Origin: Verrucomicrobiia bacterium | GTDB lineage: Bacteria; Verrucomicrobiota; Verrucomicrobiia; Opitutales; Cerasicoccaceae | Direction of reading: 5' to 3' | DNA length: 64,000 bases | NCBI GenBank assembly: GCA_030432235.1 | Contig: JAUIHT010000001.1 | Span: forward strand, 1,178,001-1,242,000 | Shown: in pieces, positions 1-64,000 of the stretch | Layout: every line of letters begins with the position of its first letter | Numbering within the stretch: position 1 is the stretch's first letter | Position numbers and translations under genes: made by a program | Notes under the pieces: generated by a model | What the model saw: only the letters and a program-made list of their open reading frames with translations | Databases searched by the model: none | What the model was told of the DNA's origin: nothing

Positions 1-1382
1 CGTGCGGCCTCGGTCAGGTTGCCGGCGCGGATTTCCGAAATGATGCCCTGGTAGGCAAGAGTCTCTCGCAGCGCGGCGGTTTTGGCATCTTGCAGTGCGC
101 CGTTATAGACGGCGGCGGCGGTGGCGTAGTCGGCGTTCTGGAAATAGCAGTCGCCGATCAACTGGCTGAGCTGGGTGCGAGCGTCGCCCTGCGGCATGGA
201 GTCACGAATGCGCTGCAGGTAGTCGGCGGCAGCACGGTAGCGAGCGGCCTCCCAGGCCAGCCGCGCAAGGATCCAGCGGGCGTCATTGCTGTAGGCCGAG
301 GCGGGGAACTCCGCCAGGATACGTTCGGCGTCCGCGGCGGCGCCCTCCCGCTCGCCTTCATCGAGCCGCAGGCGCGCGCGCAGGATGAGGATTTCGTCGC
401 GGATGGGATTCTTGGGATCGTCCAGCAGGCTCTTGAGAAAGTTGCGGAAAGCTTCGGCCTGGGCGGGCTCGCGTCTGACTTCGGCCAGCAGGTAGAGGGC
501 AATGCGGGGCAGGGAAGGGTTGCTGGCATCCTTGAGGATGTCTTCGAGGGCGAGCTGGCCACGGCGGGTCTCCGGCCCGGCAATGAGGCCGATGAGCAGA
601 AGCGTCTGGAGGCGCTCGTCGGGTTCATCGGCGGTGATAAGCCTGAGCTGCTCCTGCAGGACGTCGATGGCGGCGGCCTTTTGCCCCATCTGGTCGAGCA
701 CGACGGCGTATTCGCGCGCGTAGGTAAAGCCCGGCCGGGTGCCTTTGTTGTCCTGCATCTTGCGGGAGAGCAGGTCGAGCAGGTCGTCGTCCGGCGGGCT
801 GTCCCCGATGCGGCCAGTGAGTAAAAGGGCATCGAACTGGGCGCGTTGGATGGGGCTGACGCTGCTCTCCATGGCTTCCTCGATGTAGCCGGTGGCGCGT
901 TCGCCACGGCCCTTGGCGCGGGCGATGAGCCCCCGCACGAGGAAGCTCCAGGGGCGGTCTCCGCGTGAGAGCCGCTTGGCGTCGACCAGTTCCATGGCAT
1001 CGTCGGCTTTTTCGATGTCGCTTTGGTTCAGCGCCACGATAGCGCGACGCAGCTCGACAGCCGGACTACCGGGCTTGGGCAACTGCTGGAGCAGCAGGCC
1101 GGCCTCGTCGAAACGCCGCTGCGCGATGAGCGAGGAAGCCAGTTTGAGGTCTACCGCGCGACGAGTTTCGGCCGGGATGTCCTGCGAGAGGACTTTGCGG
1201 TAAAGCGCTTCGGCCATGGCGGGCAGACCGGACTTGAGCGCGTCGTCACCGGCCAGGATGGTCCAGCGCCACTCCGGCCAGTCGGCGGTCATGCCCGCTG
1301 TCTGGGTAGTCAACGGCACGGATTCCTGAGCACTGGCCCAGGCAAAGCAGAGGAAAAGGATTATGACGGCAAATCGCGGCAT
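1..1382 (-). CDS. TPR-repeat exported protein, C-terminal part beyond the left edge
   Basis: An open frame runs leftward from an ATG at 1380-1382 for 460 codons with no stop and leaves the window, so the gene is partial. It starts MPRFAVIILFLCFAWASAQE, a clear signal peptide with a likely cut after ASA. The rest is alpha-helical with repeated Ala/Leu/Tyr patterns typical of tetratricopeptide repeats, for example LIAQRRFDEAGLLLQQL and ARWILARLAWEAARYRAAAD. TPR proteins of this type act as protein-interaction scaffolds in the periplasm or outer membrane; no catalytic motif is visible. The gene is divergent from the secreted protein at 1507, with 124 bases between the two starts. Function beyond TPR scaffold is unknown. 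Confidence 0.8.
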   Translation of the reverse strand, partial: MPRFAVIILFLCFAWASAQESVPLTTQTAGMTADWPEWRWTILAGDDALKSGLPAMAEALYRKVLSQDIPAETRRAVDLKLASSLIAQRRFDEAGLLLQQLPKPGSPAVELRRAIVALNQSDIEKADDAMELVDAKRLSRGDRPWSFLVRGLIARAKGRGERATGYIEEAMESSVSPIQRAQFDALLLTGRIGDSPPDDDLLDLLSRKMQDNKGTRPGFTYAREYAVVLDQMGQKAAAIDVLQEQLRLITADEPDERLQTLLLIGLIAGPETRRGQLALEDILKDASNPSLPRIALYLLAEVRREPAQAEAFRNFLKSLLDDPKNPIRDEILILRARLRLDEGEREGAAADAERILAEFPASAYSNDARWILARLAWEAARYRAAADYLQRIRDSMPQGDARTQLSQLIGDCYFQNADYATAAAVYNGALQDAKTAALRETLAYQGIISEIRAGNLTEAA

Positions 1383-1506
1383 CGAAACGGCAGCTATTAA
1401 CAGCCCCTTAGTGGCCTCAAGCCAAGGCCAATTTGTTGTCCGCTTATCTCAGGATAGCCAACAATACAGTTTACACGCCCCGTACGTCTGTTCAAGCTCC
1501 TTGGCC

Positions 1507-3201
1507 ATGTTAACTCATTTCTTCCGCACGACAGCCACCCTGGCGCTTTTCTCTGTCTCCCTCAGCGCCGCCAAGTTGCCTGACGATGTCATGGCCGTGG
1601 TTAAATTTCCCCCGCCGAAAACTTTTACCGAAAAGGTCATGTCGGTGGCCCGTGCGATTCAGCCCGGTCAGCAGACCGAAATGATGCCGCTGTTTTTCCT
1701 GGGCGCCTTCGGCTATCCCAATTACCCCGGTATTTCGCAGACCGACAACGTTTCGGTCTTTCTATTCGATTCGGAAGTACCGTCGGAGATGCCCTTTGTC
1801 GTGCTCGCCAAGGTGTCGAAGGACAGCACGCTGCGACAGACCGCAGCCTCCTTTCAATGGGCCATGGAAGACAAGGGTGGCTGGCTGCTGCTCTCCAAGG
1901 ATCCCTCCTACCTGAAGCTCATCAAGGACATCGCGCCCTATGAGGCCGTCAATGCCGAGCCGGCTGACTTCGATGTGGAGTTCCGTGTGTTCCTCGGCCA
2001 GGAAAAGGTAAAGACTTGGGCCGCCAACCTGAAGGAGATGCTCGAAGGGCGCCATGCCGAAGCCAGTGGCGGTAAGCATGAAGCCATCGATCTTTATAAG
2101 AAGACACGTTTCGTGGATTTTCTCGCCATGGCAGGCGAAAACCTGAACTGGGCTGAGCTCGGCGTCGATTTGTCCGCTGAAACCATCACCATCGGCAGCC
2201 TGGTGGATGCCCGCGCAGGCACCGCCGAAGCGACCTTTTTCAGTGCCAAGGCCGGTGGTCCCGTTCCTGTGGCCGAGTACATCACCAGCCAGGGATTCAT
2301 GAGTTACACCAGCAACTTCGACATCAAGGCCAGCTCCGCCTACTACACGGTGCTGGAGACGCGTGCCATGGGCCTGGTCGGAGAAAAGGGTAAGGCCTGG
2401 CTGACTGAAGCCGGAAAAATCATCCAGAGCTATTTCGCCGATAGCGACGGCACATCCGCCGGTTCTGTCGCCATGCAGGGGAGCGACAGCCGCGTGGTAT
2501 CCGCCAGCGGTGGCACCTACACCGACAAGCTCGTCGTGGACTCCACCAAGGTTTTTGCGGACAAGCTGCTGCCCGAGCTTTTCACTTCCCTTCCTTACTT
2601 CAAGCGCCACGGGATGGACTACACCTTCGCTTTTCAGGAAAACGTAGCTGAAGTAGACGGGACTCCGATTCACGAGTTCACCACCACCTTCACCATGACG
2701 CCCTCCGCGGGCGAGGAAGAGGAATCCCTGGCCAAGACGCTCTCCGAGCCTTTCACCCAGTCGCAGACCAACTACTACGCTGTGGTGGACGGGACTTTCC
2801 TCAGCGCTTCGATGCTGGACGACATGAAAACGCTCATCCCGGCGGTCAAGGCCGGGGTACCCGTCGACGGTAATGTCAGCGATCTCACACTCGCCAGTGG
2901 CGAGGCCATGGCTTATGAGGTGGACCTGACCGCGTACTTCGGTATCGGCTTGGCTAATCTTCCCGATGACGCCCCGGCTGCCGCGCAGATGAAGCAGGTT
3001 TATGATGAAATCAAGGCCGCGAAGCTCGCGCCCGCCACGGGTAAGGTCACCACGGGTAAGAACCGCCTCAAGGGCACTTTCTCGCTGCCGGTAACCTCGC
3101 TGGCCAAAATCGTGCAAGGCTTCCAAAAGCTGCAGCCCGCCGATCCCACCTACCAGATGAATGGTGGTGGCGCACCCGCTTCCGACCAAGGCGGAATGTA
3201 A
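1507..3201 (+). CDS. Secreted protein of unknown function (564 aa)
   Basis: The frame is open from 1363, but I place the start at the ATG at 1507 because it is followed at once by a signal peptide (MLTHFFRTTATLALFSVSLS, then AAKLPDD) and because the earlier start would run into the divergent TPR gene. The mature protein of about 540 residues is mixed alpha/beta with no Cys-rich or membrane segment. It ends in a short Gly-rich tail (GGGAPASDQGGM). I do not recognise the family. The stop is 8 bases before the flavoprotein at 3210, so the two are probably co-transcribed. Likely periplasmic or outer-membrane associated. Confidence 0.75.
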   Translation: MLTHFFRTTATLALFSVSLSAAKLPDDVMAVVKFPPPKTFTEKVMSVARAIQPGQQTEMMPLFFLGAFGYPNYPGISQTDNVSVFLFDSEVPSEMPFVVLAKVSKDSTLRQTAASFQWAMEDKGGWLLLSKDPSYLKLIKDIAPYEAVNAEPADFDVEFRVFLGQEKVKTWAANLKEMLEGRHAEASGGKHEAIDLYKKTRFVDFLAMAGENLNWAELGVDLSAETITIGSLVDARAGTAEATFFSAKAGGPVPVAEYITSQGFMSYTSNFDIKASSAYYTVLETRAMGLVGEKGKAWLTEAGKIIQSYFADSDGTSAGSVAMQGSDSRVVSASGGTYTDKLVVDSTKVFADKLLPELFTSLPYFKRHGMDYTFAFQENVAEVDGTPIHEFTTTFTMTPSAGEEEESLAKTLSEPFTQSQTNYYAVVDGTFLSASMLDDMKTLIPAVKAGVPVDGNVSDLTLASGEAMAYEVDLTAYFGIGLANLPDDAPAAAQMKQVYDEIKAAKLAPATGKVTTGKNRLKGTFSLPVTSLAKIVQGFQKLQPADPTYQMNGGGAPASDQGGM

Positions 3202-3209
3202 GGGCTGCC

Positions 3210-4811
3210 ATGGCCACTCCGGGCAACACCGGGCCGGTTGACGTGGCAGTGGTCGGTTCCGGCCACAACGGCATGATCGCCGCCGCCTATCTGGCCAAGG
3301 CCGGTTACAAGGTGGCCGTCTTTGAGCGTCGCCCCATCTGCGGCGGCGCCGTCTGCACCCAGACCGACCTCATTCCGGGCTACCGTATCGATGTGGGCAG
3401 CTCCGCTCATATCATGATACACCAGACGCCGGTCATGGCCGATCTGGAGCTGGCCAAGTACGGTCTCGAATACATCGAGATGGACCCCTGGGGCTACTAC
3501 CCGCTGCCGGGCGAGGAGGGTAGGGCGATTCGCTTTTACCGGGACGTCGAGAAGACGTGCCGGAGCATCGCGGAGATCAGCCCGCGCGATGCCGAGGCCT
3601 ACCGGAAGTTCGTCGATGCCTGGGGAGCGCTCAACGAGGGCGTGTTCAAGGTCTTCCTGCAGCAGCCGACTCCCTGGAACATGGTGCGGACGATGTTCGG
3701 GCGCTCCCTGAAGGGCAGCAACCACATGAACATGGTGCGGCAGCTCATGGGGCCGTACGGTCAACTCGTCCTGGAAACCTTCGAGCATGAGGCCGTCCGC
3801 ACCGCTATCATCTGGCTGGCCGCGCAGTCAGGTCCGCCGCCCTCCGAGGCTGCCAGCGGGGACTTCGCCGGCTGGCACGCCATGTATCACCAGAGTGGTA
3901 TGAAGCGCGCCAAAGGAGGCAGCGGGGCACTGACTCAAGCCCTCAAAAAGAGCATCGAGGCCAACGGCGGCGCGGTCTACGAGGACGCCCCCGTGGCGAG
4001 AATCCTCACCGACGGCTCGGGCCGCGCCACCGGCATCGAGTTGGAATCCGGCGAAAAGGTCTCCGCGAAGTCCGTCATCGCGGCGTGCCACATCAAGACT
4101 ACGGTGGAAAACCTCCTGGCCGACGCCACGGACCTCCCCGATGACATTCGCGTGCGTACGGGGCAACTTCGCATCGGCAACGGCTTCGGCATGATCGTGC
4201 GCTGTGCCATGAGCGGCCTGCCGGAGTACCCCGGTGAAACCTTCGATGGGCGTGGCGTCTGCGAAGGCCATCATGGTTTGCAGCTGCTTTGCCCCTCCCG
4301 GGCCGCACTGGACGCAGCCTATGGCGACTTTTTAAAAGGCGTTCCACCGGAAAATCCCATCCCGCTGGTAATGACCTTCTCGAGCATCGACGATACCCTC
4401 GCGCCCGAGGGTAAGCATGTCATGTTCGTCTGGGGGCAGTACCATCCCTACGAGCTGCGCAACGGCGAGCACTGGGACGACATTGCCGAACGCGAGGCTG
4501 ACAAATTGATCGCCGCGGTCGACAAATATGCGCCGGGTACCTCCGCCAAGGTGTTGGACCGCTACATTCAGACCCCGCTGCAGATCGAGCGTCTGCACAA
4601 CATGCACCGGGCCAACGTCATGCACCTGGAGATGAGTTTCGACCAGATGTTCTGCTTCCGTCCCATGCCGGAGCTGGCCAACTACAAGGTACCGAGCATT
4701 AAGGGGCTCTATCTCACCGGCGCCAGCACGCATCCCGGCGGCGGCGTGTGGGGCGCTTCCGGCCACAACACCGCCCAGCTCATGCTCAAGGAGCGGAAAC
4801 AGTGGGTTTGA
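3210..4811 (+). CDS. Phytoene dehydrogenase-like FAD oxidoreductase (CrtI/PYROXD2-like)
   Basis: A 533-residue flavoprotein of the amine-oxidase/CrtI superfamily. The dinucleotide-binding motif GSGHNGMIAAAYLAKAG sits at residues 16-32 and Glu39 closes the Rossmann strand, as expected for binding the FAD ribose. The C-terminal family block GLYLTGASTHPGGGVWGAS, where the flavin N1 side is held, is present near residue 500. Relatives include carotenoid desaturases and ketolases and the PYROXD2 group. No phytoene synthase or other carotenoid gene lies nearby, so the substrate cannot be told from context. The 3' end overlaps the convergent gene at 4786 by 26 bases. Confidence 0.85.
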   Translation: MATPGNTGPVDVAVVGSGHNGMIAAAYLAKAGYKVAVFERRPICGGAVCTQTDLIPGYRIDVGSSAHIMIHQTPVMADLELAKYGLEYIEMDPWGYYPLPGEEGRAIRFYRDVEKTCRSIAEISPRDAEAYRKFVDAWGALNEGVFKVFLQQPTPWNMVRTMFGRSLKGSNHMNMVRQLMGPYGQLVLETFEHEAVRTAIIWLAAQSGPPPSEAASGDFAGWHAMYHQSGMKRAKGGSGALTQALKKSIEANGGAVYEDAPVARILTDGSGRATGIELESGEKVSAKSVIAACHIKTTVENLLADATDLPDDIRVRTGQLRIGNGFGMIVRCAMSGLPEYPGETFDGRGVCEGHHGLQLLCPSRAALDAAYGDFLKGVPPENPIPLVMTFSSIDDTLAPEGKHVMFVWGQYHPYELRNGEHWDDIAEREADKLIAAVDKYAPGTSAKVLDRYIQTPLQIERLHNMHRANVMHLEMSFDQMFCFRPMPELANYKVPSIKGLYLTGASTHPGGGVWGASGHNTAQLMLKERKQWV

Positions 4812-5298
4812 TGACGTCTTCGGGTCTTTCGGGAACACCGAGCTCCTGAAAGCGCTGGATCACTTTATCCACTTCCTCGCCGTTCTTGATGCTTAGCGAG
4901 GTGCCGAAGCGATGCTGTATCTGAATGTGAATCTGGGTGTAGCCCGCGAGATCCGGGCATGGACGCCGGCTCCATGAGGTGATGCGCTGCACCGGCGCCC
5001 GGAAGCCGTCACTGGTGACGATCTTCTTTTTGGTGATTTTCCATTTACGCTTATCTATTTTGTAGAGCACGTACGGCATCACGTACAGGTAGAGTAGCAT
5101 GAATGTCGTCGGGACAATCAGGGCCCCCCAGAAGACATCCCGATCCATTTCCTCGTCGGCGTCGATTATCAGGACCGCGATCAGAGACAAGGAATAGCCG
5201 ACGATGGCTACCCGGGGTATGATGGCGTGCATTTTCTTTCTGGCGCACGCGGCGCGGTACTCCCTCGCCGTTGAATCTTCTTTGACTACCAGCTTCAT
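4786..5298 (-). CDS. Small membrane protein of unknown function (170 aa)
   Basis: The protein has two hydrophobic segments (about residues 29-45 and 58-82) joined by an acidic loop with DADEEMD, then a soluble C-terminal part rich in basic residues (KIDKRKWKITKKK). This looks like a two-pass inner-membrane protein with a cytoplasmic PH-like or beta-rich tail, but I recognise no family. Its end overlaps the convergent flavoprotein gene by 26 bases. It lies downstream of hpf on the same strand, with a terminator between them, so it probably has its own promoter in 5299-5337. Confidence 0.65.
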   Translation of the reverse strand: MKLVVKEDSTAREYRAACARKKMHAIIPRVAIVGYSLSLIAVLIIDADEEMDRDVFWGALIVPTTFMLLYLYVMPYVLYKIDKRKWKITKKKIVTSDGFRAPVQRITSWSRRPCPDLAGYTQIHIQIQHRFGTSLSIKNGEEVDKVIQRFQELGVPERPEDVIKPTVSAP

Positions 5299-5337
5299 GC
5301 TCTAGCTAGACAACATACACACAAACAAAGAGTTATC

Positions 5338-5373
5338 AAAAATAAAAACCCGCGGCGCTTGTGGCGTCGCGGG
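5338..5373 (-). terminator. Rho-independent terminator of hpf
   Basis: Read on the minus strand, a GC-rich hairpin (CCCGCG with CGCGGG, plus an inner CGC/GCG, at 5349-5373) is followed by an interrupted T run (5338-5348). It lies about 50 bases past the hpf stop. Confidence 0.8.
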
Positions 5374-5425
5374 CTGAAGTTGCGAGGTTTCGTCTCCGAT
5401 TGGCGGTGACGAGATGCGGGAGGCG

Positions 5426-5800
5426 TTAAGCCACCTCGACCTTGGGCAGGTGGGCCGGGAAGTCGATCGCGTGTGTCTGCTTGCGCTTGACCTTATGCAG
5501 GCGAGAGCGACGGCGGAGCTTGCGGTCGAGTTTCGACACCATCTGATCGATGGACTTGTAGAGATCGTCCGTAGCGACGCTGACTATCATGGGTGGCCCA
5601 TTGATTTCGATGTGCCCTTTCGCTACGAACTCCTGTTTTTTCCCGTCGCCTTTGTTCACCATGTCTTCCAGCTCAACGCGCAATCGAATGATTCGTTCCT
5701 CATGGGCGAAAAGACGCTCAGCCTTTTCATGGACGATTCGCTTGATCGACTCCGTCAGGTCCATGTGGACACCGGAGATGATGATTTCATGGTTGTTCAT
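5426..5800 (-). CDS. hpf: Ribosome hibernation promoting factor, short form
   Basis: A 124-residue protein that aligns with the HPF/YfiA/RaiA family. The start NNHEIIISGVHMDLTESIK and the basic helix KLDRKLRRRSRLHKVKRKQ match the family fold (beta-alpha-beta-beta-beta-alpha) and its rRNA-binding face. These proteins bind the 30S subunit at the tRNA sites in stationary phase and favour inactive 70S or 100S particles. At this length it lacks the C-terminal dimerisation domain of long HPF, so a separate partner would be needed for 100S formation if that occurs here. It is a single gene with a terminator behind it and is divergent from the SDR gene at 5892. Confidence 0.92.
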   Translation of the reverse strand: MNNHEIIISGVHMDLTESIKRIVHEKAERLFAHEERIIRLRVELEDMVNKGDGKKQEFVAKGHIEINGPPMIVSVATDDLYKSIDQMVSKLDRKLRRRSRLHKVKRKQTHAIDFPAHLPKVEVA

Positions 5801-5891
5801 TGGCGTTACCTATGGTTTGTGGTTACCGTATTTTTGACTGTAGAGGTCAGTCCTCGATCATTACAGACCGTAATTCCGACCATAACGTTCC

Positions 5892-6698
5892 ATGAGCTTA
5901 GACCGTGCCGGAAAAAAAATAACCGCCGTCGTGGTGACGGGCGGTTCTTCTGGCATCGGAAAGTGCTTCATAGAGCAGTTATATCAATTAAATCCCGAAA
6001 TTTGGTTTTGCAACCTTTCTCGGTCAGATCCCGGGGATTTTTCTGCTAAGTCCCTGAAATTGAAACACTTTCCGTGCGATCTTTCTTCCCCTCAGGCATT
6101 ATCTGAGGTTTTCCCAGCATTAGAGGCCTTTCTGGAAGACAAATGTGACCAAGGGGAGATTTTGCTCATCAATAACTCGGGATTTGGCTGTTACGGCCCG
6201 GCTCAGGAACTGGATTTTGACAACCAGCTCAACCTGCTGGATCTCAATATTCGTGCCCTGGTGAAATTGACCGGCTTGATGCTGCCGCGTTTGATGCGGC
6301 AGGGCGGGGTAGTGATCGACGTGGCCTCGACCTCGGCTTTCCAGCCCACGCCTCAACTGGCGGCTTATGGGGCCAGCAAGGCCTTCGTCCTGCACTGGAA
6401 CCTGGCCCTTGGCGACGATCTCAAGGGCACGAAGGTACGCACCTTCTGCCTGTGCCCGGGGCCGACCGCGACTCAGTTCTTCAAGCGCGCGGGCTTCGAG
6501 AATAGCCCGGTGCCTAACTACGGTCAAAACGTCGACGAAGTGGTTTCGGCCGCGCTCAAGGCGATGTTCAAGGGCAAGCGCATGTTGGTAACCGGCGCTT
6601 TTAACAAGTTCGCCGCTGCGGCGGGCTCTCATTTACTGAGCAAGCAGGCCGTCACCGCTATCGCGGGCTGGGTCCTGAGGAAAGTCCGGCAGCCCTGA
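5892..6698 (+). CDS. Short-chain dehydrogenase/reductase
   Basis: A classical SDR of 268 residues. The cofactor motif TGGSSGIG is at residues 16-23, the NNSG stabilising motif follows near residue 93, and the catalytic YGASK (Tyr-x-x-x-Lys) is near residue 158, preceded by the Ser-containing block DVASTSAFQ. The enzyme should reduce or oxidise a carbonyl/alcohol with NAD(P)H; its substrate is not evident. The length and extended C-terminus resemble the SDR group often annotated as acyl-CoA or ketoacyl reductases. It stands alone between hpf and xseB. Confidence 0.87.
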   Translation: MSLDRAGKKITAVVVTGGSSGIGKCFIEQLYQLNPEIWFCNLSRSDPGDFSAKSLKLKHFPCDLSSPQALSEVFPALEAFLEDKCDQGEILLINNSGFGCYGPAQELDFDNQLNLLDLNIRALVKLTGLMLPRLMRQGGVVIDVASTSAFQPTPQLAAYGASKAFVLHWNLALGDDLKGTKVRTFCLCPGPTATQFFKRAGFENSPVPNYGQNVDEVVSAALKAMFKGKRMLVTGAFNKFAAAAGSHLLSKQAVTAIAGWVLRKVRQP

Positions 6699-6836
6699 CC
6701 CGCTAAACCGTTGAGCAGCCTCCGTGGCTATCTCGTTTATTGATTTGACCTTGAGGCCCCTGCCGGGCACGTTGGCTGCTTTAGGAGGTGCCAGCAAAAT
6801 TCTATTTTACGAACACATCCGACTGAATGAACCTGA

Positions 6837-7085
6837 ATGCCAAGAATGGCTGCGCAAACGACTAAAACTGACGACCTGCCTTTTGAAGATGCCTTGACCA
6901 AGCTGGAGGCTCTTGTCGAGGGCATGGAAGACGGTGAAGTACCTCTGGCGGAGCTGGTGGAACGTTTCGAGCAGGGCTCCGCGCTCCTGCGGCTATGCCA
7001 GAAGCGTCTCGGCGAGGCCGAGCTGCGCATCGAAGCCCTTAAGAATACGGAGGAGGGCTTGGCTCTTGAAACCGTCACTGACTAG
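6837..7085 (+). CDS. xseB: Exodeoxyribonuclease VII small subunit
   Basis: This 82-residue protein carries the XseB signature: FEDALTKLEALVEGMEDGEV, then LVERFEQGSALLRLCQKRL. It forms the helical stalk that binds XseA; the complex degrades single-stranded DNA. The small subunit is encoded just ahead of dxs (14-base gap to the preferred dxs start), an order common in bacteria. xseA is not in the window. The ATG at 6837 is taken as start; an ATG at 6846 is an equally good alternative, since neither has a strong ribosome binding site. Confidence 0.9.
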   Translation: MPRMAAQTTKTDDLPFEDALTKLEALVEGMEDGEVPLAELVERFEQGSALLRLCQKRLGEAELRIEALKNTEEGLALETVTD

Positions 7086-7099
7086 ACTTTTTGTATCAA

Positions 7100-9043
7100 A
7101 TGCGAATACTGCCTAAAATTAAGAGTCCGGCCGACGTCCAGGCGTTGCCGGCGGAAGAGCTCAGCGTTCTTGCGGAGGAAATCCGTGAGGAAATCATCCA
7201 CGTCACTTCGGAGAATGGCGGCCATATCGGACCCAATCTCGGGGTGGTGGAGTTGACCATCGCGCTGCACCGGCATTTCACCACGCCGAAGGACCGTTTC
7301 GTCTTCGACGTCTCCCACCAGGGCTACGTCCACAAGCTCCTGACCGGGCGCTTCGGGGATAAATTCCGCAAAATTCGCAGTTCCGGCGGCCTTTCCGGCT
7401 TCCTTAACCGCGAGGAGTCCGAGCACGACTGCTACGGGGCCGGGCACGCTGGCACCGCACTCTCCGCTGCCCTTGGCATGGCTACCGCCCGTGACCAGAA
7501 CGGCAGCGACGAGCACGTTGTGGCCGTCATCGGGGACGCCGCCCTGACCTGCGGCATCACCATGGAGGCGCTTAACAACATTCGTTCCTCGACCAAGCGC
7601 CTCATTGTCATCCTCAACGACAACAAGTGGTCCATCGCACCCAATGTCGGCGCCATTCACACCTACCTGAACGAGCTTATCACCAACCCGACCTACAACC
7701 GCATCCACGAGGACATGGAAGACTTCCTCCGGTGCGTCCCCGGCGGTGAGGCCCTCAAGAAGTTTGGCAGCAAGGTCAAACAGGAGACCAAGGACTTCTT
7801 TAGTGGCGACTACCAGTCCTCCCTCTTTGAGAAATTTGGCCTGCGCTATATCGGCCCCATTGACGGGCACGACCTCAAGCTGCTCGACCAGTATCTGGAT
7901 TTCGCCAAACGTTCCGAGGATCCCATCATCCTCCACGTGCTAACCACCAAGGGCAAGGGCTTCGACGCCGCCCTGGGTGATCCGGAAAAATTCCACGGCA
8001 CCAGCCCCTTCTGCAAGGACACCGGCAAGTCCAAGGGAGGCAAGCCCGGCAAGCCGCCGGCCTATCAGGACGTCATGGGCAAAGCCCTGGTGGAATTTGC
8101 CAAAAAGGACAAGAAGCTCGTCGGCATCACCGGCGCCATGCCTTCCGGGACGGGCCTCAAGCACCTGCGCGACGAATTGCCCAAGCAATACTACGACGTG
8201 GGCATTGCCGAGGAGCATGCCGTGCTCTTCGCCTCCGGCTTGGCCACCAACGGCATCAAGCCCGTCGTGGCCATCTACTCGACCTTCCTGCAGCGTGCCT
8301 ACGACTGCATCATCCACGACGTTTGCCTGCAGGACCTCGACGTGATGTTCTGCATGGACCGTGCCGGGCTCTCGCCCAATGACGGCGCCACCCACCACGG
8401 TCTCTTTGATATCTCCTACCTGCGTTGTGTGCCGCGTGCCGTGGTCATGCAACCCAAGGATGAGGACGAGCTCGTCGATATGATGAAGACGGGCATCGAG
8501 CACAAGGGCGCCAGCTTCATCCGCTACCCGCGCGGGTCTGGTGTCGGCGTTCGCATGAAGGACGAGCCCGAGCCCCTCGAAATCGGTAAGGCCGAGGTTC
8601 TGCGCGAAGGCGAGGACATCATCATCTGGGCCCTCGGGCCTATGGTGCAGGACGCCCTCATGCTGGCCAACAAGATTTCCGCCGAGCAGGGCCTGCACGT
8701 CGGGGTGGTCAACGCCCGCTTTGCCAAGCCCGTCGACGCTGAGTTACTCTCCGAGCACGCACGCAGCGCCAATCTCATTGTCACCATGGAAGATCATGTC
8801 CGGGTGGGTGGCTTTGGCACCGCCTGCCTCGAGGCGCTTTCTGAGAACGGCCTTTCCGCTACGCCCGTGGTGCGCATTGGCTGGCCCGACAAATTCGTCG
8901 AACACGGCACCACCCAAGCGGATATTCGCGCCTGGAACGGCCTCAGCCCGCAGGACATGGAGCGTGATATCCTCAAGGGCTACCAGGCTGCCACCGCCAA
9001 GCCCGCCGCTGCTCCCGCCCTCGGTTATCCCAGCGGTAAATAG
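7100..9043 (+). CDS. dxs: 1-deoxy-D-xylulose-5-phosphate synthase
   Basis: The thiamine-diphosphate enzyme that condenses pyruvate and glyceraldehyde 3-phosphate in the first step of the MEP isoprenoid pathway. I use the ATG at 7100 (647 aa); a TTG at 7091 is in frame. Family landmarks are GGHIGPNLGVVELTIALH, GGLSGFLNREES, the catalytic DVGIAEEHAV and AIYSTFLQRAYD in the pyrimidine domain, and the transketolase C-terminal domain. The diphosphate-binding motif, normally GDG, reads GDA at residues 145-147, while the matching NDN at 173-175 is intact. The protein is somewhat divergent throughout (for example YGAGHAGTALS where GTGHSSTS is usual). Probably co-transcribed with xseB. Confidence 0.92.
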   Translation: MRILPKIKSPADVQALPAEELSVLAEEIREEIIHVTSENGGHIGPNLGVVELTIALHRHFTTPKDRFVFDVSHQGYVHKLLTGRFGDKFRKIRSSGGLSGFLNREESEHDCYGAGHAGTALSAALGMATARDQNGSDEHVVAVIGDAALTCGITMEALNNIRSSTKRLIVILNDNKWSIAPNVGAIHTYLNELITNPTYNRIHEDMEDFLRCVPGGEALKKFGSKVKQETKDFFSGDYQSSLFEKFGLRYIGPIDGHDLKLLDQYLDFAKRSEDPIILHVLTTKGKGFDAALGDPEKFHGTSPFCKDTGKSKGGKPGKPPAYQDVMGKALVEFAKKDKKLVGITGAMPSGTGLKHLRDELPKQYYDVGIAEEHAVLFASGLATNGIKPVVAIYSTFLQRAYDCIIHDVCLQDLDVMFCMDRAGLSPNDGATHHGLFDISYLRCVPRAVVMQPKDEDELVDMMKTGIEHKGASFIRYPRGSGVGVRMKDEPEPLEIGKAEVLREGEDIIIWALGPMVQDALMLANKISAEQGLHVGVVNARFAKPVDAELLSEHARSANLIVTMEDHVRVGGFGTACLEALSENGLSATPVVRIGWPDKFVEHGTTQADIRAWNGLSPQDMERDILKGYQAATAKPAAAPALGYPSGK

Positions 9044-9065
9044 CAACGCGAGATAGATTTCTCAC

Positions 9066-9098
9066 AAAGGCACGGGTTGTTTCCGTGCCTTTTTGTTT
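9066..9098 (+). terminator. Rho-independent terminator after dxs
   Basis: A 7-bp GC-rich stem (GGCACGG with CCGTGCC, 9069-9089) extended by AAA/TTT, followed by a T-rich tail, 23 bases after the dxs stop. Confidence 0.9.
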
Positions 9099-9140
9099 GA
9101 TGCCTTATACCGTCTCTCAATTGATATGAGATGTTTTATT

Positions 9141-9213
9141 TTAACCACGGATTACGCGGATAACACGGATACAAGGTTAAAAAATCCGTGCCCATCCGTG
9201 TAATCCGTGGTCA
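9141..9213. repeat. Palindromic repeat of inverted 9-bp units (CACGGATNN type)
   Basis: The left arm reads as three units near 9 bp (CACGGATTA, CGCGGATAA, CACGGATAC). The right arm, read on the other strand, gives CACGGATTA, CACGGATGGG and CACGGATTT. The element is non-coding and lies between dxs and the convergent methyltransferase gene. It shares its design with the elements at 23377 and 51763. Confidence 0.8.
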
Positions 9214-9260
9214 ATATTTTATTTCTTCTGGGAATAGGTAATAGGCCAGCGAAATGGGGC

Positions 9261-9848
9261 TCAGCTTCGCTTGCGGGCGATGAACTGCACGACGCTGGCC
9301 AGGCCAGTGTGGTATTTGCCCTCGACGACCTCGCGTTCGATTTCCTGGCAAAGCAGGGGTTCGCATTGAGGGAAAGCCTGCTCCAGATCGGTGCAGATCA
9401 TGAGCCTGTCGGCGTCTTTTGGGCCACCGGTATTGTAATTTAGTTGTGCCTTGGAGTAGGCTTCCAAGAGGAGAATGCCGCCGGGTTTCAGGCTGCGCTC
9501 CACCTTGGGGTACAGCTTTGCACGGACTACGCTCGGCAGATGGGCGAAGATGGAAATGACTGAGTTGAAGGCGGCTTCCGGGGGCTCGTAGGTTGCCAGG
9601 TCGGCCAAGGTGGTCTGGATGGTCAGGCTCTTGGAGGCGGCCAGTTGTAGCGCTTTGCTCAGCCCCACTTCGGAACCATCGACGCCCAGCACCTCCAGGC
9701 CCAGAGACGCCAAAAAGACCGCGTTGCGGCCTTCGCCCTCGGCCAGGGAGAGCACCGGTCCGGTCAAAAGGGCGGCATTTTGATAAAGGAATGCGTTCGG
9801 CTCCGTGCCGTAAGCATATTCATCATCGCTGTACCGCTGGTCCCACAT
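9261..9848 (-). CDS. Class I SAM-dependent methyltransferase
   Basis: A 195-residue protein of the TehB/thiopurine-methyltransferase-like group. The N-terminus (WDQRYSDDEYAYGTEPN) is typical of this family. Motif I, the SAM-binding loop, is VLSLAEGEGRNAVFLASLG, followed by the acidic VDGSE at the end of strand 2 and a motif near ISIFAHLP. The substrate is unknown; relatives act on small molecules such as tellurite or thiol compounds. The start is 3 bases after the rpiB stop, so both belong to one transcript. Confidence 0.85.
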   Translation of the reverse strand: MWDQRYSDDEYAYGTEPNAFLYQNAALLTGPVLSLAEGEGRNAVFLASLGLEVLGVDGSEVGLSKALQLAASKSLTIQTTLADLATYEPPEAAFNSVISIFAHLPSVVRAKLYPKVERSLKPGGILLLEAYSKAQLNYNTGGPKDADRLMICTDLEQAFPQCEPLLCQEIEREVVEGKYHTGLASVVQFIARKRS

Positions 9849-9851
9849 GGC

Positions 9852-10307
9852 TCAGGTGCGTTCTTCCTCTTCCTCGATGGCGGCGATTTTGCCGAGGCGG
9901 CGTTCGTGGCGTTCACCGCCGTCCCAGGGGGTTTCGAAGAAGATTTTGCACATCTTGGCGGCCATGTAGGGTGTATCGTACTTCTGGCCGAAGCAGATGA
10001 TGTTGGCATCGTTGTGGCGGCGGGAGAACTCCGCGGCGTCCTCGTTGTGGCAGACGGCCGCGCGGATGCCCCGCACCTTGTTGGCGCTGATGCTGATGCC
10101 GATGCCGGTCGTGCAGATGAGCACGCCCTTGTCTGCGGCGCCCCCGGCTACATCCCGGGCCACGGCCTCGCCGAAGTCCGGATAGTCGACGCTGTCGTGG
10201 CCGTGCGTGCCGTGGTCAGTGACCTCGTGGCCGTCTTTTTCGAGGCTGGCGACGATGGCGTTCTTCAGGTCGACGCCCCCGTGATCGGAACCGATGGAAA
10301 TTTTCAT
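9852..10307 (-). CDS. rpiB: Ribose-5-phosphate isomerase B
   Basis: A 151-residue RpiB/LacAB-family sugar-phosphate isomerase interconverting ribose 5-phosphate and ribulose 5-phosphate in the non-oxidative pentose phosphate pathway. It shows the N-terminal IGSDHGG motif, the active-site Cys in CTTGIGISISANK, and the AAEFSRRHNDANIICFG block that contributes phosphate-binding residues. The C-terminus is a short acidic tail (AAIEEEEERT). It heads a two-gene unit with the methyltransferase and is divergent from the tRNA-Thr/tuf operon. Confidence 0.93.
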   Translation of the reverse strand: MKISIGSDHGGVDLKNAIVASLEKDGHEVTDHGTHGHDSVDYPDFGEAVARDVAGGAADKGVLICTTGIGISISANKVRGIRAAVCHNEDAAEFSRRHNDANIICFGQKYDTPYMAAKMCKIFFETPWDGGERHERRLGKIAAIEEEEERT

Positions 10308-10388
10308 TGTGACTATAAGGTAAAGTGGGGTAGGCTAAGACATCAAAGCGAAAGACATTTTTATTTTCATTTTTTAGGGAAAAAGGTG

Positions 10389-10418
10389 TTGACGGGGGTT
10401 TTTCCGGTCTTCAATTTC
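10389..10418 (+). promoter_or_regulatory. Candidate promoter of the tRNA-Thr/tuf operon
   Basis: A TTGACG hexamer at 10389-10394 follows an A-rich stretch, about 75 bases ahead of tRNA-Thr, which is a reasonable -35 element. The -10 region about 17 bases later (CAATTT) is a poor match, so this is only a candidate. Confidence 0.3.
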
Positions 10419-10467
10419 CTCTGCTTTCGTTTTTTCACAGCGCGGCCCGCCGCCATCTCCTCTTTTT

Positions 10468-10543
<76 letters not shown>

Positions 10544-10595
10544 CTTTTCAAGAACCAAGAAATCACCAAACACCTCTCACCCTCAACAACCATCC

Positions 10596-11786
10596 ATGGC
10601 TAAAGAAACGTTCGAACGCACGAAACCACACGTGAATGTGGGTACCATCGGTCACATCGACCACGGCAAAACCACCACCACCACGGCTATCCTCAAGGTA
10701 CAGGCTGACAAAGGCCTGGCTCAGTTCAAGAGCTACCAGGATATCGCCAAGGGCGGTACTGTCCGTGACGAGACCAAGACGGTGACCATCGCCGTGGCAC
10801 ACGTCGAGTATGAGACGGACAACCGCCACTACGCCCACGTGGACTGCCCCGGTCACGCCGACTTCGTGAAAAACATGATCACCGGTGCCGCCCAGATGGA
10901 TGGTGCCATTCTGGTGGTTTCCGCCGCTGACGGCCCCATGCCGCAGACCCGTGAGCACATCCTCCTGGCCCGCCAGGTGAACGTGCCCAATATCGTGGTT
11001 TGGCTGAACAAGGTGGACCTCCTCGATGACGAAGAGCTCCTTGAGCTCGTCGAGATGGAAATCCGCGACCTCCTTTCCAAGTACCAGTACGACGGTGACA
11101 ACATCACCATCGTCCGTGGTTCCGCCACCGCCGCCCTCGAAGGCAAGCCCGAAGGTGTTGAAGCCATCGGCAAGCTGATGGACGCTATTGACGCCGACAT
11201 CGCCGAGCCCGAGCGCGACATCGACAAGCCCTTCCTCATGTCCGTGGAAGACGTCTTCTCCATCACCGGTCGTGGCACCGTCGCCACCGGTCGTATCGAG
11301 CGCGGCGTCATCAAGGTCGGCGAAGAAGTCGAAATCGTCGGTCTGCGCGACACGGCCAAGACCACGGTTACGGGTGTGGAAATGTTCCGCAAGCTCCTCG
11401 ACCAGGGTCAGGCCGGTGACAACGTCGGTCTCCTCCTGCGCGGTATTGAAAAGGACGCCGTAGAGCGTGGTCAGGTTCTGGCCAAGCCCGGCACCATCAA
11501 GCCGCACACCAAGGCCAAGGCTGAAATCTACGTCCTGACCAAGGACGAAGGTGGTCGCCACACGCCGTTCTTCAAGGGCTACCGTCCGCAGTTCTTCTTC
11601 GGCACCGCCGACGTCACCGGCGTCGTCAATCTGCCCGAAGGCGTCGAGATGGTCATGCCTGGGGACAATCTCTCCATCGAGCTTGAACTCGGTAAGGCTG
11701 TCGCCATGGAAGAAGGCAAGCGCTTCGCTATCCGCGAAGGTGGCCGTACCATTGGCGCGGGTCGTATCACCGGCGTTATCGCTTAA
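10596..11786 (+). CDS. tuf: Translation elongation factor Tu
   Basis: A 396-residue GTPase that delivers aminoacyl-tRNA to the ribosome. The P-loop GHIDHGKT is at 19-26, DCPGH at 83-87 and NKVD at 138-141, followed by domains 2 and 3 (for example [13 protein letters not shown], and [15 protein letters not shown] near 320). Switch I is unusual: where most EF-Tu have ARGITI, this protein reads TKTVTI (residues 60-65), with two extra residues before it; only the Mg-contacting Thr64 and the following Ile are kept. The P-loop is followed by TTTT rather than TLTA. Domains 2 and 3 look normal. It lies between tRNA-Thr and tRNA-Trp and is followed by its own terminator. Confidence 0.97.
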
Positions 11787-11805
11787 GTCGACAACACTCT
11801 CTAAC

Positions 11806-11852
11806 GGCGATTGGCCGGGACTCCATTCGGGGCTCCCGGCATCGCCATTTTT
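11806..11852 (+). terminator. Terminator after tuf
   Basis: A long stem formed by GGCGAT plus GCCGGGA (11806-11820) and TCCCGGC plus ATCGCC (11834-11846), then ATTTTT. It should separate tuf from tRNA-Trp-secE transcription, at least in part. Confidence 0.85.
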
Positions 11853-11902
11853 GAGTCGCTTTTTTTGAAAATTCAGACATTCTCTTTAATCTTTTTCTCT
11901 GG

Positions 11903-11978
11903 AGGACGGTAGTTCAATTGGTAGAGCAGCGGTCTCCAAAACCGCAAGTTGGGGGTTCGAGTCCCTCCCGTCCTGCCA
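11903..11978 (+). tRNA. tRNA-Trp (anticodon CCA)
   Basis: The acceptor stem AGGACGG pairs with CCGTCCT. The anticodon stem GCGGT/ACCGC encloses CTCCAAA (anticodon CCA). The T loop is TTCGAGT, the discriminator G, and the CCA end is encoded. It sits 33 bases ahead of secE, as in many bacteria. Confidence 0.97.
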
Positions 11979-12011
11979 ACTTCGGAGAATTAACAGTTTT
12001 CTAATACATTC

Positions 12012-12218
12012 ATGGCCAATCCTTTCCGCAGTATCCGTCTCTTTTATTCGGAAACCCTCCAGGAACTGAAAAAGTCCTCCTGGCCGGACCGCAAAGAGCT
12101 GCGCAACATGACCCTGGTCACCATTTTCGCGATGGTGCTCCTGGCCTTGGCCATCGTCATGGCGGACTTCGCCCTCTACAATCTCGTGCAGCTCTTCACC
12201 GAGCTGGCTATTTCCTAG
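12012..12218 (+). CDS. secE: Preprotein translocase subunit SecE
   Basis: A short 68-residue SecE with the conserved cytoplasmic amphipathic helix (FYSETLQELKKSSWPDRKEL, containing the KxxWP motif) followed by a single membrane span near residues 38-60. This is the minimal one-helix form seen outside gammaproteobacteria. It clamps SecY in the inner membrane translocon. It is directly followed by nusG. Confidence 0.95.
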   Translation: MANPFRSIRLFYSETLQELKKSSWPDRKELRNMTLVTIFAMVLLALAIVMADFALYNLVQLFTELAIS

Positions 12219-12263
12219 GAGCCCGATTCTCCCAAGCTTTTTAATAATCAAACCCTCCGACTC

Positions 12264-12845
12264 ATGCCCAGCAGTACTTTAGCCCTGACCGAACTCCAGT
12301 GGTACGCCGTGCAGACGCTTTCCAACCAGGAAGCGAAGGTAAAGCGCTACCTCGACAAGTTCATTCAGATTGAGGAAATGGGCGAATTCATCGAGGAAGT
12401 ACTTATGCCCACCGAGACCGTTACCGAGGTCAGGAACGGCAAAAAGTACACCAAAGAGCGCAAGCTCTATCCCGGCTACGTCTTCATCCAGATGCGCCTC
12501 TACGACGACAACGGTAAGGTGCTGCAAAAGCCCTGGTACTTCGTCCGTGGCGTGCAGGGGATTATCGGTTTCATCGGCGGCGACAACCCGTCACCGCTCA
12601 AGCCCGACGAAATCAAGCGTATTCAGGACACCGTCAGCGCCGCCGAAGGTGTGGAGCGCCCGAAGGTCGAGTACGAAGTCGGCGAAGAGGTCAAGATTAC
12701 CGACGGACCGTTCCTCAACCTCAATGGTCGCATCGACGGCATCGACCCGGAGAGAGGGAAGTTGAAAGTTTCCGTTTCCATTTTTGGCCGGTTTACACCG
12801 GTCGAACTCGAATACTGGCAAGTAGAACGCGCGGAAGAGTCCTGA
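12264..12845 (+). CDS. nusG: Transcription termination/antitermination protein NusG
   Basis: A 193-residue NusG. The N-terminal NGN domain contains QWYAVQTLSNQEAKVKRYL and the core YPGYVFIQM. The C-terminal KOW domain starts near residue 140 with EVGEEVKITDGPFLNLNG. NusG binds RNA polymerase over the clamp and couples it to Rho or to the leading ribosome. Gene order secE-nusG-rplK is canonical. No large insertion domain is present. Confidence 0.97.
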   Translation: MPSSTLALTELQWYAVQTLSNQEAKVKRYLDKFIQIEEMGEFIEEVLMPTETVTEVRNGKKYTKERKLYPGYVFIQMRLYDDNGKVLQKPWYFVRGVQGIIGFIGGDNPSPLKPDEIKRIQDTVSAAEGVERPKVEYEVGEEVKITDGPFLNLNGRIDGIDPERGKLKVSVSIFGRFTPVELEYWQVERAEES

Positions 12846-12880
12846 GCAAATGCAGGATTCGCTAGTACCGCATCACAACA

Positions 12881-13306
12881 ATGGCTAAAAAAGTAACAGG
12901 ACAAATCAGACTGCAGTTGCCCGCAGGCTCCGCTAACCCGGCGCCTCCGGTTGGTCCCGCACTTGGTGCAAAAGGGGTCAACATCATGGCATTCTGCAAG
13001 GAATTCAACGCAAAGACTAAGGACCAGGCAGGTATGATTCTGCCCGTGGTTATCTCGGTGTACGCCGACAAGTCTTTTACCTTCATTCTGAAGAGCCCGC
13101 CCGCCGCGGTGCTGCTGAAAAAAGCAGCCGGTCTGGCCAAGGGCTCCGGTGTCCCGAATCGCGACAAGGTTGGCAAAGTCAGCCGCAAGCAGATTCTGGA
13201 AATCGTCGAAATCAAGAAGAACGACCTCAACGCTTCCGACCCGGAACGTGCCGCCGAGATGATTGCCGGCACCGCACGCTCCATGGGCATCGAAGTCATT
13301 GACTAA
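12881..13306 (+). CDS. rplK: 50S ribosomal protein L11
   Basis: A 141-residue L11 with the highly conserved N-terminal [13 protein letters not shown]-like segment (here [20 protein letters not shown]) that binds 23S rRNA near the GTPase centre, and a C-terminal domain ending in [11 protein letters not shown] good ribosome binding region lies before rplA, 20 bases downstream, so the genes are co-transcribed. Confidence 0.98.
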
Positions 13307-13326
13307 TACGAAAGGAGCAAACCACC

Positions 13327-14022
13327 ATGGCAAAGCAAAGCAAGCGCATGAAGGCCGCCCTCTCGCAGGTCGATCCTCAAACCCGTTACAACCTGAACGA
13401 GGCCGTTGAGCGCCTCGCCCAGTTCCCCAAGGCCAAGTTCGACGAGACCGTTGAGCTCTACGCCCACCTCGGCGTGGATCCCAAGCAGAGCTCGCAGATG
13501 GTCCGCGGCACCGTTTCCCTGCCCAACGGCAGCGGTAAGAAGATCACCGTGGTGGTCTTCACCGAAAATCCCGACGAAGCCAAGGCCGCCGGCGCCGACC
13601 ATGCGGGTCTCGCAGACCTGCTGGCCAAGGTGCAGGACGGTTGGATGGACTTCGACGTCGCCATTGCCACCACTTCCGCGATGAAGGAAGTACGCAAGGT
13701 CGCCCGCGTCCTCGGCCCTCGCGGCCTCATGCCGAACCCCAAGTCCGGCACCGTCACCGACGACGTCGCCTCGGCGATTCAGGAGGTCAAGGCCGGTCGC
13801 GTGGAGTACAAAATGGACAAGACGGCCAACCTCGCGGTCATCGTCGGCAAGCGCTCCTTCTCCAACGAGCAGCTCACCGAGAATGCGCAGACGGTCATCG
13901 AAAACCTGGCCAAAGCCAAGCCGGAAACCTTCAAGGGCGGCGTCTTCATCAAGAGCCTGACCCTCAGTGGTACCATGACGCCCGGCGTCAAGGTGGACAC
14001 CAAGCAACTCAACCTTAACTAA
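13327..14022 (+). CDS. rplA: 50S ribosomal protein L1
   Basis: A 231-residue L1 of normal length. Conserved blocks include MVRGTVSLPNGSGKK, the rRNA-contacting RVLGPRGLMPNPKSGTVT, and TMTPGVKVD near the C-terminus. An AAAGGAG ribosome binding site precedes the ATG. In many bacteria L1 represses its own operon by binding a copy of its rRNA site in the mRNA; no such leader is obvious ahead of rplK here. Confidence 0.98.
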   Translation: MAKQSKRMKAALSQVDPQTRYNLNEAVERLAQFPKAKFDETVELYAHLGVDPKQSSQMVRGTVSLPNGSGKKITVVVFTENPDEAKAAGADHAGLADLLAKVQDGWMDFDVAIATTSAMKEVRKVARVLGPRGLMPNPKSGTVTDDVASAIQEVKAGRVEYKMDKTANLAVIVGKRSFSNEQLTENAQTVIENLAKAKPETFKGGVFIKSLTLSGTMTPGVKVDTKQLNLN

Positions 14023-14039
14023 GCGGAGACCCACATACC

Positions 14040-14561
14040 ATGAGACCCGAAAAGCAATTCCTGGTGGACGAGGTCAATGCCCACCTCGACAAGTCCGAAT
14101 ACGTTTTCCTGGCGGATTTCAACCGCCTGAGCGTTTCCGAAACCGCCGAGCTGCGCGGCCTTCTGGCCAAGCAGGAAGCGGAGTTCCACGTCGTTAAGAA
14201 CAACATTCTTAAAGTCGCCTCGCGCGCCCGCAACATCCCGGTCGACGAAGAAGTGCTGGAAGGCCCCACCGCCATCGTGGTGGGCGGCCCCAACCCCTCT
14301 GAAGTTGCCAAAGTCCTGATCAAGTTCTTCAAGGACAAGGAAAAGGTCGAAATCAAGACCGGTGTTCTCGGCGACAAGGCCCTCACCAGGGACGAAGTCG
14401 AAGCGCTCTCCAAGCTGCCCAGCCTGGAAGCCCTTCGCGCCCAGCTCCTCGGTCTCTTCAACCAGCCTGGCACCTCCCTGGTGCGCGTCCTGGTTGCTGG
14501 CCCGCAGAGCCTCCTCAACGTCCTCCAGGCCAAGGTCACTGCCGAAGGCGGAGCAGAGTAA
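14040..14561 (+). CDS. rplJ: 50S ribosomal protein L10
   Basis: A 173-residue L10 forming the base of the ribosomal stalk. The N-terminal domain (VDEVNAHLDKSEYVFLADF, then VVKNNILKVA) binds 23S rRNA and the C-terminal helix (LLNVLQAKV) carries L7/L12 dimers. Only 17 bases separate it from rplA, so the usual L10 autoregulatory leader is not located upstream; the long structured gap lies instead between rplJ and rplL. Confidence 0.97.
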   Translation: MRPEKQFLVDEVNAHLDKSEYVFLADFNRLSVSETAELRGLLAKQEAEFHVVKNNILKVASRARNIPVDEEVLEGPTAIVVGGPNPSEVAKVLIKFFKDKEKVEIKTGVLGDKALTRDEVEALSKLPSLEALRAQLLGLFNQPGTSLVRVLVAGPQSLLNVLQAKVTAEGGAE

Positions 14562-14716
14562 CAAAGTAACAAAGATTTTTGGGTATCGGCTTCTTTAACT
14601 GAAAACCGACATACCGAAAACTGATAAACGAAAACCAACCAATCATCCAAAGAACCCGTCAGGGGGCAGTCGCCCTTAAACGCCCATCCGGGTAGCCTGT
14701 CATTCAAGGAAATACA
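14562..14716 (+). promoter_or_regulatory. Structured rplJ-rplL intergenic region
   Basis: These 155 bases contain two foldable segments: GGTATCGG (14582-14589) with CCG-AC-ATACC (14606-14615), and an outer ACCCG/CGGGT stem (14654-14693) enclosing GGGC, which can pair with either of two GCCC segments (14672-14675 or 14682-14685). The two mutually exclusive inner pairings suggest a switch or a translational control element ahead of rplL, but this is inference. Confidence 0.35.
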
Positions 14717-15103
<387 letters not shown>

Positions 15104-15166
15104 GCAATCCAGAACGCACTTTCCGACCATACCATTGCATCGAGCAATTTCCCTTTTTGCAGAGTG

Positions 15167-15192
15167 CCGGGCCCGCCGAATGGCGGGTCCGG
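15167..15192 (+). promoter_or_regulatory. Hairpin between rplL and rpoB (first of two)
   Basis: An 11-bp stem with a GAAT loop: CCGGGCCCGCC (15167-15177) and GGCGGGTCCGG (15182-15192), with one G-T pair. No U-tract follows, so it is not a standard terminator. In other bacteria the rplL-rpoB gap holds an attenuator or an RNase III processing site. Confidence 0.55.
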
Positions 15193-15236
15193 TCTCCGCA
15201 TTTTCACAGCCCAGCACCATTTACGTTTGCTGAGCC

Positions 15237-15279
15237 GCCGACAGGGCGGGTCGCCTTGAGCGGCTGCCGCCCTGTCGGC
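15237..15279 (+). promoter_or_regulatory. Hairpin between rplL and rpoB (second of two)
   Basis: A perfect 13-bp stem, GCCGACAGGGCGG (15237-15249) with CCGCCCTGTCGGC (15267-15279), closing a 17-base loop. There is no following U-tract. Together with the first hairpin it could attenuate or process the transcript so that rpoBC is made at a lower level than the ribosomal proteins. Confidence 0.55.
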
Positions 15280-15340
15280 GTCTCACGCACGCATCTTTCA
15301 CCACATCGCGCAAGCTTCACATCGCAACCAAGCAGCACCC

Positions 15341-19129
<3,789 letters not shown>

Positions 19130-19155
19130 TTTAACCGGGAAGGGAAAGCAGCACA

Positions 19156-23319
<4,164 letters not shown>

Positions 23320-23341
23320 GTTCCGCCAACCAAACTTTCAG

Positions 23342-23371
23342 AGCCGGTCCCACTACGGGGCCGGCTTTTTT
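23342..23371 (+). terminator. Terminator of the rpoBC operon
   Basis: The stem AGCCGG-T-CCC pairs with GGG-C-CGGCT and is followed by six T residues, 22 bases after the rpoC stop. Confidence 0.93.
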
Positions 23372-23376
23372 GTCTG

Positions 23377-23462
23377 AACCACGAAGGACACGAAGAGCAC
23401 GAAGGTGAATCCGCTACAGTGACTAAAATTTCTTCGTGTTCTTCGTGTCCTTCGTGGTTAAA
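23377..23462. repeat. Palindromic repeat of inverted 9-bp units (CACGAAGNN type)
   Basis: The left arm has three 9-bp units (CACGAAGGA, CACGAAGAG, CACGAAGGT). The right arm on the opposite strand has CACGAAGGA, CACGAAGAA and CACGAAGAA, with a spacer of about 25 bases. It lies between the rpoC terminator and tsaE and ends 9 bases before the tsaE start. Confidence 0.88.
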
Positions 23463-23471
23463 GAAAAAGGC

Positions 23472-23921
23472 ATGAGCATTATCGCGCAGTTGGGGGAGGG
23501 CGTCCTGTGCCGGTCGGCAGAGGAAACGCAGGCCGTGGCCGCCTCGCTGGCGGCAATCCTGCCCCCGGATACTGTCCTGGCCTTACGCGGTGACCTCGGC
23601 GCGGGCAAGACCACCTTCGTGCAGGGCTTGGCCAGGGCCTGGGGCATCGAAGGGCCGGTAACCAGTCCGACCTTCGCCATTTACGCGCCCTATCACGGTG
23701 CTCGCCTGCTCATTCACGTGGACGCCTATCGGCTGACGGATGCCGGGGCAGGGGAGGACCTCCTGATCGAGGACCTGCTGGAATCGCCCTGGTGCCTGGC
23801 GGTGGAGTGGCCGGAGCGCATCCAGGATACATGGTGGTTGCAGGATGCCTGGACGTTGACTTTTGAGAGCCTTGACGATACCAATCGCCGCATCAGGTTG
23901 AGCATTCCGAAAACGCCATGA
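23472..23921 (+). CDS. tsaE: tRNA N6-adenosine threonylcarbamoyltransferase component TsaE
   Basis: A 149-residue P-loop ATPase of the TsaE/YjeE family that works with TsaB and TsaD to make the t6A37 modification of ANN-decoding tRNAs. The Walker A motif is [20 protein letters not shown], followed by the family block VTSPTFAIY and [10 protein letters not shown] choose the ATG at 23472; an upstream in-frame extension to 23436 would be coded by the palindromic repeat. A Sua5/TsaC-type enzyme for the preceding step is encoded at 59047. Confidence 0.92.
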
Positions 23922-24382
23922 GCGAGCTTCCCGAGGAGGAAAGACGTTACTATTCCTTGAAGCCCAAAGCCTTCGAGCGGGTGAACGCGCCCAAGGACGA
24001 GGAAGGGGACGACCCTAACGAAGTCCGTTCTCGGCTTCACGAGAACCTAGACCGTGACGACGAAGCCCGCACGCAAGCACCCTTTCCGGCGAAGCGACAA
24101 AGTCAGGCTAAGGAAGGAGACCCGAACGACGCCTACACCGTCCTCAACGAAAATCTGGTCAAGCACAAGGCCAGCGCCAAGCCCCTCGACCTGACCAAGC
24201 CGCGTTCACTACGTCGCCGGGAGTACATTCTGTCCATGATCGGGGGAAACACGGTGTTTCTCGCGGCTCTGGCACTGTACTGGGGTAACATCGTGGTCAT
24301 GATCTTTGCCTTGTCTGGAGCCGTCATGTTTTCCGCCGGCCTGACTTGGATATTCTGGGCCGTTATGAGCGACTATGATTAG
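23918..24382 (+). CDS. Two-span membrane protein of unknown function
   Basis: A 154-residue protein whose ATG overlaps the tsaE stop (ATGA), indicating translational coupling. The first 100 residues are charged and probably disordered, with two similar segments (DDPNEVRSRLHENLDRDDE and GDPNDAYTVLNENLVKHK), a loose internal repeat. Two membrane spans follow near residues 108-126 and 128-150. No family recognised. Membrane location and coupling to tsaE are the only clues. Confidence 0.7.
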   Translation: MSELPEEERRYYSLKPKAFERVNAPKDEEGDDPNEVRSRLHENLDRDDEARTQAPFPAKRQSQAKEGDPNDAYTVLNENLVKHKASAKPLDLTKPRSLRRREYILSMIGGNTVFLAALALYWGNIVVMIFALSGAVMFSAGLTWIFWAVMSDYD

Positions 24383-24394
24383 GCCTCTTGCCAC

Positions 24395-25078
24395 TCACTC
24401 GGCTAACCCAAGCTTCTCCTTGAGGACCTCCTTGACGTTTTGCACGCCCTCCCAGCCGTACTCGCGGAAGAGGGTTACGGCCAGGTAGATGACAAAGGCG
24501 TAGAGCGCCGCCGCCGCCAGCCCGCACAGGCCGGCGCCGAGGCCGAAGAGACCATCCTCCTCGCACAAGGCTACCCCGACCAAAAAGATGACCATGGCCG
24601 GGGCTGTGTTGGTCGTGGGGATGGGTAGAATCATCAGGCAGCTCATGAAAATGACCAGCACCGCCAGGAAGACCCGTCCGCCGCGCTGATGGATCCAATG
24701 AAGGCGAGGGCGGACCAAATGCTCTATCTTTCCGAAGAATTTTGTCCCCGCTTTGACCATTCTGGAGGTCATTTTGGGGCTCAGGCGCAGTTTTTTTGCC
24801 TTTTCAGGGAGCCAGGGGCGGATGCGGCCAAAAAGCATTTGCAGGCCCAAAAGTGCCAGTACCAGCCCAAACGGGGTACTGTAACCGGCGGCCGGCACCG
24901 GCAGGGCGCTGGGCAGGGAGAGAATGACGAGCAGTAGCCCGAAGCCCTTGGCCTCAAAGGCGTTGAGAATTTCTCCCAGGGTTGCGCCACGGCCCTGACT
25001 CATATCTGCCAAGGCCTGCAGGGAATCACTCAGGCTGACGTGAGAATTTTTTTCGGGAATTTGGTGAGTTTGATTCAT
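24395..25078 (-). CDS. ExoD-family exopolysaccharide synthesis protein
   Basis: A 227-residue membrane protein of the ExoD family, named after a Rhizobium protein affecting exopolysaccharide. Typical features are the N-terminal segment around LGEILNAFEAKGFGLLLVIL, the LPSALPVPAAGYSTPFGLVL motif, and four to five hydrophobic spans including FLAVLVIFMSCLMILPIP. The biochemical role of the family is not settled. It is convergent with the gene ending at 24382, with 12 bases between stops. Confidence 0.85.
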   Translation of the reverse strand: MNQTHQIPEKNSHVSLSDSLQALADMSQGRGATLGEILNAFEAKGFGLLLVILSLPSALPVPAAGYSTPFGLVLALLGLQMLFGRIRPWLPEKAKKLRLSPKMTSRMVKAGTKFFGKIEHLVRPRLHWIHQRGGRVFLAVLVIFMSCLMILPIPTTNTAPAMVIFLVGVALCEEDGLFGLGAGLCGLAAAALYAFVIYLAVTLFREYGWEGVQNVKEVLKEKLGLAE

Positions 25079-25091
25079 TCAGGTGATAGAT

Positions 25092-25175
25092 ATGAAAAAT
25101 CTACGAAAACGTTCTTTACTCCATAAATATTCCAATTGGGCGCTGGACAAAGCATACCGATTGAGTCAACTTTAA
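25092..25175 (+). CDS. Possible 27-residue basic leader peptide upstream of the sigma factor gene
   Basis: An ATG preceded at a good distance by AGGTGA opens a 27-codon frame reading MKNLRKRSLLHKYSNWALDK and a few more residues, ending TAA. It lies in the AT-rich gap between the divergent ExoD and sigma factor genes. The ribosome binding site is its only support; it may be chance. Confidence 0.22.
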   Translation: MKNLRKRSLLHKYSNWALDKAYRLSQL

Positions 25176-25247
25176 CTGTTTAATCAATTCTATCCGGAGA
25201 ATTCTAGGCAGAAAACTCCATCATCATGATTTAACCATTAATCTCAG

Positions 25248-26354
25248 ATGCCCGGCCCCGACTCATACCCCCTTCCTCAGGGAGCCGCTGGCCTCAGTAG
25301 AGTCCGCAGCAAAAACGAGCAGATCAGCGAGCGAGCCTGCCGCCGAATTATTGCCCGTCACCGTCAACGTATTGACTGGATGCTGCACATTCCGGATTGG
25401 GAAGGACATTATGGGGAAGGACTGGTGGCCCTATCGCTGCCGCAGCCACGCCGGGGCATTAATTTACGGGCCGTTCTGGATTCGCTTCTGCTGGAGAACA
25501 AGTTCGCGCTGGTCCAGTGGGTCTTTGACCAGGTCAATTTCAGGTTTCCCTCCAATACCGCGCTGAAGCTGAGCGAGCGCCTCGGCCTGCACCTGTGGGA
25601 GAGCAACGATCTCGACGTGCGGCTGACCCGTGAGCAGTGGGACGAGTTCCAGTCGTCCATCCGCTTTGCCCTGAGCACGGAGCACCGCGCCTACAAGCGG
25701 GCGCAGACGATTCTTTTCCGCCGCTATCAATCCCTGCTGCACAAGCTGGTGAATCGCCAGGTCTTTGACGCCAACAAGCGCGCTGATGCCTATCAGGAGG
25801 CGAGCCTCGGGCTTATTCACGCCATCGACAAGGTGGAGGACAACCAGGCCTCCTTCGGCAGTTACGCGCGCAGCTGGATTTCCCGGCACATTAAGAACTT
25901 CCTCATGGAGGAGCATTTCCCCGTCCATGTGCCCATCAACCTGGCCTCGAAGATACTACGCAGCCAGAGCCAGGAGGGGGCGGAGGAGAAAGACGCCGAG
26001 CAGGAAAAACTCAGCCAGCTTGTACGGCCGGGCATCTCACTCGACCAGATGTCGGACGACGACGACAAGCCCAGCCACCAGCTTCCCGACGAGGCTGCTG
26101 ACCAGCCCAGTGACTCGCTTTCGTCCAAGGATATCCATGAGGCCATTCATGTGCTTATGGAGCAACTCACGGACAAGCAGCGTGAAGTGCTTGAGCTGCG
26201 TTTCGGTATCGACTCCGAGCTGGGCACGCAGACCCTCGCGACCATCGCTGAGCGTGTTGGCATTTCTCACCAGCAAGTCAGCCAGCGGGAGAAGCGGGCC
26301 TTGCAGAAGCTGGAAATGGTGCTGAAACCGCTCTATGAAGAAATCTACGGTTGA
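25248..26354 (+). CDS. Sigma-70 family RNA polymerase sigma factor
   Basis: A 368-residue sigma factor. Region 2 lies near residues 140-225, with ADAYQEASLGLIHAIDKVED and the -10 recognition part SFGSYARSWISRHIKNFL. An acidic linker (DQMSDDDDKPSHQLPDEAAD) replaces a recognisable region 3. Region 4 is near 300-365: LTDKQREVLELRFGID and the helix-turn-helix ATIAERVGISHQQVSQREKR. The N-terminal 120 residues are not matched to region 1 of the housekeeping factor, so this is an alternative or a divergent group 2/3 factor. The regulon is unknown. It starts an apparent cluster with nadD and rsfS. Confidence 0.87.
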   Translation: MPGPDSYPLPQGAAGLSRVRSKNEQISERACRRIIARHRQRIDWMLHIPDWEGHYGEGLVALSLPQPRRGINLRAVLDSLLLENKFALVQWVFDQVNFRFPSNTALKLSERLGLHLWESNDLDVRLTREQWDEFQSSIRFALSTEHRAYKRAQTILFRRYQSLLHKLVNRQVFDANKRADAYQEASLGLIHAIDKVEDNQASFGSYARSWISRHIKNFLMEEHFPVHVPINLASKILRSQSQEGAEEKDAEQEKLSQLVRPGISLDQMSDDDDKPSHQLPDEAADQPSDSLSSKDIHEAIHVLMEQLTDKQREVLELRFGIDSELGTQTLATIAERVGISHQQVSQREKRALQKLEMVLKPLYEEIYG

Positions 26355-26400
26355 TGCCCGCCGGGCGCTGCCGTTAGGTCTTTTGCTAGCCACCTGATTC

Positions 26401-27000
26401 ATGGAGAAAGCGCAGCCGCAGCGCCTGGGGTTTTACGGTGGGTCTTTTGATCCGGTCCACCTCGGGCATTTGATCGTTGCTCAGGACGCCTTTGAGCAGG
26501 CGAAGCTGGACCGTCTTTTCCTGGTGCCCACGGCGCAGAGCCCTCTGAAGGATAAAGCCCCCCGGGCAACGGACCAGCAACGCCTGGAAATGCTTCGCCT
26601 CGCTCTGGAGGACCGCAAGGATTTCGAATTACTTCCGGACGAAGTCGAGCGCGCGGGCGTCAGCTACACCATCGATACCGTTGAGCGCCTCCGTGAGCGC
26701 TGGCCCGCAGCGGAGCTTTTCTGGATAATCGGGGCAGACCAGGTCGAGCAGTTGCCGGATTGGCATCGCATCGACGAGCTCATCACGCAGGTATGCTTCA
26801 TCTGTGTGAGCCGCCCCGGGTACAGCCTGACTGTGCCGTCCGGCATCCCCGAGGACCGCCTCGTCCATCTGGCTGAGCGGCAGATACCGATCAGCTCCAC
26901 GGAGATTCGCCAGCACTGTGCCGAGGGCAAGCCGGTGGATTTCTTCTTGCCGCCCGCAGTCACCGCCTATATCCAAAAATATGAATTGTATGCGGGGTAA
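26401..27000 (+). CDS. nadD: Nicotinate-nucleotide adenylyltransferase
   Basis: A 199-residue nucleotidyltransferase joining nicotinate mononucleotide and ATP to give deamido-NAD. The nucleotide-binding GGSFDPVHLGH is at residues 13-23 and the ISSTEIR motif near 166-172. FWIIGADQVEQLPDWHRID is the usual family block. It is followed 26 bases later by rsfS, the standard pairing. Confidence 0.95.
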   Translation: MEKAQPQRLGFYGGSFDPVHLGHLIVAQDAFEQAKLDRLFLVPTAQSPLKDKAPRATDQQRLEMLRLALEDRKDFELLPDEVERAGVSYTIDTVERLRERWPAAELFWIIGADQVEQLPDWHRIDELITQVCFICVSRPGYSLTVPSGIPEDRLVHLAERQIPISSTEIRQHCAEGKPVDFFLPPAVTAYIQKYELYAG

Positions 27001-27026
27001 CCACGCATCTCACAGCTAACTTCTGA

Positions 27027-27398
27027 ATGACCCTCACAGCACTGTCGACCGACTCACAGACCACGATTAAGCGCATCATCCAGTCTCTGGATGATAAAAA
27101 GGCCGAGGACATACGTGTCCTCGATGTCTCCGGGGTGTCGTCCATCACCGATTATCTGGTCATCGCCACGGGTACGTCCAACCCCCACCTGAAGGCATTG
27201 CGCGGCGCGGTCGAGGCGACCCTCAAGGAGGACAAGATCCCCGTGGTCGGAGCCGATACCGCGCATGACAGCGGCTGGCTGGTGGTCGATGCCTTCGACT
27301 TCATGGTGCATCTGTTCACCCCCATCATGCGGGAGACCTATCGGCTCGATCTGCTGTGGAAGGATGGTGTCGAGCTCGATATCGAGCAATGCAAATAG
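27027..27398 (+). CDS. rsfS: Ribosomal silencing factor RsfS
   Basis: A 123-residue RsfS/Iojap protein. The family block VLDVSGVSSITDYLVIATGTS is at residues 31-51, then the conserved DSGWLVVDAFDFMVHLFTP and RETYRLDLLW. RsfS binds L14 on the large subunit and blocks subunit joining under starvation. It lies downstream of nadD, as in most bacteria. Confidence 0.95.
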   Translation: MTLTALSTDSQTTIKRIIQSLDDKKAEDIRVLDVSGVSSITDYLVIATGTSNPHLKALRGAVEATLKEDKIPVVGADTAHDSGWLVVDAFDFMVHLFTPIMRETYRLDLLWKDGVELDIEQCK

Positions 27399-27501
27399 CC
27401 ATGATGGGGTTCTACTTATTTTCCTGTAGGCATTGAAATTTTTATTGGCTTGCCGCAAGCGTGCGCCTTAACTCGCCTTTGTAGACTGCTAACGCTAATA
27501 T

Positions 27502-29388
27502 ATGGGCGCCTCTTCAGACAACACTCCGGCTGCGGACGACAAGCAGACGGTTGATCTCAGCGAACTCCAAAGTTTAAGCTTCGGGCCAAGTTGGACCGAT
27601 CGCAAAGGCGCCGAGATGCCTAAGAACCGCGAGCGTTCGCGGCATGGCAGTGACGGTGGCAGAGGACCGTCGCGTGACCGTCGAAAGGGAGGGCGTCCGG
27701 AGCGTGATGCTTCTTCCGGTGGTGACCGTCCCCGTGGTGACCGCCGTCCGCCCCGCCGGGATGATCGTGGCCCTGCTGCGCCCCGCGACGACTTCCAGCC
27801 CATCGTCGAGGTTTCCTTTTATCCGGAGGACATCCCCTTCAAGGCGCTCAGCCACGCCATGAAGACCAACTGCCGCACCTACGAACTCTTCGAGGTGGCG
27901 CGCCTGATTCTGGAAAAGCCCGAGCGCTTCGTCGTCGTGCTGCACCCGCTCAAGAAGGCCGACGGCACCTTGCCAAAGGAGTTTTTCCTTTCCGTGCCCG
28001 ACGGCGCTCCCTTCCTCAGCGAAGATGCCGTGGTGGCCCATGTGCTGAAGAATCACCTCGAGCGTTTCTTTACCACCGAGGAGGCGGAGGCAGAGCCGCC
28101 CAAGGGCAACTTCGTCACGGTGGGCAAGTGCGGCATCACCGGCGAGCTGCTGGGGCCGCCCAACTATCACCGCTATCAGGCACTCCTGCAGGAGCACCAT
28201 GCCGCGCGCCTGCCCAACATGCCTTTCGAGCGTTTCACCGCCAAAATCGAGCAAATCAAGGACGAGGAAGCCGTCCAGCAGTGGCTCGATAAAATGAAGA
28301 AGGTGACGCGCTACCGCATCACCGAGCCCGCCGAAGGCGAGCCCGAGACTCTGGATGGCCTGGAAGCGGCCCGGCTTTTCCTGCTTACGCGTCGCCGTCA
28401 TCAGGTAGTGCGTAAGGGCGACCATGCGCGCTTCCCCGGTACCGCCATCGAAACGCTGCCTAAGGGCGACCTGCGTCGCTCGGTCGAAGCCTCTCTGGAC
28501 CACCAGCGCCGTTTTCCGCTGGAGACGGCCAACAACCTGCGCGGACGCCTGCGCCGCATGCGGTTCACCATTTACAAGCGCGGCGCCAAAGGCGTTTCCT
28601 TCGTCTGTGCGGTCAAGCGTAACTTCCGCGAGCCCGGCACGCAACTTTCCGACACGGTCCAGGAGCTGATCGAGTTTATCGAGAAGACTCCGGGTGTCTC
28701 CCTCGGCGATCTGCCGAAGAAGTTTCTCGGCATTAAACCCGAGGAGGCCATCAAGCCAGACCGCGAAAAAGCCCCGGATATTGAAGAGGTGCCTCGCGAG
28801 CAGGCCGAGGCCATCGTGGAAGAGCACGAAATCCGCCGCCAGCAGCGTCTCGAGGAAGAGGCTCAATCTTCGGAAGCGACAGAGGCCGCACCGGTGGAAA
28901 CACCCGCCGAGGCTGTCTCCCCGGGAGCACCTGCTGAGCCGCCTGTTCAGGAAGCCGAAGCCGTTCCTGCTGAATCCGCCCAGGAACCCGCGCCCGCGGA
29001 GCCGGAACAGCCGCCCCAGGCTGAGGTTGCCGCAAAGGTGGCAACCGCCGTGGAAGACCCACGTCTGCGCCAGCTCATGATCGACCTGCACTGGCTCGTT
29101 CACGAAGGCTACGTGGTGGAATTTGGCGACGGCACTCTGCAGGCCGTGCCTTACGCTCCCGTGGAAGGGAAAGGGAAGGGCAAGGATCACGATTCCCACG
29201 ACGAGGATGACGACTCCGATCAGACGGAGGCAGAACCAGAGGCCATCGCCGCATCCAGCGAAGTTACTTCCGATGAGACGCCCGAACCGGAACCGGAAGC
29301 CTCTGCACCGGAACCGGAAACTCCGGAACCGCAGGCGGAAGCCTCCGAGTCGGATGCGACGGAAGCCGAGCCCAGCAAGACGGAATAG
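27502..29388 (+). CDS. Large protein with basic RG-rich head, folded core and acidic tail (unknown)
   Basis: A 628-residue protein I cannot assign. Residues 1-95 are basic and disordered, with many Arg, Gly and Asp (for example RDRRKGGRPERD). Residues 96-430 look like a folded core, with VEVSFYPEDIPFKALSHAMK, GKCGITGELLGPPNYHRYQ and a C-terminal LSDTVQELIEFIEKTPGVS. Residues 440-630 are mostly Glu/Pro/Ala (PEAP-rich), broken at about 515-550 by a small conserved-looking module, LMIDLHWLVHEGYVVEFGDG. The RG-rich head is typical of RNA-binding proteins. The gene follows rsfS with a 103-base gap. RNA or ribosome binding is inference. Confidence 0.75.
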   Translation: MGASSDNTPAADDKQTVDLSELQSLSFGPSWTDRKGAEMPKNRERSRHGSDGGRGPSRDRRKGGRPERDASSGGDRPRGDRRPPRRDDRGPAAPRDDFQPIVEVSFYPEDIPFKALSHAMKTNCRTYELFEVARLILEKPERFVVVLHPLKKADGTLPKEFFLSVPDGAPFLSEDAVVAHVLKNHLERFFTTEEAEAEPPKGNFVTVGKCGITGELLGPPNYHRYQALLQEHHAARLPNMPFERFTAKIEQIKDEEAVQQWLDKMKKVTRYRITEPAEGEPETLDGLEAARLFLLTRRRHQVVRKGDHARFPGTAIETLPKGDLRRSVEASLDHQRRFPLETANNLRGRLRRMRFTIYKRGAKGVSFVCAVKRNFREPGTQLSDTVQELIEFIEKTPGVSLGDLPKKFLGIKPEEAIKPDREKAPDIEEVPREQAEAIVEEHEIRRQQRLEEEAQSSEATEAAPVETPAEAVSPGAPAEPPVQEAEAVPAESAQEPAPAEPEQPPQAEVAAKVATAVEDPRLRQLMIDLHWLVHEGYVVEFGDGTLQAVPYAPVEGKGKGKDHDSHDEDDDSDQTEAEPEAIAASSEVTSDETPEPEPEASAPEPETPEPQAEASESDATEAEPSKTE

Positions 29389-29433
29389 TCCTTGCGGGCT
29401 TGATCGCGTGCGCGAATCGGCAACACTGCTCTC

Positions 29434-29952
29434 ATGCGATTGATTTCCCCGGAAACGTATCCGCCGGAGCTGGCACGCTGGGCGAGCTATGAGCACCCCG
29501 TCAATCTCGGTCCTGGCCAGCCTGCCGAGGGTGCCCGTGAAGCGCTAGCTCTCACCGTCGGGCAAGCCTTTGGCGACATGACGGTAAAAGATACCTCCAT
29601 GGCCAATGCCTGCCTCGCCGGCCTGCTTCTGCGTCTGGATTTTCTCGATGCCAGTCACCACATCAGCCAAGGCATCGAGACGCCAACCGGCAGCTTCTGG
29701 CACGGAATCATGCACCGTCGCGAGCCGGACTTCGGTAACAGCCACTACTGGTTTCGCCTCACGGGCTCGCATCCTGTGCTGGAGGAATTGGCCGAGGATG
29801 CCGCCGAGCTGGGCTTCGCTGGTTTTGACCCGCACCGTTTCGTCGACGCGGTCGAGGCCGGAGAGGATCCAGAGACGCTAAAGGCCGTCCAGGAGCGCGA
29901 ATGGGCGCTGCTCTTCGACTATTCCTATCAAAAAGCTATCGACGCATCATGA
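29434..29952 (+). CDS. Protein of unknown function with [10 protein letters not shown] motif
   Basis: A 172-residue soluble protein. A His/Arg/Glu-rich motif, [19 protein letters not shown], sits near residues 88-106 and looks like an active or metal-binding site, but I know no characterised member. No signal peptide. The stop overlaps the start of the formylglycine-generating enzyme gene (ATGA), so the two are translationally coupled and may be functionally linked. Confidence 0.75.
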
Positions 29953-30953
29953 TTGGACCCGACGGCAAAGAAACTTGTTGCACGCCCGAGCGTCCTGTCA
30001 GCCAGGCATCGGGTTGTCGTGAGGGTGTCCAGGCGGGCCCGGGTGGACCCGTGCCCGCAGCTACCCGGCATGCCTGTTGCGGCTCCACCGAGGGCATGGT
30101 CCGCCTCGACGGCGGCAAATTCCTTATGGGCACCGAGGACGACGACGCCTGGGCCGATGACGGGGAGGGGCCCATCCGCGAAGTGGCGGTGAATCCCTTC
30201 TGGATCGACCAGACCACGGTGACCAACGCGCAGTTCGCGGCGTTTGTCGAGAGCACCGGCTACGTGACCGAGTCCGAGCGCTTTGGCTGGAGCTACGTGT
30301 TCCTCGGGCAGCTGCCGAAGTCCAAACAACGCAAAATGAAGGCCTCCACTGTCATGAACCTGCAGTGGTGGTACGCCGTTGACAGTGCATTTTGGCGCAA
30401 GCCCGAGGGCCCCGGCTCGAATATCCTCAAGCGCATGGACCACCCCGTGGTGCAGGTCTCCTGGGCAGATGCCGAGGCCTATGCCCGCTGGGCTGGCAAA
30501 CGCCTGCCTGCTGAGGCCGAGTGGGAGTTTGCCGCTCGTGGAGGCCTGGAGCAGAAGAAATACTGCTGGGGCGACGAGCTGACTCCCGAGGGCAAGCATC
30601 GCTGCAACATCTGGCAAGGGACCTTTCCCGACAAGAACACTGCTGAGGACGGCTATGCCTGGACCGCACCGGCGCGCTCCTTCCGCGCCAACGGCTTCGG
30701 CCTCTACAACATGGCCGGGAATGTCTGGGAGTGGTGCGCTGACTGGTTCAGCCCGGACTGGCACAAGCCCGCCTCACCCCTGACCCGCGACAATCCGCGC
30801 GGCCCGGACGGCGGCCAGAACAAGGTTATGCGCGGCGGCTCTTTCCTCTGCCACATCAGCTATTGCAACCGTTACCGGGTCGCCGCCCGCACGGCCAACA
30901 CTCCCGATTCCTCTACCACCAACTGCGGTTTCCGCTGCGTCCGCGATGTCTGA
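29949..30953 (+). CDS. Formylglycine-generating enzyme (SUMF1 family)
   Basis: A 334-residue FGE-sulfatase domain protein. I use the ATG at 29949 overlapping the previous stop; an earlier in-frame start at 29901 would lie inside that gene. The copper-binding cysteine pair of true FGE is present in [16 protein letters not shown] (Cys301 and Cys306), five residues apart as in human FGE, and the family end [10 protein letters not shown] follows. This pair separates real enzymes from the many SUMF1-domain paralogs that lack it. It oxidises the Cys of CxPSR in sulfatases to formylglycine. A matching sulfatase is encoded at 47290. The Cys-rich N-terminus (TCCTPER, HACCGS) is also notable. Confidence 0.9.
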
Positions 30954-31734
30954 CATGACCGACAAACCACATCTGCTCGTTACCAACGATGACGGCATCG
31001 ACTGCTTTTTCATGCGTGTACTGGTGGAGGGCCTGCTGGAGGACTTCCGCGTCACCGTGGCCGCGCCTATGGGTGAGCAAAGCTGGATTGGCCGCGCCAT
31101 GAGCCGCCATCGCGAGGTTCATATGGCCGAATACGAGGACTATCCCTGTCGTGCCTATGCCCTCGACGGCACCCCCAGCGACTGCGTCAACATCGCGCTG
31201 TCTCACCTGGTGCTGGACGACCCCGTGGTGGGCGTGTGCAGCGGCATCAACGTGGGTTTTAACGCCTGCATGCCCATCGTGTTGAGCTCGGGTACGGTGG
31301 CGGGAGCTATCGAGGGCGCGGGCTGGGGTCTGCCGGCGGCTGCGTTTTCCCATCAGGTTTCCGACGAGGACTACGAGCCGGTGCGTAAGAACCACGGGCG
31401 TGGCAGCGCGGCCCTGGAGGCATCCTTGCGTGCGGCCTCGGCCCATGCCAGTCGCATCATGCACGGTATTCTGGAGCAGCCGGCAGAGCGGCCCATCGTG
31501 CATAACATCAACTTTCCCGTTGGCACCACGGCGGACACTGAAATGGAACGCACCCAACCGCTGCCTATACGCTTGTTGAAGCTTTTCGAGCGTGAAACCG
31601 CGGCCAGCTTTACCTTCAAGTATCCCGACGGACAGATATTTCCGCTGGAAGGCCTCTACGATATGCCTTGCTTGCTGCGCGGGCACATCAGCCACTCCCT
31701 CTTTGACCTCAACGCCTTCGGTGAAAGCCGATAA
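30946..31734 (+). CDS. surE: 5'/3'-nucleotidase SurE
   Basis: A 262-residue SurE survival protein, a metal-dependent nucleotidase of nucleoside monophosphates. The N-terminal metal site LVTNDDGID, the GTPSDCVNIALSHL block and the conserved SGINVGFN motif are all present. It overlaps the FGE gene by 8 bases if started at 30946; the next ATG at 30955 is possible. It is expected to be cytoplasmic. Confidence 0.9.
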   Translation: MSDMTDKPHLLVTNDDGIDCFFMRVLVEGLLEDFRVTVAAPMGEQSWIGRAMSRHREVHMAEYEDYPCRAYALDGTPSDCVNIALSHLVLDDPVVGVCSGINVGFNACMPIVLSSGTVAGAIEGAGWGLPAAAFSHQVSDEDYEPVRKNHGRGSAALEASLRAASAHASRIMHGILEQPAERPIVHNINFPVGTTADTEMERTQPLPIRLLKLFERETAASFTFKYPDGQIFPLEGLYDMPCLLRGHISHSLFDLNAFGESR

Positions 31735-31739
31735 AAGCC

Positions 31740-32333
31740 ATGTCAGAAATTACCGTCACTTCCTGTACCGGCCCTGAGGTGGAACCCTACATCGGTGATC
31801 TGGCTGCCTTGCGCGTGTCCGTCTTTCGCGAGTTTCCTTATCTGTACGACGGTACCGAGGAATACGAACGTAAGTACCTGCGCCGCTACCTGGAATCGCC
31901 GGAGTTTGTCATGGTGCTGGCCCTGGATGGAGAACGTGTGGTGGGCGCCTCAACGGCACAGCCGATGATGCATGAGGTGGATGAGTTCAAACGACCCTTC
32001 GAGCAAAACGGCTACGACCTGGCGGAGATTTTTTACCTGGGTGAGTCCGTCCTGCTACCCGAATACCGCGGGCACGGGGTGGGGCATCGATTCTTCGATG
32101 AGCGTGAAAAGTTCGCGCTGGGCCTGCGGCCTTTCAAGCACGCGACATTTTGCGCGGTCGATCGACCGATGGATCATCCCAGGCGTCCGGCGGGGTATCA
32201 TCCGCATGATGTTTTCTGGAACAAGCGCGGCTACGTGCGCCATCCCGAGCTGCACACGGAGCTGTCTTGGCAGGACCTTGACGAGCCGAAGGAAAGCCTC
32301 AAGCCGATGACTTTCTGGCTAAAGCCGTTCTAA
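31740..32333 (+). CDS. GNAT-family N-acetyltransferase
   Basis: A 197-residue protein with the acetyl-CoA pyrophosphate loop LLPEYRGHGVGHRFFDER (R-x-x-G-x-G/A) near residues 103-120, preceded by the beta strand IFYLGESVLL. The substrate is unknown. It starts 5 bases after surE. Its stop directly abuts the stop of the convergent prepilin gene, with no base between them. Confidence 0.82.
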   Translation: MSEITVTSCTGPEVEPYIGDLAALRVSVFREFPYLYDGTEEYERKYLRRYLESPEFVMVLALDGERVVGASTAQPMMHEVDEFKRPFEQNGYDLAEIFYLGESVLLPEYRGHGVGHRFFDEREKFALGLRPFKHATFCAVDRPMDHPRRPAGYHPHDVFWNKRGYVRHPELHTELSWQDLDEPKESLKPMTFWLKPF

Positions 32334-32819
32334 CTAGCTGCTGCCCTCATCCAGTACCATCATCAAGCCGCTGGGGCGTAACCGCATCCTGCCAGAACCG
32401 AGGAAGCCGTCATCCAGAGTCTTATCCAGGCGAACCCAGGAGTAGACGATGTCGACGGTCAGACGGTTATTGTAGATGGATAAGGCGGCGTTGGTGCCGA
32501 ACTGCCCGTAGTCCCAATCCCAATTGCCGCCCAGTGGTGTTTTGGCGGTGAACTGGTAGGGCATGATACCGTCCATGTTGGCGGGCATTTCACCCGGATA
32601 GGTGTCGGCAGGATAGGCACCGTTGGCCAGATTGTACGTGTCGAATGCGTTGGAGAAGTGACGCATGTCCGAGGCGGTGCGCATGACCTTGGCGTTGCGC
32701 GTGGCCTCGCGAATGGCCGGCACCGCCAGGGTGGCAACCATGCCAATAATGCCGATGGTGACCATCAACTCCAGCAGCGAGAAGCCGTGCTTTGCTGAAC
32801 TTTTTCGATGTCTGATCAT
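32334..32819 (-). CDS. Type IV pilin-like / general secretion prepilin protein
   Basis: A 161-residue protein beginning with a short basic leader and the prepilin peptidase site HGFSLLELMVTIGIIGMV (cleavage after Gly, methylated Phe, Glu at +5), which becomes the N-terminal helix. The remainder is a globular domain with DGIMPYQFTAKTPLGGNWDW, resembling the pseudopilins and the many small PulG-like proteins abundant in Verrucomicrobiota and Planctomycetes. No pilus assembly genes are nearby, so its partner system is elsewhere. Confidence 0.87.
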   Translation of the reverse strand: MIRHRKSSAKHGFSLLELMVTIGIIGMVATLAVPAIREATRNAKVMRTASDMRHFSNAFDTYNLANGAYPADTYPGEMPANMDGIMPYQFTAKTPLGGNWDWDYGQFGTNAALSIYNNRLTVDIVYSWVRLDKTLDDGFLGSGRMRLRPSGLMMVLDEGSS

Positions 32820-32918
32820 TTTTAACCTAAATCAGACTAGCAAAATAGAGTAATTTTGCAATCTCCGGCACGGTAAACAAACCGTAAAATACCTAGGGTA
32901 GTCCCAGGGGTACTGGCC

Positions 32919-33914
32919 TTAGAAAAAGTCGCGTGTTGTTCCCTGCACCTGGCCGTAAAGAATACCCTTGGCGGTATCGTACAAGAGGATGGAACCATCT
33001 TCAAACCTGGCCTGGTAGCCTTCAGGCACGACGGCTTTGAAGTGGGCGTTCCATTTCTCAAAGTCCTCTCCGCTCATTTCCAGGCCTTGCATCGGCTCGG
33101 GATTGGCGTTGGGCAGGTAGACCAGATAGCGCATGAACTCGGAGTTGCGGACCGGCTCGAACTCCGTCGGCACGTAGGCTTGTGCCCGGTTCCACGGTAC
33201 CTGGCACTCGAAGACAAGCATCTCCGGCGAGCGGAAATAGGAGATGTTGGAGGCGCCGGGTAGCCAGGAGACTTCGCCGACGTTTTCCGCGAGGTTGGGA
33301 CTTTCGGGCACCAGGAAAATCATCACCGCGACCCAGATGAGGCCCAGGATGAGCGCACCCTGCACCGCCACGACTTCGCGCCTGGTCTTTGGCTTGAAGA
33401 CCTTGTAGGCGTTCTGGGCGAAGTCCGTGAGGAACTCCGCCTCGCGCTTTTCGCGCTCCTGCTCGGGCAGGCGGGCGAGGGCTTTCTTGGCTTCGCGGTA
33501 GGCCTTACCCGTACCCAGGCGCGCGCGCATGGCGGCGTCCTTCCAGGCCTCGGTTTCCTCATGCGACTTATCGATGAGGAGTGGCATGACGAAGTGGTCG
33601 TAGCCGGCCGCGACGTCCTCGAAGGTCTTGGTATAGGAGTACCCGGAGAGCTCAAAGGGGCCCTCTTTGGACCACTTTTTGTAGAGGGCGAAGCAGATGT
33701 CGTTAGGCTGCGCGGACTCGGGCAGGTTAGTGCGATCCCCCTCGAAGTAGTCGAACTTGATGCGCTCGCGGTCGAGTTTGGCGTCGTCAACGAACTTCTG
33801 CTGCGCCTCCTCGTCCGAAAACGCGGCCATGGCCCGACGCTCACCGGAAATGGCCCGGCCTTTTTCGTCGAGTTTATCGTAGATGAGTACGCGCAGTAAC
33901 TTGGACTCTTCCAT
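32919..33914 (-). CDS. Single-span membrane protein of unknown function (331 aa)
   Basis: No signal peptide. A charged cytoplasmic part of about 180 residues (with VLIYDKLDEKGRAI and a Lys/Glu-rich helix EAKKALARLPEQEREKREAE) is followed by one hydrophobic segment at about residues 184-202 (QGALILGLIWVAVMIFLVP). The C-terminal part of about 120 residues is then outside, so the topology is N-in/C-out. No family recognised. It is separate from uvrA by about 80 bases. Confidence 0.65.
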   Translation of the reverse strand: MEESKLLRVLIYDKLDEKGRAISGERRAMAAFSDEEAQQKFVDDAKLDRERIKFDYFEGDRTNLPESAQPNDICFALYKKWSKEGPFELSGYSYTKTFEDVAAGYDHFVMPLLIDKSHEETEAWKDAAMRARLGTGKAYREAKKALARLPEQEREKREAEFLTDFAQNAYKVFKPKTRREVVAVQGALILGLIWVAVMIFLVPESPNLAENVGEVSWLPGASNISYFRSPEMLVFECQVPWNRAQAYVPTEFEPVRNSEFMRYLVYLPNANPEPMQGLEMSGEDFEKWNAHFKAVVPEGYQARFEDGSILLYDTAKGILYGQVQGTTRDFF

Positions 33915-33998
33915 GCGGATTTCTCCCCAGTTTTATGATAGATTACATCCAGATGCGTCGGAAGCAATGCGTAAGCCTGTAATAGGCTTGTTAAAAAT

Positions 33999-39722
<5,724 letters not shown>

Positions 39723-39839
39723 GGACAAATGAGCATCTATTATGTGGGACGCTTGAAAAGTCAAATCGCTCCGCAAGTGATATTTCATCATTGCCGTTGC
39801 GTGCATCGATGCAATGGCTTCGACTCAGATTAACCCCCT

Positions 39840-40475
39840 ATGGAAATTCTCGCTTTCAAGGGCCTCGTGCTTGGCTTCATCTATTCGGTGGCCTTGGTTT
39901 CGGGCACGGTTTGGTGTGTGCAGGTGACGCTCCAAAGTGGGCTGAAGGCGGGCCTGGCGGTGACGCTGGCCATTGCGCTGGCACAGGGAATACTGGGAGG
40001 TCTGGCGGTGTTGGCCCTTTACGGGTTGCTCATGCTGCCCATCCAGATCGGCGTGGCCCTGCGGCTGATGGCCATCGTGGTATTTTTGTACATGTCTGGA
40101 AAGATGTTCTTCGCGCCCAAGGCCAAGACGCTCTCGGCGGAAGTTGCCAGCGGTGAGGCCGGCCAGCTGTTTTCCATAACCTTCGCGTTGTCTATTACCA
40201 TGCCGATGCGGTTGGGCGGTTACCTGGCCTTTGCTATCGCGGCGGGCTTGCCACAGCACGGGCTCAGTGGGGCGTCGGTGCCGCTGGTTGCCATGACGGC
40301 CTGCCTGGGCTCCTTTATCTGGTTCGGCTACATCGCGTTGCTGGCCAAACTCTTCGGCCACCGCGTGCCGGAGTCGATCTCCCTGCGCAGCATCAACAAG
40401 CTGAACAGCCTGTCCGGCACGGTTTTCCTGCTCGTGGCCTTGATCACGGCCCTGCCGCTGGTAGTCAGATTGTAG
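39840..40475 (+). CDS. LysE-family-like membrane exporter
   Basis: A 211-residue hydrophobic protein with six predicted membrane spans arranged as in LysE/RhtB amino-acid exporters: a first span with FKGLVLGFIYSVALVSG, a second and third around residues 35-80, then a cytoplasmic loop with MFFAPKAKTLSAEVASGEAG and three more spans. The usual glycine and proline-rich LysE N-terminal motif is only partly kept. The substrate is unknown. It is a single gene divergent from uvrA, with 117 bases between starts. Confidence 0.7.
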   Translation: MEILAFKGLVLGFIYSVALVSGTVWCVQVTLQSGLKAGLAVTLAIALAQGILGGLAVLALYGLLMLPIQIGVALRLMAIVVFLYMSGKMFFAPKAKTLSAEVASGEAGQLFSITFALSITMPMRLGGYLAFAIAAGLPQHGLSGASVPLVAMTACLGSFIWFGYIALLAKLFGHRVPESISLRSINKLNSLSGTVFLLVALITALPLVVRL

Positions 40476-40530
40476 GCACGGGGCGAACTTTTGTTTCGCC
40501 AAACGCCGTCGTGTGGCTCTGCATGGAGGG

Positions 40531-41226
40531 ATGACGACCTCCGAACTAGCCGCCACCTTCGATGCCACCAACCTCCGCCTCGACGCCACCGAGGCCGACC
40601 TGCGCTCCTTGTGCGAGGTCGCTGCGGGCGCCGGTTGCGCGGCAGTCTGCCTGTATCCGGTAAACATCCCGCTGGCGGCCTCCGTGCTGAAGGGGACATC
40701 GGTCAAGGTCGCCACGGTGGCGGGCTTCCCCAGCGGACGTTTTGCCACGGCGGCAAAGGTGGTCGAGGCTCGCGAAGCCGCCCGGCTCGGCGCGGCGGAG
40801 GTGGACTTTGTCATGAATTATCCCGCGCTTGTCGCTGGAGACGAAGCCGCCGTCGCTATTGAGCTGCAGGCACTTTGCGATGCCTGCCGGGACGAGGGTG
40901 TGGCCAGCAAGATTATCGTCGAGACCTGCTACCTGAGTGCTGAGCAGAAGATGCGCGCCCTCGCGCTTTGCGAAGCGGTTGGGGCGGACTTCATCAAGAC
41001 GTCGACGGGCTTTGGCAGTGCCGGAGCCCAGCTTGAGGACATTCAGGCTTGGGCGGCCGCGCGCAAGAGCATCAAAATCAAGGCCAGCGGCGGCATTCGG
41101 AACTTCGCGCAGGCAACCGCTTTCGTCGAGGCCGGTGCTGATCGCCTTGGGCTCTCCGCCGTGTCGGAGATACTGGCCGAAGCCAAGGGGCAGGGCAGCG
41201 GTGCATCGGACGACGGTGGCTATTAG
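40531..41226 (+). CDS. deoC: Deoxyribose-phosphate aldolase
   Basis: A 231-residue DeoC aldolase cleaving 2-deoxyribose 5-phosphate to glyceraldehyde 3-phosphate and acetaldehyde. The catalytic lysine block DFIKTSTGF (Schiff base) and the second lysine KASGGIR are both present, as is the acid VDFVMNY. I prefer the ATG at 40531; a GTG at 40513 is in frame, and a GGAGG lies only 2 bases before the ATG, which leaves the choice open. It is followed 21 bases later by tgt. Confidence 0.92.
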   Translation: MTTSELAATFDATNLRLDATEADLRSLCEVAAGAGCAAVCLYPVNIPLAASVLKGTSVKVATVAGFPSGRFATAAKVVEAREAARLGAAEVDFVMNYPALVAGDEAAVAIELQALCDACRDEGVASKIIVETCYLSAEQKMRALALCEAVGADFIKTSTGFGSAGAQLEDIQAWAAARKSIKIKASGGIRNFAQATAFVEAGADRLGLSAVSEILAEAKGQGSGASDDGGY

Positions 41227-41247
41227 GACAGCGCGGAGTATTACCGG

Positions 41248-42381
41248 ATGAGTTCCCCGTTTGCCATCGAGGCTACCGACCCCGCCAGCGCCGCGCGTTT
41301 GGGCCGCCTGACTACTCGTCACGGTCAAATCGAGACGCCTATCTTCATGCCGGTGGGCACCCAGGCGACGGTCAAGGCACTCACGCCCGCGCAGGTGCTC
41401 GACTGCGGCGCGCAGATCATCCTCGGCAACACTTATCATCTGAACCTGCGACCCGGCCCGGACTTGATCGCCAAAATGGGTGGCCTGCACCGGTTCATGG
41501 GCTGGGACAAGCCCATCCTGACCGACAGCGGCGGCTTTCAAGTGTTCAGTCTGGCGAAGCTGCGCAAGATTACCGACAAGGGCATCGCCTTCCAGTCGCA
41601 CATCGACGGGGCGAAGATTTTCCTCGGGCCGCGCGAGTGTTTTGACATTCAGCAAAAGCTGGGGTCGGACATCGCTATGGTCCTCGACGAGTGCCCGCCC
41701 TGGCCCTGCGAGGAGGACGCCTGCCGCGCCGCAGTCGAACGCACGTTGCGTTGGGCGGCGGAGTTCAAAGGCTATGCCGAGGACGAGGGCTTTCTCGCCG
41801 CTGGTCACCACGTCTTTGGCATCGTGCAGGGCTCGGTCTTCGACGACGAGCGTCGTGAATGCGCCCAGGCATTGTCCGCAATGGACTTTCCCGGCTATGC
41901 CATCGGAGGCGTCAGCGTGGGCGAACCGGAGGAGGAGATGCTGCGACAGGTGGGCGTCACCGCGCCGGAACTGCCCGCGGACAAGCCACGCTACGTCATG
42001 GGCGTGGGCACGCCGCCGCAACTCCTGGAAATGGTGGCCCTCGGCGCGGATATGTTCGACTGCGTCATGCCGACGCGTCTGGCCCGCCACGCCAATGTCT
42101 TTACACCTGACGGCCTGCTCAATCTCCGCAACGAACGCTTCAAGGAAGATCCTCGGCCCATCGTCGAAGGCATGGACAACTACACCTGCCGCCACTTCTC
42201 CCGCGCCTACCTGCGCCACCTTGTCATGACTGGCGAGCTGCTCGGGCACACCTTGCTCAGCCTGCACAACGTTCACTTCTTCCTGGACCTGATGCGGCAG
42301 GCCCGTGAGCACCTGCGTGCTGGCGACTACGTGCCGTGGAAGAATGCCTGGATTGCACGCTACCGGGCGGAAGAAGCTTGA
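41248..42381 (+). CDS. tgt: Queuine tRNA-ribosyltransferase
   Basis: A 377-residue TGT that exchanges guanine 34 of GUN-anticodon tRNAs for a queuosine precursor. The active site is visible: LTDSGGFQVFSL, the nucleophile Asp in DMFDCVMPTR, and the C-terminal HLVMTGELLGHTLLSLHNV. The zinc-binding CxCxxC motif is changed: the expected site reads DNYTCRHFSRAYLRHL, with a single Cys, so a structural zinc site with the usual set of cysteines is not obvious. Length and order are normal. It is the last gene of a deoC-tgt pair. Confidence 0.92.
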   Translation: MSSPFAIEATDPASAARLGRLTTRHGQIETPIFMPVGTQATVKALTPAQVLDCGAQIILGNTYHLNLRPGPDLIAKMGGLHRFMGWDKPILTDSGGFQVFSLAKLRKITDKGIAFQSHIDGAKIFLGPRECFDIQQKLGSDIAMVLDECPPWPCEEDACRAAVERTLRWAAEFKGYAEDEGFLAAGHHVFGIVQGSVFDDERRECAQALSAMDFPGYAIGGVSVGEPEEEMLRQVGVTAPELPADKPRYVMGVGTPPQLLEMVALGADMFDCVMPTRLARHANVFTPDGLLNLRNERFKEDPRPIVEGMDNYTCRHFSRAYLRHLVMTGELLGHTLLSLHNVHFFLDLMRQAREHLRAGDYVPWKNAWIARYRAEEA

Positions 42382-42425
42382 AGCGCGCAATCTGCAACCC
42401 TTTGCTGATTTCTTTGTTTCCCTGA

Positions 42426-43667
42426 ATGGTGAAAAAACTCCCGGCGTGCTTCCTCGTACTCGTGTCCCTGTCGGCGTGGGCGGCTGACGCTATAGCCGAA
42501 GTGCCCGTTTTCCCGGTTCACCGCTTCGTATTCGAGGGGGAGGTGACCGAAGTCGGGCCGGAGTTTGTCGAGAAATTCATGCCCGGTGACGTGCTTTCGG
42601 GTACGGTTGGTTGGAGTACGGAAGCCCCCAATCGCGACCCGCATCCGGGTTTTGCTCTCTACCACGACAACTTGTCCGATTTCGAATTTATCATCGACCG
42701 CAACTTCATCGAAATCACCAGCGGGACGGCCAACCGGTATTACAATGCGCTGGTCGTCAACGACGCTCAGCAAAGTGAAGGCGATGAGGACTGGTACACG
42801 ATTTGCCTGCCTTTCGATACCGCGGACGTCATTAACAACCAGTACACCAGCGCTTGGCTGGAAATCGTGCTGAGTGACTCCACGGGCGAAATGATTGACG
42901 ATTTGAAGCCGCCTGCCAAACCACCGAAATTCGAAAGCGGCAAGTTTGAGCTTTCCTATTCCGTGGCCGGACAGGCCGAGCACGTCATTGCGGCTCAGGG
43001 CACCATCACGCTCTTTGGCCGGCTGGACGGTACATCTGACCCCGAGCCGACCCGCGAGGAGCTCATCGATATCGTTTACGCGCTCGATGATGCCGTGACC
43101 GAGCGCGATGCCTACATCCAGGATATCCTGGCCGAACTGGCCGCGGCCAAGGAGCGTATCCAATCGCTTGAAAGCAAGGTGGCCCAACTCGAAAAAGCCT
43201 TGTCCGAAGCGGAGGGCACGCAACTGGCCGCCGATCTGGAACTGCAAAATGCCCGTCTGCGCGAACAACTTCGCGCTGCCACGGAGCAACAGGCCGCCAC
43301 GGCGGATATCATCGCGGCGCTCAAAGCCAGTGAGGCTAGCCTCGCCCGCAAGGTAGCCGCTCAGACGGAGGCCTTGAGCGCACCCCAGGAAGAGCCCGCT
43401 ACCGAGTCGGTAACGGCTGCGCCGCCCCCCATGCTGGCGCGACCTGACTTCGAAAAGACAGCAACGCCACAGTTTGTCCAATTGCCGCAACCCGAATCGG
43501 CTCAGGTGGAGACCGTTAGCGTGTCACCGACCGCTGCCCCGCCGGAAGTGGCTGACGATTTTTCCGACGAAGTAGCACCGTCCACGCCAGTGACCGCCCC
43601 CCCCGAAGAGGAAGAAGAGCCCGAGTTCGGCAGCCCGGCCATCAACCGCCGCGGCCCACGGCGCTAA
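42426..43667 (+). CDS. Exported coiled-coil protein of unknown function (413 aa)
   Basis: A signal peptide is present at residues 1-20 (VKKLPACFLVLVSLSAWA then ADAIA). Residues 30-200 form a beta-rich domain with DVLSGTVGWSTEAPNRDPHP; this resembles the N-terminal domain found in some PEP-CTERM proteins, but no C-terminal signal is seen. Residues 215-315 form a coiled coil (for example RIQSLESKVAQLEKALSEAE). A Pro/Glu/Ala/Thr-rich tail follows. No family recognised. The stop overlaps that of the convergent thrS gene by 4 bases. Confidence 0.75.
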   Translation: MVKKLPACFLVLVSLSAWAADAIAEVPVFPVHRFVFEGEVTEVGPEFVEKFMPGDVLSGTVGWSTEAPNRDPHPGFALYHDNLSDFEFIIDRNFIEITSGTANRYYNALVVNDAQQSEGDEDWYTICLPFDTADVINNQYTSAWLEIVLSDSTGEMIDDLKPPAKPPKFESGKFELSYSVAGQAEHVIAAQGTITLFGRLDGTSDPEPTREELIDIVYALDDAVTERDAYIQDILAELAAAKERIQSLESKVAQLEKALSEAEGTQLAADLELQNARLREQLRAATEQQAATADIIAALKASEASLARKVAAQTEALSAPQEEPATESVTAAPPPMLARPDFEKTATPQFVQLPQPESAQVETVSVSPTAAPPEVADDFSDEVAPSTPVTAPPEEEEEPEFGSPAINRRGPRR

Positions 43668-45493
43668 CTCTCTGGCAGGGTCTTCTCCGCGATGACGCCG
43701 AGGATTTTGCCCAAGGCTTCGTCGGCCGTGTAGCTGCCTTCGATGGATTTGCCGATGCGGGAGCGCAGGCTGACCTTGCCTTCGGCGGCTTCCTTTTCGC
43801 CACAGACGATCATGAGCGGTACGCGTTCGGTTTCGGCGCGGCGTATCTTGGCGCCGAGCTTTTCGTCGTGGTGGTCGAGGGTGACACGAATTTTGGCGGC
43901 CTTCAGCTTGGCCAGGATGTCGTTGGCGTAGTCGTTGACCTTTTCACTGATGGGCAGAATACGCACCTGCTCCGGGGCGAGCCAGAGCGGGAAGTTGCCG
44001 CCAAAGTGTTCGATGAGCACGCCGACGAAGCGCTCCATGGAGCCGAAGGGGGCGCGGTGGATCATGATGGGCCGGTGCGGCTGGTTGTCCGCGCCGATGT
44101 ACTCGATGTCGAAACGCTCGGGCAAATTGTAATCGACCTGCACGGTGCCGAGTTGCCATTCGCGTCCGATGACGTCCTTGACCACGAAGTCGATCTTTGG
44201 GCCGTAGAAGGCGGCCTCGCCGGGCTCTTCGGTGAAGGGCACACCGAGCCCGCCGGCGAGTTCACGTAGGATAGCCTCGGCGGCGTCCCAGTTGCTGGCA
44301 TCGCCGACGTACTTGCTGGAGTCGGGATCGCGCAGGCCGATGCGCACGCGATAGTCGCTCATGCCGAGCGTGCCAAAGACGGTCTTCACCAAATCGAGGC
44401 AGCCTTTGATTTCCTCGCTGAGCTGATCGGGAGTGCAGAAGAGGTGGGCGTCGTCCTGGGTGAAGCCGCGCACGCGGGTCATGCCGTTGAGCTCGCCGGA
44501 CTGCTCCCAGCGGTAAACCGTGCCGAACTCGGCTAGGCGCACGGGCAGGTCGCGGTAGCTGTGCGGGCTGCTCTTGAAAATCTGGATGTGCATCGGGCAG
44601 TTCATCGGCTTGAGCAGGTAGCCGTCGATGTCGCCGTCCTTGATGCGGTTGGAAAGCTCCGCGCAGGTGCACCCCTCGTGGGCAAGTTCTTCCATCTGGT
44701 CACGGTCGACCAGCGGCGGGAACTGAGAATCCTGGTAATAGGGGAAGTGACCAGACGTTTTATAGAGCCCGAGCTTGCCGATGTGCGGCGTGAAGACCTG
44801 GTCGTAGCCACCCTTGCGCAGCTCCTCCGCGATGAAATCCTGCAGCTCCTGGCGGATGACGGCCCCGGCGGGCTTCCAAAGGATGAGCCCCTGGCCGACG
44901 GCGTCGGAGATCTCAAAGAGTTCCAGCTCGCGACCCAGTTTGCGGTGATCGCGCTTCTTGGCCTCTTCGAGGTTGTGCAGGTACTCAGCCAGTTCGTCTT
45001 TGGAAGGGAAGGCGGTGCCGTAGATGCGTTGGAGCTGCTTGTTTTTCTCGTCGCCGCGGTGATAGGCCCCGGCGATGCTCAGCAGCTTGTACGCCTTGAT
45101 CTTCTTCGTGTAGTTGACGTGCGAGCCCGCGCACAGGTCGAGGAACTCGCCGTTGCGATAGAAGGAGATGGTGTCGCCCTCGGGGATGTCGGCGAGGCGG
45201 CCGGGCTTGTAGCGGGTCTGGCCGGACTCCTCGATCAGCTTCACCGCCTCCTCGCGGGAGACCTCCATGCGCTCGAAGCGTTGGTTTTCGCCGATGACGT
45301 TCTTCATCTCGGCCTCGATTTTCTCGAGGTCCTCGGCGGTCAGCTTCTGGTCGAGGTCGATGTCGTAGTAGAAACCGGTTTCAGTGGGCGGTCCGATATC
45401 GAGTTGCGCCTCCGGATAGAGACGCAAAATGGCCGTGGCCATAACGTGCGCGGCGCTATGGCGGATTTCTTCTAGGGGGGACATCTGTTTCAT
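43664..45493 (-). CDS. thrS: Threonyl-tRNA synthetase, lacking the N-terminal TGS domain
   Basis: A 609-residue class II synthetase. It begins directly in the editing region with RHSAAHVMATAILRLYP (the SHAA-type motif), so the ThrS N1/TGS domain, usually about 60 residues, is absent. The editing site continues with LDLCAGSHV. Catalytic features are the zinc ligand Cys in MNCPMH, the motif 2 region VYRWEQSGELNG, His in DDAHLF and IMIHRAPFGSMERF (motif 3). The C-terminal anticodon-binding domain is complete. A second start further upstream that would restore a TGS domain is not visible. Confidence 0.95.
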   Translation of the reverse strand: MKQMSPLEEIRHSAAHVMATAILRLYPEAQLDIGPPTETGFYYDIDLDQKLTAEDLEKIEAEMKNVIGENQRFERMEVSREEAVKLIEESGQTRYKPGRLADIPEGDTISFYRNGEFLDLCAGSHVNYTKKIKAYKLLSIAGAYHRGDEKNKQLQRIYGTAFPSKDELAEYLHNLEEAKKRDHRKLGRELELFEISDAVGQGLILWKPAGAVIRQELQDFIAEELRKGGYDQVFTPHIGKLGLYKTSGHFPYYQDSQFPPLVDRDQMEELAHEGCTCAELSNRIKDGDIDGYLLKPMNCPMHIQIFKSSPHSYRDLPVRLAEFGTVYRWEQSGELNGMTRVRGFTQDDAHLFCTPDQLSEEIKGCLDLVKTVFGTLGMSDYRVRIGLRDPDSSKYVGDASNWDAAEAILRELAGGLGVPFTEEPGEAAFYGPKIDFVVKDVIGREWQLGTVQVDYNLPERFDIEYIGADNQPHRPIMIHRAPFGSMERFVGVLIEHFGGNFPLWLAPEQVRILPISEKVNDYANDILAKLKAAKIRVTLDHHDEKLGAKIRRAETERVPLMIVCGEKEAAEGKVSLRSRIGKSIEGSYTADEALGKILGVIAEKTLPES

Positions 45494-45623
45494 GGAAACG
45501 AGATAGCATGGGCGAAAACCGGAACTCTTAAAGCAAAAAGCGGCGTGTTGACTGAATGTACAGATTATGGGTTTTTCAGTTTATTCCTTGACGTCGTTAT
45601 AAATGATTTAATCTACTATTAAT

Positions 45624-46241
45624 ATGGCTACTTCAAAGAAATCTCTCGGGACGCTTGCTGCAGTTGCAAGTTTGTCCGCTGCACCTTGTACCAATGCTGC
45701 TGTAGAAATATCGCCTTTCAGTAATGTCGCGCTGACGGCCAATGTGGAGCGTACCTTTGATGTCGACGGCGATGGTACTGATGATATCGGCATCAGTGTT
45801 CGCTACAACAACGGTAGCCCCTCGCAGATTATTTTTCCCTCGGGTGGTGGTTTAAGCAAAGATGAATATTTCCTGACGACAGGGCCAGCTACTTATCTGG
45901 CTGATGCACTTGGAGCAGGTGCATCCGTGGGACTTGCTTCGGATTATCAATCCAGCAACATCGATTTGGATAATTTCTCGGAGGGTACTTTTTACGCTGG
46001 GTTTTACTTTTATCCAGATGATGGCGCCGACCTGCATTTCGGCTACCTGGAAATTGAAGCACCCGATGAATTTCTGGCTGATGGAAATGGCGTCGTCATT
46101 GGAGGTGCTTGGGAAAGCGTCAAGGAAACACCCATTACGACTGCCCCCGTACCGGAGCCCTCGACCTACGCGGCCACGGGCGGCTTGCTTGCTGTTGGCT
46201 TGGCATTCATACGCAGGCTGTTGCGCAGGCGTTCTCAATGA
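45624..46241 (+). CDS. PEP-CTERM sorting-signal protein
   Basis: A 205-residue exported protein. It has an N-terminal signal peptide (ATSKKSLGTLAAVASLSAAP). A short DVDGDGTDD repeat near residue 47 looks like a calcium-binding type loop. The C-terminus carries the complete PEP-CTERM tripartite signal: VPEPST at residues 176-181, a hydrophobic span, then RRLLRRRSQ. The signal is recognised and cut by an exosortase. The ATG of the next gene overlaps its stop. Function beyond surface or matrix location is unknown. Confidence 0.88.
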   Translation: MATSKKSLGTLAAVASLSAAPCTNAAVEISPFSNVALTANVERTFDVDGDGTDDIGISVRYNNGSPSQIIFPSGGGLSKDEYFLTTGPATYLADALGAGASVGLASDYQSSNIDLDNFSEGTFYAGFYFYPDDGADLHFGYLEIEAPDEFLADGNGVVIGGAWESVKETPITTAPVPEPSTYAATGGLLAVGLAFIRRLLRRRSQ

Positions 46242-47251
46242 CCCCGGCTGACTTCTTGAAGCAAGGTTCCGCCTTTGATATGGCATTTTTGCCATCTCAG
46301 GCGTCATTGACCCAGCAATTGGTCTTACCACAGCTGGAAACGATCCTGCAAAAACTTGAGTCATTTCGGACCGAGGTGGACAATGAGTTTGTTGCGCAAC
46401 TAAAGCAGACCTCGAAATCTACGAGAGAGCAGGTCGAGGGTGAGATAAATCTGGAGCGGTATCCGCTTGGTTTCTGCCGGCAGATTCGTGATCGTACCTA
46501 TGCGCGGATGCTTGCGGATGTTTTTTTTCAGGACCTGATTAAATCAGGTCTGCGACTGAGAAAAGTCTTCATCTTTCTGCGAGGTCAGTATTTTCAAAAT
46601 GCTCTACAGCTCGGTAATTTTTATTTCGATGTGGCCAATGATACGGTCTTCATCGATAAGCCCAAGTTGGATTGGGCTCCTGTCGGTAAAGTGGATTACG
46701 AAAACGTCGACAGTTGGCAGCGCTTCGAAGCGGTAGGATGCGAGTATTTAAAAATCGAATTCTATCCCAACCTTATATTTCCGCTGGCTTTTCCGGCTAT
46801 GCCCTTTTTTGCCATTCGCAGTAACGGGAGCCTGGAATTTGTAGAACTACAGACTTCACTCTTCTTTAAGGATTTGGGGCAGGATATGAAGCTTAGCATA
46901 GCGCTGCTGAATGATGCGGCTATCATGAACAAGAAACTGCCCGACTATTATACTCTGGAATTAGAGAGGTTATTTGCCGGCAACCTGTTTCAGGCCTTTC
47001 CGCTGGAGTATGCTCCCAGCAGCCCGCAGGAAATTCTTGAAGGCGTCGTTAGTGAATTCCAGGAAATGTCGCGTAACCCACCGGCGAATGCCTCCGCAAC
47101 CATCAGTGCCTATTTGGAGTTGATAACCAACGCGGACAAGCAACTCCGCACCCGAAACCTCATCCCTCCGCGTGATGAGCTGCAACGTCTTCGCGACGCG
47201 GGCCTGGTTCAAAACGAGCCAGAAAAAGCAGTCACGACCACTCTGGAGTAG
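46238..47251 (+). CDS. Unknown protein translationally coupled to the PEP-CTERM gene
   Basis: A 337-residue soluble protein without a signal peptide. It starts at the ATG overlapping the previous stop (ATGA); an upstream in-frame start at 46109 would lie inside the preceding gene. It shows mixed alpha/beta composition with LRKVFIFLRGQYFQNALQL and a long aromatic-rich middle (FYPNLIFPLAFPAMPFF). The last 25 residues, ELQRLRDAGLVQNEPEKAVT and onwards, recur as a fragment at 48915. No family recognised. Confidence 0.72.
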   Translation: MTPADFLKQGSAFDMAFLPSQASLTQQLVLPQLETILQKLESFRTEVDNEFVAQLKQTSKSTREQVEGEINLERYPLGFCRQIRDRTYARMLADVFFQDLIKSGLRLRKVFIFLRGQYFQNALQLGNFYFDVANDTVFIDKPKLDWAPVGKVDYENVDSWQRFEAVGCEYLKIEFYPNLIFPLAFPAMPFFAIRSNGSLEFVELQTSLFFKDLGQDMKLSIALLNDAAIMNKKLPDYYTLELERLFAGNLFQAFPLEYAPSSPQEILEGVVSEFQEMSRNPPANASATISAYLELITNADKQLRTRNLIPPRDELQRLRDAGLVQNEPEKAVTTTLE

Positions 47252-47252
47252 C
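47175..47252 (+). repeat. Direct repeat copy A: 3' end of the 46238 gene
   Basis: These 78 bases match copy B at 48915-48993 over about 78 positions with roughly 65 identical, including the stop codon TAG. The two copies bracket the sulfatase gene. Confidence 0.75.
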
Positions 47253-47289
47253 TTTTTGAGCTGCCTACCATGTCGGATGAAGCAGGGCG

Positions 47290-48774
47290 TTAACCTTCTG
47301 CCTCACCTTTACCGTCGGCCTTTTCTTTGGCATTCTCGAGTCGTCTTTTTTTTGTGGACGTACGAGTTTCGGCGGTAGCCTCCGTCTGCGGAATGTAGGC
47401 CGCGAGTTCGACTTTCAACTCGGCGTATTGCGGATCGTCGGCGAGGTTGTTGAATTCATCGCTGTCCACGGAGTGGTCGTACAGCTCTTCGGTGCCGTCG
47501 GCGTACCGAATGTAGCGCCAGCGTTTGGTGCGCACTGTCTCGGCATAGTCGAAGTAGTTATCGTAAAAGGAAATTGCGGGATACGGCCACTCGGTCGCCG
47601 GGTTTTCCAGGAGGGGAACCAGACTGTGGCCGTCGATGCCTTGAGGATGCTCGGGCAGTTGGCAGAGCTCAATCAGGGTAGGATAAATATCCAGTAGACT
47701 GACGGGTGCATCAACGACTCCGGGCTCAATGCCGGGGCCGGCAATAATGAGCGGCACGTGGGCACCGCGCTCCCAGCAGGTGAATTTCTTCCAGTGTTCC
47801 TTGTCGCCAAGATGCCAGCCGTGGTCTCCCCAGAGCACGACATAGGTGTTTTCCGCCTGACCGCTCTTCTCGAGCTCTTCCATGAGATAGCCGATCAGTG
47901 CGTCGATGTGGGAGATGGTGGCAAGGTAGGCCTGGATTGCCTTCTTCCATTTGCCCCTTTCCACCATGCGTCGATGGACACTGGGCTGTTCGTAATCCAG
48001 GTGCGCAAAGCGCTTACCGGTTTCAGGAACATCATCGAGGTCGTTTTCCAGATAGTGCGGTATTTCGAGAGTCTCCAGCGGGTATTTTTCAAAATACTTT
48101 CTGGGAGCATACCACGGTAGATGGGGTTTACGAAATCCGCAGGCCAGGAAGAGCGGTTGCTCGTCCTTTTTCTCATTCAATTGTTCGACAATCCACTGGG
48201 CGGTTACGCCGTCCATAGCGTCCAGGTCGTCGGTATCATAGGGCCCCCAGAAGAAGAACTTACTCTCTTCAAGGCCGTCCTTTTCCTCGTCGCTGGGCGC
48301 TGTCCAGTTGGTGGGGTCTCGCCAGACATCGTACTCGGCTTCCCACTCATCGTAAAACTTTTTGCGGTCATGGTGGATCTTGCCGCCGCCGGCCACCCAG
48401 TAGCCGTCCTCGCGAAAATGGGTCAGGATTGTCTGGTGATCTGGAAATCTTTTCTTGAAGTTGGCGTGGTTGCCCAGGGCGCCACTGTTGGCCGGAGACA
48501 GACCCGATAACACCGCGGTGCGCGAGGGCATGCAAGCCGAGGCGGCGCAGTAAGCGTTCTTAAAAAGCACGCCTCGGGCGGCCAGTGCGTCGATGTTCGG
48601 GGTCCGGACCTGCGGATGGCCGTTGAGGGCGCCGATCCAGTCATTGAGATCATCGATGGCGATGAAAAGCACGTTGGACTTTTCCGTGGCCTGGGCTTCC
48701 GTGACCGTTTCGGCGAAGGAACTGGAGAGAGCAATAAAGGTGAAAACGAGGAGGGATTTGGGCAACTGACTCAT
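47290..48774 (-). CDS. Sulfatase, formylglycine-dependent (iduronate-2-sulfatase-like)
   Basis: A 494-residue arylsulfatase-superfamily protein, started at ATG 48774 because it gives a signal peptide (MSQLPKSLLVFTFIALSSS). The metal-binding DD pair is in AIDDLNDW (residues 41-42). The catalytic Cys81 lies in ASACMPSRTAVLSG, matching C-x-P-x-R, so it must be oxidised to formylglycine; an FGE with its copper Cys pair is encoded at 29949. The second metal site is LWGDHGWHLGDKEHW. The overall pattern (TPNIDALAARGVLF) is iduronate-2-sulfatase-like. It ends with a Lys/Glu-rich tail. It probably desulfates polysaccharides outside the cell. Confidence 0.9.
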   Translation of the reverse strand: MSQLPKSLLVFTFIALSSSFAETVTEAQATEKSNVLFIAIDDLNDWIGALNGHPQVRTPNIDALAARGVLFKNAYCAASACMPSRTAVLSGLSPANSGALGNHANFKKRFPDHQTILTHFREDGYWVAGGGKIHHDRKKFYDEWEAEYDVWRDPTNWTAPSDEEKDGLEESKFFFWGPYDTDDLDAMDGVTAQWIVEQLNEKKDEQPLFLACGFRKPHLPWYAPRKYFEKYPLETLEIPHYLENDLDDVPETGKRFAHLDYEQPSVHRRMVERGKWKKAIQAYLATISHIDALIGYLMEELEKSGQAENTYVVLWGDHGWHLGDKEHWKKFTCWERGAHVPLIIAGPGIEPGVVDAPVSLLDIYPTLIELCQLPEHPQGIDGHSLVPLLENPATEWPYPAISFYDNYFDYAETVRTKRWRYIRYADGTEELYDHSVDSDEFNNLADDPQYAELKVELAAYIPQTEATAETRTSTKKRRLENAKEKADGKGEAEG

Positions 48775-49113
48775 AGGATAACGAGGGCGCTTTTGTATTG
48801 AGCACGTGCACGGAACTGTCAAGGCGTAAAGCTTTTGTTGGACGGGAAGGCGGAATGGAATGGCCAAACAGGCCGTTGTCTGACAGCTTGTCATTCATGG
48901 ACTCGCCGCCTCCCGGTGAGCTGCAACGCCTTCGCAAAGAGGGCCTGGTTCAGAACGAGCCAGAAAAAGCCGTCGCGACCTCTCTGGAGTAGCGTCTATG
49001 GGCTTCCGTTTTGTTATTAGGACGAGTTGCCTGCCATGCCGGTCCGAAATGTCCCGATTATGACAAGCGACAAGCTGTGGGAACTTGTGCCTCAATGAAC
49101 TGTCCTTCTCACC
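48775..49113. other. Non-coding stretch with a truncated gene end (copy B)
   Basis: This 339-base gap contains no complete gene. At 48915-48993 it holds a copy of the last 78 bases of the 46238 gene, in the same orientation and still ending with TAG. A short open frame (48798-48992) fuses unrelated sequence to that tail. I read it as a decayed remnant, not a gene. Confidence 0.65.
48915..48993 (+). pseudogene. Duplicated C-terminal fragment of the 46238 gene (copy B)
   Basis: It encodes GELQRLRKEGLVQNEPEKAV followed by ATSLE and stop, nearly the same tail as in the intact gene at 46238-47251. No upstream coding region is left. It lies on the plus strand behind the 5' end of the sulfatase gene. 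Confidence 0.6.
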
Positions 49114-49767
49114 ATGAAGGTCAAACTGCTGCTCGTTGTTTTGTGCTGTGCCGGCCTGGCTTCCGAAGTGGCTTATGGTTTTGCCCCGGAAGACTACTAC
49201 ATTGAGAATGACGCCAAAAGGCACCCCATCATCGCGCTGGGGCGGCTTTCCCTGCTCGACAATGCCGCCATCCTGCCCGGTAAGCACAATTGGCATTATG
49301 TGCCGGTGAAGGTCCAGTTCGATGAAATCCGCAAGAATCAGATCGATGGCCTGAGTGCGGAGGACCTCGACCGCGGGTTTTTCTATTTCACGATGCAATT
49401 CAAGACCAAAGCGGGCTACGACTATATGAAGGCAGCATTCGAAGCCTTGGCTGAGGAGCAGTTTCTGCTCTTTATCCAGCCGGTGGGGAACGGTCAGTAC
49501 GTAATTGGAAACATGAATCGCCCGGCTGCCGTTCTTTTCGAGCGATATCCAAGGTTTGCCGAGAGTAGCGCGCCTTTCTACCGGGAGTATATTATTCTGA
49601 GTGACCGTCGTGAAGGGCATATAAAGGAGAACGCCGAAATCGATCATAAAATCACCTTGGACGAATGGCTGGCCCTGGCGGATGACTACGGGAAGCGTCC
49701 GACTGTTTTTCAGGTTGAGCCGACAGCCCTGCAGGAAGACAGCGACACGGCGCGGGATGAGTCCTGA
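49114..49767 (+). CDS. Exported protein of unknown function (217 aa)
   Basis: A signal peptide (KVKLLLVVLCCAGLASEVAYG, cut near residue 22) is followed by a mature domain of about 195 residues with FAPEDYYIENDAKRHPIIAL and GFFYFTMQFKTKAGYDYMKA. There is no other membrane segment and no recognised motif. It opens a short exported-protein cluster with the genes at 49829 and 50305. Confidence 0.7.
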   Translation: MKVKLLLVVLCCAGLASEVAYGFAPEDYYIENDAKRHPIIALGRLSLLDNAAILPGKHNWHYVPVKVQFDEIRKNQIDGLSAEDLDRGFFYFTMQFKTKAGYDYMKAAFEALAEEQFLLFIQPVGNGQYVIGNMNRPAAVLFERYPRFAESSAPFYREYIILSDRREGHIKENAEIDHKITLDEWLALADDYGKRPTVFQVEPTALQEDSDTARDES

Positions 49768-49828
49768 ATGACCGCCGCAGGCATTCTTGCATAGCCACAG
49801 TGCGGGATTTCTGATTGGATCCTGAGTC

Positions 49829-50263
49829 ATGGATACACCGCCAACGATTCAGCCTGAACGTCAGCCGGACTGGTGGGACCGCAACTGGAAGTGGTTTTTG
49901 CCCACGGTGATTCTCGGTGTCCTGGCGGTTACGGTGGTGGCTTTGTTTGCCTTGTTTTCCGTGATTTTTGGCTTCATGAAGTCGTCGGAGCCTTACCAGA
50001 TAGGGCTCGTTGAAGCGCAGAAAAGCCCGGCGCTTATCGCACAAATCGGCGAACCGATCGAGGCGGGGTGGTTTGCCACTGGCAACCTGAACTACTCCGG
50101 TTCCAGCGGTGACGCGGACCTCGCGATCCCTGTCCACGGGCCCAAAGGCAAAGCGACTGTTTACATTTTGGCCAAACGAGAAGCGGGTGAGTGGCACATG
50201 CATCGAGCCGAAGTAGAGGTCAAGGGCAGCGGGGAGCGCATTGACCTGCTGAAGGAGCTGTAA
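49829..50263 (+). CDS. Coa1-like cytochrome oxidase assembly family protein
   Basis: A 144-residue protein with one membrane span near residues 24-50 (LPTVILGVLAVTVVALFALF) and a C-terminal domain with PYQIGLVEAQKSPALIAQIG, then NLNYSGSSGDADLAIPVHGP and AKREAGEWHM. This is the pattern of the Coa1 family, small proteins linked to assembly of cytochrome c oxidase in mitochondria and present in bacteria. No oxidase gene is nearby, so the role here is open. Confidence 0.7.
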   Translation: MDTPPTIQPERQPDWWDRNWKWFLPTVILGVLAVTVVALFALFSVIFGFMKSSEPYQIGLVEAQKSPALIAQIGEPIEAGWFATGNLNYSGSSGDADLAIPVHGPKGKATVYILAKREAGEWHMHRAEVEVKGSGERIDLLKEL

Positions 50264-50304
50264 ATGCGTTGCCATTGGTGCCTGCATAGCGAAAATCATC
50301 CGCC

Positions 50305-51090
50305 ATGTATCGCATCGGACGAGCTATTATTGTTGCAGGCTGCCTGGCTCTATTGCCTTGGGGGGCGCGCGGAGAGTCGGAGATGGTCCAATACTCGACC
50401 ATCGAGGCTTTGCTGGGCGGTGTTCTGGCGGGTAATCTGACTTTGGATGCCTTAGTGGACGAGGGCGACTTCGGCATCGGCACCTTCAACGACCTCGATG
50501 GCGAGATGGTCGTCCTCGGCGGTACAGTCTACCAGGTTCGCGGGGACGGTACAGTGCATCAGCCGCCCCTGTCGACGAAGACGCCCTACGCGGCGGTATG
50601 CGATTTTGACGGAGACAAAGCCCAGAAAATCGACGGCATGCCTGCAGGGCTGGACTATGTGGCTTTACAGGCGCAAATCGACAAGCTGCTGCCGTCGCTG
50701 AATCTTTTCTATGCCATCAAGATTGACGGCACCTTCAGCGCTCTGACCGCACGGAGTGTGCCTGCTCAGAAAAAACCGTATCCGCCGCTGGCCGAAATCG
50801 TGAAGAACCAGCCCATCTTTAAATTCGATAACGTCAAAGGCACACTGGTGGGCTTCCGTTGTCCGGCCTACGTCAAGGGCGTCAACGTCCCCGGCTACCA
50901 TTTCCACTTTCTCACGGAGGATAAAAAAGGCGGTGGGCACGTTCTCGCGCTGACCACCGGCGAGGTCCAAATCAAGTACGTAAAACTCGACTCCTGGGAG
51001 GTCATGCTGCCCGACACGATTGAGTTCCTCGAGGCGCCTTTGGGTAAGGACATGTCCAAGGAACTCAAAGCCGTCGAGACGGCGAAGTGA
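50305..51090 (+). CDS. budA: Exported acetolactate decarboxylase
   Basis: A 261-residue alpha-acetolactate decarboxylase, which turns 2-acetolactate into acetoin with CO2 release. The zinc site is visible as GYHFHFLTEDKKGGGH (His-x-His and a later His), and VVLGGTVYQVRGDGTVH is the family core. Unlike most family members it starts with a signal peptide (YRIGRAIIVAGCLALLPWG, then ARG), so it should act outside the cytoplasm. No acetolactate synthase is nearby. It follows the Coa1-like gene by 41 bases. Confidence 0.9.
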   Translation: MYRIGRAIIVAGCLALLPWGARGESEMVQYSTIEALLGGVLAGNLTLDALVDEGDFGIGTFNDLDGEMVVLGGTVYQVRGDGTVHQPPLSTKTPYAAVCDFDGDKAQKIDGMPAGLDYVALQAQIDKLLPSLNLFYAIKIDGTFSALTARSVPAQKKPYPPLAEIVKNQPIFKFDNVKGTLVGFRCPAYVKGVNVPGYHFHFLTEDKKGGGHVLALTTGEVQIKYVKLDSWEVMLPDTIEFLEAPLGKDMSKELKAVETAK

Positions 51091-51116
51091 ATACGCTTAG
51101 CTGTTTCGAGTAAACG

Positions 51117-51183
51117 CGATGCGCAGCATCGACGATTCTTAAGGCATTGCCTTAAGTGAGGGTCTGGGGCGAGTAGCCCCAGA
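51117..51183. terminator. Three consecutive hairpins between convergent genes
   Basis: In 67 bases there are three clean stems: CGATGC-GCA-GCATCG (51117-51131), CTTAAGGC-ATT-GCCTTAAG (51138-51156) and TCTGGGGC-GAGTA-GCCCCAGA (51163-51183). They lie between budA and the convergent lytic transglycosylase gene and could end transcription in both directions, though only a short T run follows. Confidence 0.55.
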
Positions 51184-51203
51184 TTTCCAGAATGCGAGTG
51201 GCC

Positions 51204-51758
51204 TCACTGTGGAGGCGCAACCGGGTCGGTGTCGCCGGCGAAGAGCTGCTGGTAGGTGTGATTCTCGGGGGAGGGGACGCCGCTGATGTCGTAGTTAGCC
51301 TCCTGAACCTTTCCGATGCCGTAGCGGTAGCTGGCGGCAAGCAGGGGATAGCTGAAGTGGCCGTCGGCCTGAAGCTGCTTCTTGAGGTGGGCCAGGTAGG
51401 CGGTTCCGGCGTCGATGTTGTCCTCCCAATCGTAGGCATCGCTCCAGGAGCTGTTGTCGACGGTCTCCCAGGCGACCTCGCTGAGCTGCATGAGTCCGCG
51501 CGCGTACCCATTGGAAGCCTCGGCTAACGGGTCAAAACTGCTTTCGGCAAAGATGATGGCGTAGACGAAGTGCGGGTCGATATCGCGCTGCCCGGCCTTC
51601 TTTTCGACGTATTCCCAGATATCCTCCTTGTCCGGCTTGCTGATGTGCCGGTGGACGGTGGGCACGATGTTGTTGAAGAAAATGAGCCCGATGAAGGCCC
51701 CGGCGATTCCCGCGGCCCAAAAGAATTTTATCCGATGGCGTGGATGCATGGTAGACAC
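51204..51758 (-). CDS. Membrane-anchored lytic transglycosylase (SLT domain)
   Basis: A 184-residue protein with an N-terminal membrane anchor (residues 10-28, FFWAAGIAGAFIGLIFF) followed by a goose-type SLT domain. The catalytic Glu is in FVYAIIFAESSFDP, and the family motif ARGLMQLSEVAWETV follows, with AASYRYGIGKVQEA near the end. These enzymes cleave the peptidoglycan glycan strand to 1,6-anhydromuramyl products. It is short for the class, lacking added domains. It may be the only gene on its transcript. Confidence 0.88.
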   Translation of the reverse strand: MSTMHPRHRIKFFWAAGIAGAFIGLIFFNNIVPTVHRHISKPDKEDIWEYVEKKAGQRDIDPHFVYAIIFAESSFDPLAEASNGYARGLMQLSEVAWETVDNSSWSDAYDWEDNIDAGTAYLAHLKKQLQADGHFSYPLLAASYRYGIGKVQEANYDISGVPSPENHTYQQLFAGDTDPVAPPQ

Positions 51759-51762
51759 TTAT

Positions 51763-51850
51763 AGCCACTAGAAGCGCAAGATACACAAAAAACGACACTA
51801 TCCAGGTCGTGAAGAAGATTTCTTTGTGTTTCTTGTGCCTTTTTGTGGCT
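51763..51850. repeat. Palindromic repeat of inverted 9-bp units (CACAAGAAA type, degenerate)
   Basis: The right arm on the minus strand reads CCACAAAAAGG, CACAAGAAA, CACAAAGAA; the left arm is a weaker version (CCACTAGAAG, CGCAAGATA, CACAAAAAA). It lies between the lytic transglycosylase start and the end of the fusion gene and shares its layout with the elements at 9141 and 23377. Confidence 0.65.
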
Positions 51851-51855
51851 GACCC

Positions 51856-53610
51856 TTATTCTGCTTGAATGGCGTTGGCCACCTGCTTGAGTGCTTCGGC
51901 CACACGCGGGCCGGGGACGCTGAACTGCTTCGCGTCGATGAAATAGACCCGGCCGTTTTTGACCGCACTGAGCTGGCTCCAGATGGGGTCTCCCCGATAG
52001 TCGGAGAGGGCGGCGCCATCGATGAGAGTGCCATTACCGCCTCCGGGCGAGGAGTAAAGAATGACTTCCGGGTCGGCCTCAAGCAGGAATTCGCGGCTAA
52101 GCTGAGGCCAGCCCGAGCCAGCCTCGGCGGCGATATTGACGCCTCCGGCCTCGGTGATGAGCCCGTCGCCGAAGGTGCCGGCACCGGCGGCGTATTGCCA
52201 TTCGTAATCGGTAAAGATGACGGTTCGCGGCGCTTGCCAGTTGGGCTTGGCGGCGAGGTTTTTGCGTACGCCGTCGCGGGTGGCCTGCATCTTGGCGGAG
52301 ATGTCCCAGGCGGCCTGTTGCTGGTCGAGCGCTTGCCCGGTCAGGTTGACATCGTCCATGACGCCGTCGTACCCCACGCTGTTGAGCACCAGGGCGGGCA
52401 TCCCGAGGCGGCGCAGGCGGCGCACGTCGGCGGCGTTGGTGATGTCGGCCAGGAGAATGAGATCCGGCTCCAGGGCGGCGACGGCTTCGAAGGGAGGCGA
52501 GGGGTAAACGCTCAGGCGCGGCAGGTCACCGAGGTTTTCCGGCACGTCGCAGTGCTCGGTGACGGCCACGAGGCGATCGCCCTGGCCCATCTTGATGAGA
52601 ATTTCCGTGGCGCTCGGGGCTAGGCTGACGATGCGTTGGGGCTCCACCGGGATGACGGTTTCGTCGCCGCGGCCGTCGGTCAGGGCCATGGGGTAGGGCG
52701 AAGCCGGTGAATGCACCGCGAGGGTTTCGGCGCCGCCTTTGGGCTTTTCGCCGGGGAAGACCATCACGCTGGCGGTGCGGCCCACGCGCATGAGCGCTTC
52801 GTGCGGCGGGTCGATGAGCTTGATGCGGACGGGAAAACGTTGGGCCAGCCGCACCCAGTCGACAGTCGGAGCCACGACGGGCAGGAGGTTTTGCGCCTCG
52901 GCGCCATCCTCGCGAAAGATACCCCAGCCGACGCTTTCAACGACGCCCTCGAGGGGCTCGAAGTGCTGGCCCATGAACCTCACCTCGGCACGGTCGCCGG
53001 GCTCGATGTTGCGCAGGTCGGTTTCCTTGAAAAAGCCGTAGATCCAGAACGAATCGAAGTCGATGAGGGCGACCAGCGGCTGGCCTTTGGTCACGTAAGT
53101 GCCCTCGGCGACCTGCAGGTTGGTCACGTAGCCGTCGACGGTGGCGTAGACCTTGGTGTAGCCGAGATCGAGGCGGGCCAGTTCGAGCTGGGCCTCGTCC
53201 ACAGCGATGTCGGCCACCGCCTCGGCGTACTGGGTCTCGAAATCCTGAAACTCCTCCAAGGAAATCAGCTTGTCGGCCACGAGCTGGCGGCGGCGCTCGA
53301 CCTCGCGGGACAGGTTCTCGGCCTTGACCTTGGCGCGGTTGAGCGAGGCCTGGGCCGCGACCACCTCCTGGGCGTAATCGGTGGGGTCGATTTCAAAGAG
53401 CAGGTCGCCGCGGTTGACCCACTGGTTGTCCTTCACCGTCACCTCGATCATCGGGCCGCTGACACGCGCGGCGATGCCGACCACGTAGGCGTCCGCCTGG
53501 CCGTCACGCGTCCAGGGGTAGAGCAGGTAATCGCGCCACACGAGCAGTCCAAGGGCGACGGCAACGGCGAGCACCCCGAGGGTGATGACTACTTTGATAA
53601 ATGTTTTCAA
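51856..53610 (-). CDS. Fusion of HlyD-type membrane fusion protein and BtuF-like periplasmic binding protein
   Basis: A 584-residue protein in one unbroken frame. Residues 1-288 are an AaeA/EmrA-like adaptor: one N-terminal membrane span (5-25), the biotinyl-lipoyl-type segment ISGPMIEVTVKDNQWVNRG region at 45-75, a coiled coil near 85-150, and the second lipoyl half LGYTKVYATVDGYVTNLQV. Residues 306-584 are a BtuF/FepB-type binding protein of the cobalamin/iron-complex family, starting TDGRGDETVIPVEPQRIVSL and continuing APSATEIL, with VYFIDAKQFSVPGPR at the end. It has no signal peptide at the junction. The gene overlaps the upstream DUF1656 gene by 4 bases. An AaeB/FUSC transporter, normally part of this set, is not in the neighbourhood. 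Confidence 0.88.
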   Translation of the reverse strand: MKTFIKVVITLGVLAVAVALGLLVWRDYLLYPWTRDGQADAYVVGIAARVSGPMIEVTVKDNQWVNRGDLLFEIDPTDYAQEVVAAQASLNRAKVKAENLSREVERRRQLVADKLISLEEFQDFETQYAEAVADIAVDEAQLELARLDLGYTKVYATVDGYVTNLQVAEGTYVTKGQPLVALIDFDSFWIYGFFKETDLRNIEPGDRAEVRFMGQHFEPLEGVVESVGWGIFREDGAEAQNLLPVVAPTVDWVRLAQRFPVRIKLIDPPHEALMRVGRTASVMVFPGEKPKGGAETLAVHSPASPYPMALTDGRGDETVIPVEPQRIVSLAPSATEILIKMGQGDRLVAVTEHCDVPENLGDLPRLSVYPSPPFEAVAALEPDLILLADITNAADVRRLRRLGMPALVLNSVGYDGVMDDVNLTGQALDQQQAAWDISAKMQATRDGVRKNLAAKPNWQAPRTVIFTDYEWQYAAGAGTFGDGLITEAGGVNIAAEAGSGWPQLSREFLLEADPEVILYSSPGGGNGTLIDGAALSDYRGDPIWSQLSAVKNGRVYFIDAKQFSVPGPRVAEALKQVANAIQAE

Positions 53611-53870
53611 CGTGGCAGAAACATGAGTGATAGCAGGAAACCGTAAACAAAAATCAGGCCGATGAGGAAGAGCGGCGGGTGCCAGACGAAGCGCTCCAGG
53701 CGTAGTCGATCACCTACCCAGGCGGTTACGCCGCCCAGCAGAATAGCGCCCAAAATGATCAGGATGACGGGGGTATAGTAGAACCCGAACAGATCGTACT
53801 CCGGCACCATGCGCCAGGTCTCCGGAATCCAGCCGAAGAAATCCATACCCGTGTCGCTCGTAGTCATCAC
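53607..53870 (-). CDS. DUF1656 (AaeX-like) small membrane protein
   Basis: An 87-residue protein with two membrane spans (YYTPVILIILGAILLGGVTA and LFLIGLIFVYGFLLSLMF) and the DUF1656/AaeX family N-terminus with PEYDLFGFYYTP. AaeX is encoded next to the AaeA-AaeB aromatic acid efflux system. Here it precedes and overlaps, by 4 bases, the adaptor-BtuF fusion, which supports the adaptor half being of AaeA type. Confidence 0.85.
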   Translation of the reverse strand: MMTTSDTGMDFFGWIPETWRMVPEYDLFGFYYTPVILIILGAILLGGVTAWVGDRLRLERFVWHPPLFLIGLIFVYGFLLSLMFLPR

Positions 53871-53940
53871 GGACAGACTCTAGGCCTTCATGGTCCGAGG
53901 CCAATCCGAAATTGCAGGGTGCCGGGCGGGGGGACGAGGC

Positions 53941-54642
53941 CTACCATTTTTCCTTTTCAGGCAATGTGCTGGGGTAGGCGTATTCGCCGACAATGTCCTC
54001 GTCCTTGTAAATACGCACCCAGATGCCCTCCAGCTCGTCTTCGCTCTTATCCTTGCCGCCTCCGACATAATACCAGCCCGAGGCCAGTTTACTTTCCTTC
54101 ATCTCGGCCTTGTCGGTCTCGAACTCGAAATTCCCGTAAGGGGCGAGGGAGGTAATCTTGGTGTCTCCCTTGTAGCGTTTCAGTTTGCCGTCGCTGCGCT
54201 TGTCCGCGGCTATTTCGTTTTCAAAGACGAAAAAACGGTACTCCGCCTTGAGGTCCTTGAAGGTCATCTCGCTGGTGTTGGAGACCGACACCTTGTAGTA
54301 GCCCTTGAAGATCTTGTACTCAACCGCGCCGTTGTCCTCCTTGACCTTACGGGTGGTGGCACTTTTGGCGGCGACCTCGATGGCCCCCTTGTCGATAGCG
54401 CGTTCCTTACGCCACTGGGCGAGGAATTCACGGTCCTCGCTGGTAAAGATGGCGGGGTCGACGACGAAGGTCTGGCCGTCTTCGCGCTCGATTTCCACGC
54501 GGTCGCCCTGCATGCGCAAGGGCTTGGCCTTGATGGTCACGCCGTTGGAGTTGGTAAAGGTGTGATACTCTTCCGCGGCGCTGGCGATCAGCCCGGAAAA
54601 GAGGATCATACTTAACAGATAAAGATAGCGATAGAAAATCAT
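53941..54642 (-). CDS. Exported protein with SHD1-like domain
   Basis: A 233-residue protein started at ATG 54642 for its signal peptide (IFYRYLYLLSMILFSGLIAS). Residues 25-80 resemble the SLA1 homology domain 1 found in many Planctomycetes and Verrucomicrobiota proteins: YHTFTNSNGVTIKAKPLRMQ then VVDPAIFTSEDREFLAQW. The rest is a beta-rich domain of unknown function, with NTSEMTFKDLKAEYRFFV. It lies upstream of the DUF1656 gene on the same strand with a 70-base gap and may be in the same transcript. Confidence 0.72.
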   Translation of the reverse strand: MIFYRYLYLLSMILFSGLIASAAEEYHTFTNSNGVTIKAKPLRMQGDRVEIEREDGQTFVVDPAIFTSEDREFLAQWRKERAIDKGAIEVAAKSATTRKVKEDNGAVEYKIFKGYYKVSVSNTSEMTFKDLKAEYRFFVFENEIAADKRSDGKLKRYKGDTKITSLAPYGNFEFETDKAEMKESKLASGWYYVGGGKDKSEDELEGIWVRIYKDEDIVGEYAYPSTLPEKEKW

Positions 54643-54751
54643 GGCACGGGTACCGTATGCGTAAGCGGGTTGTCTGTCCATACGCTTTTTTACTCAGTGG
54701 TATCCGGTAAAGCGCCTTGCCATCGACCCCAATCTGATTTCCAACAAAGCC

Positions 54752-55033
54752 ATGCCCGAGAGCAAACCGCATGTCACCATCACCTACTGTGCCCTGTGCA
54801 ACTGGCTGACGCGCTCGGCCTGGATGGCCCAGGAGCTCCTGAGCACCTTCTCCGAGGAACTCGGCGGGGTCACTCTGACGCCAGGCACGGGCGGCATCTT
54901 TGAAATCCGGGTGGATGGTGAACTGGTCTGGGAGCGCAAGCGCGACGGTGGTTTCCCGGGCTCCAAGGAGCTCAAGCAGCGCGTGCGCGACGTCATCGCT
55001 CCAGACCGTAATCTCGGCCACGTCGATTCATGA
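54752..55033 (+). CDS. Rdx-family (SelT/SelW/SelH-like) thioredoxin-fold protein
   Basis: A 93-residue Rdx protein. The redox motif is CALC in ITYCALCNWLTRSAWM (Cys-x-x-Cys; selenoprotein homologues have Cys-x-x-Sec here), and the family end GGFPGSKELKQRVRDVI is present. Such proteins are thought to act in redox control. The stop overlaps the rsmG start by four bases (ATGA), showing coupling. Confidence 0.87.
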   Translation: MPESKPHVTITYCALCNWLTRSAWMAQELLSTFSEELGGVTLTPGTGGIFEIRVDGELVWERKRDGGFPGSKELKQRVRDVIAPDRNLGHVDS

Positions 55034-55695
55034 GCACGCCCCATCCGCAGATACTTGAATGGTTCCCCGATTTGCCGGAGCGAACGCACGGCCTCCTGGC
55101 CGGCTACGCGGAGCTCATGCGGGAGTGGAACGCGAAAATCAACCTGGTCTCCCGCAAGGACATCGACGCCTTCGAGGTGCACCACCTGGCGCCCTGTCTG
55201 GCCATCACCCGTAAGCTCAAGTTAATGGACGGCGCCCGTGTGCTGGATGTCGGCACCGGTGGCGGTTTGCCGGGGCTGGTTTTGGCAATCTGCTACCCGC
55301 AGGCGCGCTTTCTTCTGGCTGACTCCATCGCCAAGAAAATCCGTGTCGTCGATGACATCGCCAAGCGCCTTGACCTGAAAAACGTCGAGGTGCGCCAGTG
55401 CCGCGTGGAGTCGCTCAACCGCGAGTTCGACTTCATCACCGGGCGTGCTGTCACGGCCCTGCCGGAGTTCGTTGGCTGGGTGCGCAAGCTCGCGCGCAAA
55501 GGCGCCAAGCACTCACTGGAGAACGGACTGCTCTACTGGAAGGGCGGGCCGCTCGAGGAATCCCTGGGCATTAAGCCCCGGCACCTATGGGCATTAGGCG
55601 AACTGCTACCTGGCGGCGATTATCCGGAAAAGTTCATTGTTCATTTCCTGGCACAGGACCTGCCTCGGGCGAAAACAACGCAAAAACAATCTTGA
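55030..55695 (+). CDS. rsmG: 16S rRNA (guanine(527)-N7)-methyltransferase RsmG
   Basis: A 221-residue RsmG/GidB methyltransferase. Landmarks are the family N-terminus LLAGYAELMREWNAKINLVS, the SAM loop RVLDVGTGGGLPGLVLAI and the target-side block FDFITGRAVTALPEFVGW. It methylates G527 of 16S rRNA near the decoding site. The order Rdx-rsmG-feoA with tiny gaps indicates one transcript. Confidence 0.95.
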   Translation: MSTPHPQILEWFPDLPERTHGLLAGYAELMREWNAKINLVSRKDIDAFEVHHLAPCLAITRKLKLMDGARVLDVGTGGGLPGLVLAICYPQARFLLADSIAKKIRVVDDIAKRLDLKNVEVRQCRVESLNREFDFITGRAVTALPEFVGWVRKLARKGAKHSLENGLLYWKGGPLEESLGIKPRHLWALGELLPGGDYPEKFIVHFLAQDLPRAKTTQKQS

Positions 55696-55706
55696 GACTC
55701 ACTTGC

Positions 55707-55985
55707 ATGAGTCTCAACATCCTGCGTTTCGTCATGCCAAGTTCCCAGGGAGAGATCAGCCTCAGCGACCTGAAAAAAGGTCAGAGCGGACGCGTCATTG
55801 CTATCGATGCGGACGACCCGGTTAACCAGCGCCTGATGATTATGGGTCTCCTGCCGGATATGCAGGTGACCCTGGTTAAAATCGCGCCGCTGGGCGACCC
55901 CATCGCCGTGCAGTTTGAGGGCCGGGTCGTCAGCCTCCGCCGCGCCGAGGCCTCGCGTGTGCGCCTGGAGCCCTTGTCCGCCTAG
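55707..55985 (+). CDS. feoA: Ferrous iron transport protein A
   Basis: A 92-residue SH3-like FeoA. The family core is ISLSDLKKGQSGRVIAIDAD and LMIMGLLPDMQVTLVKIAPL, then GDPIAVQFEGRVVSLRRAEA. I place the start at the ATG 55707, 11 bases after rsmG; the next in-frame ATG at 55734 also suits the family. The upstream in-frame extension to 55587 lies in rsmG and is a shadow. Confidence 0.9.
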   Translation: MSLNILRFVMPSSQGEISLSDLKKGQSGRVIAIDADDPVNQRLMIMGLLPDMQVTLVKIAPLGDPIAVQFEGRVVSLRRAEASRVRLEPLSA

Positions 55986-55987
55986 CC

Positions 55988-58213
55988 GTGAGCACCGTGA
56001 CTGCCAGCCCCCCGAAGACGCTCCATGTGGCGTTGATCGGCAATCCGAACACCGGCAAGACTTCCATTTTCAACGTCCTGACCGGCCTGCGGCAGCGCGT
56101 CGGCAACTACCCCGGCGTGACAGTGGAGAAGAAAGTCGGCACGATTTTTCTGCCGGAGGGGCCCGGCTACCTCGTCGATCTGCCCGGCACCTACAGTCTG
56201 GCAGCTTCCTCCCTGGATGAGCGCGTCGTGGTGGACGTCCTCAGCGGCCACACTCCCGGCGTGGCCCGGCCCGACGTCATCATCTGCGTGGTGGACGCCA
56301 CTAACCTGCAGCGTAACCTCTTCCTGGCCTCCCAAGTGGCCGACCTGGGCATCCCCATGGTCATCGCGGTCAACCTCTGGGACGCGGCCATCAAGAGCGG
56401 GCTGAAAATCGATTTGGAAGAACTGTCAGAGCGGTTGGGCGTACCGGTCCTGCCCACGGTGGGACGTCGCGGTACCGGCGTGGAGCTGCTTGGTAAGGCC
56501 GTCGCCGAGGCCTTCGAGGAAAAGCGGTGCATGGTGAAGCTCGCATGGCCCAGGGAAATCAACGCCGCCGTCGAGGATATCCGCAAGACCATCGGTGAAC
56601 ACGCCGAGGTGCCCCTGACCGACGTGGAAATCCGCCGCATGATTTTCGACGCAGACTCCGCCGTGTTACGTCGTCTGGATGCCTCCGGTATCGGAGTGCG
56701 TGCCGCCATCGACCGCGCCCGGGAGTCCATCCGCAAGCTCGGGATGAACCCCATGGCGGCCGAGGCTCTGCTGCATTACCGGCATTTGGAGAAAGTCCTC
56801 GCGGGCGTCATCACCGCGCCCGAGCAGATAGCCACCGGCGCGACGGAATCCATCGACAGGCTTCTGCTGCACCGGGGCTGGGGCTTGGTGGCCTTCCTCA
56901 GTATGATGTATTTCGTGTTCCAGTCGGTCTACACCTGGGCCGGGCCGTTCATGGACCTGATCGACGCGGCCAAGGGCTGGGTACAGGATTTGGTTGCGCC
57001 GATGTTCGACAGCATGCCCATGCTGCAAAGCCTGGTCACCGACGGCCTCATCGAGGGGGTGGGGGCCTTTGTTATTTTCCTGCCGCAGATCCTCATCCTG
57101 TTTTTCTTCATCGCGCTGCTGGAGGACACCGGCTACATGGCCCGCGCGGCCTTCCTCATGGACAAGCTCCTGAGCTGGTGCGGGCTCAACGGCAAAAGCT
57201 TTGTCCCGATGCTCTCCAGCTATGCCTGCGCGATTCCAGGGATTCTGGCCACGCGTACTATCGAGGACAACAAGACCCGCCTGGCCACTATCCTCGTGGC
57301 GCCCTTCATGAGCTGCTCGGCGCGGCTGCCGGTTTACATCCTCATGATCGGGGCCTTTATCGAGCCCCGCTACGGTCCCTGGGTGGCCGGCTTCACGCTG
57401 TTTGTCATGCACTTCGTTGGGCTGGCCGTGGCCATACCCGTGGCCTGGGTGGTGACCCGCTTCGTGCTCAAAACGAAAGGCAAACCCTTCGTCATGGAGA
57501 TGCCGCCTTATCGTGTGCCGCGCCTGAGGGACGTGATCTGGCGCATGTGGAGCGGCGCGCAGGAGTTCATCGTCCGCGCCGGGACGATTATCCTGGCCAT
57601 CACGGTCATCGTCTGGGCGCTGCTGTACTTTCCACGTCCGGAGTCCGTTGCCGAGGAAACCGCCGCCGCCTTTATCGCGGAGCAGTCCTTGGAGCAAAAC
57701 TCCACCGTCCAGGCCGTCATTGATGAATTGGAAGACCCCGAATCTGAACTCTCTGCGGAGTTGGGACGTCAGATCGACTCCGCCTACCTGAACCAAAGTT
57801 ACATGGGGCGTGCGGGCAAGGCCCTGCAACCTATCTTTGCCCCGGCGGGCTTCGACTGGAAAATCACCGTCGGGGTGCTGGCCAGCTTCCCCGCGCGCGA
57901 GGTTATCATCTCCACACTGGGGGTCATCTACGCGCTGGGCGGAGATGTTGACGAAGAGTCTGGCGACCTCCGTACCGCCCTGGCCAACGCCGAGTGGCAT
58001 CACGGTCCACTGGCGGGTACGCCGGTCTTCACCATCCCGGTGGCGCTGGCCATCATGGTCTTCTTCGCGCTCTGTTCGCAGTGCGGCGCCACCATGGCCG
58101 TCATCGTCAAGGAAGCCGGCTGGAAGTGGGCCGTGGCCAGTTTCTTCCTCATGACCTCCCTGGCCTGGATCGGCGCGGTTCTGGTCTACCAGATCGGGAC
58201 TGCGCTGGGGTGA
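55988..58213 (+). CDS. feoB: Ferrous iron transport protein B
   Basis: A 741-residue FeoB with a GTG start 2 bases after feoA. The N-terminal G domain shows G1 GNPNTGKTS (18-26), a G2/switch region around QRVGNYPGVTVEKK, G3 DLPGTYSL and G4 NLWD. The membrane part has two gate-type Cys/Gly motifs, including SYACAIPGILATRTIEDNKT and SCSARLPVYILMIGAF, that are conserved in the family. It moves ferrous iron across the inner membrane. It forms feoAB with a small Cys-rich partner downstream. No Fur box is visible in the few bases before feoA. Confidence 0.96.
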   Translation: MSTVTASPPKTLHVALIGNPNTGKTSIFNVLTGLRQRVGNYPGVTVEKKVGTIFLPEGPGYLVDLPGTYSLAASSLDERVVVDVLSGHTPGVARPDVIICVVDATNLQRNLFLASQVADLGIPMVIAVNLWDAAIKSGLKIDLEELSERLGVPVLPTVGRRGTGVELLGKAVAEAFEEKRCMVKLAWPREINAAVEDIRKTIGEHAEVPLTDVEIRRMIFDADSAVLRRLDASGIGVRAAIDRARESIRKLGMNPMAAEALLHYRHLEKVLAGVITAPEQIATGATESIDRLLLHRGWGLVAFLSMMYFVFQSVYTWAGPFMDLIDAAKGWVQDLVAPMFDSMPMLQSLVTDGLIEGVGAFVIFLPQILILFFFIALLEDTGYMARAAFLMDKLLSWCGLNGKSFVPMLSSYACAIPGILATRTIEDNKTRLATILVAPFMSCSARLPVYILMIGAFIEPRYGPWVAGFTLFVMHFVGLAVAIPVAWVVTRFVLKTKGKPFVMEMPPYRVPRLRDVIWRMWSGAQEFIVRAGTIILAITVIVWALLYFPRPESVAEETAAAFIAEQSLEQNSTVQAVIDELEDPESELSAELGRQIDSAYLNQSYMGRAGKALQPIFAPAGFDWKITVGVLASFPAREVIISTLGVIYALGGDVDEESGDLRTALANAEWHHGPLAGTPVFTIPVALAIMVFFALCSQCGATMAVIVKEAGWKWAVASFFLMTSLAWIGAVLVYQIGTALG

Positions 58214-58219
58214 GGCATT

Positions 58220-58594
58220 ATGTTCGCTTTAAGGCTATTCATGGCATTATTCTCAGCCGCCTCCTGGGGACTTTTTTGGTCAGACAGGGAATACTTTAGT
58301 GAGTATGCATGGCTATCGTTTGCCGTAGTTTTCGTAATTCTTGGTGTGGCCTCAAAAGGTATTTCGAAGATTGAAACCGAATCCAATGCTCTAAGGATAA
58401 ATTCCCCATATTTTCTGGTTTGCGTCCTATTGCCGTTGCTGGTTCCAATATCAATGCCCGTTGCTCCGTATAGTGGGCGTCACATGGGAAATATATTTGG
58501 TCTCTATGTGTGGATAACTTTGGCGGGTCTTGTTGGTTTGCTCTATATTTCCTGGCTGATTTACTATGTAAGACAGGAAAGGGTGAATCGCTGA
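58220..58594 (+). CDS. Small four-span membrane protein of unknown function (AT-rich)
   Basis: A 124-residue hydrophobic protein with spans near residues 5-20, 30-47, 66-86 and 92-118. Its codon use is visibly more AT-rich than the surrounding genes (many TTT, ATA, AAT), so it may be acquired or fast-evolving. It lies 6 bases after feoB and 30 before the next small gene. No family recognised. Confidence 0.55.
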   Translation: MFALRLFMALFSAASWGLFWSDREYFSEYAWLSFAVVFVILGVASKGISKIETESNALRINSPYFLVCVLLPLLVPISMPVAPYSGRHMGNIFGLYVWITLAGLVGLLYISWLIYYVRQERVNR

Positions 58595-58624
58595 TCAGTG
58601 GGAATTGTGTATGCTAAATCAAAT

Positions 58625-58795
58625 ATGAGTATTACCCTCGAAAGCATCCTTGTCATAGCCGCCGTATTCGCTGCGGTGAGCTTCATCGTGTGGCGGTTCT
58701 GGCGGAAGAGTCAGGGCAAATCCGAGTGTTGCGGGAAGGGCTGTGGGTGTCTGATGCCCAAAAAGCCGTCGAAGATTCCCGCAAAAAAGGCTTGA
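58625..58795 (+). CDS. FeoB-associated Cys-rich membrane protein-like
   Basis: A 56-residue protein with one membrane span (ILVIAAVFAAVSFIVWRFW) followed by a cluster ECCGKGCGCLMPKKP. This span-then-cysteine layout next to feoB matches the FeoB-associated Cys-rich membrane protein family. I take the ATG at 58625; a GTG at 58598 is in frame. It may help deliver or chelate iron at the FeoB gate, which is inference from position. Confidence 0.75.
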   Translation: MSITLESILVIAAVFAAVSFIVWRFWRKSQGKSECCGKGCGCLMPKKPSKIPAKKA

Positions 58796-58834
58796 ACAAA
58801 AGGCCTCCGACCTATTTTTTCCTTCCTTTTTCCT

Positions 58835-59020
58835 ATGAGCGAAGCGACCCAAAGCAAATCTCCCGAGCAATTCGACTTTAACGACGTCGAGGCTCTTTCC
58901 CGTTTTGTCACCGACACGGGCAAGATCCTGCCGCGCCGCATCACCGGCCTCACCGCGTTCCAGCAGCGCCAGGTGACCAAGGCGATCAAGCGCGCGCGCA
59001 ACATGCTCCTGATGAAGTAA
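58835..59020 (+). CDS. rpsR: 30S ribosomal protein S18
   Basis: A 61-residue bS18. The core [20 protein letters not shown] and [20 protein letters not shown] then ARNMLLM is unmistakable. The N-terminus is short and lacks the cysteines that bind zinc in some S18 paralogs, so this is the zinc-free type. It is unlinked to rpsF, which is the usual partner. Confidence 0.95.
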
Positions 59021-59046
59021 TCGCGGCCGCGAGCGGCCCTGCCGCC

Positions 59047-60030
59047 ATGGCCACGATACTCCCTCCCACCGACGCGTCCGTCCATCAGGCGGCGCGTTTT
59101 CTCGTTTCCGGGGGTCTCGTCGCACTGCCCACGGAGACCGTCTACGGGCTGGCAGCCGATGCCACCAACCCCGACGCCGTTGCCAAAATCTACGAGGCCA
59201 AGAATCGCCCCGCCACCAACCCGCTCATTGTCCACATCGATGGCCCGGAGCGCGTCTCCGAATTCACCGAGCCGCCGGACGATACCTGGGAGTGCCTGGC
59301 GGAGATTTTCTGGCCGGGGCCGTTGACGCTTATCCTGCCACGCCGTGGCGCGAAAATTTCGGATTTGGTTACGGCAGGCTTGCCCACGGTGGGTCTGCGC
59401 GTGCCGGATGTGGATATCACCCGGCGCGTCATCGCGGAGGTTGGCAAACCTCTGGCTGCCCCCAGCGCCAACCCGGCCAACTACGTCAGTCCCACGAGCG
59501 CGCAGCACGTCCAGGACAGCCTCGGCGGCCGCATCGAGCTCATCCTGGACGGTGGCCCTTGTCGTCGTGGCATCGAATCGACCATTCTCGACATTTCGGA
59601 AAAGGGCAGGGCGCGGCTGCTGCGCCCCGGTCCCATTGCTCCGGAAGCACTGGAGGAGGCCCTGCAGCGCCATGTGCAGCCCGTATTTGAAAAAAACTCC
59701 GAGCGTGCCGCGCAGATGGCTCCGGGGCAGCTCCGTGCTCATTACCAGCCGCGTGCCCGCGTCTATCTCTGGCATGATGCGATTCCGCAGCTTGAGGGCG
59801 CGAAAAAAGCCGCTGCGGTCACTTTTCAAAAACCGACCCTGGCCACGAGCGCGCATCACTATTGGCTGACGGAAAGCGGCGCCGCCGAGGAAGCCGCGCG
59901 CAACCTCTACGGTCTAATGCGGCAGCTCGATGCGGATGGCTACGAGGTGCTTTACATCGAGAAGGCACCCAGGTCTCCTCTCGGCGATAGCATCAACGAG
60001 CGCCTTGAGCGCGCGTCCGCTAAAGACTAG
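59047..60030 (+). CDS. L-threonylcarbamoyladenylate synthase (Sua5/YwlC type)
   Basis: A 327-residue protein with the YrdC domain in the first 200 residues (GGLVALPTETVYGLAADATN; KIYEAKNRPATNPLIVHIDG; SANPANYVSPTSAQHVQDSL) and the C-terminal Sua5 extension. Sua5 makes threonylcarbamoyl-AMP from threonine, bicarbonate and ATP, the first step of t6A synthesis; TsaE (23472) acts in the second. It starts 26 bases after rpsR. Confidence 0.93.
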   Translation: MATILPPTDASVHQAARFLVSGGLVALPTETVYGLAADATNPDAVAKIYEAKNRPATNPLIVHIDGPERVSEFTEPPDDTWECLAEIFWPGPLTLILPRRGAKISDLVTAGLPTVGLRVPDVDITRRVIAEVGKPLAAPSANPANYVSPTSAQHVQDSLGGRIELILDGGPCRRGIESTILDISEKGRARLLRPGPIAPEALEEALQRHVQPVFEKNSERAAQMAPGQLRAHYQPRARVYLWHDAIPQLEGAKKAAAVTFQKPTLATSAHHYWLTESGAAEEAARNLYGLMRQLDADGYEVLYIEKAPRSPLGDSINERLERASAKD

Positions 60031-60086
60031 ATTTGCCTTTTATTTCGGGAACCTTTGCTGTAATTTTCTCGACTTTCCTCACTATT

Positions 60087-60174
60087 GGATGGGTGGCAGA
60101 GTGGCCGATTGCGGCGGTCTTGAAAACCGCTGACGGGCAACCGTCCGGGGGTTCGAATCCCTCCCCATCCGCCA
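60087..60174 (+). tRNA. tRNA-Ser (anticodon TGA)
   Basis: The acceptor stem GGATGGG pairs with CCCATCC. The anticodon stem GCGGT/ACCGC closes loop CTTGAAA (anticodon TGA). A long variable arm (ACGGGCAACCGT) marks a class II tRNA. The T loop is TTCGAAT, the discriminator G, and the CCA end is encoded. Confidence 0.97.
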
Positions 60175-60314
60175 TTTGACGCGCGCGGTAAACCTAGCTT
60201 GCTCATGGCAGGCCAGTGCGTGGCCGCACAGGACAATAAGAGGCTGCGCCCCCTACGGCGCGTTGCGCCTACCACTGGAAAGGGGAGGGATGAGAACCCC
60301 GATTCGATGTGGTT

Positions 60315-61049
60315 TCAGACTTGGGCATAGCCGCCGTCTACGAACAGCTCACTGCCAGTCATGAAACTGCTGTCATCCGAGGCAAGGAATGCCGCCGCCG
60401 CCGCCGTTTCCGCCGGGTCTCCCATACGTCCGAGGGGCACGTTCTTAGCGAAGCCCTCCAAGCCATCCTCACTGACCAAATCGACGAGCTTTTCGGTTTT
60501 CGTTGGGCCGGGGCTTAGAATATTCACGCGAATACCCGTGTCTCGAAGGTCCAGGGCCCAGCTTCGCGCGAAATTGCGAACCGCCGCCTTGGTTGCGCTG
60601 TAGATGCTCATTGCCGGTGTGCCCATAACCCCTACCGTCGATCCCGTCAGAATTATCGAGCTGCCGGGCTTGAGCAACGGCAAGGCCTTTTGCACGGTGA
60701 AAAGGGTGCCTTTAACATTTATATCGAAGGCATAGTCGTACTGGGCGGGCGTGATCCCCCCAAGCGGCGCAAAGTCTCCGACACCGGCATTGGCAAGGAG
60801 TATATCGAGTCCGCCTCGCTCCTGCTTCACGGTTTCAAACAACCGATCCAGATCTTCAAGTTTGGTGATATCCGTCTGAATGCCACGCGCACTTTCGCCC
60901 AATGCTGCCACCGCTGAATCGAGCGCGTCCTGGCGACGGCCCGATATGTAGACGAATGCGCCCTCCTCGATGAAACGCTTTGCCGAGGCAAGGCCAATAC
61001 CGCTGGCGCCACCTGTTATCACTGCTGTCTTTCCTTTTAGTCTGTTCAT
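60315..61049 (-). CDS. SDR-family oxidoreductase paired with an HxlR regulator
   Basis: A 244-residue classical SDR: TGGASGIG near residues 11-18, NAGVG near 84, Ser in TGSTVGVMG, catalytic YSATK and the C-terminal SELFVDGGYAQV. The ATG at 61049 gives the usual family N-terminus; an upstream in-frame start at 61088 lies in the shared promoter. The substrate is unknown. It is divergent from an HxlR regulator, a common arrangement in which the regulator controls the reductase. Confidence 0.9.
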   Translation of the reverse strand: MNRLKGKTAVITGGASGIGLASAKRFIEEGAFVYISGRRQDALDSAVAALGESARGIQTDITKLEDLDRLFETVKQERGGLDILLANAGVGDFAPLGGITPAQYDYAFDINVKGTLFTVQKALPLLKPGSSIILTGSTVGVMGTPAMSIYSATKAAVRNFARSWALDLRDTGIRVNILSPGPTKTEKLVDLVSEDGLEGFAKNVPLGRMGDPAETAAAAAFLASDDSSFMTGSELFVDGGYAQV

Positions 61050-61100
61050 ATTTTCGACTTCCTGAGTTGAGTTGACTTGCATGGTCACAGAATACAGGAA

Positions 61101-61138
61101 TACTTTATAAAAAACAAGTATGCACCTTTTAGTAAGTA
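61101..61138. promoter_or_regulatory. Candidate HxlR operator: TACTT/AAGTA half-sites
   Basis: In the 94-base gap between the SDR and HxlR starts are TACTT (61101-61105), AAGTA (61116-61120) and AAGTA (61134-61138). The first two form an inverted repeat separated by 10 bases. HxlR family proteins such as YodB bind similar TACT/AGTA half-sites. Confidence 0.5.
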
Positions 61139-61143
61139 TCTAA

Positions 61144-61506
61144 ATGACAGCCAAAAAGCCCGAAAAACCTACCTTCATCTGTGGCCTCGATGCCAGCCTT
61201 CGCGTTATGTCAGGAAAGTGGAAGCCATTGATAATGTACTTTTTATACTACGAATCCAGACGCTATGGAGAGCTCAAACGCTGCGTTCAGGGCGTAACAC
61301 ATAAAATGTTGATCCAACAGCTGAAGGAGCTCGAATCCGACGGAATTGTGGCCCGTAAGGACTATAAGGAAATCCCACCTCGCGTGGAGTATTCGCTAAC
61401 TCCTCTCGGTCTGACATTGGCCGAGGCTTTTAAGCCGCTCTGTGACTGGGGTGAGAAAAACCAAAGCGCGATCGCGGCCGCGCTTACCAAGCGAAAGCGT
61501 GGGTAA
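61144..61506 (+). CDS. HxlR-family winged-helix transcriptional regulator
   Basis: A 120-residue HxlR protein: CGLDASLRVMSGKWKPLIMY, then the winged helix with LKRCVQGVTHKMLIQQLKEL and the wing YKEIPPRVEYSLTPLGLTL. The Cys in the first segment (ICGL) is at the place used for redox sensing in some members. It is divergent from the SDR gene and likely controls it through the shared half-sites. Confidence 0.92.
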   Translation: MTAKKPEKPTFICGLDASLRVMSGKWKPLIMYFLYYESRRYGELKRCVQGVTHKMLIQQLKELESDGIVARKDYKEIPPRVEYSLTPLGLTLAEAFKPLCDWGEKNQSAIAAALTKRKRG

Positions 61507-61644
61507 GCTTCAGCGAATTCATCCGATGAAGGAGAGCCCGGTTAAAATGAGTCCTTATCGTTCAGGTAATGAAATCTAACAAATCGGGATATATGACGAA
61601 AATTGCTGCCATTTTTCGTACATATCCTCATTGTTTCGCATAAT

Positions 61645-62361
61645 GTGAGAAAATTATTCTTTGCTGCGGCCACGGCCTTAATACTTATCCCACCAATTAT
61701 GGCAGCTCCAACGGTATGCGACGCGGGTAAATATACATACTGCCCGGAGAATGATGTTAAAGCCGAGGGTTCAAGTTTGGACCACGTTGATCTATTGGGC
61801 TACAGTGGTATGGCTTTCCGTATTCAGGCGCTGCCGCGAATGATGGTCTGTCGCAGCACGATCAGTCCTAAATACGGTTACAAGCCCGGGAAGATCATGG
61901 AGCCGGTGGATGTGGATTCCGCGCTCAGATTGGCTCTCCAGTTGAATGACACCCAGACTTTTGGCGAATACGTGTCCGGGCAAGCGGCTTACGTGCTATG
62001 GATTAGCCTGCTGGAAGCGGATGACGACAGCGCCTACATGATAGCCCAACTCGAGCCGCACAAGCCGGATGGTGGATTGGATATGCTCAACAAAGATTGT
62101 CTCCGTGGACTGATCCACGCGAGATCAGCCGCCGCCCCTTTCTTGAGGCGCCGAGCGGAAGAGCTCTCTGGCGAGCAACAGAAAGCGGTTTTGGAAGCCG
62201 CTGACCGCTACGAGGAAGTCGTCGTGGTGCTAGAGTCAGCTGGAGCCACTACCTGGGACTCGAAAGAAAGCCGTGCATTGCAGGCAGACGCTATGCGGAA
62301 GGCCATGGCCCTGGAAGCAGAGGCCGCTAAGCTGCTGTCCAAAGCCACAAAGACAGGATAG
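61645..62361 (+). CDS. Exported protein of unknown function
   Basis: A 238-residue protein with a signal peptide (VRKLFFAAATALILIPPIMA then AP), then a domain beginning TVCDAGKYTYCPENDVKAEG with two cysteines, and a helical C-terminal half with REAEELS-like RRAEELSGEQQKAVLEAADR and a final acidic helix. I start at GTG 61645 for the signal peptide; an in-frame TTG at 61603 is the other choice, and neither has a clear ribosome binding site. No family recognised. Confidence 0.55.
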   Translation: MRKLFFAAATALILIPPIMAAPTVCDAGKYTYCPENDVKAEGSSLDHVDLLGYSGMAFRIQALPRMMVCRSTISPKYGYKPGKIMEPVDVDSALRLALQLNDTQTFGEYVSGQAAYVLWISLLEADDDSAYMIAQLEPHKPDGGLDMLNKDCLRGLIHARSAAAPFLRRRAEELSGEQQKAVLEAADRYEEVVVVLESAGATTWDSKESRALQADAMRKAMALEAEAAKLLSKATKTG

Positions 62362-62678
62362 GGCAAGAGGGAAGCTTCCACAGATAGCGGGCGATTTGCT
62401 CAGGTGACTTTTTAATCGGAGAAAATGGAGTGCCAGATGTCTGATTTTGAATTGAGCGGTACCATTTTCATAACCTCGGCAGAGCCATACGGCTTATCAA
62501 CTCTGCTAAAATAAGGCGAATGGGCTTAAATGGGCCCTGTGAAAACCCCTTCTAGAGGCTAGATTTAACGCTAAATCGGCCTTTGTGCTCATTCGCTCCT
62601 GTAGATTTTCTGAAATTTTGAGGGATTTTCTTCACAAATGGCTTAAGATTTGTTAAAAAAGTGCGAAATACCATTACA
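62362..62678. other. Non-coding gap upstream of the variant CTERM gene
   Basis: About 317 bases with no credible coding region. It holds a small perfect hairpin, GATTTA-ACGC-TAAATC (62562-62577), without a T tail, and an AT-rich stretch near the next start. A sigma-54-like site is listed separately. Confidence 0.55.
62639..62654 (+). promoter_or_regulatory. Candidate sigma-54-type promoter
   Basis: TGGC at 62639-62642 and TTGTT at 62650-62654 fit the spacing of the sigma-54 -24/-12 elements (TGGC and TTGCW), with one mismatch in the second element. It lies 25 bases ahead of the ATG of the CTERM gene. In some bacteria PEP-CTERM genes are under sigma-54 control. Confidence 0.25.
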
Positions 62679-63428
62679 ATGAAAAAGACACTTTTGCTTA
62701 CCGCTGTAGCTACTACGGCTTTTTTCGGGGCTGCACATGGCATTTCCTTGAACTTTGTTGACGCGCCGGGTGACGTTGCCAACGGCCAGTTATACGTACC
62801 GTTCAGCACGGCGACCTCCGTTCTGTTTACAGATATCGGTGGCCAGGGGTTTGACCTACGCATCTCGCAGTCGAACTTTATCGGGGCCGGTCAGATCGGC
62901 AGTTTTAACAATGTGGGACCTTTTCCCAGTGTGCTGGCGACCAACGGTAACCAGAACACTATTAACTTTGAGTTCTTCGTCAGTGGCACCAGCCAGTCGG
63001 TTCGCCAAGTGGTGGAAGGCATCGAGTTCCGCTTCGAGGACGTCGACGTGTCGAATGTCATCTCCAACTTCACTACCTACAGTGTGAACGGCGTTTCTAC
63101 CGTGCAGGACTTCACCAATGCCAGCATCTTTACTCCCGACGCGGGCATGACGGTGACGACGACCGAGTTTTATTATCCCGGTGAAGACTTCACCCTCAGC
63201 GCAGGGCGTGGTATGTCGGCTGACCTGACCAGCAACCAGATTTCCGGATTCTCCTTTGACCGCTTCGGTGGTGACTCCTTTATGGCTTTCGGCCTGGGTG
63301 ACGTTACCCCGATTCCATTCAACCCCAGCCCTTTCCTTGGCTTGGGATTAGTCGGCGGATTCTTTGCCTGGCGCGTGCGCCGGGCTAAAAAAGCCACTGC
63401 TGAACAGCCGCAGGCTCAGGCGGTTTAA
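62679..63428 (+). CDS. PEP-CTERM-like exported protein with variant PFNPSP signal
   Basis: A 249-residue protein with an N-terminal signal peptide (KKTLLLTAVATTAFFGAAHG). The mature part is beta-rich with repeated Thr/Ser/Asn and FEFFVSGTSQSVRQVVEGIE. The C-terminus has the layout of an exosortase signal, but instead of VPEP it reads PIPFNPSP (residues 211-218), then a hydrophobic span (FLGLGLVGGFFAW), then RVRRAKK and a soluble tail of 11 residues. I start at ATG 62679; a GTG at 62661 is in frame. The stop overlaps that of an exosortase gene on the other strand. Confidence 0.8.
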   Translation: MKKTLLLTAVATTAFFGAAHGISLNFVDAPGDVANGQLYVPFSTATSVLFTDIGGQGFDLRISQSNFIGAGQIGSFNNVGPFPSVLATNGNQNTINFEFFVSGTSQSVRQVVEGIEFRFEDVDVSNVISNFTTYSVNGVSTVQDFTNASIFTPDAGMTVTTTEFYYPGEDFTLSAGRGMSADLTSNQISGFSFDRFGGDSFMAFGLGDVTPIPFNPSPFLGLGLVGGFFAWRVRRAKKATAEQPQAQAV

Positions 63429-64000
63429 ACCAGCAGAACCCCCACACCGCCCAGCAGGCCCAAACCTGCCGGGATCAAAAAGGCCAGAAGCTGCTTCGTT
63501 GAGAGGCTCGCTTCGGGCTTTTTTTCTTGGAGCATGCGAAGAAGTGGCGGCTCGATCTGATGTCGGCCCAGGATGGCGGTCCCCAGCAAGGCGGTAATCG
63601 TGAAAAGCTCCGACCCGGCGCCTTCGTGGAAGAAATGAAACCACTTAGGCGTGTCGATGCAGAAGACAATCAGGTCCACCCGCACGATACTGACCACGAG
63701 GCCCGTAAGCAGGGCCCAGCCTGCCAGTTGCAGCCATGGTCTCGGCTTCAGGCCCATGACCAGCCCATAGCACAGGACCAGCACCGCCAAGAGCAGCATC
63801 ATTTTCAGTCCCGAGCAGGCGCCGACAACCTGCAGCGCGCCTTGCTGGGTCACAATGGTATCACCGGTGACGCGCAGCTCGTAGCCGAAATAGTACAGCA
63901 GGAACCCGGAAGTCTTTGCGATGATAACCGAGTAGCCGAGCAAGTCTTCAAGGGCCTGCTCCAGTAGCTCCACCGGAAAGGCAGCGAGAAAGCCCAGAGA
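63425..64000 (-). CDS. Exosortase/archaeosortase family protein, N-terminal part beyond the right edge
   Basis: The open frame continues to the window edge without a stop, so only the C-terminal 190 or so residues are seen. The catalytic Cys is in VVGACSGLKMM, the Arg in VVSIVRVDLIV and the His in FHFFHEGAGSELF, matching the three exosortase/archaeosortase active-site residues. Several membrane spans surround them. A further C-terminal span (LAFLIPAGLGLLGGVGVLLV) extends it. The gene is convergent with the PFNPSP substrate-like gene and overlaps its stop by four bases. It should act as a transpeptidase or protease on the periplasmic side of the membrane. Confidence 0.85.
   Translation of the reverse strand, partial: SLGFLAAFPVELLEQALEDLLGYSVIIAKTSGFLLYYFGYELRVTGDTIVTQQGALQVVGACSGLKMMLLLAVLVLCYGLVMGLKPRPWLQLAGWALLTGLVVSIVRVDLIVFCIDTPKWFHFFHEGAGSELFTITALLGTAILGRHQIEPPLLRMLQEKKPEASLSTKQLLAFLIPAGLGLLGGVGVLLV

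Follow-up and report, generated by a model that had tools for sequence, protein, structure and literature searches.

Efflux adaptors and import binding proteins normally belong to machineries with opposite directions of transport, and the locus described here raises the question of what a single polypeptide containing both could be for. In the window, which is the whole 64,000-nucleotide stretch of Cerasicoccaceae DNA that was analysed and lies at G000:C37:1178001-1242000, one uninterrupted reading frame encodes a 584-aa protein in which an HlyD-type adaptor continues into a BtuF-type binding domain. As originally predicted, the start of this gene overlaps the 3′ end of an upstream DUF1656 gene by 4 bases, and the features of the locus are as follows.

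51856..53610, minus strand: fusion gene with a TTG start, encoding 584 aa, an HlyD-type adaptor joined to a BtuF-type binding domain
52747..53610, minus strand: adaptor half, residues 1-288, assigned with Pfam and NCBIfam; N-terminal hydrophobic segment, lipoyl and barrel domains, hairpin
52687..52746, minus strand: variable linker, residues 289-308, from the alignment of 10 fusions
51859..52686, minus strand: binding domain, residues 309-584, PF01497, BtuF-type
52486..52488, minus strand: codon for E375, the counterpart in the alignment of the N-lobe docking Glu in E. coli BtuF, invariant in 10/10
52090..52092, minus strand: codon for E507, the counterpart of Glu202 in the alignment with E. 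coli BtuF, invariant in 10/10
53607..53870, minus strand: gene for a DUF1656 (AaeX-like) small membrane protein, PF07869, E 1.6e-10

Pfam places Biotin_lipoyl_2 (residues 46-75), HlyD_D23 (44-227) and HlyD_3 (154-229) in the first half of the protein and Peripla_BP_2 (PF01497) at residues 327-560 (E 7e-32), the latter spanning positions 1-233 of the 235 in the profile, which bears out the proposed in-frame union of an adaptor with a complete BtuF-type domain. The broader NCBIfam models RND_mfp and TroA_like reach their cut-offs on the protein. For the adaptor half, the nearest equivalogs are MdtN (238.2 bits, cut-off 376) and AaeA (194.6 bits, cut-off 400); since neither cut-off is reached, we describe this half as AaeA-like in sequence and do not claim AaeA itself. 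Its hairpin carries the pattern R-x3-L-x6-S (R106, L110 and S117), which is present in 10 of 10 fusions and has the spacing that we take to be that of the adaptor RLS motif. The RLS name appears in a legend of PMC8277102.

Residues 3-25 form the most hydrophobic stretch of the protein, and inspection of the sequence found no second signal peptide between the adaptor half and the binding domain. This agrees with the earlier view that the binding domain is tethered to the membrane and has no signal peptide of its own, the predicted anchor being the N-terminal hydrophobic segment of the adaptor. The stretch between P286 and D312, which includes the linker, ranges from 18 to 63 residues across the ten fusions and varies in sequence too. 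A predicted structure of the window protein has a mean pLDDT of 45.3, the binding domain being unmodelled (residues 292-582 below 50) because the input alignment contained no relatives of that half.

The fusion is carried, with no internal stop, by all ten genomes of the family that we examined, namely the window's own (G000) and nine relatives (G001-G009), together covering four genera, and each of the ten proteins matches PF01497, HlyD_D23, HlyD_3 and Biotin_lipoyl_2 in Pfam. The presence of the same in-frame fusion in ten independent assemblies excludes a sequencing error that joined two genes near position 52,700, a doubt raised with the original prediction, and leaves practically no room for an assembly artefact or chance read-through. 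Over their whole length, the fusions of the relatives are 48-65% identical to the window protein. Among the ten, mean pairwise identity is 67% in the adaptor half (119 of 287 columns invariant) and 45% in the binding domain (44 of 272), with the C-terminal extensions of the G002, G006 and G008 proteins left out of the alignments. On the evidence of domain content and conservation, the C-terminal half can be established as a BtuF-type binding domain that is complete, conserved and attached by a flexible linker. The extensions just mentioned (G008, G006 and G002 at L044, L045 and L046) are rich in Pro, Ala and Glu and about 60-100 residues long.

Outside the family, no match across both halves was found in 44 genomes of the order (E<=1e-20), in 362 genomes of the order (1e-30, three candidates scored per genome) or in 382 genomes of the phylum (1e-60, three candidates scored per genome); these sets overlap, and a diverged fusion could escape the scoring of three candidates per genome. 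Plasmid records yielded 1964 with a match, none of them covering at least 80% of the fusion query, and a contig search with the whole fusion returned six loci, all of them unfused enterobacterial adaptors. An apparent second fusion in G654 (a 624-aa or 627-aa frame) was rejected, as PF01497 is its only domain match and what looked like the first half is a spurious frame upstream. A literature search of titles and abstracts recovered no paper on such a fusion; both halves are of known kinds, and the two-domain architecture is new to us. The common gene order and the adaptor sequences argue for a single origin of the fusion. The binding-domain tree does not prove one: the union of the ten fused domains has support of 72/70 and occurs in 74% of bootstrap trees, and the drawn tree splits them 4 + 6.

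Just downstream of the fusion, the window contains a gene for an SLT lytic transglycosylase (PF01464; 51204-51758, minus strand), and a similar 180-aa frame, recognised by sight, follows the fusion in G001 (L043 10284-10826). An alpha-acetolactate decarboxylase gene with a signal-peptide-like start is found at 50305-51090 of the window on the plus strand (PF03306, E 8e-79). In three genomes from a single genus, the fusion is followed by a frame of 163 aa that begins with hydrophobic residues (L045 10043-10534, L046 7487-7978 and L051 9765-10256); the L045 copy, the one scanned, has no Pfam match. Neither the protein nor the DNA beside its gene showed a kinase, a regulator or any signalling domain, and we have abandoned the suggestion that the protein is a tethered sensor-adaptor.

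A DUF1656 gene immediately precedes the fusion in all ten family genomes, and in 9/9 relatives a FUSC gene adjoins the DUF1656 gene on the divergent strand. The window's own genome has three FUSC genes, none of which is next to the fusion. One of these, in a 783-aa frame at G000:C7:260765-262264 with PF04632 and PF13515, is an ortholog 48% identical to the adjacent FUSC of G001, and it forms with the nine adjacent FUSCs a 10-row clade with support of 100/100, outside which the other two fall on long branches. The partner is thus unlinked in this genome, and the reading that FUSC was lost is refuted; the original observation of a missing transporter stands for the window, where none is adjacent, but does not extend to the relatives or to the genome as a whole.

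The same genome has a second FUSC cluster on contig C3 (L053 3679-12603), consisting of a FUSC gene (7410-9596, PF04632), an HlyD-type adaptor with a DUF1656 match next to it (C3:91244-91402) and two outer-membrane-factor-like frames. Directly behind the divergent FUSC of G001, the closest relative, stand an AcrB-type RND transporter and its HlyD adaptor (L043 1215-5487), a pair that we did not find in mapping the other eight relatives; our gene maps come from a simple caller that takes the longest frames, and they include some false frames.

Two genomes of the same class and of other families, G353 and G172, have a similar adaptor beside a divergent FUSC. With the fusion profile, the G353 adaptor aligns over residues 8-290 (356 bits) and the G172 adaptor over 9-289 (341 bits), and both end without a binding domain; at these loci, Pfam confirmed the FUSC of L094 and the DUF1656 protein of L095, and the FUSC of L095 was read by eye. 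This arrangement suggests, at the level of sequence, that an ordinary pump came first and acquired the binding domain later. Homology and gene order together demonstrate that the N-terminal half is the conserved adaptor of a predicted pump of the DUF1656, HlyD and FUSC (AaeXAB-like) type.

The fusion to the adaptor, the overlap with DUF1656 and the presence of FUSC in all ten genomes tie the binding domain to an exporter, and the domain might accordingly take up a ligand in the periplasm and feed it to the FUSC pump. Such a ligand would be the substrate of the pump, whether an aromatic acid, a chelate or a siderophore-like compound. Hand-over of this kind to an adaptor exists in the periplasm, where CusF passes Cu+ to CusB (PMC8277102), and PF01497 proteins bind heme and siderophores too, as matches in our PDB search indicate. 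On the other side, G353 and G172 have closely similar pumps that lack the domain, which would make it dispensable for such pumps, and the domain itself provides two further arguments against capture for export.

The closest solved structure to a profile of the ten domains is a vitamin B12-binding protein (E 2e-37, PDB search), with an iron-binding chain second, a heme-binding chain third and E. coli BtuF variants thereafter, in agreement with the vitamin- or metal-complex type that had been anticipated from the sequence. In NCBIfam, the domain scores 141.5 bits with an archaeal PGF-CTERM model, 75.6 bits with the IsdE heme model and 62.8 bits with BtuF, all below cut-off; the BtuF equivalog has a cut-off of 234 bits, and with this missed we call the domain BtuF-like and do not file it as BtuF. 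Tree analysis joins the free binding proteins of the family genomes (nine rows, the free binding protein of G004 not having been found at its FecCD locus) to the PDB heme-binding chain at 100/99. The fused domains are placed among the BtuF-type proteins of the order and two BtuF references, with a weak split from the heme type (66/94).

Of the 14 Glu residues in the binding domain of the window protein, only E375 and E507 are invariant across the ten fusions, and these two align with the Glu pair of E. coli BtuF, whose N-lobe docking member we take to be Glu72. Position 72 is kept in 17/17 free relatives and position 202 in 16/17, and both are kept in all nine heme-type proteins. The pair, numbered Glu74/Glu202 in PMC3741162, is described there as making salt bridges with Arg56 of BtuC. 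Since it is general to this protein family, it shows that the ability to dock on an ABC transporter has been kept, not which partner is used. The invariance of both docking residues, with the 12 other Glu of the domain free to vary, weighs against a role confined to feeding the exporter.

The second argument comes from the cavity, which in BtuF comprises Y50, W66, W85, F162, F168 and W196 (PMC5269720). In all ten fused domains, positions 50, 66, 168 and 196 are occupied by aromatic residues or His; position 162 is aromatic in four of ten, and position 85 falls in an alignment gap. Six columns are aromatic or His throughout the ten domains, and four of these are BtuF cavity positions. For at least four of the five testable cavity positions among 195 aligned core columns, the hypergeometric P is 4e-7, a value from a test picked after the alignment had been seen, in which His was counted as aromatic and which concerns a family where pocket aromatics are common. 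The heme-type free binding proteins keep position 196 only (9/9). The residues found at position 66 of the fused domains are those of the BtuF variants W66F, W66Y and W66H, which retain nanomolar cobalamin binding according to PMC5269720. The binding domain therefore looks, by comparison of residues, like a working corrinoid-type BtuF with a putative corrinoid ligand. A cavity resembling that of BtuF sits poorly with capture for export, which we regard as doubtful.

Why such a domain should be attached to an adaptor may have a simple answer. Free BtuF-type relatives in the order often have an N-terminal anchor of their own: a crude scan, judged by eye, indicated an apparent uncleaved membrane helix in G013, G039, G017, G029, G047 and G023 and a lipobox-like site in G424, G019 and G622. 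Examples of apparently N-terminally anchored proteins of this type in the order are found at L068 5955-6962, L069 4666-5664 and L079 3003-4025. Because of these anchored relatives, the least demanding reason for the fusion would be that it tethers the binding domain to the inner membrane. In its extreme form, this explanation holds that the fusion only substitutes for the usual anchor, with the halves independent and the shared chain functionally meaningless, and the variability of the linker in length and sequence fits such independence, as do the anchored free proteins. A fusion without effect could disappear or come apart over time, whereas this one has been kept in all ten genomes and four genera at 48-65% identity, and we consider it unlikely that the joining of the two halves is without meaning.

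The metabolic context was examined in the same genomes. B12-binding domains (PF02310) occur in all ten family genomes, and the window's own genome has both MetH and methylmalonyl-CoA mutase above cut-off. Its MetH is split over two neighbouring genes of 371 and 891 aa (C37, L120 482-4290), and that of G009 looks like a single 1305-aa gene (L128 2568-6485). The corrin-ring enzyme CbiC, the synthesis gene searched for, was detected in none of the ten family genomes and in none of four other genomes of the order; the control search detected CbiC in 7 of 14 known genomes. A binding-domain search at 1e-30, with three candidates scored per genome, revealed no BtuF-type protein besides the fusion in the ten genomes. 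The other matches at this threshold number five and score about 108-111 bits; those of G000, G002, G006 and G008 are in the heme-type locus and that of G004 is on another contig.

With regard to import partners, the statement that no ABC permease or ATPase accompanies the binding domain holds for the vicinity of the gene, and BtuC and BtuD genes are not linked to the fusion in its own genome; but that genome does contain a FecCD permease with an adjacent ATPase, on contig C39, the fusion lying on C37. One strong FecCD match (273-298 bits) occurs in each of the ten genomes. It is the only one in the window's genome, and the nine relatives have weaker matches besides, which we read as other ABC permeases. 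The best NCBIfam matches of the C39 permease are to BtuC (259 and 252 bits, below cut-off). Next to it are a HemS/ChuX gene and a gene for a binding protein of the heme type, and the strong FecCD permease may serve heme alone. An R-L-P-R motif is present in all ten family FecCD permeases and in nearly all others, and the FecCD tree, with no row of known function, long branches and a G008 row that is 40% filled, cannot separate heme from B12. The sole strong FecCD gene of G013 and of G039 is likewise unlinked from the BtuF-type protein, indicating that unlinked partners are usual in this order.

No cobalamin riboswitch reached the gathering score in the window, at L043, L046 or L048, or in any of the ten genomes, with G002, G006 and G008 each containing one weak match, below cut-off and away from the fusion. 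A close free relative in G031 (37% identical) is encoded on a contig with two cobalamin riboswitches, and the free relatives in G013 and G039 adjoin a receptor whose best match is TonB-B12. Among receptors of the family genomes, none reaches the TonB-B12 cut-off that would denote BtuB, and eight of ten genomes are without a match at 1e-10; the best candidate in the window's genome scores 156 bits as a siderophore receptor, 149 as a heme receptor and 148 as a B12 receptor, all below cut-off.

Our preferred reading, to which we assign a probability of about 0.48, is that the protein is bifunctional, a pump adaptor that also carries a tethered corrinoid-capture domain able to dock on an unlinked ABC permease, with ligand and coupling both putative. 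The adaptor would reside in the inner membrane and form oligomers with the FUSC protein and a channel of the outer membrane, and the pump would export small compounds, possibly aromatic acids by analogy with AaeAB; we infer this function because the adaptor is conserved, the R-x3-L-x6-S pattern is present in 10/10 fusions and there is a FUSC partner. The membrane-held binding domain would catch a corrinoid, either vitamin B12 or a related compound, in the periplasm and hand it to the single FecCD/BtuC-like permease and ATPase of the genome, docking through E375 and E507. Counted against the bifunctional reading are the missing cobalamin riboswitch, the lack of a clear BtuB, the location of the permease in a heme locus and the two cavity positions that are not kept.

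That eight of the ten genomes have no BtuB-like match leaves room for B12 entry through the channel of the exporter. In such a two-way use, the channel and adaptor ring would admit corrinoids to the periplasm without a dedicated BtuB receptor, and about six tethered BtuF domains would pass them to the unlinked ABC permease, a scheme that we think very improbable. The bifunctional protein that we favour is a candidate B12-uptake protein for bacteria that have B12-dependent enzymes and lack both CbiC and linked btuFCD genes. A chain that has stayed intact through deep divergence in one family also offers a direct test of whether an import-type domain assists an exporter, opposes it or works alongside it. 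In the window's genome, annotation based only on neighbouring genes would overlook both partners.

Among known systems, BtuF of BtuCD-F, a class III substrate-binding protein, shares with the fused domain the PF01497 fold family, the docking Glu pair and, at four of six cavity positions, an aromatic residue or His. Unlike BtuF, the fused domain has no signal peptide or anchor of its own and is carried on an efflux adaptor, with no BtuC or BtuD nearby and no riboswitch found. The gene set of DUF1656, HlyD adaptor and FUSC is the same as in AaeXAB, the p-hydroxybenzoate efflux system of E. coli, and in MdtNOP. In enterobacterial relatives of this type, the adaptors are unfused and 40-43% identical, with FUSC just upstream in 6/6 loci; here, in contrast, there is an extra C-terminal BtuF-type domain, and FUSC is divergent (nine relatives) or unlinked (the window's genome) and not in the operon. 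The DUF1656-HlyD/FUSC loci of G353 and G172 resemble those of the family relatives in having a divergent FUSC beside the adaptor gene, which in these two genomes is unfused. CusF and CusB likewise pair a periplasmic ligand-binding module with an HlyD-type adaptor (PMC8277102); CusF, however, is a separate small metal chaperone that works with an RND pump, whereas here the BtuF-type domain is part of the same chain as the adaptor and the pump is of the FUSC type.
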